This document shows, in pieces, positions 1-36,295 of a stretch of DNA of 36,295 nt. The DNA is taken from positions 1 to 36,295 of IMG/VR virus record IMGVR_UViG_3300030102_002177; one strand, 5' to 3'. Both the position numbers and the translations under genes were made by a program. Position 1 is the stretch's first letter, and each line of letters starts with the position of its first letter. The DNA is from a virus. The notes under the pieces are model-generated. The model made no database searches and had not been told where the DNA came from. It saw only the letters and a list, made by a program, of their open reading frames with translations.

Positions 1-313
1 CACCTTGCTACCACCAGAACGTACCCGACCTCACCACGCCTGCCTCGCCACTCCTGACCAGTACCAGAACGCAACTGACCTTACCACTCCTGCCTTGCCT
101 ATGCTCACCAGTCCGCTCGAAACCATTCGTCACCTTAACTTACCACTCCTGCCACGCCGTAACACACTGCGCCTTACCCCACCATATTTGAACTTACCTA
201 GCCTGCCTCACCAATCCACGGTTCACCACAACATACCCCACGCTGCCTCTCCTGCCTCACCTTTCCTAGCCCGTCCGGATCATACCAAACCTGGACATAC
301 CTGGCCTGCCTGA
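1..313. repeat. C-rich, G-poor degenerate tandem repeat region
   Basis: The plus strand is very rich in C and poor in G, unlike the AT-rich remainder. About six imperfect units of roughly 48-59 bp can be laid over each other. Shared words are ACCAGAACG (near 12 and 60), TTACCACTCCTGCC (near 83 and 141) and CCTGCCTCRCC (near 40, 201 and 251). On the minus strand, the direction of local transcription, this becomes a GG-rich sequence of GGCAGG and GGTAAGGT words lying directly downstream of the tRNA. The first plus frame is open because of the base skew (Pro/His/Leu/Thr-rich), but there is no ribosome binding site and the predicted protein is low complexity, so I do not call a gene. The region may continue left of the window. 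Its function is unknown. Confidence 0.75.
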
Positions 314-385
314 AGTGGATGACAGGACTCGAACCTGCATAAAACGGAGTTGCAATCCGCTGCGTAACCATTCCGCCACATCCAC
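314..385 (-). tRNA. tRNA-Cys (GCA)
   Basis: A full cloverleaf folds on the minus strand over 72 nt. The acceptor stem is GTGGATG/CATCCAC (7 bp). The D stem is GCG/CGC, the anticodon stem GCGGA/TCCGT with loop TTGCAAC, and the T stem GCAGG/CCTGT with loop TTCGAGT. The anticodon is GCA, and the discriminator base is U73, the expected identity element for tRNA-Cys. CCA is not encoded (the next bases are TCA), so host CCA addition would be needed. It is phage-borne, lies downstream of the early genes and directly precedes the repeat region. No integrase is seen, so a translational role is more likely than an attachment site. Confidence 0.93.
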
Positions 386-392
386 ACTAAAA

Positions 393-608
393 TTATTCTA
401 TCGACGATCCGTCTTCTATGACTGATAGAAAACTTTCTAAATCATCAATAGTAGTTTTAAAATGTTGTTGCTGAAGAGTATCTAAATAAAGAAAAGCTTT
501 CATTTCTTCAGCTTTCTTCAATGAAATAACAGCGTCTTCAACTTTGTCATACAGTTCTCGATACTCATTCATTCTTTCTTGTTCTTCCCAACCAACTTTA
601 CTTGCCAT
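393..608 (-). CDS. Small hypothetical early protein, 71 aa
   Basis: The family is not recognised. The protein is acidic and highly charged, with heptad-like hydrophobic spacing through most of its length (LYDKVEDAVISLKKAEEM, then LQQQHFKTTIDDLESFL), which suggests a short helical coiled-coil protein. It has no signal peptide or membrane segment. The ATG overlaps the end of the upstream 73-aa gene by 11 nt, and AAGGAGAAATCTG upstream gives a strong Shine-Dalgarno. It is the last protein gene before the tRNA on the early transcript. Confidence 0.7.
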   Translation of the reverse strand: MASKVGWEEQERMNEYRELYDKVEDAVISLKKAEEMKAFLYLDTLQQQHFKTTIDDLESFLSVIEDGSSIE

Positions 609-819
609 CAGATTTCTCCTTCCTTATTTCAATAATATATTTTTCTATATCATAAACAGTAGGGTTATCTGTTTGATGATACTCCCGATGTGAAACCTCT
701 AAGGTGATCATGTTTTTACAACCACCCAGAGACTCCACATCAAAATAACAATCCTCCAAGTTATCTTGAATAATTCTTTTGATCTTCTCTAACATACAGA
801 GGAACCTGTAACCATCCAT
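598..819 (-). CDS. Small hypothetical early protein, 73 aa
   Basis: The family is not recognised. It is a mixed alpha/beta-type sequence with two Cys (residues 24 and 34) and a charged C-terminus ending KSDGK. The start is one of two nearby ATGs (ATGGATGG) behind a weak GAGAG. A second small ORF in another frame (761-865) overlaps this start and has a better ribosome binding site, so the start is uncertain. The 3' end overlaps the downstream 71-aa gene by 11 nt, consistent with coupling. Confidence 0.65.
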   Translation of the reverse strand: MDGYRFLCMLEKIKRIIQDNLEDCYFDVESLGGCKNMITLEVSHREYHQTDNPTVYDIEKYIIEIRKEKSDGK

Positions 820-865
820 CTCTCTTAATTAAGATGTCGATTATATGTGTGTAAACGTAGTTCAT
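761..865 (-). CDS. Possible 34-aa leader ORF overlapping the 73-aa gene
   Basis: An ATG at 865 follows AGAAAGGATAGA, a better ribosome binding site than that of the longer gene it overlaps. The peptide begins MNYVYTHIIDILIKRDGW and ends at 761, in a different frame from the 598-819 gene. It could be a short leader whose translation delivers ribosomes to the next start, or a chance ORF. Nothing in the peptide is recognisable. Confidence 0.3.
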   Translation of the reverse strand: MNYVYTHIIDILIKRDGWLQVPLYVREDQKNYSR

Positions 866-881
866 TCTATCCTTTCTGACG

Positions 882-995
882 GCGTGTTAGAAGCTAGTTA
901 ATTTGCAAGAGACACTAGATCTAGTAGCAATTTGCATCTGAATATACAACATGTACCTTTCATGATTAAATTGTTATTAGATATTTCTAACACGC
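882..995 (-). ncRNA. Candidate structured RNA closed by an 11-bp perfect helix
   Basis: In the roughly 150-nt gap between genes, GCGTGTTAGAA (882-892) and TTCTAACACGC (985-995) are perfect inverted repeats that would close a 92-nt domain. Inside are a 12-bp perfect palindrome ACTAGATCTAGT (914-925), the direct repeat AATTTGCA on both sides of it (900-907 and 929-936) and a small TTAGA/TCTAA dyad near 977-990. A minus-strand transcript would carry it between the 168-aa gene and the following small ORFs. It could be a structured leader, a processed RNA or a protein/origin site. No known riboswitch or sRNA family is recognised. Confidence 0.4.
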
Positions 996-1011
996 TATCT
1001 ATTATTCTACA

Positions 1012-1518
1012 CTATGCAGAATATCTTTCAATGATGCGTTGAGCTTCAGAGAAAAACTTATAGAGCTCTTTCAATTCTCCATATTTTTTTCTCCATGAGT
1101 TCAGTTCTCGAGCAGCTTGTTGTAAAAGCTGTAATCGATACTCCTCATCGCTCAACGCTACATCCAGTGAAACATAAGTACGAGGTGCATCGTCGTCAGA
1201 GTCAGAGCTCGTAGTTACCTTAACACTATGAAAAGCACGAATTGGTTCGTCTACACGCTGCGTGACGACCATGACGGAACCAATTAACTTCCTTGCCTCT
1301 TGCAATCGATACTCTTCCGCAGCTTTAGTATCGTCCCACGTAAAGCAATCGTGAAGAGGCGAACTCTTTCTTTCTGCCTCCCGCACAACAAGGCGTGGGT
1401 TGAGTCCCCCGTGCTTGTTCGTGATCTCCTCAAGACGTTCTCCAACAACTTGAGCGTCCACTGAATAACGTGTGCCTTCTCGGAATTGATATTCCTGGAT
1501 TGTTTTTACCTTACGCAA
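1012..1518 (-). CDS. Conserved phage hypothetical protein, 168 aa
   Basis: This resembles a widespread phage/prophage family of unknown function. The typical core is NPRLVVREAERKSSPLHDCF followed by WDDTKAAEEYRLQEARKLI (about residues 40-79). A Ser/Asp-rich linker (SSDSDDD, about 104-110) follows, then a helical C-terminal half rich in Glu, Arg and Leu. The start is TTG, supported by AAGGAGG six bases upstream, and lies inside the end of the upstream gene with an 8-nt overlap, so the two are probably translationally coupled. It is predicted soluble with no catalytic motif visible. Confidence 0.85.
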   Translation of the reverse strand: MRKVKTIQEYQFREGTRYSVDAQVVGERLEEITNKHGGLNPRLVVREAERKSSPLHDCFTWDDTKAAEEYRLQEARKLIGSVMVVTQRVDEPIRAFHSVKVTTSSDSDDDAPRTYVSLDVALSDEEYRLQLLQQAARELNSWRKKYGELKELYKFFSEAQRIIERYSA

Positions 1519-2137
1519 CTTTGACCTCCTTCTTTCTTTCGATCTTAGTTACGTTAGTCACCTTAAACATTCCAAAGTTACCATTCTTTTGTGGTCTCCA
1601 TTCACCAACTCCAGATGCAAAACCAGCAACGTTAAATACGTTGATCAACTGTTCGATTGACCAGGCATTAGCATTGTACCTCACAGGAACATCAGCTTCC
1701 CATTTAGTAAACTCACCTCTATATCGAAGGTCAGCAGCGCCCATACCTACACGCACCATGTCTTCTCTCATCACAGGTTTACCCTTGATTTCAATCAAGT
1801 CACATGGAATGTGAAAGGAACCACGAGCGGCTACCTTTGTTAATCCTTCAATGTGAGAACACGCATTAACTGCAGCAGCTTTGAAAGCAATCGCCGGAAA
1901 GCCATATGCTTTACCGTTAGGCATTGCATATAAAGAATCTCTAAAACATTTTTCAGGATCCTTTGCTTCTCTACCTGCAGCTTTTGCAATCTTCATCTGC
2001 TTGTCTCTGATTTCTTGTTTAGCCTTCTCAGACCATTTGTTACAAATTAAAGGTGAATCACCTTTTAATGTTATTATACAATCCTGTAATACAACGCCAG
2101 GGACTGTAATATTTTCTGGCTCTTTCTTACTTGGCAT
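1511..2137 (-). CDS. Conserved phage hypothetical protein, 208 aa
   Basis: This is likely a member of a phage-conserved family. It has an N-terminal ITLKGDSPLICNKWSEKAK segment, a basic helical stretch and a C-terminal glycine-rich loop GVGEWRPQKNGNFGMF (about residues 177-192). Biochemical role is unknown. The Gly-rich loop superficially recalls RAMP-type RNA-binding folds, but that is only a visual resemblance. The start ATG follows GAGGAGAGAAGAA. It overlaps the RHH gene upstream by 11 nt and the 168-aa gene downstream by 8 nt, so the three form one early operon, possibly with repressor-type control by the RHH protein. Confidence 0.85.
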   Translation of the reverse strand: MPSKKEPENITVPGVVLQDCIITLKGDSPLICNKWSEKAKQEIRDKQMKIAKAAGREAKDPEKCFRDSLYAMPNGKAYGFPAIAFKAAAVNACSHIEGLTKVAARGSFHIPCDLIEIKGKPVMREDMVRVGMGAADLRYRGEFTKWEADVPVRYNANAWSIEQLINVFNVAGFASGVGEWRPQKNGNFGMFKVTNVTKIERKKEVKVA

Positions 2138-2279
2138 TTCTTCTCTCCTCTAGTTCTTTGTCTATTAAGTATTCTATAAAGCCGGCCACTGATCTGTAAT
2201 CTTGATCTGCCATGCCTTTTAGTTTTTTGTAACTATCTTTTTTGATAGCCACTGATTTGTATCGTGATACATCTGTCAT
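2127..2279 (-). CDS. Ribbon-helix-helix (Arc/MetJ-like) small protein, 50 aa
   Basis: The sequence fits the RHH pattern. A short beta strand (SRYKSVAIKKD) precedes helix A (SYKKLKGMADQ), then a turn and helix B (SVAGFIEYLIDKELEERR). Such proteins dimerise and contact DNA through the strand. The start is placed at 2279, not at an upstream ATG, because the stop of the preceding 21-aa micro-ORF overlaps it as TAATG and AGGGTGG lies just upstream. It sits in the first transcription unit behind the consensus promoter at 2439-2468, whose dyad is a natural candidate operator. DNA binding is inferred, not shown. Confidence 0.75.
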   Translation of the reverse strand: MTDVSRYKSVAIKKDSYKKLKGMADQDYRSVAGFIEYLIDKELEERRNAK

Positions 2280-2344
2280 TATATCCACCCTAAGTGATGT
2301 ACAATTAGAATTGCTATAATGCATCCAATGATAATACTAATCAT
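2279..2344 (-). CDS. 21-aa single-span membrane micro-protein
   Basis: The ORF starts with ATG at 2344 and encodes an almost uninterrupted Ile-rich hydrophobic stretch (MISIIIGCIIAILIV) ending HHLGWI, enough for one membrane helix. Its start overlaps the stop of the 23-aa ORF and its TAA overlaps the ATG of the RHH gene (TAATG), which supports translation as part of the chain. Phage micro-proteins of this type can act on the membrane or on host enzymes. The role here is unknown. Confidence 0.5.
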   Translation of the reverse strand: MISIIIGCIIAILIVHHLGWI

Positions 2345-2408
2345 CGTCACTCCCTTCTTCGTCATTTATGAGTATAAGTTCGACCCAACTTGGTATTGAA
2401 TATTCCAT
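2337..2408 (-). CDS. 23-aa micro-ORF, first gene of early unit
   Basis: The ATG at 2408 follows a perfect AAAGGAG-type site (AGAAAGGAGCTTCAAC) and lies about 25 bp downstream of the expected transcription start of the consensus promoter at 2439-2468. The peptide begins MEYSIPSWVELILIN and ends in an acidic EEGSDDD. It overlaps the next micro-ORF by 8 nt. Promoter, ribosome binding site and chained overlaps together support translation. It may be a leader or an effector peptide. Confidence 0.5.
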   Translation of the reverse strand: MEYSIPSWVELILINDEEGSDDD

Positions 2409-2438
2409 GTTGAAGCTCCTTTCTGTATTTCTATGGTT

Positions 2439-2468
2439 ATTATATAATATCTCAACTAATTATGTCAA
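2439..2468 (-). promoter_or_regulatory. Consensus sigma70-type promoter (early, leftward)
   Basis: On the minus strand TTGACA (2463-2468) and TATAAT (2439-2444) are both perfect hexamers, separated by 18 bp. The -10 lies inside the palindromic word TATTATATAATA, which is repeated in the other early promoter at 9856. Transcription would start near 2432 and enter the micro-ORF/RHH operon. This implies host RNA polymerase use. Confidence 0.75.
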
Positions 2469-2497
2469 CTCCTAAAAAAATATTATTTATTAGTTGA
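2452..2497. promoter_or_regulatory. Operator-like dyad spanning the early promoter
   Basis: TCAACTAAT (2452-2460) and ATTAGTTGA (2489-2497) are a perfect 9-bp inverted repeat whose centres lie about 37 bp apart. One arm sits in the spacer between -10 and -35 and the other upstream of -35. A further TCAACT overlaps the -35 box at 2465-2470, and an imperfect TTCAAACTA lies at about 2504-2512. This layout suits a repressor, with the RHH product encoded just downstream as the obvious candidate. Confidence 0.45.
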
Positions 2498-2510
2498 AAA
2501 AAAATTCAAA

Positions 2511-2726
2511 CTACCCATATAAGTATATCCGGTTATTGAATGTGATCAGTTCAATATTGTGGCTGAAAAACAGTTTTAACAGAGCTGTAAGGCACAGGGC
2601 GACATGACTGACGGACAAGTGTTTGAGGTCATTAGCTTTGGTTCGAGTAAGATTATAGAAGATGTTTATCTGTGTTCTGAAAGTTGGAGGTAAAACAACT
2701 AATCCTTCCAAAATCACCGGATCCAA
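2511..2726 (-). CDS. Doubtful ORF, 71 aa, TTG start
   Basis: An open frame begins only at TTG, has no clear ribosome binding site and lies in a segment richer in G and C than its neighbours. The predicted peptide has mixed composition with LKHLSVSHVALCLTALLKLFF in the middle and resembles no family I know. If it is not a gene, the stretch from about 2500 to 2785 is intergenic. That stretch also holds a small dyad TATTGAA/TTCAATA (2534-2556) and the strong hairpin at 2728-2760. Confidence 0.25.
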   Translation of the reverse strand: MDPVILEGLVVLPPTFRTQINIFYNLTRTKANDLKHLSVSHVALCLTALLKLFFSHNIELITFNNRIYLYG

Positions 2727-2727
2727 T

Positions 2728-2760
2728 CATACAGGGGCTTTGCTACATCACCCCTGTATG
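2728..2760. other. Perfect 10-bp hairpin, 13-nt loop
   Basis: CATACAGGGG (2728-2737) and CCCCTGTATG (2751-2760) are perfectly complementary around the loop CTTTGCTACATCA. It lies just after the 85-aa zinc-finger gene in the direction of transcription. No T-run follows on the minus strand, so it is not a classical terminator. It may protect or process the 3' end of the transcript, or be a protein site. Confidence 0.6.
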
Positions 2761-2785
2761 GCTCTTAAAACCGTTTTTATTTTCC

Positions 2786-3043
2786 TTATTTTGTGCGTTT
2801 TCTGCGTCTATAGCCTGCTTTATATGCTCCGGCTGCAAACTCAGCTGCACAACGTAAAGTGTCGAACAGACCTTCATAGGCCCAATAAGTTTCACCATCC
2901 CAGATGTCCCAAGAGGCAATTTGAAGTCTTCTTGGTCTAGACGTGTGAGCCATCTTAGCTTCGTTATCACTATATGTTATTTCATATCTTCTTTTTAATT
3001 TCTTACCGCAGTTTACACAACGGTCTTTCTTGGTTGTTGTCAT
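2786..3043 (-). CDS. Small zinc-finger-like protein, 85 aa
   Basis: CVNCGKKL (Cys9, Cys12) is a zinc-knuckle half-site. A further Cys65 with surrounding LRCAAEFAAGAYKAGY and a very basic tail (YRRRKRTK) suggest a small metal-binding, possibly nucleic-acid-binding protein. The central SWDIWDGETYWAYEGLFDT segment is aromatic. A second full CxxC is missing, so the metal site is not certain. The ATG at 3043 is reached through an unusual ATG-TAATG start-stop behind AGGAGG in a hairpin. The gene follows the polymerase gene's early operon in reverse order and is transcribed leftward. Confidence 0.75.
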   Translation of the reverse strand: MTTTKKDRCVNCGKKLKRRYEITYSDNEAKMAHTSRPRRLQIASWDIWDGETYWAYEGLFDTLRCAAEFAAGAYKAGYRRRKRTK

Positions 3044-3064
3044 TACATAGCCCCTCCTAGGGCT
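3043..3064 (-). promoter_or_regulatory. Hairpin-sequestered RBS with start-stop codon
   Basis: On the minus strand AGCCC (3060-3064) and GGGCT (3049-3053) pair around a loop, placing AGGAGG (3053-3058) inside the hairpin. The first ATG (3046-3048) is followed immediately by TAA, which overlaps the true start as ATGTAATG. A ribosome would initiate, stop at once and restart at 3043. This suggests translational control of the 85-aa protein. Confidence 0.45.
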
Positions 3065-3119
3065 CTTTTATATACTATGTAATATGTGTATGAATTTTTG
3101 CAAAGATTCCAAACAAAGT

Positions 3120-3128
3120 TGTGGATAA
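3120..3128 (-). promoter_or_regulatory. Single perfect DnaA box
   Basis: TTATCCACA on the minus strand matches the high-affinity DnaA consensus exactly. It lies in the AT-rich gap between the polymerase stop and the 85-aa gene. No other perfect copy was noticed in the window. It could mark a replication start using host DnaA or be chance. Confidence 0.35.
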
Positions 3129-3135
3129 CTTAAAA

Positions 3136-5052
3136 TTATTTTATATCACCCCAGTTATTACCGATTTCACAATCAACTTTAACTGGCACTTTTAAGTCGA
3201 CACATTCAATCATGAGCTTTTCAATCTTCTTTGCCTGGATCTCAGAATCAAAAGAACAGTCCAACTCATCATGAACCTGGATGTGAGGAACTATTCCCTC
3301 TTTATATAAATCTAAAATTGCTTTCTTTGTCATGTCAGCAGCACTGCCTTGTATCAATCTATTCAAAGCTTTGTATGTGAAAGCTCGTCTAATATTTTTT
3401 CCGTGTTCTTTTCTTGCTTGTTCCAGGGGCAACGGTTTGTGTACACCGAAGCTTGCGGGCTCCCATAAATCAAAACGACACTTTCGTCCAAGTAAAGTTC
3501 TGACAAAACCATTTTCTTGTGCAGACTTTGATGCTTGGTCCGTGAGCTGTTTTACAAAAGGAACTCTGCTGTGATAAGTTTTAAATAACTCATCAGCTTG
3601 TTCATCGTTTAATCCTAATTGACTTTTTAGCTTACCTTTACCCATTCCATAAAAGAGCCCCAGATTAATTGTCTTTGCAATTTTACGATCAATGTTAGCC
3701 ATCTCAGCTACAGTGCCATGGAAGTCCAGGTCACTATTATAACCGTCAATGACTTTATCAGCACCTTCTAAACCATTCCTGGTTATAGCAGCGTAGTGTG
3801 CCACGAGCCTTGGTTCTTGTTGATTGTAATCAAAGCAACCCCATCGAGCTCCTTCCTCAGGTATAAATAAACTTCTAATCATTGGCCCAATCTTTTCATT
3901 ACGAGCTGGTATCTGTTGCAAGTTTGGATTACTCATTGAGAAACGACCAGTTACTGTGCCGCCCACATCAGATTTCATTTGATGTATCTCAGCGTGAATA
4001 CGACCCTTCTTTTGATGTTTCATTATTGTATCAATAAAAGTTGTTCGAGCTTTGTTAATCTCACGAGCCTGGACTACCAACTTAGCTAACTGACTTGGAT
4101 GTGTTGCTAAAAAGTTTTTATCAAACTTTGGTTCTTGTGCCTTTGCAGTTTTCTCGTAGGGAATGCTCATTGCATCAAAAGCTTTTGCAACAGAGCGTGC
4201 CGCCCAAAGATCAACAGAAACCCCTGAGATGTTTTGGATTTGAGTGAGAAGAAGGTTTTCTTCTTCCAAGAGTTTCTCTTTAATTTGAGCAGCACGATTG
4301 GTGTCAACACGGACACCTTTCCACTTCATCTCTATCAATGCGGGAAGGATGTTTGTTTCAAGAGAGAAGACAGAAACTAAATCTTGTTTGTATATTTCAG
4401 GCTCCAGGCGATGCCATAACTTCAATGTGAGCTCTGCGTCTTGCTCAGCATAAGGCCCAACAAATTGAGCGGGAAGCTTCCACATCTCACCTTTCGGATC
4501 AACACCCCATTCTTTTGCAGCCTCATACAACAAAGCTTCTGATTTTTTTTCACCTAGATAGTCTTTTGCTACAGCATTAAGAGAATAGCCCATACGATTC
4601 TCATCAATGATCTGTGAAGCAATCATGGTATCAATTAAGTTACCATTCACTTTAACTTCTTTATGTTTTAACCAACCGACATCATACATAGCATTATGAA
4701 ATATTTTTCTGTTAGGCAGCGCCATCATCTTTTTAAAATTACGATAGAAAATCTTTTCATCAAAGTTACCACCACCAGGATGTTTCAAAGGAAAGTATCC
4801 TTTCCAACCCTCTACGGCAATTGCAACACCAATGACATCACCTTCCCCGGTAGCCCAACCAGGTCCTTTAGTTTTAATTTCAGGATCCATTGTCTCCAGG
4901 TCAATTGCTATTTCTTTTGCATCATCTAAATTAGGAATGTTCTCAGGGGGCAACCACTCACTTGGTGGTTGAAACATTGGTATTTGATTACTCATATATG
5001 GGTCGATCCTTTCGCTTTTGTACTCTGGTAATATCCAATTAAATTCTTTCAT
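3136..5052 (-). CDS. polA: DNA polymerase I, family A, with 3'-5' exonuclease
   Basis: This is the replicative polymerase of the phage, 638 aa, Klenow-like without a 5'-3' exonuclease domain. Proofreading motifs are ExoI AIDLET (Asp51, Glu53), ExoII HNAMYD (Asn120, Asp124) and ExoIII YAEQD (Tyr201, Asp205). Polymerase motifs are A, FDYNQQEPR (Asp408 to Arg415); B, RKIAKTINLGLFYG (Arg456, Lys460, Tyr468); and C, VHDE (His594-Glu596). The residue aligned with E. coli Phe762 is Leu464, the 'Leu762' type common in marine phages. The ATG overlaps the helicase stop as ATGA. It is the last of the primase-helicase-polymerase trio. Confidence 0.97.
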   Translation of the reverse strand: MKEFNWILPEYKSERIDPYMSNQIPMFQPPSEWLPPENIPNLDDAKEIAIDLETMDPEIKTKGPGWATGEGDVIGVAIAVEGWKGYFPLKHPGGGNFDEKIFYRNFKKMMALPNRKIFHNAMYDVGWLKHKEVKVNGNLIDTMIASQIIDENRMGYSLNAVAKDYLGEKKSEALLYEAAKEWGVDPKGEMWKLPAQFVGPYAEQDAELTLKLWHRLEPEIYKQDLVSVFSLETNILPALIEMKWKGVRVDTNRAAQIKEKLLEEENLLLTQIQNISGVSVDLWAARSVAKAFDAMSIPYEKTAKAQEPKFDKNFLATHPSQLAKLVVQAREINKARTTFIDTIMKHQKKGRIHAEIHQMKSDVGGTVTGRFSMSNPNLQQIPARNEKIGPMIRSLFIPEEGARWGCFDYNQQEPRLVAHYAAITRNGLEGADKVIDGYNSDLDFHGTVAEMANIDRKIAKTINLGLFYGMGKGKLKSQLGLNDEQADELFKTYHSRVPFVKQLTDQASKSAQENGFVRTLLGRKCRFDLWEPASFGVHKPLPLEQARKEHGKNIRRAFTYKALNRLIQGSAADMTKKAILDLYKEGIVPHIQVHDELDCSFDSEIQAKKIEKLMIECVDLKVPVKVDCEIGNNWGDIK

Positions 5053-6569
5053 CTAAATATTTCTGAGAATTCTAAATTACTTTGACTAGCAACAAGATGC
5101 AAGGACTCTTTAGCTCTGGTCGCTCCAACATAAAATACTCTTCTCTCGTCATCAGGGTTTTTCAAATAACCCTCTTCAACTCTTTTGGTAAGGTCAGTTA
5201 GTAACATTACATTGTCAGCTTCACCACCCTTAGCACCATGAATTGTAGAAACTTTTATTCTTGGTTTTAAATGTATCTCTTCATTATTTCTTATCAAAGA
5301 TAAAATATAAACTTTCATTGTTTCTGATACTTGCGTTAAGGCATAGTGCCATGGCGTTTGTTGTTCAATCTTTAGTCCATGTTCCATGGCCAGGTCTAAG
5401 ATGTTAAACATTTTCTTTTCATCAACACCGGTCAAACCTTTGTGACCTCTAGCCACGTCTTTATCTAATTTAAGATAAGAATATAAATTTTTTACCTGAT
5501 TGAAGTTTACCTTATCACCTTTCTGTAATTCTTCCCAAGTGTGAATAGCTTGAACCAACTTCTGAGAAACAGAAGGATTGTCAAACTTATCATAGTAAAC
5601 TCCCATTCCCCGCAACTCGTCTACGAGCTGCTCAGCTATATAATTAGTTCTACCCAACAAGAGCCATGATCCGTGTTTCAAGTTTACTGAATCAAAACGA
5701 TGAATATGTTTCTCCAGGAATCCTGAAGCAAGCTTCGGTTTATAATCTTTTGAGACCCTGTTTTCTATTCTATTTACTAATTTATTTGCTACACCATGCA
5801 CTGCAATAGGCACACGATATGACTGATTTAATATTTCTCTTTTGCCTGGTAAATTAATCAAGAACTCTGGCTGAGCTCCAGACCACTTGAAAATAGCCTG
5901 GTCATCATCTCCGGCAATGTAGACTCTATCAACCTGAGCCTGCATATTCTTTACCATTTCCCATTGTATAAAAGAAAGATCCTGAGCTTCATCAACAATC
6001 AACACGTCCAAAACAGGATCTGGTTTTTGCTTGTTATATTCAATAATCATGTCAGTATAATCAAATAAATTCCTCTCGGTTTTATATTCTCTCAAAGCCC
6101 GGTCAACGTAATCTAATTTTAACCAACCACCGGGCACGTGTCCAAACTCATGAAAAATTTTATTGAGAGGCTCATTCTTTACCTTAGCAAGATTTATCAA
6201 CTGCATATAAATATCCTCAGCCACAAACGCACCAAAAGTATTAATTGTAGAGTCAGGGTTAGTTAATCTAACTTGCAAGATATTTTCTAAATCTTTGTAG
6301 TGTTCATCTTTCATCACATTAGTTTTATCTAACTTCAATGATCGATAAGCTAAGCTGTGTAATGTTCTAAAATTAGAGAATTGTTTTCTTTCAATATTAA
6401 ACTTTGAACATGCTCGTGTAACAGCTTCTTGCGAAGCCTTACGAGTAAATGCAAAGTAACCAATACGATCGGGTGGTGTTCCACGTTCCAATTCCTCTTC
6501 GACAATACGAAGAAGCTTGGTAGTCTTTCCTGTACCTGGTGGTCCAAATATAATTGTTGTGTTGTCCAT
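5049..6569 (-). CDS. SF1A (UvrD/PcrA-like) DNA helicase, 506 aa
   Basis: An ATP-dependent 3'-5' helicase of superfamily 1, shorter than bacterial UvrD (about 720 aa). Walker A is GPPGTGKTT (9-17), Walker B VDEAQD (192-197) and motif III GDDDQAIFKW (220-229). Motif IV is around SYR (250-252), motif V STIHGAKGGE (441-450) and motif VI YVGATRA (480-486). The reduced inserts suggest small 1B and 2B domains. The start overlaps the primase stop (TAATG) and the stop overlaps the polymerase start (ATGA), so the three are co-translated. It probably replaces a DnaB/T7 gp4-type helicase at the phage fork. Confidence 0.95.
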   Translation of the reverse strand: MDNTTIIFGPPGTGKTTKLLRIVEEELERGTPPDRIGYFAFTRKASQEAVTRACSKFNIERKQFSNFRTLHSLAYRSLKLDKTNVMKDEHYKDLENILQVRLTNPDSTINTFGAFVAEDIYMQLINLAKVKNEPLNKIFHEFGHVPGGWLKLDYVDRALREYKTERNLFDYTDMIIEYNKQKPDPVLDVLIVDEAQDLSFIQWEMVKNMQAQVDRVYIAGDDDQAIFKWSGAQPEFLINLPGKREILNQSYRVPIAVHGVANKLVNRIENRVSKDYKPKLASGFLEKHIHRFDSVNLKHGSWLLLGRTNYIAEQLVDELRGMGVYYDKFDNPSVSQKLVQAIHTWEELQKGDKVNFNQVKNLYSYLKLDKDVARGHKGLTGVDEKKMFNILDLAMEHGLKIEQQTPWHYALTQVSETMKVYILSLIRNNEEIHLKPRIKVSTIHGAKGGEADNVMLLTDLTKRVEEGYLKNPDDERRVFYVGATRAKESLHLVASQSNLEFSEIFR

Positions 6570-8071
6570 TAAAACGGAATCTCTTCTTTCATACTTGGTA
6601 GTTCTAAATTAACTTCTTCTGAAGTCTGATCCGGCACATACCACATGTAAACAACTTTACCTCTAACTCTTTTCCTGGTGTCTCCTCCACCAAGTTGCTT
6701 GATCCGAGCCCCCATTTGAGTTGTTGTAAAGTCAGTAAATCTTTTCTTTTGCAAATATTCTTCCAACGAAGACATCTTAAAAAATATTTTACCTTCGTCA
6801 GTCCAAGCTTTACCAATTAAAATTTCTTCAATGTTCATTGCTTTACCTTGATCATTAATAAAGTTATCTAGATGTTGCTCAAAACGGCCTTCTTTTCTAA
6901 CTTCCTTTGGCATCTCAATAATCTCCACAGACTGCAGCAACTGTTGAATACGAGCAGTCCAGTCCCTGGTGTTCATAGGATTAGGTAAAATGTTTAAATT
7001 ATCCATACAAGCTTTTCTAAACTTAGCTTGATCAAATAACTGATCAGTAGTGAGCTCTAATCTTTGTCCGTCTACATTTAAAAACCAAACAGATTCATCT
7101 GATTGATACTTTGTTAAATCACCGAACTTATGTTCATAGTCAGGGCCAACACCAAACTGTCGTTGACGACAGAGGTTAGAATTACAGTGAGAACACATAG
7201 GTTGATCTTTACATTTGTATGCATATTCTTTTTTCTCATGCTGCTTAATAGTCTTATTTACTTGAGCAATTGATAAAGAGGGGTCCATGTACTTATGATT
7301 GAACTCAGAAATTTTATCTTGCCAGTGATCAGGGTAAGCTTTTTTAGCATAGACCGCATATTGATATAAAGCATTATCCCGAGTTCCCTCAGGAAAACCC
7401 TCAGCCATTAAAGTTTCCAAACAAGGAGGTCCATCCTTTAGTTCACGAGACTCATCAGCAACACTAATCTCTTTTAATTCTTTTGGTGTTAAAACTAAGT
7501 CATCATATTTTTTATAAAACTCTTCTAAGGTTAAAGACTGACCGTCATCATCCATTGCATAACGCATACTCTCATCACCACCGTGATATGGCAGATTTAA
7601 AAAATTACCTGTGTCGCCTCTATCGGCTTTGATTTCAGTTTGTTTAGGAAAAATCTCACAATCAGCATAGCCCAGGTAAGCTGCAATCTCATATAATTTA
7701 TTTCTCATTATAACTGCTGGTACAGATTGCTTTGTAAATAAAAATAGATGTGCCCCGCCACTCTTCGAACGGCAGACACTCATAGGAACTTTTTTAACTT
7801 TTAATTTTTTAATAATAGCTTTGAAGTCAAGCGGATACTTATCAATATCACAACAACCCCAATAACAATTGGAGTCATCCATGATAGGCACAACACCCAA
7901 AGCAGGGTCTTTGCCTAGTAAATGGTCTTGATAATATTCTTCTAATAAAGGTTCTTTTTTTATATATGCCTTACCAGAAAGCTTACCATTTTCTTTTGTT
8001 TCACCTTTATAGTAAACTCCGTAGGCTCTATCTAAACCTCTGAATATCTCTCTAAATTTCTTGTAGTCCAA
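6569..8071 (-). CDS. Archaeo-eukaryotic-type (AEP) primase, 500 aa
   Basis: The N-terminal domain carries the AEP signature: CCDID (Asp75, Asp77), SKSGGAHLF (His108) and CEIFPKQ (Glu139). It resembles the primase of TOTE/plasmid-type elements. A PriCT-like segment follows (EGFPEGTRDNALYQYAVYA, about 224-242). Next is a cysteine cluster (Cys287, 293, 296, 301) that may bind zinc or Fe-S. The C-terminal half is less recognisable, and the protein ends EEIPF, like the tip of an SSB tail. The start is TTG at 8071, supported by AGGGAG five bases upstream; the nearby ATG is out of frame. It lies directly after a terminator, so expression depends on readthrough or a local promoter. Confidence 0.88.
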   Translation of the reverse strand: MDYKKFREIFRGLDRAYGVYYKGETKENGKLSGKAYIKKEPLLEEYYQDHLLGKDPALGVVPIMDDSNCYWGCCDIDKYPLDFKAIIKKLKVKKVPMSVCRSKSGGAHLFLFTKQSVPAVIMRNKLYEIAAYLGYADCEIFPKQTEIKADRGDTGNFLNLPYHGGDESMRYAMDDDGQSLTLEEFYKKYDDLVLTPKELKEISVADESRELKDGPPCLETLMAEGFPEGTRDNALYQYAVYAKKAYPDHWQDKISEFNHKYMDPSLSIAQVNKTIKQHEKKEYAYKCKDQPMCSHCNSNLCRQRQFGVGPDYEHKFGDLTKYQSDESVWFLNVDGQRLELTTDQLFDQAKFRKACMDNLNILPNPMNTRDWTARIQQLLQSVEIIEMPKEVRKEGRFEQHLDNFINDQGKAMNIEEILIGKAWTDEGKIFFKMSSLEEYLQKKRFTDFTTTQMGARIKQLGGGDTRKRVRGKVVYMWYVPDQTSEEVNLELPSMKEEIPF

Positions 8072-8082
8072 AACATCTCCCT

Positions 8083-8109
8083 AAAAAAGTTAGGGGGCCG
8101 AAGCCCCCT
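8083..8109 (-). terminator. Rho-independent terminator between SSB and primase genes
   Basis: On the minus strand AGGGGGC-TTCG-GCCCCCT forms a perfect 7-bp stem with an extra-stable UUCG tetraloop, followed by AAC and six T. It lies immediately downstream of the SSB-like gene and 12 bases before the primase start codon, whose ribosome binding site directly follows the T-run. It would set high SSB and low primase/helicase/polymerase expression. Confidence 0.88.
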
Positions 8110-8114
8110 TAATA

Positions 8115-8948
8115 TTAAAATGGTATATCTTCACTAGAGTCTTGAGAAGCAGTCTCAGTCTCTTCGTAAGAAACATTTCTTTCGCCCTTACGACAACTTT
8201 CTTCAAAGTCTTTTGCCATTTGAAGAATCTCAGCACTGTTAGGTAGCTCAGTGATGACTGCATCTTTAGTAGGACCATTCCATCCATACCAAGTTCCTTT
8301 GTCATTAGACTCTTTCATTGTTCCCCATTTGTAAACGTTGGCGAACGAAGGAGCTGCAAACAAATTACCATTAGCACCTTTTAGGAACTGTCTCTTCATC
8401 ATAGTATTCCAACGCTTACTGTGCTTGAGCTGCGTTGATTTAAATGTGATAACTGCTGGCGAAGGTATGCCAGAGCTGTCCATTACTAAGACAAAGTGAT
8501 TGTGACAAGTGTCAACATAGTTACCACTATCTAGCCTATCTTTGTTTTGATCATCTCTTTTAGTTTTTAAAAGAATGTCAGAACTTGCGTCATAGACATT
8601 GACAGGAGCTGAACTACCTTGACCACGATCAGTCCACTCTACGTATTGCAACTGAAAGTAACAAGGAATAACTTTGATACCTTCATCTGCTTTAAACAGG
8701 TCTTGAGTTACAGTGTTGTAAATCATTCCTGCCTTCGCACCTTCAATCTCTTCTAGTTCCGGTGATAACTGCATCAAGATTTTAATTCTTGGTGTAGCCA
8801 TAGTATCAGTTGATACATTCTGTAGACCTCTACCAGAGAGACTTTCTAGGCTTTCCAATGTAACTGCTGCTACACTGTTTTCTTTTTTAGCCTGCACTTG
8901 TTTTCCGGCAGACATCTTTTTTTTGTTTACGGTTTTACGCTTACGCAT
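8115..8948 (-). CDS. SSB-like single-stranded DNA-binding protein, 277 aa
   Basis: The protein has a Lys/Arg-rich N-terminus (KRKTVNKKKMSAGKQ), a beta-rich core with aromatic residues (CYFQLQYVEWTDRGQ and TWYGWNGPT), and a disordered acidic tail ending SSEDIPF, the hallmark of SSB C-terminal tips that recruit partner proteins. The core is not a standard OB-fold by eye but matches marine phage proteins found in the replication module, including the LQNVSTDTMATPRIKILMQL segment. AAGGAGATAGTT precedes the ATG. It is the last gene before a strong terminator. The SSB role is inferred from tail and context. Confidence 0.72.
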   Translation of the reverse strand: MRKRKTVNKKKMSAGKQVQAKKENSVAAVTLESLESLSGRGLQNVSTDTMATPRIKILMQLSPELEEIEGAKAGMIYNTVTQDLFKADEGIKVIPCYFQLQYVEWTDRGQGSSAPVNVYDASSDILLKTKRDDQNKDRLDSGNYVDTCHNHFVLVMDSSGIPSPAVITFKSTQLKHSKRWNTMMKRQFLKGANGNLFAAPSFANVYKWGTMKESNDKGTWYGWNGPTKDAVITELPNSAEILQMAKDFEESCRKGERNVSYEETETASQDSSEDIPF

Positions 8949-8950
8949 AA

Positions 8951-9517
8951 CTATCTCCTTATTTTTATTTCGTTCAAAACATGAACCCCGAAAAGATCTA
9001 AAGGTATTTCGTGCGGGTTGCCTTTATCTAGCTGCTCTTTAAAGAAAGCTTTAAGAGTGCTTGGATGTATTGAGGCATTATCTACCGGCTGTAATCCTTG
9101 CTCTTCGATTGCATGAATGAACTGTTCTGCTTGAGAGTCTTCGCCTTTAGCGAAGCTTGCTTTTACCTCACGTTTGATTAAGTCACCAAATCCTTTTTCA
9201 CGTAGTATATCAAAGGCAGACTCTTGTACGTCCTTCTTGATATGTGCTACGACCTTTTCAGATGCAGTTACTTTTGATCCATTCGCAAGGGTTAGTGATG
9301 TTAGATTCTTTGACCTAAGCAAATCGGCTGTCTCATCATACAACTTCTGAAGTTTTGAACCGAGCTCTTTTCGATGAGCTTCAAGATTCTCCATCTCAGC
9401 CATAGTTGATTCGATTTCTTGACACTTCGATCCCAATGAGGACAAAGATCCGTCATCTAACTTACTAAGATCTTTAGATGATTGTTCCAAAGAACTTAGC
9501 ACTGATGCGTTGTTCAT
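8951..9517 (-). CDS. Conserved phage replication-module protein, 188 aa
   Basis: This is a family seen near SSB genes of many phages, function unknown. The N-terminal half is a coiled coil (IESTMAEMENLEAHRKELGS, then KLYDETADLLRS). A middle beta segment (LTLANGSKVTASEKVVAHI) leads to a conserved tail with REKGFGDLIKREVKASFAKG, SIHPSTLKAFFKEQLDKG and DLFGVHVLNEIKIRR. It is soluble, with no catalytic motif. Its ATG overlaps the upstream stop (TAATG) behind AGGAGA, and the SSB gene starts 3 nt after its stop. It may be an accessory factor for SSB or recombination. Confidence 0.85.
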   Translation of the reverse strand: MNNASVLSSLEQSSKDLSKLDDGSLSSLGSKCQEIESTMAEMENLEAHRKELGSKLQKLYDETADLLRSKNLTSLTLANGSKVTASEKVVAHIKKDVQESAFDILREKGFGDLIKREVKASFAKGEDSQAEQFIHAIEEQGLQPVDNASIHPSTLKAFFKEQLDKGNPHEIPLDLFGVHVLNEIKIRR

Positions 9518-9834
9518 TACGTTCTCCTATGTAAATCTACTTCAATAGGATAATACTTTTGATGTTTTTTATCCCACTTCAGTAGATTAAATTTACCTCT
9601 ATTCATTTCTGCACAATGAGCACACACAATGCCAATAAGAGAAGGATCACCAAGACATAAAATGTAATCATCGTCAGTATATTCTTTAATTACTTTTTTT
9701 ATCTTAGATACTGCAGGACCAGGTGATAAAACAACCTGATACCCTGGAGGCATGACTGGAACTAATTTACCATACTTATCAGCAGATAAAATGTCCCTAC
9801 CTGGCATTTCTTGTACAACATAAACTGTGCTCAT
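9517..9834 (-). CDS. Hypothetical protein, 105 aa, first gene of replication operon
   Basis: The family is not named. The start is placed at 9834 (MSTVYVVQEMPGRD) because AGAAAGAAGGAAATA lies just upstream and the promoter at 9856-9885 would not transcribe the longer N-terminus. The sequence has YVVQEMPGRDI, PPGYQVVLSPGPAVS, DDYILCLGDPSLIGIVCAHC and a Lys-rich KWDKKHQKYYPIEVD end. Similar small proteins precede replication genes in other marine phages. It is alpha/beta and soluble, with Cys residues in LCLGDPS and VCAHC. Confidence 0.8.
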   Translation of the reverse strand: MSTVYVVQEMPGRDILSADKYGKLVPVMPPGYQVVLSPGPAVSKIKKVIKEYTDDDYILCLGDPSLIGIVCAHCAEMNRGKFNLLKWDKKHQKYYPIEVDLHRRT

Positions 9835-9855
9835 TATTTCCTTCTTTCTTGACGT

Positions 9856-9885
9856 ATTATATAATAGTTGCAATCTAAATTTCAA
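9856..9885 (-). promoter_or_regulatory. Sigma70-type promoter for replication operon
   Basis: On the minus strand TTGAAA (9880-9885), an 18-bp spacer and TATAAT (9856-9861). The -10 lies in TATTATATAATA, the same 12-bp perfect palindrome as at the 2439 promoter, and the spacer length is the same. Transcription would start near 9849, with a short leader before the 105-aa gene at 9834. Confidence 0.68.
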
Positions 9886-9895
9886 GCACTATATT
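9868..9895 (+). promoter_or_regulatory. Possible rightward promoter for SNF2 island
   Basis: TTGCAA (9868-9873), a 16-bp spacer and TATATT (9890-9895) on the plus strand overlap face-to-face with the leftward promoter. The start would lie around 9902, giving a leader under 10 nt before the ATG at 9911. This is the only candidate in the short divergent gap. Confidence 0.4.
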
Positions 9896-9910
9896 TATTT
9901 GCAGAAAGAA

Positions 9911-11353
9911 ATGAATAAACTACAGGACTATCCGTTTAAAACTGAGCCTTTTGCTCATCAGCTAGCTGCGTTAGGCGCAGCTTTAGAAAAAGATAATTTT
10001 GCCTGGTTTATGGAAATGGGTACAGGAAAGACTCTTGTTGCTATCTATAATGCTAGTTATTTATATGATAATGGACACATTGAAAGTTTGGTAGTAATTG
10101 CTCCTAAGACAGTTTACAAAAACTGGATAAGAGAATTGAACAATCATTTACCGGAACATATTGTGCCTGATATTTTTGTCTGGGGGTCAGATAACAAAGC
10201 AGAAGAAAGAAAAAAACTAGAAAAAGTATTCTTACCCAATGATAACTTTAAAATATTTCTTATGAACGTTGAGGCGTTCAGCACTAAGAAAGGTGTTGAT
10301 TTTGCTAAGAAGTTTTTCTTATCACATAAAGCCATGGTTGCAATTGATGAAAGCACGACAATCAAAAATCCAACAGCAGCTCGGACAAAAAGTATTTTAA
10401 AATTATCCCCGCTAATCAAATACAAAAGAATCATGACGGGTTCACCAGTCACCAGGTCTCCAATAGATCTGTATTCTCAGTGTGCTTTTCTTGATGAAGA
10501 TTTATTAGGCTTCAGTTCATTCTGGGCATTTAAAAATAGATACTGTGTCATGGTAAGAAGAAACGTTCCAACTCATCAGTTCAACATGATTGTGAGATAT
10601 CAAAGATTAGACGAACTTTCAGAAAAGATTGATCACTTTTCTTACAGAGTGCTTAAAGATGATTGTCTTGATTTACCGGAAAAAATATATCAGGTACGTA
10701 ATGTATCTATGACTCCGAAACAAATGGAGATGTATGTATCTATGAAGAGAATGGCCATAGCGTCATTAGAGGGAGAAAGGTTGACAGCCCTATCAGCGCT
10801 AACCCAAATACTAAGGCTACATCAGATAGTGTGCGGGCACGTAAAATTAGATAACGGAGAAGTAAAGCCAGTAGAAAATAACAGGATAAAAGAATTGTTA
10901 AATATATTGAATGAGACATCAGGCAAAGTTTTAATCTGGGCAAACTATAGACACGACATTGAAAACATTGCAAGAGAAATATCCAAGATCCATGGTTCAC
11001 AATCCGTGGCTACTTTTTATGGTGACACGCCAAACGAAGAGCGACAACAAATTATTGATGACTTTCAGAATGGCGAAGACCTTCGTTATTTTGTAGGTAA
11101 TCCAAAAACAGGTGGTTATGGTTTAACTTTAACCAAAAGCCACACTGTGATATACTACAGTAACTCTTATGACTTAGAAGTCCGACTACAATCGGAGGAT
11201 AGAGTGCACCGCATAGGACAAACATCAAAGGTCACTTATGTTGACCTAGTAACTGAAGGCACTGTAGACGAAAAGATTGTACAAAGTTTAAGGAATAAGA
11301 TTAACATAGCGACACAAGTCATGGGAGAGGAGCTAAAAGAATGGCTGATTTAA
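9911..11353 (+). CDS. SNF2-family (SF2) DNA helicase/translocase, 480 aa
   Basis: Two RecA-like domains of the SNF2 group. Motif I is EMGTGKT (35-41); motif II reads DEST (145-148) instead of DEAH; motif III is TGSP (175-178). In the C-terminal lobe GGYGLTLTKS and the motif VI core EDRVHRIGQ (about 429-437) are typical of SNF2 enzymes. No HNH or other nuclease domain is fused. The start is placed at MNKLQDYPF rather than at the longer upstream frame, which would run through both promoters. It is the first of four plus-strand genes and overlaps the PP-loop gene by 13 nt. Role unknown: remodelling of host or phage DNA-protein complexes, or part of a DNA modification system. Confidence 0.93.
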   Translation: MNKLQDYPFKTEPFAHQLAALGAALEKDNFAWFMEMGTGKTLVAIYNASYLYDNGHIESLVVIAPKTVYKNWIRELNNHLPEHIVPDIFVWGSDNKAEERKKLEKVFLPNDNFKIFLMNVEAFSTKKGVDFAKKFFLSHKAMVAIDESTTIKNPTAARTKSILKLSPLIKYKRIMTGSPVTRSPIDLYSQCAFLDEDLLGFSSFWAFKNRYCVMVRRNVPTHQFNMIVRYQRLDELSEKIDHFSYRVLKDDCLDLPEKIYQVRNVSMTPKQMEMYVSMKRMAIASLEGERLTALSALTQILRLHQIVCGHVKLDNGEVKPVENNRIKELLNILNETSGKVLIWANYRHDIENIAREISKIHGSQSVATFYGDTPNEERQQIIDDFQNGEDLRYFVGNPKTGGYGLTLTKSHTVIYYSNSYDLEVRLQSEDRVHRIGQTSKVTYVDLVTEGTVDEKIVQSLRNKINIATQVMGEELKEWLI

Positions 11354-12186
11354 AAGTATTATCATTGGGAGCGGGAGTGCAATCAAGCACTTTGGCATTT
11401 ATGTATGAGTATGGTGAGATAGGTCCCATGCCTGATTTTGCTGTGTTTGCTGACACCATGGCAGAACCAAAAGAAGTTTATGATTGGTTTGATTGGATGA
11501 AAGGTAAGATTAAAAATTATCCTATTCATGTCATCAGCGCTGGTAATATTGAAACAGATTCACTTGAGGCTGCAGAAGGTTTACATACCTCTCGAACACC
11601 TCCTTTCTTTACAAAAGATCCAAACAAAAACAGCATGGGTATTCTAACCAGGCAATGTACCGGGCACTACAAGATTGAACCCATTCACAAGTTTATTAGA
11701 GAACATATGGGATATAAAAAAGGACAACGTGTAAAAAAAGGCACTGTTGTTGAAATGATTATGGGTATATCTCGTGATGAAACCTATCGTGTGAAAGAGG
11801 CTAGAAAGCCTTGGATTAAAAACGTTTATCCTTTGGTTGAAAGAAATATCACCAGAGCGATGTGTAAGAAGTGGTTTGAAGATCACGAAATGCCAAAGCC
11901 ACCAAGATCAGCTTGTACCTTTTGTCCTTACAAGACTTGGACAGAGTGGAAATACCTAAAAGATAACTCACCAGAAGAGTTTCAACACGTCATTGAGTTT
12001 GAGAAAAAGATTAACGGTGGATTCAAAGGAATGCGTGAGGGCTACACTGTTTTCGTAACCAAAGAAGGTAAGCCTTTAGGTGAGATCGATATCGATGAGA
12101 AAGCAAAAGACAGTGGTCAGATGTCCATGTTCGACGAATTAGGTGGCGTTACAGTCAATGATTGCGAAGGCATGTGCGGTGTATGA
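11341..12186 (+). CDS. PAPS-reductase/DndC-like PP-loop protein, 281 aa
   Basis: An adenine-nucleotide alpha-hydrolase of the PAPS reductase group. The PP-loop is SLGAGVQSS (8-16), followed by DTMAEPKEVYDWF, RQCTGHYKIEPI and GISRDETYRVK. Cysteines 106, 175, 192 and 195 (the last two as CTFC) have the spacing expected of an Fe-S cluster in DndC/TtcA-type sulfur enzymes. Two more lie at the end (DCEGMC). Such enzymes activate substrates by adenylation and often handle sulfur. GAGAGGAGCTAAAAGA precedes the ATG inside the SNF2 gene. Linkage to SNF2 suggests nucleic acid modification rather than sulfate assimilation; the substrate cannot be read from sequence. Confidence 0.9.
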   Translation: MADLKVLSLGAGVQSSTLAFMYEYGEIGPMPDFAVFADTMAEPKEVYDWFDWMKGKIKNYPIHVISAGNIETDSLEAAEGLHTSRTPPFFTKDPNKNSMGILTRQCTGHYKIEPIHKFIREHMGYKKGQRVKKGTVVEMIMGISRDETYRVKEARKPWIKNVYPLVERNITRAMCKKWFEDHEMPKPPRSACTFCPYKTWTEWKYLKDNSPEEFQHVIEFEKKINGGFKGMREGYTVFVTKEGKPLGEIDIDEKAKDSGQMSMFDELGGVTVNDCEGMCGV

Positions 12187-12416
12187 GTAGAATCGTATAC
12201 CAAGATGGCAAACTATTTTTAAGTTTAACAAGAGAAGAAGCTGAACGAGCTATGGATAATATTGGTATGCCAATTGAATTGGACATAGGTCAGTTAAAAG
12301 TATTTCAAGAAGACATTCACAAAGCTGCCATGCAACACTGGTCCAAGGTCGAAGTTTACAAAGCTGTAGAAGAACATCAGCTATCCTATAATCGCAAATC
12401 TAAAAAGAAAAAATAA
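12183..12416 (+). CDS. Small hypothetical protein, 77 aa
   Basis: The family is not recognised. The start is taken at 12183 because the ATG overlaps the PP-loop gene stop as ATGA. The sequence runs from a beta-like start (MSRIVYQDGKLFLSL) through helices (TREEAERAMDNIGM, then FQEDIHKAAMQHWSKVEVYK) to a Lys-rich tail (NRKSKKKK). The basic tail suggests nucleic acid contact. It is the third gene of the plus-strand island. Confidence 0.75.
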   Translation: MSRIVYQDGKLFLSLTREEAERAMDNIGMPIELDIGQLKVFQEDIHKAAMQHWSKVEVYKAVEEHQLSYNRKSKKKK

Positions 12417-12448
12417 ATGTATATTCTCCACGACAAAGGAGAATTACA

Positions 12449-12628
12449 ATGTACAACTTAACTAATAAAGCAAAACAACACTTCTTAAATTTCTTTAAGA
12501 GTGATGATGATAAAGAACAAGAATTAATAGACTTTTTAAAAGCAGAGTATAAGAAAGACTGGAAAGCAGCATACGCTTGGTATTTAGAAGAAGGTACACT
12601 GCCAAACTACGTTAGAAGAACTCTCTAG
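12449..12628 (+). CDS. Small hypothetical protein, 59 aa
   Basis: A strong ribosome binding site (AAAGGAGAATTACA) precedes the ATG. The peptide starts MYNLTNKAKQHFLNFF and is charged, Lys/Glu-rich and helical, with EYKKDWKAAYAWYLEEG and a LPNYVRRTL end. It closes the plus-strand island: its TAG overlaps the stop of the lysozyme gene on the other strand within CTAG (12625-12628), with no terminator between. No known family is recognised. Confidence 0.7.
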   Translation: MYNLTNKAKQHFLNFFKSDDDKEQELIDFLKAEYKKDWKAAYAWYLEEGTLPNYVRRTL

Positions 12629-13074
12629 GTATTAGCTATAATCTCAGCAAGGTGCTCACAGCGCTTCGGTGTCTGTGAATGCCACCTAGAGTCTTTCATC
12701 TCAGCCGCTGCTGTCTTCCAATCCTTGACTCTCATTGCTTTCCACATCTTCTTAAAGTTGCGAACACCTTGAGTTCCCAATTGAAACACCATCTCTAAAA
12801 TAACTTCACCAACATGCTGAGGTAAATCGTGACCGATACACTCACTAATTAATAAATCAGCTCCTGCTGCCGCTCTGTTTAAATCCATTTCAAATATCTC
12901 AATGATTTCATCCATCGGTATCTCTACCCCTTCAGCAAATCTTTCTCTTTCATGAGCTTGTACGAGGTGGCCTATGCCCACAGTGGCTTTTCCTAAACTG
13001 TCCAAATACATAGATGTGCGCAGGCCTTCATGGTCCTGTACTCGTGCCTTCAATTCGTCTGTAATTTTTATCAT
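12625..13074 (-). CDS. T4-type lysozyme (GH24 endolysin), 149 aa
   Basis: A muramidase that cuts the peptidoglycan sugar backbone for lysis. The catalytic triad follows the T4 pattern E-8-D-5-T: Glu16 in HEGLR, Asp25 in YLDSLGK and Thr31 in TVGIGH. There is no signal peptide, so release probably needs a holin, which is not recognised here. The start is set at 13074 because the stop of the 30-aa ORF overlaps this ATG as ATGA and AGGAG lies adjacent; a TTG five codons earlier is less likely. It is the last gene of the late transcript. Confidence 0.93.
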   Translation of the reverse strand: MIKITDELKARVQDHEGLRTSMYLDSLGKATVGIGHLVQAHERERFAEGVEIPMDEIIEIFEMDLNRAAAGADLLISECIGHDLPQHVGEVILEMVFQLGTQGVRNFKKMWKAMRVKDWKTAAAEMKDSRWHSQTPKRCEHLAEIIANT

Positions 13075-13163
13075 GCTCCTATGCCCCAATGTTCTTGATG
13101 TTCATCGGGTTCTCCTTTCTGAGGCAGTATTTTACTAAATAACCTTTTAAGTTTCAACCACAT
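13071..13163 (-). CDS. 30-aa micro-ORF between virion protein and lysozyme
   Basis: The ATG at 13163 begins one base after the upstream stop (TAAGATG) and its TGA overlaps the lysozyme ATG (ATGA), so it bridges two genes by coupling. The peptide has a basic amphipathic start (MWLKLKRLFSKILPQK) and a polar end, the kind of sequence that binds membranes. Inside it, AAAGGAG precedes an alternative 8-codon ORF in another frame, so the ribosome path is not settled. It may be a lysis accessory or only a translational bridge. Confidence 0.45.
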   Translation of the reverse strand: MWLKLKRLFSKILPQKGEPDEHQEHWGIGA

Positions 13164-13164
13164 C

Positions 13165-13983
13165 TTAACCATAAAGCTCAGGTTGATCTATTGGTAAGTT
13201 ATAAAAATCATACATTAAATCCATTGCGTTTAATCTGTCTCCTGACGGTAGCTCTGGTTTTGTTTTCATTGTAATGTCAAAATTATTTTGTAAAGAGTCA
13301 AGTGGTAAAGTTTCAATAACGCCTGACCGTAGATTAGGAGTTTCTGATACAGTTATATCACTGCTCCCACCCATGGTAACAACAGGTGGTGGTGGAAAGA
13401 AAATATTTTTTGCAGTGTTAATACCTGACATAAGCATGTTTGCTCCAGGAATAAATGAAAGTGGATTAAATTTGAGATTATCCAAGATCCCTGATTGACG
13501 TTCAATGAAACCTCCTGTTGTCGTAGGAGCTCCCTTAGAGTTTGGATCGAAAGAAAGAGTATTATAACCAGTAAAAGCCCTTTTCACATCATTTAAAGCT
13601 TCCATAAAATTTCTAGGTGCTACCGCAGTAATACCAGGTTTACGCATTGATAAGATAGTTTGACCGTCTTTTTTAAGAATTATTGGATTGCCTTCTGCAT
13701 CCCGCAAACCAGCCATCTGTAAAGTTCCGTCGTCCGTTACTCGACCACCAAGACCAATACCCTCTTGATACAGCTTTGATTTGTCTACAAACTTTTGTAA
13801 GTCCGCACCTCTGTCGTATTTAACTTGTGTTTGTTTATCAGCTTTAACTAAGTCAGAAAAAGAAGCACCAGGTACGCTACTATCCGCAGCTTTCATAGCT
13901 TTACTGATAGAAGACTTACTGAGATTTCTTCCCTTACCGCCTCTATTTTTGTCTTTAAATCCGAAGGGTGCTCTTCTAACCAT
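13165..13983 (-). CDS. Virion-module hypothetical protein, 272 aa
   Basis: The family is not recognised. It has a basic N-terminus (RRAPFGFKDKNRGGKGRN), Gly/Asp-rich loops and a hydrophobic patch near NPLSFIPGANMLMSGIN followed by FFPPPPVVTMGG. It lies at the end of the run of large ejection-type proteins and starts at the TAATG overlap with the 933-aa gene. An internal or ejection virion component is likely from context only. Confidence 0.75.
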   Translation of the reverse strand: MVRRAPFGFKDKNRGGKGRNLSKSSISKAMKAADSSVPGASFSDLVKADKQTQVKYDRGADLQKFVDKSKLYQEGIGLGGRVTDDGTLQMAGLRDAEGNPIILKKDGQTILSMRKPGITAVAPRNFMEALNDVKRAFTGYNTLSFDPNSKGAPTTTGGFIERQSGILDNLKFNPLSFIPGANMLMSGINTAKNIFFPPPPVVTMGGSSDITVSETPNLRSGVIETLPLDSLQNNFDITMKTKPELPSGDRLNAMDLMYDFYNLPIDQPELYG

Positions 13984-16784
13984 TACACTCTTCTCCTTAA
14001 CGACGCTTGTAATAGCTCATCTTGTGGAAATAAAACTTCTGCTGTTTGTGGATCAGGTGCACGAGCCATAAGCGGTTGATTAATAACTTCATTAATACTT
14101 GCGATGTTTGGTCGAGAAACTTGTTCTACCGTTGGAACTTGAACCGTGGTCGATGGATCTTGAGCCTCTGGTGATGTGATAGGTATAGTTTCTGTCTGAG
14201 TATTATCTGTTTGTCTTGATTCAGGTAATAGTTTGTCCTTGATAGTTTCAACAAACTTACCGGTATCTAAATTGTCTTTAATAGCTACGTCTCTTAATCC
14301 ACCAAACTCACTGTAAGAATCTTCAGCAGCTTCAATCATACCTAGTTGAGTAAAATCATTTTCAAGTGAATCTTCTAAAGCTTGATCATTATCAAAAAAT
14401 CTTTCTAAGGCTCTTCCTAAACTAACCAGGCTACTTGGATCTTTTAAATATTTACCAGTAGATAAGTCTTTCATTGCTTCGGTCATTGGCTTTAACACGA
14501 AAGGTTGAGCCATCAAACGAGCAGAGTATTTAGATAATAAAACAGCAGCGATTGTACCGATAGGTCCAACAGTTAATGTGCTAGCTCCTACGAGACCTGC
14601 ACCTGTAATACCACGTAAGAAGGAACGCACACCACCGATCTGAGCTCTTCTAGCTAAGAAAGTAGATAGATTAAAGTTTTTATTATTGAAGAAAATAGCA
14701 GAGGCATCAGCAAAGTTTTTTAAAGTATCAACAGTTAGTGTCTCTCCACCTGCATCTTTTAGTTTTGCTAAGTTTAAAGCTTCAGATAAACCTCTTAGAT
14801 TACCATCATCTAGTTTACCAAACTGATCTAGGCCTAAACTCATTTTATATTTTTGAACATCAAAGGTCATTTTGCCTAAATCATCAGCAAGACCTGCACT
14901 ACCTTTAGATGTTGTTGTAAAGGCTTCTTGAAAAGACTTACCTAGTTTGTAAGTTAAAGCATCTCTAAAAGCGTCTTCACCGCTTCCGGTAATACCTGCA
15001 GCTCTTAGTGATTTAACATCTGCTGCTTTAAATATTTTGTGAATTGTTCTTACACCTTGTGGAGTAGATAAGGTAAATGCTTTTTCAAAAAGATCATCTA
15101 AGAAACTACCGCCCATTAAAACTTTATCTTCAAAGTAAAAACTACCAGCACCTTTGAAGTTTTTCTTTTGATCACCCATAAGAATTGCATACTGAGCATA
15201 TTCTTTGTCTGCTGTATTTAAATTATCAAGATAAGCTTTCTTTAATTTATCAAAAGCCTCGTCTGTAACGTTTGCTGGTTTAACAGGATTACCTAAAATT
15301 CTCTCCAAAAAGTCTTGAGCTCTCATTAAATCATCAACAGAACTCTTACCAACTCGACCCACACCTCTTTCAGTCAAGTCTCCAATTGTTGTTGAAATAG
15401 TGTCCTTGATGTATTTAACTCTATCAAAATCTACAAAGCGACCTGCATTAGCTGGATTCTTCGGATCGTAAATTTCTTTAAATAAATCAGAAACCATTTT
15501 TAAATCACCAGAAGCTTTACCAAAATCTGTTCCAGCTCCTAGTCGATCAAACATTTCCTTTGAGAATGTTCTTAAAGATTCAATATCAAAAGCTTTGTTT
15601 AAAAGTCTACCGGACTCATCACGAAGGCGATACTTGTCTAAGATGTCATCCATCATTTTTCTATCGCCCGCTAAGAAAGCTTCTCTAACATTGTATCCCA
15701 TTTTAGCCATAGGAGAAACAGGACCTGCCTTTGCAGCATCTACTAATTCTTTGAAGCCTGGAACTTTTTTCTCTCCTGCTTTAATAAAACCAGCTACGTT
15801 TTTAGCATAAGCTTTTTCAAACTCAGGACCGAAGAAAGGAACACGACCTAAAACGTTAGGAAGAGAATTGATGATTGGAATATTTGAGACTTCAGCTCTT
15901 CCTGGGTTAACGCCAATAGCTTTTAATTTATTGTAGATAGCTTCATTTGGTGAAATTAATTTTTGTCCCCCTGCCTTAAATAAACTCATAACAGGACGAA
16001 CAGCAACCAAACCACCACCTAACATTAAATCAAACTGAGCTTCTTTTTTTAGATAATCAACTAATTGATCTTGAGTCGGTCTATTGATTCCTGTTTGATA
16101 ACCGATCATTTCACCATACTCATCAAAGGTAGGACTGTATAAAACACCTTTTGAATTAAGATGAGTCATTAAACCTTCATAACCTGCTAAACCAGAAATA
16201 TAAGCAGCCGTACCACCTATAACAGCACCAACCGCTGCACCAGGTAAACCAAAAAACTTACCAATGTTTGCTCCTAATTTAGCTCCCGCTACTGTTCCTC
16301 CTAAAGAAGAAGAAAGACTGGTCAATAGTTTTAAACCAGGAAGAGGGTTAGGTCTGTCTGTAAAGTATTCAAACTTGTCATCTAATTCATTTAAGTCATA
16401 TGTTTCAGGATGCATCATTCTATCTGTATAGCCATATTGATCCATAAAATAATCAATGTTTTTAATAATCTCTTGTTCCGGTAAACCTTTCTTCATTCCC
16501 TCAGTAGCAACCTTAGAAATAATTTGTTTCATACCGTCTAAAGGGAGTTTAGCAGATGCAAACTTTCCGGCAGATTCATACTTTTCTGCAGCCTGTCTAA
16601 AACCAAATATTGTTGGTAGATCTTCGCCTTTTTCTAAATCAACTTTGTTTTCAACTAAATCACCCTCAGCAAACTCTTTAACATCTTGCACAGTAATACC
16701 TTCCATAACTTCAGGATTGTCAGTCTTTTGTTGAAACTGCAACCTGGCTAAGTACATATCATCAAGTGTTAAATAGTTTCTCAT
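13983..16784 (-). CDS. Large internal/ejection virion protein, 933 aa
   Basis: Size, position and composition match the internal virion (DNA ejection) proteins of podoviruses. A long helical sequence carries a glycine-zipper membrane-active segment at about 160-203 (LGGTVAGAKLGANIGKF, then LPGAAVGAVIGGTAAYISG). A second Gly/Ala-rich hydrophobic segment lies near LRGITGAGLVGASTLTVGPI. The C-terminus is Thr/Pro-rich and disordered. No transglycosylase motif is visible. Both ends use TAATG overlaps. Confidence 0.7.
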   Translation of the reverse strand: MRNYLTLDDMYLARLQFQQKTDNPEVMEGITVQDVKEFAEGDLVENKVDLEKGEDLPTIFGFRQAAEKYESAGKFASAKLPLDGMKQIISKVATEGMKKGLPEQEIIKNIDYFMDQYGYTDRMMHPETYDLNELDDKFEYFTDRPNPLPGLKLLTSLSSSLGGTVAGAKLGANIGKFFGLPGAAVGAVIGGTAAYISGLAGYEGLMTHLNSKGVLYSPTFDEYGEMIGYQTGINRPTQDQLVDYLKKEAQFDLMLGGGLVAVRPVMSLFKAGGQKLISPNEAIYNKLKAIGVNPGRAEVSNIPIINSLPNVLGRVPFFGPEFEKAYAKNVAGFIKAGEKKVPGFKELVDAAKAGPVSPMAKMGYNVREAFLAGDRKMMDDILDKYRLRDESGRLLNKAFDIESLRTFSKEMFDRLGAGTDFGKASGDLKMVSDLFKEIYDPKNPANAGRFVDFDRVKYIKDTISTTIGDLTERGVGRVGKSSVDDLMRAQDFLERILGNPVKPANVTDEAFDKLKKAYLDNLNTADKEYAQYAILMGDQKKNFKGAGSFYFEDKVLMGGSFLDDLFEKAFTLSTPQGVRTIHKIFKAADVKSLRAAGITGSGEDAFRDALTYKLGKSFQEAFTTTSKGSAGLADDLGKMTFDVQKYKMSLGLDQFGKLDDGNLRGLSEALNLAKLKDAGGETLTVDTLKNFADASAIFFNNKNFNLSTFLARRAQIGGVRSFLRGITGAGLVGASTLTVGPIGTIAAVLLSKYSARLMAQPFVLKPMTEAMKDLSTGKYLKDPSSLVSLGRALERFFDNDQALEDSLENDFTQLGMIEAAEDSYSEFGGLRDVAIKDNLDTGKFVETIKDKLLPESRQTDNTQTETIPITSPEAQDPSTTVQVPTVEQVSRPNIASINEVINQPLMARAPDPQTAEVLFPQDELLQASLRRRV

Positions 16785-19483
16785 TAATAAGTTACTCCAT
16801 ATTGATCTAAGATCTCTGTTAAATCAAAATATTCTACTTTGGCGCTTATGTTTTGACCAGTTGATTGTAAATTGTTTTTGTTAACCTCTTCAACAGAAGG
16901 ACTTTGTTCAGCTAATTTAGGATTAATCATAAATTTCTTATCAACGACACCTGCGTTCATAGGCGTTTTGAAAACAGAAACTTTGTTTGGAGCCCATTTA
17001 TATAATTCGTAAACACCTGGTGACTCTGTCATAAAGTTTTGTTCTACCATACTGTTATATCTTTTAACGGTTGCCTCTTTAAACTCTTGTAGTTTTGCAT
17101 TTAATTCTTGAGGACCTGTAAATACACTAGCCATATTAAATTCTCCGATAGAGGATTCAATTGTATCTTTCAACAATCGTTGTTCGGGTTGTTGAAAACG
17201 TGCAAATTGAATACCTAAAATTTTAGATTTAAGACCTAATTGAAACACCTTTGGATTAACACTAAGATTCAAACCGCCAATATTGTAATTATATCTTTCT
17301 AAATTACTTGGTTCTGGTCTCATGAATTTTCCGTCTCTAAATTCAATGCCCTCCTCTGCTGCCATTTGCACAAGAAAATTAAAAGTATCTTGAGCGTCTT
17401 GTTTAACATCTCCAATTCTAACCATAGTTGTTTCTCCAAATTGATTAGCGACTGGCAAGGTGCTATCCGCTGTTAAACCTTTTGCTTCCATGTACGCATC
17501 AACAGCTGCAGGATCATTAATTATCTGATTCATTGTAAAACCCTCAAAAATATTTGCTTCAAAAACTTCTTGATTAAGAGCATCGATAAACTGCTTATCG
17601 TAATCAATACCTTGAGACTGCAATAATAAGCTTTGTTTCATTCTTACTTTATCTTCATCACTTGCATCTAACATATCTATGTCAGAAAAAGCTAATTCAA
17701 AATCTGCAGCTTGTTGTTTAGTAAAAAGTTGTTCTGTATCAACATTGTTTGTTAAGGCAGATATAAAGTCTCCGGCTTTAGCAAAACCTAAATCAAGTAA
17801 AGCTTTTGGACCAACAATAGCCTTACCCGTAGCAGGATCTACAAGATCTTCACCTTGAATTGCAGTGATAAAATTAATTGAGTTTAAGTAATTATTCATA
17901 ATTGGAAGAGATTTTGTAAAGAAATTTTCTTGATCACGAACACCGTAGTAAAAAGGCTTCTCATCTGTAGTGTCAAACATAGCATATGGACGATCCATAA
18001 TGACAGTGCCATTACTTAATGTAATTGGTTGAATAGCGTTTAGTTTGTCAAATTCTGCTCTGCTGTTTACGGCTATAAAGTCAGGAGAGTAACTTAAAAT
18101 AGCTCCATTAGGTGCAAAATTAATTTTTCTTAAATACTTTGTTGTTGCAAACTGTTCATTTAACTTTGCTTGATCTGCTGCAATCGTGGCCGCTCTGTCT
18201 AACATGTCTTGTTCTTTTTCAAACGCTAGCTGAACTGCACTTGCACCAAGCTCTCTTTCGTAAGCTTTTTTGTCTTGAGCTAGTTTAACAGCGGTATCAA
18301 GGACAGGACCAGTAGCCTGACCCAACACGTCTAAGAAACCAGCAAAACCTTTTTCGTTTGTTCTACCGGATACCAGGTTGGATGCTAATTGTAATAACAA
18401 TAAAGCAGGAGTTGTTTTATCTTCTACATCAGTAGATTCTCTTAATAGGTCTTTAAATCGATTTACCTCTGACTCAAAATCAAACTCTTCAGCTTTTCTA
18501 TTAGCTATATCGCTTTGAGTATCTGACTTCTCTGCAAAGTTAGACTGACTTGCAGCTCCAGAAGTAGCAGAATCTGATTCTATAACATCTTTTGTTTCTG
18601 TGTTAACTATTTCATCATTAGTTTCAGTGTCTTTGCCACCTAATAAATTAATTAAATCTTTTGTTCTCTTGTCTACTTTGAACGGACTTTCACCACCTCT
18701 TGTTAAATCTAGTTGTGCCTGAGGAAAAGGACCTTCTTTTGCTAGATCTTCCATCACAGATAGATCGCCAGTTTTTACATCTTTGAAAGGTTCGCCTGGC
18801 TTAAAAGTATCTTCTTCTGGAAAGTCATACACTGCTGCGGCTTGTTCATTAGACAAACCTTCTGCCCTAGCTTGTTTAAAGTTTTCGACTAAGGCTTTTT
18901 CTGCAGCCCTTATCTCTTGTGGGCCTACACCTATTTTGGATAAATTACTTTGAAAGTTAGGTTCTCTGACAGCGCCCATTAAAAAATTCATTCTTTGTTG
19001 TGAACCAACAGGAAAGTTTTCACTAAAGTAGGTAATCGGATCCATACCGAACTGTGAAGGAAAACCGTACGGGTTAGACTCTGTTTTAAACCTAAAACCA
19101 GCACCTTGACTTGTATCAATAGTTCCTCTATCTAAACCAAAAAAACCAGTCCCTAATTCTTGAACAATTCCTCTATTGATGTCTTCAATAGGAGCTAATA
19201 AATAGTTAAACATATCTCCATAATAATCAGGAGAAGCTTTAAAAGTTTGTTTTACGTTATCAATTAAAGATTTAGTAATGTAGGGACTGTCTCCCTTTGC
19301 ACGCTCTTCTTTTGCAGTATTAGCACCAGCAGCTATACCACTAAGAAAATCAAAACCTAAGATAGGCTTGAATAACCCTGAGTCGTAAACACTTTCTGGA
19401 CGAGCGCCACGAGGTTCGCCTCTTACCGAAGATCCTCCCCGGTAGCCTTGAACAAACATTTTTCTATTAAGTACATTTGACAT
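16784..19483 (-). CDS. Large virion structural/ejection protein, 899 aa
   Basis: No named family. The N-terminus is Arg/Gly-rich (YRGGSSVRGEPRGARPE), then come long helical regions, a Ser/Thr/Glu-rich linker near 280-330 and further helical domains to the end (EILDQYGVTY). Position within the ejection-protein block and a 9-nt gap from the Gln-rich protein suggest a large internal virion protein, counterpart of the T7 gp15/gp16 class, although similarity is not visible by eye. Confidence 0.65.
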   Translation of the reverse strand: MSNVLNRKMFVQGYRGGSSVRGEPRGARPESVYDSGLFKPILGFDFLSGIAAGANTAKEERAKGDSPYITKSLIDNVKQTFKASPDYYGDMFNYLLAPIEDINRGIVQELGTGFFGLDRGTIDTSQGAGFRFKTESNPYGFPSQFGMDPITYFSENFPVGSQQRMNFLMGAVREPNFQSNLSKIGVGPQEIRAAEKALVENFKQARAEGLSNEQAAAVYDFPEEDTFKPGEPFKDVKTGDLSVMEDLAKEGPFPQAQLDLTRGGESPFKVDKRTKDLINLLGGKDTETNDEIVNTETKDVIESDSATSGAASQSNFAEKSDTQSDIANRKAEEFDFESEVNRFKDLLRESTDVEDKTTPALLLLQLASNLVSGRTNEKGFAGFLDVLGQATGPVLDTAVKLAQDKKAYERELGASAVQLAFEKEQDMLDRAATIAADQAKLNEQFATTKYLRKINFAPNGAILSYSPDFIAVNSRAEFDKLNAIQPITLSNGTVIMDRPYAMFDTTDEKPFYYGVRDQENFFTKSLPIMNNYLNSINFITAIQGEDLVDPATGKAIVGPKALLDLGFAKAGDFISALTNNVDTEQLFTKQQAADFELAFSDIDMLDASDEDKVRMKQSLLLQSQGIDYDKQFIDALNQEVFEANIFEGFTMNQIINDPAAVDAYMEAKGLTADSTLPVANQFGETTMVRIGDVKQDAQDTFNFLVQMAAEEGIEFRDGKFMRPEPSNLERYNYNIGGLNLSVNPKVFQLGLKSKILGIQFARFQQPEQRLLKDTIESSIGEFNMASVFTGPQELNAKLQEFKEATVKRYNSMVEQNFMTESPGVYELYKWAPNKVSVFKTPMNAGVVDKKFMINPKLAEQSPSVEEVNKNNLQSTGQNISAKVEYFDLTEILDQYGVTY

Positions 19484-19491
19484 TCATTATC

Positions 19492-20451
19492 CTATGAGAA
19501 ACCAAAACCTGCATTACCCATTAAAGAACTGATACCTGCTAAACCAACACCCGCACCTAATAATTGACTAAATGGTGAAGGAGAAGGCTGAGTTTGATAA
19601 GTCATTTGACTAGAAGGAACACCTCTTAAAATATCAGAAGCAAACTGTATTCTACCCAATGGTTCTCTTTGAGCTTCTAAAACGTTTTGACGAGCTACAT
19701 CACGTTGCATTTGCTCTTGTTGTTGCTGTAAACCACCAAGACCTAGTAGTTGTCCAACATCTCTAAAACCTGCTGATTGAGCCATGGAGCCTAGACCAGC
19801 GGTCTGCTCTGCTAAACCTTGCTGTGCAATACCTCCTGCTAATGTTTGTTGACCCAACTGACCAAGCGTAGCTGCAGATCGTAATTGCTGCTGCTGTGCT
19901 TGTAAAAAATTTCTTTGTAAGTCTTCTGCAATTCGTCTTGACTTAATATCTTGTAAGTTTCTGGCTAATTCAGCTCTTTGCACGCCTTCACGACCACCAC
20001 CAAAAGCACCCGCCCCGACTGCTTGAGCTGCTGCTTGGTTTTGTGCTATTTGTCCTTGACGGTCAATCTCAGCTAAAACATTTTGTGTAACCTGTTGTTG
20101 ATATGGGTCCATGAACTGTTGAATATTAGACGGTTGAACCATATTTACACCTTGCCCAATAGCTCCAAGACCAGCACCCATAGTTGTTCCGGCAGCACCG
20201 AGCTGTTGAGAAGCAGCGCCTAAATAAGGTTGATACGCACCAATACCGGAAGAAATGTTTGCGTTAGCAACATCACTAGCAGCAGAAAAAAGAGCTGTGT
20301 TTTGTAAAGGTTGAAAACCAGCAACACTCGCTGCTGGAACAGTATATGCTACGTTAGCAACACCTTGAGGACCAAACACAGATTGTAAAAGTTGTTCTGT
20401 TCTGTTTTCTATAAAAGGTGCTTGTCTAACAATTTGTTCTTGAACCGCCAT
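19492..20451 (-). CDS. Ala/Gln/Gly-rich ejection-type protein, 319 aa
   Basis: The sequence is low in charge and rich in Ala, Gln and Gly, with long helical stretches (QQQVTQNVLAEIDRQGQIAQ; RRIAEDLQRNFLQAQQQQL; LGGLQQQQEQMQRDVARQN). A hydrophobic Gly-rich C-terminus (LLGAGVGLAGISSLMG) is membrane-active in appearance. The GAGAFGGGREGVQRAEL motif recurs in marine podovirus virion proteins. It is coupled to the 430-aa gene by TAATG. Role in DNA ejection is inferred. Confidence 0.72.
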   Translation of the reverse strand: MAVQEQIVRQAPFIENRTEQLLQSVFGPQGVANVAYTVPAASVAGFQPLQNTALFSAASDVANANISSGIGAYQPYLGAASQQLGAAGTTMGAGLGAIGQGVNMVQPSNIQQFMDPYQQQVTQNVLAEIDRQGQIAQNQAAAQAVGAGAFGGGREGVQRAELARNLQDIKSRRIAEDLQRNFLQAQQQQLRSAATLGQLGQQTLAGGIAQQGLAEQTAGLGSMAQSAGFRDVGQLLGLGGLQQQQEQMQRDVARQNVLEAQREPLGRIQFASDILRGVPSSQMTYQTQPSPSPFSQLLGAGVGLAGISSLMGNAGFGFS

Positions 20452-21743
20452 TATGCCATACCTACCATATTACCTAATATACCTTTTTTCTGAGCATCTT
20501 GTAACCCATAAAAGAAAGAACCACCTAAGTCTTTTGCGTCTTCTAAGTTACGAGCTCCCATACCGTATCCAATATCAGCTACTGTGTCTGCGTTAACAAC
20601 AAACTCACCGTCAGCTAATTTAGCATAAACAGTGTCCTTGTTCGGTGATCCACGGTCATCGGATATTGGACCTTCTCTCTCTAAAAATAAATCTCTTCTT
20701 GGACTGTTCTCTTTAAAATTACTGATACTACCATCCATCATTCTACCTTGAGCAGCACCAATTGTCATAACTCCTTCTGGTGTGAATTTAGGGTTTTGAA
20801 ACTGATCCATATTAAATTTAAAGTTTTTAAGACTCTCCATTAACTCTCTTTCACGAGACTCTCTTAACATATCCAAAAGTGCTCTATCTTCTGCTGACAA
20901 AGAGTCCTCTTCATCTGCCTGCTTACCATCTTTAGCTTTCATAATACCACCATCTTTAGCCATATTATAAGAGAAGAGACCGCCTTGACCAGCTACTGGT
21001 TGAGCAACTCTAGCAATGCCAGTGTTCAAAGAACCTTGACTACCTGGTATAGGACTCGGTGGTAATTCTTCTATGTCTCCTTCATCAAAGAAACCTGAGC
21101 GTTCCAATAACAAACCCGCACCTAATACCAGTTCAGGATTAGCTTTTGAAAATTCTAAAAACTTACTCATGGTACCTGCATCCTTAGCAATAGTGCTTCC
21201 GCTTAAAACATTTTTCTTAGCTTGTGCTAAAATAGTTGCGTCTGACTCACCTGTTCCTAAAGCTTTTAATGCATCAAACTCTTTTAAAGTTGCACCACTA
21301 ACTTCAGTGCCACCACTCATCACAGTTCCATACCCTGCTTCACCACTCGTGTAAACAGGAGTGCCACCAATCATTCTTGAAGCTTCAATAGTTTCAGCTG
21401 GTAAATACTTACCACCAAAACCAAGTTGCGTCATACCAGGAGAGAACGAACGTTGACTAAAAGATTTTAGTATTCCAGTGTCACCAACTACACCAGGTAT
21501 TGTGCCTTTTGAAAAAAATTGTCCGATAGGTCCTGATCCGCCAGATAAAAACTTTTGACCACCGTAACCAATGCCTCCCGCTATTAAAGCGTTTTGTAAA
21601 GCTTGATCACCCTCATCACCTCTAGCTAAAGAACCTATTCCAGAACCTATAGCTGCACCTGCTGGTCCTGCTACCGCATAACCTATAGTTCCAGCAATTG
21701 CTGGTAAAGCATCTTTAACTCCTTCAATAAAATTCTTTAACAT
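20451..21743 (-). CDS. Glycine-zipper virion/ejection protein, 430 aa
   Basis: The N-terminus is a glycine-zipper membrane segment at about 13-43 (LPAIAGTIGYAVAGPAGAAI, then GSGIGSLARG). A Gly/Ser-rich region, a Glu-rich helical part (EDSLSAEDRALLDMLRESRE) and a conserved C-terminal core follow (DGEFVVNADTVADIGYGMGA; LGGSFFYGLQDAQKKG). This C-terminal motif recurs in marine phage virion proteins. Likely ejected with the DNA to breach the envelope. Confidence 0.72.
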   Translation of the reverse strand: MLKNFIEGVKDALPAIAGTIGYAVAGPAGAAIGSGIGSLARGDEGDQALQNALIAGGIGYGGQKFLSGGSGPIGQFFSKGTIPGVVGDTGILKSFSQRSFSPGMTQLGFGGKYLPAETIEASRMIGGTPVYTSGEAGYGTVMSGGTEVSGATLKEFDALKALGTGESDATILAQAKKNVLSGSTIAKDAGTMSKFLEFSKANPELVLGAGLLLERSGFFDEGDIEELPPSPIPGSQGSLNTGIARVAQPVAGQGGLFSYNMAKDGGIMKAKDGKQADEEDSLSAEDRALLDMLRESRERELMESLKNFKFNMDQFQNPKFTPEGVMTIGAAQGRMMDGSISNFKENSPRRDLFLEREGPISDDRGSPNKDTVYAKLADGEFVVNADTVADIGYGMGARNLEDAKDLGGSFFYGLQDAQKKGILGNMVGMA

Positions 21744-21998
21744 CTAATCATCCTTCTTATTTGTAGCGCCCATAGCTAATCTCGGTGCAAAAACCGTAAC
21801 ATCCCTTTTAATATCTTCTTCTGTAGTGTCCGTGCCAGGATCGGAGATATCAGCAGAAGCTGCTTCTTCACTCTCATAAGTTGCTCCAGTCTTTGAATTA
21901 GTAATGACTGTTTCCGCTTTGCAACGGTATATAGGAACTTGTTGACCATCTATCTCCTTGTGTCCAATAATCTTTGGTTCTTCTACTATTTTATGCAT
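21744..21998 (-). CDS. Small conserved virion-module protein, 84 aa
   Basis: A beta-like N-terminal half (EPKIIGHKEIDGQQVPIYRC) is followed by TGATYESEEAASADI and a conserved PGTDTTEEDIKRDVTVFAP. Similar small proteins sit at this place in related marine phages. Function unknown. It ends directly before the 430-aa gene (1-nt spacing). Confidence 0.75.
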   Translation of the reverse strand: MHKIVEEPKIIGHKEIDGQQVPIYRCKAETVITNSKTGATYESEEAASADISDPGTDTTEEDIKRDVTVFAPRLAMGATNKKDD

Positions 21999-22016
21999 CT
22001 TTAACCTTTATTTGTA

Positions 22017-22373
22017 CTATTGTTGTTGTTTAATTTCAAGCAAGGAAACAGTCACCATAGCCCTATTAGCAGCATTAGCTGTGACCTTCAATTTGTCCCC
22101 ACCTTGAAATACTTTAACATCAGTCCTAGTCGTTGTATCAGTAGCAGATACATCAACTTCATCTATCTCAAAATCACTTGTACCATCGTTTTGAGTAATA
22201 CTAACAGTCACCGAACTTGATGCATCATAATTGTGCACAGACAGTGATTTTACCACAAATGTCGATACAGGCACCGGGGGTGTAGCAGCAACATTTGCCT
22301 CCGGCACAGTAAATACTGTGGTCAAATTAGTGGTAGTTAAATTAGAGATAAATCTTTTAAATACGTCTGACAT
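22017..22373 (-). CDS. Beta-rich virion-associated protein, 118 aa
   Basis: Alternating hydrophobic/Thr-Ser strands (TFVVKSLSVHNYDASSSVTV; VSATDTTTRTDVKVFQGGD) indicate a small beta-sandwich, as in head or tail decoration proteins. No catalytic motif or signal peptide. Its start overlaps the stop of the 55-aa gene (TAATG). Confidence 0.72.
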   Translation of the reverse strand: MSDVFKRFISNLTTTNLTTVFTVPEANVAATPPVPVSTFVVKSLSVHNYDASSSVTVSITQNDGTSDFEIDEVDVSATDTTTRTDVKVFQGGDKLKVTANAANRAMVTVSLLEIKQQQ

Positions 22374-22540
22374 TAGCTAAAAAAATACGCCCTTCTCGTT
22401 TGTTCATTTGCGTTATCTTGTTGATAAGAAGAATTTAATTGTAAAATCAACTGCTCCAACTGACGAACGAGTTCAGCAAAAGCTCTTGCGTCATAAGATT
22501 CAGGCGGGTCAGGAAAACGTGTTTGTGCTATTTTAGCCAT
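22373..22540 (-). CDS. Small conserved protein, 55 aa
   Basis: The ORF is linked by TAATG on both sides, its start overlapping the 709-aa gene's stop and its stop overlapping the 118-aa gene's start. The sequence runs MAKIAQTRFPDPPESYD, then a helix (RAFAELVRQLEQLILQLN) and an aromatic end AYFFS. It looks like a short helical scaffold or assembly factor of the tail hub. Function unknown. Confidence 0.75.
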   Translation of the reverse strand: MAKIAQTRFPDPPESYDARAFAELVRQLEQLILQLNSSYQQDNANEQTRRAYFFS

Positions 22541-24669
22541 TATCTTTCACCATCTGGTTCAACATCAAAATGATATGTTCCTACTTTAAAATTACCACCT
22601 ACTGCATTACTTTCAATTTTAAAATTAGCCTGTCTTCCTCTGCCTCGCATATCTTTTTTTGTATCTGTAGTTGCAACTGTTAAAGCTGTTTGACTAACGA
22701 CACTACCGTAAGGATAGTTTTTAAAGCTGACTGTCATTGTTAAATTTTGTGCTTGATCCCTGAAGTCAGGAACAAATCTAGAAATTCTCATAGGGTCTTC
22801 TCCTCCTTGAGTGATTGTAAAATCTCCTGATTCTATAAAAGCTTGCATCGCTTCACCGTCAGCATCTGTGCCGAACTCATGTTTATAATGCTCTGATACA
22901 CCGTTGGATAAACCAACAACAGTTGGTGTTGCGTTGGCCGTGCTATTTTGTAAAAACTCTGTTGCCAAAGGAAACTGAAAGACTCCTCGATCAACCCATG
23001 ATGTTCTACTTAACGTACCAACATACCATGTTTGTTCTAAATAATTATATACAACACATTTGTTTACTTGAGGTTGAGCCACGTTATCTGGGTTAGTAAC
23101 ATAAAACCAAATAATCTCTGCGAACTCTGTATTGACACCTGCAAAGATTTGATCATTCTGTGTAAGATCAATATTTTCAAATACAAAATCATCAACAGTA
23201 CAAGGTATTTTTTTGACTGTACCATCAAAAACAAAAAATGCGTTTTGCCCCATCCAATACGCTACGTCACGAACAACTACGGCAGCGTGTTGTCCTAACA
23301 AACCACAGTTTTTACCTAACTGATTTAAACCAAAAGTAAAAGGGGGACCAATAAATTGTAAACCATGTAAAGAGGTATCTGTCCAAACTAAGATTTGACC
23401 ACGAGCTTTGTCGGCACCTACAATAGTAGAACCGTCTTGAATACGTAAAGAACCAGCGGTATTTTCTGCCGTTGGTTGATAAGTATTAATATCTTCTTGT
23501 GATGAAAAACGTAATAACAAAGGATCTTGAGATGAGGCGCTACCAATAGTGCTTTCTGTACCAAATAAAAGTAAATGTCTATCTGGTGTTGAAACTAAAG
23601 AAAACTTTGAAGTGGTTGGTGCATTTGTTACAAGACTTGCCTTACCTGTCAAACCATCTGAAGTTGGAGACCACTCGAATGTTGAGCCATCTAAAACTGT
23701 TGCAATTAACAATTCACCAAAGTTATCTAACGACCAATCACGACCATTCAGTTGAACCGATGAAGTAACCGACGCTGTATTCCATGGTGTGGCATTAGCA
23801 GAATCCTCAAAGAAAACAACTCCAGTGCCATCAGCATGTGCTGATCTTGTAGAACTATCAACCGCTCTTGTGATACCTGTAAGATTAGGTGATGAAACTC
23901 CTGTGTAAGATATGATCTCATCATCAATAATGACTTTGCCTGAACTAGGAAAACCTGCGGTACTGTCTAAAGTTATTGATGTACCTGATCCACCTGTTCC
24001 ATTATTATCATCAAGCAGAGCACCATCTAATGTATTTGTAATAGCAGTTGTAAAACCACCCCAACCATTTGTACCCCAACCATAACCAAAAGTAGAAAAA
24101 GCAGGACCTATACTAATATCAAATACTGCGGTAGCAGTACCTGTTGTGACAGAACCAGTTGATTCATTTACGTCTTGTTGAATTACAAACTGATCTGCAT
24201 TAGTTATTGATTTAACTTCAAAACTTCGATCAAAATTTACTGTTGTAAAGCTAGTTCCCGACAATCCTGTCGTTCCAGAAAAAGTAACAATGTCTCCTTC
24301 ACTAGCACCATGACTTGTTATATTTACGGTTACATTAGGAGATCCATTAGTTGTCGTAAAAATATTACTGACACTAGAAAAAGTAGCTCTTACTGGAGTT
24401 ATGTCGTAAAAAATATCGTTAGCAAAAATGTATAATTTTTTATCTGTACCTACAGCTTGTAAACGAGTGCCATCTAAAGCAACCCAGTTATGAGCGTCAC
24501 GTGCCACTCCGATTAGCGTATTGTTTTGAGTTTTTTCCCAACCACCTATTTTCTCAGGTAAGCCGTATCTAAATCTTACATTATCACAATCAGTATAACC
24601 ACCAGCAGCGCCTAAATTACTTGTCTGCTTTTGAATCCCCGGTTTTAGTTCTATTTTTGTTAGTGTCAT
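22540..24669 (-). CDS. Large tail hub/stabilisation-like protein, 709 aa
   Basis: A beta-rich structural protein. The start (KPGIQKQTSNLGAAGGYTDC, DNVRFRYGLPEKIGGWEK) is typical of tail hub/'phage stabilisation' proteins (P22 gp10-like) of marine podoviruses, with propeller-type repeats such as LHGLQFIGPPFTFGL and VVVRDVAYWMGQNAFFVFDG. A Gly/Thr-rich insertion near 95-280 has IDDEIISYTGVSSPNLTG. The ATG lies inside the glycosyltransferase gene (53-nt overlap) and is not preceded by a strong ribosome binding site. Identity as hub is inferred. Confidence 0.72.
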   Translation of the reverse strand: MTLTKIELKPGIQKQTSNLGAAGGYTDCDNVRFRYGLPEKIGGWEKTQNNTLIGVARDAHNWVALDGTRLQAVGTDKKLYIFANDIFYDITPVRATFSSVSNIFTTTNGSPNVTVNITSHGASEGDIVTFSGTTGLSGTSFTTVNFDRSFEVKSITNADQFVIQQDVNESTGSVTTGTATAVFDISIGPAFSTFGYGWGTNGWGGFTTAITNTLDGALLDDNNGTGGSGTSITLDSTAGFPSSGKVIIDDEIISYTGVSSPNLTGITRAVDSSTRSAHADGTGVVFFEDSANATPWNTASVTSSVQLNGRDWSLDNFGELLIATVLDGSTFEWSPTSDGLTGKASLVTNAPTTSKFSLVSTPDRHLLLFGTESTIGSASSQDPLLLRFSSQEDINTYQPTAENTAGSLRIQDGSTIVGADKARGQILVWTDTSLHGLQFIGPPFTFGLNQLGKNCGLLGQHAAVVVRDVAYWMGQNAFFVFDGTVKKIPCTVDDFVFENIDLTQNDQIFAGVNTEFAEIIWFYVTNPDNVAQPQVNKCVVYNYLEQTWYVGTLSRTSWVDRGVFQFPLATEFLQNSTANATPTVVGLSNGVSEHYKHEFGTDADGEAMQAFIESGDFTITQGGEDPMRISRFVPDFRDQAQNLTMTVSFKNYPYGSVVSQTALTVATTDTKKDMRGRGRQANFKIESNAVGGNFKVGTYHFDVEPDGER

Positions 24670-25462
24670 TGGCTCTACTAAATATTGCTCCTACATGGCC
24701 ATTGAAGTGCATGTTGCCGTGATGCACCAAGGGCGACGCCACATCTGCCCAAATTTTACCACCTATCTTAGACCATAATCTACTAAAATAATAGTCCTCA
24801 CTTAAATATCGTTCTTCTTTATCCCAAGGTAGTTTTCCTACTCCAAAAAAATCATAACAATTATCAGAGCGCCAAATACCACCGTTGATTATTTGATCAG
24901 ATTTATATTTTCGATCAGGAAAAGCTTTTCTTAATTTTGTAAAAACGTTTCTTTTAATCAACATCATGCCTGTAGCAGCTTCTAAAACCTCACAAAAACC
25001 ATCTTCCATTTTAATATTTTTAGGATCTTTAAAATTAAGATTATATCCCAAAGATCTGTATTCAAGTTCTCGATTTGATATATTAGGAAAGTCTTTTAAA
25101 ATACCTCTAATCTTATCCCAATGAACACATTTACGAGGATAAATACCACACACAATATCTTTGTCCGCTCTGATCAACCTGTCTATGTTTGTCGGAGTAA
25201 AACCAATATCGGCATCAATAAACAATAAATGTGTTGCAATATAATCCTTATCATCCAGAAACATAGAAACTATTGTATTTCTTGCTCTCGTAATTAAAGA
25301 CTCGTTGCCAACGGTTTGTACTTTCATCTCGACACCCTGATCCGAGGTCCATGATTGAAGACCTAATACTCCATGCATAGTGTTTTCAGTAAGCATTCCA
25401 CCATACATGGGCATGCCTAGATACAACCTTACGTTGTGATCTTTTAAATCGCCTGTAATCAT
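24617..25462 (-). CDS. GT-A-type glycosyltransferase, 281 aa
   Basis: The DxD motif is DAD (83-85) in LLFIDADIGFTP, preceded by a sugar-nucleotide-binding type strand and RARNTIVSMFL. SEDYYF (221-226) supplies the acidic catalytic candidate, and a late HHG (247-249) is a possible metal ligand. No membrane segment, so it is cytosolic. Its place between tail hub and fibre genes suggests glycosylation of a virion protein or of a host polysaccharide. The ATG overlaps the upstream stop (ATGA) and the end overlaps the hub gene by 53 nt. Confidence 0.85.
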   Translation of the reverse strand: MITGDLKDHNVRLYLGMPMYGGMLTENTMHGVLGLQSWTSDQGVEMKVQTVGNESLITRARNTIVSMFLDDKDYIATHLLFIDADIGFTPTNIDRLIRADKDIVCGIYPRKCVHWDKIRGILKDFPNISNRELEYRSLGYNLNFKDPKNIKMEDGFCEVLEAATGMMLIKRNVFTKLRKAFPDRKYKSDQIINGGIWRSDNCYDFFGVGKLPWDKEERYLSEDYYFSRLWSKIGGKIWADVASPLVHHGNMHFNGHVGAIFSRANDTNKNRTKTGDSKADK

Positions 25463-25749
25463 TTTAATTTCTTTTGTTTATTCATCCCTTCTACTAATGC
25501 TGACATTGTTGTCATGTTTTGTTTTACCATTTCATTTCTAAAACTTTCTATAGCTGAACCTGCTTGACTTGTTTGTCTTGAGTTTTCAATCATAAGCATA
25601 GGCATCATGGCCATTGCACAGCCATACTCATCAATTTCTTCACCTGTTTGAGGATGTCTTCCACGAACTTGTATAAACCAACCGCAATCAAATTTTTTGC
25701 AAGGTTTAAAACCGTTAAGAGGACAGTTATCTTTGATTTCGATTTTCAA
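25459..25749 (-). CDS. Conserved Cys-containing tail-module protein, 96 aa
   Basis: The core CPLNGFKPCKKFDCGWFIQV carries Cys9, Cys17 and Cys22, then GEEIDEYGCAMAMMPMLMIE with Cys44. Four Cys in this spacing suggest a metal site. A helical tail (IESFRNEMVKQNMTTMSALV) follows. This family recurs in marine podoviruses next to fibre genes; role unknown. The start is TTG at 25749, overlapping the fibre gene stop as TTGA. Confidence 0.78.
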   Translation of the reverse strand: MKIEIKDNCPLNGFKPCKKFDCGWFIQVRGRHPQTGEEIDEYGCAMAMMPMLMIENSRQTSQAGSAIESFRNEMVKQNMTTMSALVEGMNKQKKLK

Positions 25750-26705
25750 GAATCTTTAGAGCAGATAATGAGATCAACATATTGGACATCAAGATTATGA
25801 GTGTCTGAGAAACTATGTGTGTGCGATCCACCTGCTAATGTTCCTACGCCGTGACTGTGAGCTGTACCTGAACCACCTAAAGGTATGTCAAGAAATTCAT
25901 AACCAGCACCACCACCAGATGAAGAACCTCTGTTCAAAGGACCTTTGTCCTCTGTTTTTGCTCTTTGTTGTGGAGTTAAAGTTATATTTGGTAGTTCAGC
26001 TTGTGAGATTGAGTGACCAGCGGTTGATCCCGATATAGTAACTGCGGTGCCACCAGTAGTTCCACTAATTGTAAAAGCATTGTTAAACGCTGCAGAAAAA
26101 GTGTTTGAGCCACCAGAACTTGCTGAGCCTGTCACGACTCTTAAAGCTTTGTTGTCATGAGTTGTTTGTTTTGTCCATCCTGTCGGTGCACTTGTTTGTT
26201 GAAATAACATTAAAGAACCAGAAGGTATAATATCAATACCTGTTAACTCTGCCCCACTACCAATATATGTAGTGCTAGTTGTACCAACTTTAGCGCCTAG
26301 CATATCAACACAGCGATTAGATTTATTATATACTATTGTTGAAGATCCTTGAGTAATGGCTACACCATTAGCGGCGTGACCTGTCGGAGCTATTGTAAGA
26401 GTGTGAGATCCTGTTGTGTTATTGAAAAAAATATAGTTGCCTTCTACGGCAGGTATAAATACCTTGATACTACCGGTTAATGCTCCAGTTAGTTCTATAA
26501 CTTTGTTGGAAGCCTCAGCAGTATCTGAAGCGTTTGCAGTTGTCAAAGTAACATCTGAACTACCCGCTACACTTTTTGATAAATACCCTGCACCAAATGC
26601 ATCTAAGACGGTTAAATTATTGTTAGTCTTATCACCCCATGTACCTGCGTTTTCACCAGTGCCTTGAAGTTCTAATTTAAGTCTATCTGAATATGTTGAT
26701 GCCAT
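25746..26705 (-). CDS. Tail fibre/collar protein, 319 aa
   Basis: The N-terminus (TYSDRLKLELQGTGENAGTW) is the common tail-attachment module of marine phage fibres. The middle holds a collar-domain start (IPSGSLMLFQQTSAPTGWTK), and the C-terminus has His-rich metal-type turns (AHSHGVGTLAGGSHTHSFS) ending in VQYVDLIICSKDS, the usual end of receptor-binding collar proteins. A beta-helical trimer is expected. It does not carry the repeated anchor module found in the next three fibres. Confidence 0.88.
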   Translation of the reverse strand: MASTYSDRLKLELQGTGENAGTWGDKTNNNLTVLDAFGAGYLSKSVAGSSDVTLTTANASDTAEASNKVIELTGALTGSIKVFIPAVEGNYIFFNNTTGSHTLTIAPTGHAANGVAITQGSSTIVYNKSNRCVDMLGAKVGTTSTTYIGSGAELTGIDIIPSGSLMLFQQTSAPTGWTKQTTHDNKALRVVTGSASSGGSNTFSAAFNNAFTISGTTGGTAVTISGSTAGHSISQAELPNITLTPQQRAKTEDKGPLNRGSSSGGGAGYEFLDIPLGGSGTAHSHGVGTLAGGSHTHSFSDTHNLDVQYVDLIICSKDS

Positions 26706-26731
26706 AATGTATTCCTATCATACTTTAATTT

Positions 26732-27574
26732 TTACTGATACTCAAATATTACTACAACTCCAGCGCCACCGTTGCCACCTGAAATTTGAGCACCACCACC
26801 ATTAATTTGTCCTCCAACAGCGCCACTACCGCCAGAACCATTAACTCCAGCTACTCCAGCAGCTTGAGCGTTCGAACCCACAGTTGTGACCGGTGTGCTT
26901 CCTCCCCAGAAACTTGCTCCACCAGAGCACATTATACATACAAAACCACCACTGACAGTTCTTCCTTTTGATCCAATAACAATTCCGTTTTCGCCTTTTA
27001 TATTTATATCTCCATTAGAAGCTGTTCCTCCTGCACCAGGAGTGCCTCCTATATTTTCAACACTTGAAAAGTCAACGCCTGTGCCAGCTCCGCCACCACC
27101 GCCTGTCAACGTAGGTCCTGAACCTTGAGGATTAAAAGTTGTATCTCCACCTGCGGTCCCACTGTTAGACCCTGAAGCTCCTGAGCCTCCCGATCCTGCA
27201 GCACCGATAGTCACGGCAGCACTTGATCCTAGTTCAGTTGCGTTATAAATTTTCATAGCACAACCACCTGCTCCGCCACCACCTCCTGAGCCAAAATAAA
27301 AGTTATTTGTAGTGACAGCACCTCCGCCACCACCTCCTGCTCCTATGCAATAGACTTGAACAAAAGTTGTTCCTGCAGTAGGAGTGTAAGTCCCTGTAGA
27401 TGTAATTACTTGTGTATCGTGAGCAGCAACACCGCCTCCACCAAAACCATTGGCCGTGCCATTATTAGATATGGTTGCCCCCGCAGGTATAGTGAACGTA
27501 TCACCACTGTCACCTAAAGTGACATCAGTTCCGCTTTCGGGTGATATTTTATTTACTTTTAATTCGCTACTCAT
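26732..27574 (-). CDS. Glycine-rich tail fibre tip protein, 280 aa
   Basis: It begins with one copy of the anchor module (LKVNKISPESGTDVTLGDSG, then DTFTIPAG) and NNGTANGFGG. The rest is a glycine-rich domain (CIGAGGGGGGA; LTGGGGGAGTG; GGNGGAGVVVIFEYQ), like polyglycine-rich adhesin tips of other phages. Such tips carry short variable loops that decide host receptor binding. Strong C/G use in Gly codons shows against the AT-rich neighbours. Confidence 0.85.
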   Translation of the reverse strand: MSSELKVNKISPESGTDVTLGDSGDTFTIPAGATISNNGTANGFGGGGVAAHDTQVITSTGTYTPTAGTTFVQVYCIGAGGGGGGAVTTNNFYFGSGGGGGAGGCAMKIYNATELGSSAAVTIGAAGSGGSGASGSNSGTAGGDTTFNPQGSGPTLTGGGGGAGTGVDFSSVENIGGTPGAGGTASNGDINIKGENGIVIGSKGRTVSGGFVCIMCSGGASFWGGSTPVTTVGSNAQAAGVAGVNGSGGSGAVGGQINGGGAQISGGNGGAGVVVIFEYQ

Positions 27575-27981
27575 TTTTTGTGATCCTCTTTAACTTTTGT
27601 TATTGCATCTACCCAAGTGTTTGTGCCATTTATAGCATCGTGATACTGCATATCTAGCTGCTCTTGAATTGAAGGATAGGATATGGACCTTTTGTACTGA
27701 TAAGTTTCTTTATAAGCATTAAAATCGTCTATTTCTTTTTGTCGTTGAGTATCATATTCAGTTTTTTGTTGATTATGTTTATCTATAATTGACTGATAAG
27801 AACTTATATCTGTTATTTCTTTATTAACTTTTTCATCATTATATTCGATATGACCTTTAGAAAGTTCAGTATCAAACTGTATTGCATGAATATCAGATCC
27901 TACTGAAGATAAGTCTATATTGTCAAAACCAAAACTATCTATGGTAACTACATTATCTGTTTTAAGTATTGTTATTTTCAT
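27571..27981 (-). CDS. Tail-fibre assembly/chaperone-like protein, 136 aa
   Basis: A coiled-coil middle (IIDKHNQQKTEYDTQRQKEI) leads to a C-terminal motif YPSIQEQLDMQYHDAINGT and TWVDAITKVKEDHKK, typical of fibre assembly or fibre-end proteins. It lies between two fibres and overlaps the Gly-rich fibre by 4 nt (ATGA). Confidence 0.75.
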   Translation of the reverse strand: MKITILKTDNVVTIDSFGFDNIDLSSVGSDIHAIQFDTELSKGHIEYNDEKVNKEITDISSYQSIIDKHNQQKTEYDTQRQKEIDDFNAYKETYQYKRSISYPSIQEQLDMQYHDAINGTNTWVDAITKVKEDHKK

Positions 27982-27992
27982 AATTTTTCTCT

Positions 27993-28616
27993 CTATGTCT
28001 TCATAATAAATATTAATGTGTAATAAGGTGGATCAACGGAGTGCGTGTGAGAACCACCACCGCCTGTGTTTTGAACAGGATTAGGTGAACTTACTGTGTT
28101 GGTTGTAGATTGTATCGTAGCCCAAGTGCTATTTGTTGCTCCTGTGTTTGCGTTATTACCATTCAAATTGTGTTTGTGAGAAGGTATTTGACTTTCCGAT
28201 AGAGTGGTTGCTCCAGAAGTGCTACTACCACCAGTGTTATTTGCAGTGCCAGAAGCCTTAATAAATTTGTCTGTTAAATTAGGTGTTGAATTATTACCAT
28301 CACAGATAACCCAACCACTAGGAATATTACCCGAAGTGCCATGCCACATGAGAATGACACCACTTGGTATGGCCTCACCAAATCCTGTAGCAGTTCCATT
28401 ATTTGTGATCGTCGCCCCAGAAGGAACTGTAAATGTATCGCCGCTATCTCCAAAAGTAAAAGATGTGCCTGAAGAAGGAGAGATCTTGTTTGTTTTTAAT
28501 TCGTCAGTAGCAACAAGAGATGCTCCTGTTGGAACTGTAAAAGTGTCTCCACTGTCACCTAAAGTGATATCAGTTCCGCTTCTCGGCGATACTTTATTTA
28601 CTTTTAGTTCACTCAT
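27993..28616 (-). CDS. Collar-domain tail fibre, 207 aa
   Basis: Two anchor modules in tandem (VNKVSPRSGTDITLGDSGD at about 5-23 and TNKISPSSGTSFTFGDSGD at about 41-59) are followed by a tail-collar domain (IPSGVILMWHGTSGNIPSGW; CDGNNSTPNLTDKFI). The His-turn end (SHKHNLNG; GGGGSHTHSVDPPYYTLIFI) closes the protein. Receptor-binding tip of the fibre by family; trimer expected. Confidence 0.88.
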   Translation of the reverse strand: MSELKVNKVSPRSGTDITLGDSGDTFTVPTGASLVATDELKTNKISPSSGTSFTFGDSGDTFTVPSGATITNNGTATGFGEAIPSGVILMWHGTSGNIPSGWVICDGNNSTPNLTDKFIKASGTANNTGGSSTSGATTLSESQIPSHKHNLNGNNANTGATNSTWATIQSTTNTVSSPNPVQNTGGGGSHTHSVDPPYYTLIFIMKT

Positions 28617-29347
28617 GTTACTAATTTAAATCCTGTAAAATCTGTTTTAGCTGATCCACCAGATATATCTGCTGATCCTCCATAATCTATAAAAGCAAAA
28701 ACTTCAATGTAATCACTAACAGCTAGATTAAAAACTCCAGTAATATGCATGGTAATGTCTTGTCCCCCTGCAGGAGAACCACCGTTTCTAAGATCAATAT
28801 TATTTGAAACTAATTCAGAACCGTTTTTATATAAATATATTCTATATTCGTCAATTCTGTTACTACCAGTGTAATTAAAGTAAACTCTAGAGGTGAGAAA
28901 ATATAAACCAGCTTGACCTGATGGAACTGTAAATCTGTAGTTTGTGGAGTTATCGTATGCGCCTGCACTATCGTAGTCTTCAGTATCAAATTGAACTTTT
29001 GTTATACTAGCATCACTTATGGATTGAGTAGAGTTTCTGTAAACTCTAAAGTTCGGAGTGTTTGTTCCACCAAAACCTGTTTGTGTTCCGTTGTTTGTAA
29101 TTGTAACGCCACTTGGAATTGTGAACGTGTCACCACTATCACCAAAAGTAAATGCTGTTCCAGAGGCAGGAGATATCTTATTTGTTTTTAACTCTGTTGT
29201 TACCGTTTGTGTTGCGGGCAAATTAACTGTTGCACTTGTTGCTGTTAGAATAGTTCCAGAAGGTAATGTAAAAGTATCACCATTATCGCCAAGCGTAAGA
29301 CTTGTTCCTGATTGAGGGGTTAATTTATCTACTTCAAGTTTTGACAT
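28613..29347 (-). CDS. C1q-like-headed tail fibre, 244 aa
   Basis: Two anchor modules (LEVDKLTPQSGTSLTLGDNG and LKTNKISPASGTAFTFGDSG) lead into a C-terminal jelly-roll-like domain (AGLYFLTSRVYFNYTGSNR; YRIYLYKNGSELVSNNIDLR; YIEVFAFIDYGG; GFKLVT) resembling C1q/TNF-like heads. Receptor binding is probable. It is coupled to the next fibre by ATGA. Confidence 0.8.
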   Translation of the reverse strand: MSKLEVDKLTPQSGTSLTLGDNGDTFTLPSGTILTATSATVNLPATQTVTTELKTNKISPASGTAFTFGDSGDTFTIPSGVTITNNGTQTGFGGTNTPNFRVYRNSTQSISDASITKVQFDTEDYDSAGAYDNSTNYRFTVPSGQAGLYFLTSRVYFNYTGSNRIDEYRIYLYKNGSELVSNNIDLRNGGSPAGGQDITMHITGVFNLAVSDYIEVFAFIDYGGSADISGGSAKTDFTGFKLVT

Positions 29348-29806
29348 TTATACCACCGCTAAAGTTCCTGTAACTGTCACAGTCCCTGTTATTGAGACGG
29401 GGCCTGCTAATACTCCTGAGTCCATTGTTTGATCATCAGATATAGTTGAATTGTGTGTGTAAACATAAGTTGCAGCAGTCATACTTGCTGAAGGAGTTTG
29501 TTTTGCAGGTAATGTACAAATTACTATTTTTGTTCCTGCGGAAAAATCTACTAAATTATCAGAGTTAGAGGAAGAAAAGACAGTTGTTCTTGAAAGAGTA
29601 TCAGGAGTAGAGTCTGTGACTGTGCCTCTACCTACTTCAAATTCTGTGCCCGTTTCGCCAAATATAGAATAAAATGTTTCTTTACCATTACCTACACCCG
29701 CTACAAAAGTATCAAAACCTGTTGCTGCACCCGCTAATTGAATGGTGCCTGTTCCTGTTGAGGTGGTGGTTTCTTTTACACGATCATTTAATACAAAATC
29801 AGCCAT
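29348..29806 (-). CDS. Tail-associated beta-rich protein, 152 aa
   Basis: A marine phage virion family: start FVLNDRVKETTTSTGTGTIQ, then LAGAATGFDTFVAGVGNGKE, FEVGRGTVTDSTPDTLSRTT and FSAGTKIVICTLPAK. It ends in a Thr/Val-rich stretch (GPVSITGTVTVTGTLAVV). Expected to be a structural fibre/adaptor component located with the fibres. No enzymatic motif. Confidence 0.78.
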   Translation of the reverse strand: MADFVLNDRVKETTTSTGTGTIQLAGAATGFDTFVAGVGNGKETFYSIFGETGTEFEVGRGTVTDSTPDTLSRTTVFSSSNSDNLVDFSAGTKIVICTLPAKQTPSASMTAATYVYTHNSTISDDQTMDSGVLAGPVSITGTVTVTGTLAVV

Positions 29807-29822
29807 TGTTTAATTTATAGCA

Positions 29823-30284
29823 CTAAGCTGCCTCCGTGTCACTTACTTCTGTCCATGTCATCGAAGCACTATCATCTACAGAAGACCATGTAAAAGATGC
29901 AGTATCACTAACTGGAGTCCATGTCATCGAAGCACTATCATCTACAGCTTCCCAAGCTATAACTCCTACGCCTGGATTATTCAAGGTGAAACCTATATTT
30001 TGTCCTGAAGGGAAAACTATATTTTGAGGTATGACGACAACACCCGAACCATTAAAAGTTGAATTTATTTGTATGCCTGTAAGTTGAACATCAATGTTTG
30101 GAAGAATTACACTCGCTTGAGTAGAAGTAATACCAATACCTGTTGGAAAAGTAGTAACATCACCTAAGAATATTAAAGCGCCCTCTGTTGCGGTTACTTG
30201 AATACCTGTGAGAGCAATGGTTGCATTTGCTCCACCTTGAGCACCAAAAGAATCTCCTGCAAAAGTTGTAGCACCAAAGAACAT
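29823..30284 (-). CDS. Virion protein with C-terminal tandem repeats, 153 aa
   Basis: The N-terminal two thirds is a beta-rich domain (GIQVTATEGALIFLG; TGIGITSTQASVILPN). The end consists of about 10-11-residue repeats of the type VDDSASMTWTPVSDTASFTW, four in all. At DNA level a 31-bp exact repeat recurs with a 66-bp period (29851-29881 and 29917-29947), so copy number may vary. Trp/Thr/Ser-rich repeats suggest an exposed surface part. Confidence 0.78.
   Translation of the reverse strand: MFFGATTFAGDSFGAQGGANATIALTGIQVTATEGALIFLGDVTTFPTGIGITSTQASVILPNIDVQLTGIQINSTFNGSGVVVIPQNIVFPSGQNIGFTLNNPGVGVIAWEAVDDSASMTWTPVSDTASFTWSSVDDSASMTWTEVSDTEAA
29851..29947. repeat. 66-bp-period direct repeat inside virion gene
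   Basis: GTCCATGTCATCGAAGCACT (first 20 bases of a 31-bp exact repeat) occurs at 29851 and 29917. It encodes the Trp/Thr-rich repeats at the end of the 153-aa protein. Confidence 0.9.
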
Positions 30285-30303
30285 AGTTGTTTACCTTAGT
30301 GTA

Positions 30304-30750
30304 TTAGGTCAGTCTTAATATAGCACTTGAAGCGTCGTTTGTTGGGAACTGAATTGTAAAAGTTCCTGCTGTTGATGTTTTATCAGATCCAAAATCTAAA
30401 ACCATAACTGCAGCATTTGTGTTTGTCGTTGCTGTAGTATTTGCATTATATATTAAAGCACCTCTAGCAGTAATTGTTGCACTTGTAAAACTAATATCAC
30501 TAAAATCTATAAAAGAGGTGTTATTGGTTTTCGCAGCACCTGTGTTTGTAAGATTACCTCCACCTGCAGCGTAAGAACCAGATGCAGAAACTTCTTGTGT
30601 GGTTGTGTATGCAGTTGTTGTATTACTTAATGTTGCGGAACTTGTGTATAAAGCTAGTTTGAATAAATCGCCACCAGAGGATCGAAAGTCATGTTCACCT
30701 TCTAACAACTCTTTCTTGAAGCTATCACATACCGCTTGTGTTATTGCCAT
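30304..30750 (-). CDS. Conserved marine phage structural protein, 148 aa
   Basis: The pattern ITQAVCDSFKKELLEGEHDF, then FKLALYTSSATLSNTTTAYT, FTSATITARGALIYNANT and VMVLDFGSDKTSTAGTFTI is a family shared by many uncultured marine phages and placed with tail genes. Beta-rich, no enzymatic motif. It is separated from its neighbours by short gaps. Confidence 0.82.
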   Translation of the reverse strand: MAITQAVCDSFKKELLEGEHDFRSSGGDLFKLALYTSSATLSNTTTAYTTTQEVSASGSYAAGGGNLTNTGAAKTNNTSFIDFSDISFTSATITARGALIYNANTTATTNTNAAVMVLDFGSDKTSTAGTFTIQFPTNDASSAILRLT

Positions 30751-30752
30751 GT

Positions 30753-31427
30753 CTAATTACCTCCGGGGTCTGCTGATTTAAGAGGAATACGAAGGACCCC
30801 ATCCGCATATTCATCTCTACGTTTTCTACCCATTTGAGTCTGTGCTAAACCTTGCACAGATCGAGCGTACATTTGTTCATATAATTGCACATATTTAGGA
30901 GTTTTCAAGTATGAAAAGGCCTCTGATAAAGTGCCATAAAGTAAAAGATCTGATGCGGTATTAGATAAATAAGTCGTGGTTGTTGTGCCCCCAGTACCAT
31001 CACCTAATCTTTCTGGTGTTCTATTATACCAAAGTTCTACCGTCAAAGCCGCATTAGGTGTAGGAGCCACAATAAATGTGTTTTGATCCCAATTAGCATA
31101 ATATTTCGGAGTACCTTTATTGTTAACACGATCTACATTATATTCATCAATGAAAGTTGTGTCTTTCTGTTCTAACCAAGTTCTATCCGCATTTCCATCA
31201 ACAATTTGCACACCTCTTTCAAAATCAAAATCATCTGGCAAACTAATAAAGGGATTATCTGCAATTAGAGTAGAAGTAGAAAATTTTCTAAATGCGTCTA
31301 AATCTAGTTCTCTTTGAATTTTATTTTCTGTGTTTGTAATAAAAACGTTAATGACAGTATTGGATAAAACATCAGAGCTGACCTCTGTATAATCTCTAAT
31401 CTGTGTTAATAAATCACTATAATTCAT
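30753..31427 (-). CDS. Head-tail adaptor/tail tube-like protein, 224 aa
   Basis: The N-terminal helical start YSDLLTQIRDYTEVSSDVL and the INVFITNTENKIQRELDLDA region, with SLPDDFDFERGVQIV and APTPNAALTVELWYNRTP, match phage adaptor (Gp4/Gp11-type) proteins. The start is set at 31427 because it overlaps the preceding stop as ATGA; a longer upstream start would overlap by 49 nt. Identity as adaptor is from pattern and place. Confidence 0.72.
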   Translation of the reverse strand: MNYSDLLTQIRDYTEVSSDVLSNTVINVFITNTENKIQRELDLDAFRKFSTSTLIADNPFISLPDDFDFERGVQIVDGNADRTWLEQKDTTFIDEYNVDRVNNKGTPKYYANWDQNTFIVAPTPNAALTVELWYNRTPERLGDGTGGTTTTTYLSNTASDLLLYGTLSEAFSYLKTPKYVQLYEQMYARSVQGLAQTQMGRKRRDEYADGVLRIPLKSADPGGN

Positions 31428-32158
31428 GTACTTATGTTTATTTGACCACCCATTCCTGAGTGATTCTGACAATAATAATATAACACACTTGGCGTAGAAG
31501 AGTCTAGAAATATTGCCAGTGTTCTGCGTTGAGGACTTGATGCTGAAAATTCAGCAATATAAGCAGATTGAGAGACAAAGGTCTGATTAGGTGCATCTCC
31601 AAGTAGATACATCACATTAGTTGTATAGGTAGATCCTCCTCCATGTGTTCCATCCGATGTTGTGCTTAATAACATAGGGTGAGTTTTTGAAGAATCATCT
31701 GCAAATGCTATACCTCTAACCGTCTGATAGCTAAACCCTAATGTCGGTTGTTGTACTCCTCCAGAATAATAAGCATTACCACCTCCGCCACCTTTAGGTG
31801 CTACCGTCATAAGTGTATCTACACGAGCATATGTGGGAATACTTACTAATCCTTGACTAAAACTCATGGTAAGTTTTGATACCGGTGTGACAGGTATCAT
31901 TCCGTTTGATTCAAATGCTGAATCACCTGGAGCACCAACAAAAACTACGACTGGCTCTTTTCTAGCAGGTCTAGGATTTTGTAAGGCTTCGGGATCTGGT
32001 CTTGAGTATGGAGGATCTAGTTGAGGATGTTTGGGCTCGTAACATTCGGGACAAACCAGTAGACCGTTCCATTCTTTTTTTAACTGTAAATAATCATACT
32101 GCTGTCCGCATCTATCACAAATAGCTTGTGAATGTTTTCCGGCAGCAAAAGCACCCAT
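31424..32158 (-). CDS. Zinc-ribbon and cupredoxin-like virion protein, 244 aa
   Basis: The N-terminus carries a zinc ribbon: CDRC (Cys14, Cys17) and CPEC (Cys36, Cys39). A Pro-rich linker, a Gly-rich central part and a C-terminal domain follow, with THPMLLSTTSDGTHGGG (His160, His172) and YYYCQNHSGMGGQI (Cys230, His233, Met236). The His...Cys-x2-His-x2-Met order recalls type-1 copper sites of plastocyanin-like proteins. Similar C-terminal domains recur in marine phage virion proteins. Whether copper is bound is unknown. Confidence 0.75.
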   Translation of the reverse strand: MGAFAAGKHSQAICDRCGQQYDYLQLKKEWNGLLVCPECYEPKHPQLDPPYSRPDPEALQNPRPARKEPVVVFVGAPGDSAFESNGMIPVTPVSKLTMSFSQGLVSIPTYARVDTLMTVAPKGGGGGNAYYSGGVQQPTLGFSYQTVRGIAFADDSSKTHPMLLSTTSDGTHGGGSTYTTNVMYLLGDAPNQTFVSQSAYIAEFSASSPQRRTLAIFLDSSTPSVLYYYCQNHSGMGGQINIST

Positions 32159-32159
32159 G

Positions 32160-32831
32160 TTAACTACCTATGAAAAAATTCTGAGGAACAATATGAACAG
32201 AAGTTGATTGACTATCCTCAGTTAGAGCTCTTTGTAACTCATCTTCATAATATAATTTTAGAGCTTGAGTTCTCTCTGGTGAAATTTTTTGTGATAAGAA
32301 ATATGCAAGACCTGAAACCATACAAGGTAAAAATCTATAAGGAGCATCAGGTTGATTGGTATAAGCGCCCGCGTCTTCAATTCTTCCTAAATAATAATAA
32401 TTAATTTGAGTGCCTGTTGTCTCAGGAGTTAGGTATAATTTAATTTCAACATTTGATAAATTTCTTTGTACAAAATATTGAGTTGGAACTCCTTGAGAAG
32501 ATTTATTTGGTATCGCTTGATACTCTGATCTAGATACCTTTGTCATAGTTGTATCTGTAGATCCATTTCTAAAAACCATTTCTAATACATCGCTTGCATC
32601 ACTTGGTGCTGTGTATGTTGTGGTGCCTGCTGTTAAACTTTGTGTGTGATTTATAACTTTCCAAATATGAACTCCTCTATTACCCCACTCAGATAATAAA
32701 AGATTTAAACTTCTTCTTGCTGATTTTAATTGATAACCAGTGCGGGTGCCTGAATAGCCACACCTTTCATAAGCATCCTCAATGATGTCATCGAGCTCTA
32801 AATTAAAAGTTGTTGTTCCAGATGTGGCCAT
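32160..32831 (-). CDS. Head-tail adaptor-like protein, 223 aa
   Basis: LDDIIEDAYERCGYSGTRTG, then a helix SARRSLNLLLSEWGNRGVHI and VLEMVFRNGSTDTTMTKVSR place it in the tail accessory/adaptor family (P22 gp4-like by fold pattern), usual in marine podoviruses. The C-terminal helix is YYEDELQRALTEDSQ. It probably joins the portal ring to the tail hub. It precedes the cupredoxin-like gene with a 1-nt gap. Confidence 0.75.
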   Translation of the reverse strand: MATSGTTTFNLELDDIIEDAYERCGYSGTRTGYQLKSARRSLNLLLSEWGNRGVHIWKVINHTQSLTAGTTTYTAPSDASDVLEMVFRNGSTDTTMTKVSRSEYQAIPNKSSQGVPTQYFVQRNLSNVEIKLYLTPETTGTQINYYYLGRIEDAGAYTNQPDAPYRFLPCMVSGLAYFLSQKISPERTQALKLYYEDELQRALTEDSQSTSVHIVPQNFFIGS

Positions 32832-32836
32832 TTAGG

Positions 32837-32995
32837 TTATCCTCTTTTTTTAACGACAGATTTCTTCTTGCCCTTCTTCTTAACCATCTTGCCACCTTTT
32901 GCCATCATGACTTTACCGCCACCACGCATCTTGTTGACTTTACCGCCACCACGCATCTTACCTACTATGTTTTTTGTTTTCTTCATACCTGGCAT
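32837..32995 (-). CDS. 52-aa Lys/Gly-rich basic protein with internal repeat
   Basis: An AAAAGGAGAAAAAAA site precedes the ATG at 32995. The protein is strongly basic, with two KMRGGGKV repeats (24-bp exact DNA repeat at 32909-32932 and 32936-32959, period 27 bp) and a tail rich in Lys (KKKGKKKSVVKK). The small basic GGKV/KM-repeat type recurs in marine phages. DNA binding inside the virion is an inference from charge. Its start overlaps the end of the 228-aa ORF by 38 nt. Confidence 0.78.
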   Translation of the reverse strand: MPGMKKTKNIVGKMRGGGKVNKMRGGGKVMMAKGGKMVKKKGKKKSVVKKRG

Positions 32996-33644
32996 TTTTT
33001 TTCTCCTTTTTAAAAAGTTGTTCGTATTTGTCTTGCCGAGTTTTTACGACTTCATCGTAATACTCTGCTGGCCATTTGTCATAATAACCTATCTTATGTA
33101 GTTTGCAACTTGCATCATACAACTGTTTAAACTTTTGTATTAACATCATGGAATATTCGATGTTACCCTCATAGGTGCAATTATCTGTAGGATCAACCAA
33201 AAACTCTTGATCTTCCTCAGTAGCCGGAACATCAGGGTGAAATCCCATAAAATATACATCTCTTCTATTGTAAAGCTTATTATAGAAATTTACTTTTTCA
33301 TTAAATTGTTCAAAAGAATATTGATTAAAAAAGGGATCACAGAATATTAGAATATCGTGTTGTTTTTTATTCCAAGACTTAAGTAAAGTATTTAAATGCT
33401 TTTCATACTTTGACTTATCTACACGAACCTCAATTCGTAATTTATTATCTCTTCTCCACTTAGCTGCGAAAGGACACGCTGGAAATCCAAGATGTTTATT
33501 CATTGGTTCTAAGACCTGCTTAGACCATTGAATTACATCATCTTTTATTTTTTCTGCTTGTTTTTTTCTTGGCAAAGGTTGCTGCTCTTGAAGGTGTAGG
33601 ACCGGTGTTAGCTTTTGCTTGTTTTCTTCTAACTGCTCCTGCAC
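32958..33644 (-). CDS. Conserved phage protein, up to 228 aa (start uncertain)
   Basis: The conserved part begins near DDVIQWSKQVLEPMNKHLGF and PACPFAAKWRRDNKL, with DILIFCDPFFNQYSFEQFN, DVYFMGFHPDVPATEEDQEF and KLHKIGYYDKWPAEYYDEVV. These indicate a conserved marine phage family of unknown function. The open frame reaches a GTG at 33644 but overlaps the 91-aa gene by 107 nt. TTG near 33572 or ATG at 33500 are alternatives, the latter losing conserved sequence. The stop overlaps the 52-aa gene. Start choice is the weak point, not the gene. Confidence 0.75.
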   Translation of the reverse strand: MQEQLEENKQKLTPVLHLQEQQPLPRKKQAEKIKDDVIQWSKQVLEPMNKHLGFPACPFAAKWRRDNKLRIEVRVDKSKYEKHLNTLLKSWNKKQHDILIFCDPFFNQYSFEQFNEKVNFYNKLYNRRDVYFMGFHPDVPATEEDQEFLVDPTDNCTYEGNIEYSMMLIQKFKQLYDASCKLHKIGYYDKWPAEYYDEVVKTRQDKYEQLFKKEKKNARYEENKKHSR

Positions 33645-33813
33645 GTTGTCCTTTTGACATCGCCCTAGCTTTAGCTATGGGGACACACTTTGGATATTTT
33701 TTTCTTTTCTCTCCACCACTTCTACCACATTTAGGAAAAGAACCGTCTGATCTTGGATTAGCTATGTCTACCCAATTTTCTTTTACCCAAGCTCTAAGTC
33801 CTTTTTTTGCCAT
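33538..33813 (-). CDS. Basic conserved phage protein, 91 aa
   Basis: The sequence MAKKGLRAWVKENWVDIANP, SFPKCGRSGGEKRKKYPKCV and KARAMSKGQRAGAVRRKQA is a recognisable small family with Cys in CGR and YPKC positions, probably DUF5872-like. A Lys/Arg-rich tail (KKKTSRKNKR) makes it strongly basic. Possibly a DNA-binding or packaging-associated factor. Overlaps the 97-aa gene by 20 nt and the 228-aa ORF by 107 nt. Confidence 0.82.
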   Translation of the reverse strand: MAKKGLRAWVKENWVDIANPRSDGSFPKCGRSGGEKRKKYPKCVPIAKARAMSKGQRAGAVRRKQAKANTGPTPSRAATFAKKKTSRKNKR

Positions 33814-34087
33814 GTTTTTTCCTTATACTATTTTTACCACTTTTAAATATAGAAGCCACTTTATTTTTTCCCATAACCTTTGCTCTTTGTTCAGCTACAG
33901 TAAGGATTTGAATTTTGCGGGCGAAGGGCTTTTTGACTTTTTTGACTTTCGACACAGTTTTTCTCGCATCAGTCGGAGTAGCAAATTTAATGCGGACAGT
34001 GTCTTTTGGATTTTCATCTGTATATAATCGTCTGCCTGATCCTTTTGGTTTTTTACCTGTTCCTTTTTTAGGATCTCTTTTTTTCAC
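33794..34087 (-). CDS. Basic conserved phage protein, 97 aa
   Basis: The opening KKRDPKKGTGKKPKGSGRRL with YTDENPKDTVRIKFATPTDA, then VKKVKKPFARKIQILTVAEQ and a Lys-rich tail, is a recurring marine phage family. Very high Lys/Arg content suggests DNA binding. No catalytic motif. It lies in a run of four consecutive basic proteins. Confidence 0.82.
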   Translation of the reverse strand: MKKRDPKKGTGKKPKGSGRRLYTDENPKDTVRIKFATPTDARKTVSKVKKVKKPFARKIQILTVAEQRAKVMGKNKVASIFKSGKNSIRKKHGKKRT

Positions 34088-34088
34088 G

Positions 34089-34406
34089 TTATGATTTTTT
34101 AGTTTTTTTTCTACGGTTTTTCATAACACCACCACAACCTTTAGCGATACCACCTTGCTTGTAGCTCGATACCATTTTTCTTTCCTGTGATAGTTTGTTT
34201 GTAAGACCTTGAGGATTAGGACCTCTCATTGGCGGGACAGTTGTAGTAAGTCTACCTCCGTCTGCTTTCTTTTGAACTTTTTTCTTACCTCCTGGAGTAA
34301 CCTTCCCTGAGCATACTGCACTCGCATACATATTTGCATATGCGCTGGGGTACACTTTGAATTTACGCTTTGCGGCGGCTTTTCCTCTTGCGCATAATTT
34401 TCCCAT
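34089..34406 (-). CDS. Basic conserved phage protein, 105 aa
   Basis: The start GKLCARGKAAAKRKFKVYPS and YANMYASAVCSGKV is a well-recurring phage motif with Cys5 and Cys32. A Lys/Gly-rich middle (PGGKKKVQKKADGGRL) and a basic tail with KGCGGVMKNRRKKTKKS follow. The ribosome binding site AGGAAGGAG lies inside the last codons of the upstream Cys-rich micro-gene. Function unknown, DNA-binding is likely from charge. Confidence 0.82.
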   Translation of the reverse strand: MGKLCARGKAAAKRKFKVYPSAYANMYASAVCSGKVTPGGKKKVQKKADGGRLTTTVPPMRGPNPQGLTNKLSQERKMVSSYKQGGIAKGCGGVMKNRRKKTKKS

Positions 34407-34414
34407 TTTTCTTT

Positions 34415-34552
34415 TTACTCCTTCCTGGTTTCGTTATCTGTTGTCTCATCTGGGCTCGGCTGATCGTCATGCACGCACCTCGGACACTCGCACATACAAG
34501 ATGTGTTTAAGGCACAATGACAAAGACATCCACAGAGTTGACATTGTTTCAT
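34415..34552 (-). CDS. Metallothionein-like Cys-rich micro-protein, 45 aa
   Basis: The ORF starts by TAATG overlap with the 19-aa ORF and encodes MKQCQLCGCLCHC, a short spacer, then CMCECPRCVHD and an acidic tail. Nine Cys lie at 4, 7, 9, 11, 13, 19, 21, 23 and 26, with His12 and His28. The CxC and CxxC spacings are those of metallothioneins, which bind Zn, Cu or Cd in thiolate clusters. A short zinc or Fe-S protein is an alternative. No longer ORF competes for this stretch, and its 3' end supplies the ribosome binding site of the next gene. Confidence 0.7.
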   Translation of the reverse strand: MKQCQLCGCLCHCALNTSCMCECPRCVHDDQPSPDETTDNETRKE

Positions 34553-34611
34553 TAATGAATTGTACCAATTTCAAAATCTGGTTCAAATACAATATCTAAA
34601 TCCTCTTCCAT
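34552..34611 (-). CDS. 19-aa acidic micro-ORF
   Basis: MEEDLDIVFEPDFEIGTIH is bounded by TAATG overlaps on both sides, with the membrane-anchored 75-aa gene and the Cys-rich ORF. The chain supports translation. It may serve mainly to pass ribosomes to the Cys-rich ORF, or be a tiny acidic effector. Confidence 0.5.
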   Translation of the reverse strand: MEEDLDIVFEPDFEIGTIH

Positions 34612-34838
34612 TACATATCCACTGTTTTAATTAAGAACTCTTCAATCCACATTATTTTATCGTCCATTTGAAGAATTCTTTCTTTTATAATAGCTATATC
34701 TTGTTGCATTTTTGCAACACTATCTGCCTTTTCTTCTACTGCATTTAGACGTTCTGACCACATACCCCATGTCATTGCTATTGTTCCAAACAATACCAGA
34801 TAGGGCAATACTGTTTTAATATCTATCTTAGTCGACAT
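34611..34838 (-). CDS. Membrane-anchored coiled-coil protein, 75 aa
   Basis: One N-terminal membrane helix (TVLPYLVLFGTIAMTWGMW) is followed by a coiled coil (LNAVEEKADSVAKMQQDIAI, IKERILQMDDKI). This architecture suits an i-spanin-like, holin-associated or virion membrane protein. The start is taken at ATG 34838; a TTG two codons earlier is possible. No strong ribosome binding site precedes it, but the overlapping 15-aa ORF (34823-34870) could couple it. Confidence 0.72.
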   Translation of the reverse strand: MSTKIDIKTVLPYLVLFGTIAMTWGMWSERLNAVEEKADSVAKMQQDIAIIKERILQMDDKIMWIEEFLIKTVDM

Positions 34839-34870
34839 ATACAATCCGCATCTGTTTTACAATTACACAT
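34823..34870 (-). CDS. 15-aa Cys-rich peptide MCNCKTDADCICRLR
   Basis: AAAGGAGTAAACC gives a very good ribosome binding site before the ATG at 34870. The peptide has two CxC pairs (Cys2/4, Cys10/12), suggesting metal binding. It overlaps the start of the 75-aa gene and may be a translational leader. Being so short, it could also be chance behind a real ribosome binding site. Confidence 0.4.
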   Translation of the reverse strand: MCNCKTDADCICRLR

Positions 34871-34882
34871 GGTTTACTCCTT

Positions 34883-35341
34883 TTATTTTTTTGCACTCAT
34901 ATCGTTCAAAGGATTATTTAAAGCCTTATTAATCTTTAAGTCAAGGTTTTCTTCTATTATTTTAAGTTCATCAAATATTTCTCTAGTATCCTCTTTTTGT
35001 CTATCTTCCACATCATTTACAATTTCAGTTATGTGTCGAATATCTCCAGATTGTTGACGTAAATCCGCCTTCATGTCTGAGCGCATATCACGGGCAACAT
35101 CAGATATTATGGTTATTTCTTGAAGTATCATATCTATCTCAGATTTTAATACTGCCATACCTTCATCATATTGAGAGAGGTCCGGTTCGGTATACAACAA
35201 AATCTTTTCCTTCATTGAGAGATAGTCGGAGTAAAAATTAAAAACGGCCCACGCACCTGAACCAAGTGCACCTAATAAAGTAAGAATGGCAAAGACTTTC
35301 CCTCCAGATACCTTCATCCCGGCGTACTCAATACTGGGCAT
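34883..35341 (-). CDS. Membrane-anchored long coiled-coil protein, 152 aa
   Basis: A membrane helix at about 15-36 (KVFAILTLLGALGSGAWAVF) precedes a long coiled coil at about 60-140 (VLKSEIDMILQEITIISD; EIVNDVEDRQKEDTREIFDE). It resembles the next protein in layout. Spanin, holin-associated or virion membrane-contact roles are possible. Its start overlaps the end of the Glu-rich gene by 14 nt. Confidence 0.72.
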   Translation of the reverse strand: MPSIEYAGMKVSGGKVFAILTLLGALGSGAWAVFNFYSDYLSMKEKILLYTEPDLSQYDEGMAVLKSEIDMILQEITIISDVARDMRSDMKADLRQQSGDIRHITEIVNDVEDRQKEDTREIFDELKIIEENLDLKINKALNNPLNDMSAKK

Positions 35342-36293
35342 TTATCATCTCCTGAATAGTGTTTTCCTGTGCCATATCAAACAACATACCATACTGATCA
35401 TCTATTGTCTTGTTTAAATACTCGGTTACGTTTGTATCTTGTATAAGCGTTTGACTATCAAAAAAGGTTTTTGTATTGCCAAGTATTTGCATAACGATCA
35501 GAGTTTTAGTCTGAGCAGCGTCATCATATCTCTGTTTATCATCAATCTTCTTTACAATTTTGGTGGCAGCTTTTTCCTTCTTTGATACCTTAGGCTCTGA
35601 TGACTTCTCTTCTTCTACCGTTTCTTCTGGATCTTCTTCTTTTTGTGGTGTTTGCGGTTCTTCTTGTTCTGGTTCCTGTGATTCTTCTTGAGGTTCTTCG
35701 GTAATCTCTTCTTCAGGTTCAGCCTCAACAACTACAATTTCTTCCATTTCCATTTCTAATTCCATCTCAACCTCTGTCTCAACCTCAACAATCTCAACCT
35801 CTGGCTCAGGTAAATTTATTTCAATTTCAGCTATTTCTAATTCTACACTTGCAACGGTTATTTCCTCAACAGGAGCTTCGATTGGAGTGAATTCTATTTC
35901 GCCCTCGTTCATACTTACATCATTAAATTCAAAGACTTCTTCAACAAAATCTAATTCAACAGAATCAAAAAGATTTAAATAATATATTTCTTCAATAGTG
36001 GTTATCTGTTGAGTAATTATTGTATTAATAACATTATAAAATACGTTAATAGTGACATCATCAAATACAGGACCTACTGCAAGATTGATATCTCGACCAC
36101 CAACTTCAACTACAATTTTATTTAGAACGCCACTGAAATCGAAAGAACCGTTATAAGATTGGTAGCCTGTTGATACTCCAGACTCAGACAGGATGTCAGT
36201 ACCTGAAAAGACTGAAGTAGTTCCGTTAAATCCTGAAACGTGCATGTATATTCTATCTTGAGCATCTTGTTTATCTACTTCAATCGTGTACCT
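35328..36293 (-). CDS. Glu-rich acidic virion-module protein, 5' end beyond window
   Basis: The frame stays open to the right edge (321 codons seen; an ATG at 36245 is internal or alternative). An N-terminal beta-rich domain (YTIEVDKQDAQDRIYMHVSG; VVEVGGRDINLAVGPVFDD) leads into a very acidic repeat zone (EIAEIEINLPEPEVEIVEVE; EPEEEITEEPQEESQEPEQE). A basic helix (KVSKKEKAATKIVKKIDD) and a C-terminal helical part follow. Such acidic proteins can act as scaffold-like or DNA-mimic factors, but no family is recognised. Confidence 0.78.
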   Translation of the reverse strand, partial: RYTIEVDKQDAQDRIYMHVSGFNGTTSVFSGTDILSESGVSTGYQSYNGSFDFSGVLNKIVVEVGGRDINLAVGPVFDDVTINVFYNVINTIITQQITTIEEIYYLNLFDSVELDFVEEVFEFNDVSMNEGEIEFTPIEAPVEEITVASVELEIAEIEINLPEPEVEIVEVETEVEMELEMEMEEIVVVEAEPEEEITEEPQEESQEPEQEEPQTPQKEEDPEETVEEEKSSEPKVSKKEKAATKIVKKIDDKQRYDDAAQTKTLIVMQILGNTKTFFDSQTLIQDTNVTEYLNKTIDDQYGMLFDMAQENTIQEMINAQY

Positions 36294-36295
36294 AA

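Follow-up and report, generated by a model that had tools for sequence, protein, structure and literature searches.

The window analysed here, a single virus record of 36,295 bases, contains a host-recognition cassette that is best explained by a common anchor unit whose heads have been replaced by recombination between phages at the ends of the anchor units, the head in the second of three fibre slots together with a putative chaperone. We give this explanation a probability of roughly 0.72. According to this reading, the three short fibres would share the same N-terminal unit for tail attachment and a thin trimeric stalk, and a different head on each would contact the cell surface. Sequence comparison shows that recombination between phages exchanges the heads, breaking at an anchor-unit end, and leaves the anchor in its slot; a swap would change adsorption specificity. 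A small ORF in the cassette would be a dedicated fibre chaperone with an N-domain that recognises the head and a C-domain common to the phage lineage; head and small ORF would move together because of this recognition by the N-domain.

A common anchor unit in three fibre genes

The cassette lies in the tail part of the genome, with an SU10-type adaptor (30753-31472) to one side and a virion structural protein (22540-24669) to the other. The phage is a marine podo-type phage distantly related to the HTVC023P-type pelagiphages. The closest isolates for the adaptor protein were HTVC023P and HTVC027P, which infect Pelagibacter (44.5% at the amino acid level; 40-45% for the HTVC023P-type group, which includes 023Pt_psg01), and HTVC023P, HTVC027P, and 023Pt_psg01 were among the closest isolates for the 709-aa virion protein (about 40-42%). 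Given these matches, a SAR11 host is plausible for the window phage.

The genes are arranged on the minus strand in the order 152-aa ORF (29806-29348), C1q-type fibre (29347-28613, 244 aa; slot 1), collar-type fibre (28616-27993, 207 aa; slot 2), 136-aa partner ORF (27981-27571), polyglycine fibre (27574-26732, 280 aa; slot 3), and 319-aa ORF (26705-25746). At two of the gene junctions of the cassette there is a 4-nt overlap, which makes co-translation of the genes probable. Upstream of the cassette, a 153-aa ORF on the same strand (29823-30284) carries at its C-terminus three copies of a 33-nt repeat (29836-29947) that encode SDTASFTW/DDSASMTW-type repeats, and this region is among the least conserved stretches in comparison with close relatives. 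A glycosyltransferase-like gene (24617-25462, minus strand; phrog_34859, phrog_1574) is located inside the tail gene block. The record has a single gene pair on the plus strand, formed by a phosphoadenosine phosphosulfate reductase (11341-12186), an auxiliary metabolic gene, and a DNA helicase beside it.

The three fibre genes contain five direct copies (2 + 2 + 1 in slots 1 to 3) of a 93-nt unit, all in a single orientation, each encoding about 31 aa with the motif L(K/E)xxKxxPxSGTxxxxGDxGDTFTxPxG (Table 1). When the window was searched with the slot 1 protein, the other two fibres were matched at E 1e-28 and 3e-17, and the likeness of the five copies is therefore beyond chance. The five copies of a roughly 30-aa unit reported by the first-pass annotation were thus confirmed by the repeat search and by the protein search of the window. 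Among distinct complete relatives, which include many head types, the unit started no more than six residues from the N-terminus in 288 out of 304. As in the window, fibre-type proteins of HTVC023P and 023Pt_psg01 begin with the unit; unlike those of the window, the unit-bearing proteins of these phages are 460-491 aa long and have other heads, and the partner ORF was not found in the stretch of the HTVC023P-type phages that was examined.

The monomer model of the slot 1 fibre displayed no regular structure before residue 98. A thin trimeric stalk would look irregular as a monomer, and the structureless unit in this model is therefore as expected; the unit region is most likely such a stalk. 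It is also most likely the part that attaches the fibres to the tail.

The same annotation had described a single anchor type joined to polyglycine, collar, and C1q-like heads, and the model, PHROG, and Pfam evidence bore this out. The AlphaFold2 model of the slot 1 head, with pLDDT of 90 or more over most of the head, resembled solved C1q domains and the phi812 central spike with Z 17-18 (4oum: Z 17.1, rmsd 2.3 over 130 residues; 9eul: Z 18.0, rmsd 2.0 over 137 residues). The Pfam TNF/C1q match of this head was below the cut-off, and the predicted structure confirmed a jelly-roll fold of the C1q/TNF superfamily. The collar head was likewise under the Pfam cut-off (15.6 versus 24 bits); its matches were a tail protein in PHROG (E 1e-20) and, among solved structures, a tail fibre (E 4e-12). 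The polyglycine head was assigned to Pfam Gly_rich_2 above the cut-off. Fold and position suggest that the heads probably bind receptors or contact the cell surface.

Table 1. Features of the fibre cassette and of the exchanged block in the window
Feature	Position	Strand	Evidence or comparison
Conserved 152-aa ORF, synteny marker directly upstream of the cassette	29348..29806	-	comparison with relatives
Anchor unit 1, slot 1, N-terminus; LEVDKLTP type, common to L006 and L007	29252..29344	-	repeat search, unit comparison
Anchor unit 2, slot 1	29105..29197	-	95-99% nt identity to the equivalent unit in L085, L087, and L089
C1q/TNF-like head, slot 1, residues 94-244 of ORF 28613-29347	28616..29068	-	AlphaFold2 model, fold search
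Anchor unit 1, slot 2, N-terminus	28521..28613	-	repeat search, unit comparison
Anchor unit 2, slot 2	28413..28505	-	repeat search, unit comparison
Left junction: L089 similarity ends at 28378, L235 similarity begins at 28369	28369..28378	-	DNA comparison
Tail-collar-type head, slot 2, residues 83-207 of ORF 27993-28616	27996..28370	-	PHROG, solved fibre
High-identity core common to L235, covering the greater part of the head plus the partner N-domain	27755..28280	-	96.6% identity
136-aa partner ORF: beta N-domain (residues 1-58), helical C-domain (60-136); probable head-specific tail-fibre chaperone	27571..27981	-	position, relatives, model
Right junction, at the overlap of partner stop and slot 3 start; L089 similarity back at 27576	27571..27589	-	DNA comparison
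Anchor unit, slot 3, N-terminus	27476..27568	-	core 98% identical to L089
Polyglycine (Gly_rich_2) head, slot 3, residues 59-276 of ORF 26732-27574	26747..27400	-	Pfam

Exchange of heads between phages

In a sliding comparison, the contig closest to the window changed with position: down to 29281 it was mostly L006/L007, then L089 (29160-28381), L235 (28380-27661), and once more L089 (27600-27361). The L235-like segment between the two junctions at which the L089 similarity ends and resumes (28369-27571, 90.6% DNA identity) corresponded exactly to the collar head plus the partner ORF, a block of about 800 bp. Both junctions were located within about 10-20 nt of a boundary, namely the end of the second slot 2 unit and the stop/start overlap before slot 3. 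At contig level, the DNA comparison demonstrates that the piece replaced in slot 2 is the head plus the small ORF behind it. Since L089, L087, and L085 all have another head and another partner in this slot, the collar block of the window probably represents the derived state.

The L235 sequence is situated on a 26.3-kb contig from a phage that appears to be temperate and carries genes for an integrase, a methyltransferase, a terminase, and a portal protein. Comparison of the whole contig with the window gave no DNA match besides the collar head and partner block, and when an exact 32-nt probe from the block core was used on the viral collection, the L235 contig was the only match. At four-fold degenerate sites, the block was 80-88% identical to L235 and the window genes were 58-84% identical to those of L089, the two ranges overlapping; on the basis of these values, the block transfer is consistent with an event after the split of the window and L089 lineages. 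Three minus-strand window proteins, one lysozyme-like and two unknown (12625-13089, 32958-33644, and 34883-35341), had protein matches of 32-38% on the L235 contig near its fibre genes, which points to a common gene pool of the two phages.

The identity to L235 varied along the block, from 79% at the proximal end of the head to 96.6% over 28280-27755, 93% to 27686, and 71% thereafter (permutation p 0.0002 for the core against its 79% and 71% flanks). A motif that is invariant in seven collar heads is encoded within the first 30 codons of the head, yet the third positions of these codons were 67% identical to L235, whereas third-position identity was 94-100% in the final 65 codons of the head and the first 75 codons of the partner. 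Variable parts of the head protein thus had near-identical third positions and conserved parts diverged ones, a pattern that selection on the protein sequence does not explain. The simplest reading is a recent tract which ends in two more conserved segments and holds the variable head tip and the partner N-domain. The nucleotide comparison establishes that the distal head and partner N-domain were very recently common to the window phage and the L235 phage.

L006 and L007, which come from different metagenomes, were 98.1% identical over 5,782 nt; the similarity stopped abruptly at the end of the first slot 1 unit (L006 7010/L007 5782), beyond which the two have different, unrelated heads. In L006 and L087, the slot 3 anchors were 92% identical and the heads different. 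The same proximal part followed by an unrelated distal part was accordingly found in slot 1 (L006/L007), slot 2 (window/L089), and slot 3 (L006/L087). As far as contigs can tell, these comparisons demonstrate that phages exchange heads at the anchor/head boundary and that the anchor stays with its slot; such a swap would alter adsorption specificity or host range. The first-pass annotation had named a lack of recombinants in populations and fixed head-anchor pairs as the outcomes that would speak against it. Instead, recombinant relatives exist at the contig level, and anchors joined to different heads occur among the relatives. All recombinants are metagenomic contigs and an assembly chimera is possible for single cases, but independent contigs agree.

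The frequency of swapping was evaluated on loci fetched by similarity, a biased and redundant sample in which near-identical anchors had similar heads in 93-96% of the pairs, compared with 57% at 75-85% anchor identity. A stricter clustering of heads was used in place of loose single linkage, which merged 280 of 304 heads. Because the head family usually stays the same behind near-identical anchors, swaps occur without being constant or rampant.

It could be argued that the window merely displays ordinary phage mosaicism, where fibres would be replaced anywhere, unit junctions would not be special, and the partner would move as a mere neighbour. In general, the tail genes of phages are mosaic, the closest relatives elsewhere in the tail region likewise form a patchwork, and the constancy of head family behind near-identical anchors fits this explanation as well. 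However, the junctions in the window are positioned at a unit/head or gene boundary to within 10-20 nt, the L006/L007 similarity ends at a unit end, and the partner N-domain is found behind collar heads despite quite different upstream fibre parts and partner C-domains. We therefore consider it unlikely that mosaicism of this unstructured kind explains the cassette.

The small ORF behind the collar head

The partner ORF, located between the collar and polyglycine genes and inside the exchanged block, is a fourth member of the cassette that was absent from the first-pass annotation. Its gene directly follows the collar fibre gene, and head and partner are common to L235 as one block. The model of the protein (mean pLDDT 95.9) displayed a beta N-domain and a helical C-domain. 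The ORF itself had no Pfam match and belonged to PHROGs of unknown function, and in fold searches neither solved nor viral structures provided a decisive match (best Z 3.6); that these matches included no solved chaperone does not speak against any reading. A scan of bacterial genomes with the partner yielded two distant loci only, one of them in Nitrosovibrio.

The fetched loci contained 60 distinct partner relatives, 31 of which were directly behind a unit-bearing gene. The partner N-domain directly adjoined the collar head in 15 out of 15 loci selected by their collar (partly redundant). In a search independent of the collar, all five N-domain matches were just downstream of a collar head, with one further ORF that may intervene. 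This N-domain was joined to a phrog_9114/1787-type C-domain in the window and L243, to a tail-fibre-assembly C-domain (phrog_4912) in L251 and L242, and to a DUF4376 C-domain (E 9e-18) in L385. Partners behind C1q heads, with a C-domain like that of the window partner, matched XkdW above the cut-off. Of 32 pairs with similar heads, 30 were also similar in the partner N-region, versus about 26% of all pairs, a comparison that includes shared ancestry. The ORFs L251:2081-2464, L242:6420-6803, and L385:6001-6603, in which one 60-aa beta N-domain precedes quite different C-domains, look like a chimeric chaperone design. In L383 and L385, homologues of a 96-aa cysteine-containing ORF of the window (25459-25749, minus strand) separate the collar gene from the DUF4376 partner, which suggests that this ORF is part of the same pool of exchangeable tail genes.

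The chaperone gp27 of phage V22 is needed for active V22 fibres (PMC7289586), and its homologues carry DUF4376 (PMC7289586, PMC10579305). Because the relatives of the partner have C-domains of the tail-fibre-assembly type or of the DUF4376 type found in these homologues, it is likely that the partner functions as a head-specific tail-fibre chaperone.

The main alternative is that the partner is a virion component rather than a chaperone, such as a tip adhesin placed on the head like T-even gp38. The position of the gene is that of T-even gp38, which is the receptor-binding tip in phage PP01 (PMC12892980), and the window partner has no chaperone-family match of its own. This alternative is nevertheless rather improbable, as the C-domains of the relatives are of the tail-fibre-assembly or DUF4376 type and the model consists of a small beta domain plus helices, without a glycine-rich adhesin segment.

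If the partner is a chaperone, a more specific proposal can be put forward tentatively. The exchanged piece may be a functional pair across a gene boundary, composed of the distal head and the chaperone N-domain and bounded by the conserved head motif and the common C-domain. The chaperone would then be a two-sided adaptor that reads the head with its N-domain and whose C-domain belongs to the lineage of the phage, while the 31-aa unit would serve as a common plug that mounts several head types in parallel on one virion.

Likeness of the five copies, related systems, and implications

The DNA similarity between the copies had been taken as a sign of ongoing recombination, and the cassette as a receptor-switching architecture. 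Within the window, the copies were 25-50% identical at four-fold degenerate sites, with exact runs of 6-19 nt, and synonymous sites were saturated. The same-slot units of relatives were closer (83-99% nt identity) than paralogous units, and in the unit tree grouping was largely by slot and not by genome. Since the four-fold sites are so diverged, the exact runs so short, and the orthologues closer, the DNA likeness of the copies is attributed to the conserved protein alone; on this sequence evidence it reflects constraint on the protein and no recent exchange. The four-fold sites and the unit tree led to the rejection of recent gene conversion among the five copies, and the inference of ongoing recombination did not hold. 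Programmed switching by an invertase cassette or a diversity-generating retroelement was also rejected: the window contained only weak inverted pairs of 71-75%, none of them flanking the heads, and the record, which may be a fragment, gave no RVT_1 match for a reverse transcriptase. What stands of the switching claim is the exchange of heads between phages over evolution; a switch within the genome received no support. Although five direct copies of a 93-nt repeat are clustered here with 61-80% identity to the reference copy, it is very improbable that they recombine and shuffle heads in one lineage during growth, given the four-fold sites and exact runs, the closeness of relatives' units to their own slot, the single orientation, by which recombination between copies would mainly delete, and the absence of inversion arms and reverse transcriptase.

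Head exchange is an already known way of changing binding, and the window appears to offer a well-resolved example of it. Tetart reportedly found in 1998 that recombination between conserved motifs swaps adhesin specificity in T-even phages (cited in PMC7468147). In T-even gp37/gp38, exchange concerns the variable distal fibre part plus the small gene next to it, and conserved segments border the exchanged piece. The present case is similar in that a distal fibre part and a neighbouring small gene, bordered by conserved segments, are exchanged between phages; unlike in T-even phages, there are three parallel short fibre genes with one N-terminal unit, other head types (C1q, collar, and polyglycine), and another partner family.

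In the Alteromonas phage A5/V22 system, a fibre and its cognate chaperone are common to phages of different families (PMC10579305, PMC7289586). As in that module, a head-bearing fibre and the ORF behind it are here common to phages without other similarity, and DUF4376, the domain noted for V22 gp27 homologues, is carried by partner relatives. The A5/V22 module, however, comprises about ten syntenic genes with 58.8% similarity, whereas the present one consists of head and partner only, about 800 bp with 90.6% DNA identity. In metaviromic islands of Mediterranean marine phages, including pelagiphage-like genomes, the variable islands list C1q, tail-fibre, XkdW, and tail-fibre-assembly genes (PMC3909814). 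As in those islands, host-recognition genes vary here between otherwise close genomes, such as L006 and L007 with 98.1% identity upstream and different heads. That study was based on read recruitment and described no shared anchor unit or junctions, whereas the present comparison was based on contigs.

To these systems the present case adds an anchor unit common to three parallel genes, a contig of defined donor type, and evidence from the junctions that the exchanged piece crosses a gene boundary. If the reading is true, the unit of exchange would be defined for the host-recognition genes of an ocean-phage group, with clean donor-type and recipient junctions, and an unannotated ORF family (phrog_9114/1787, XkdW-like) would be linked to head-specific fibre assembly. 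Sequence alone would then suffice to pair heads with chaperones in metagenomes, and how these phages change adsorption would become a testable question.
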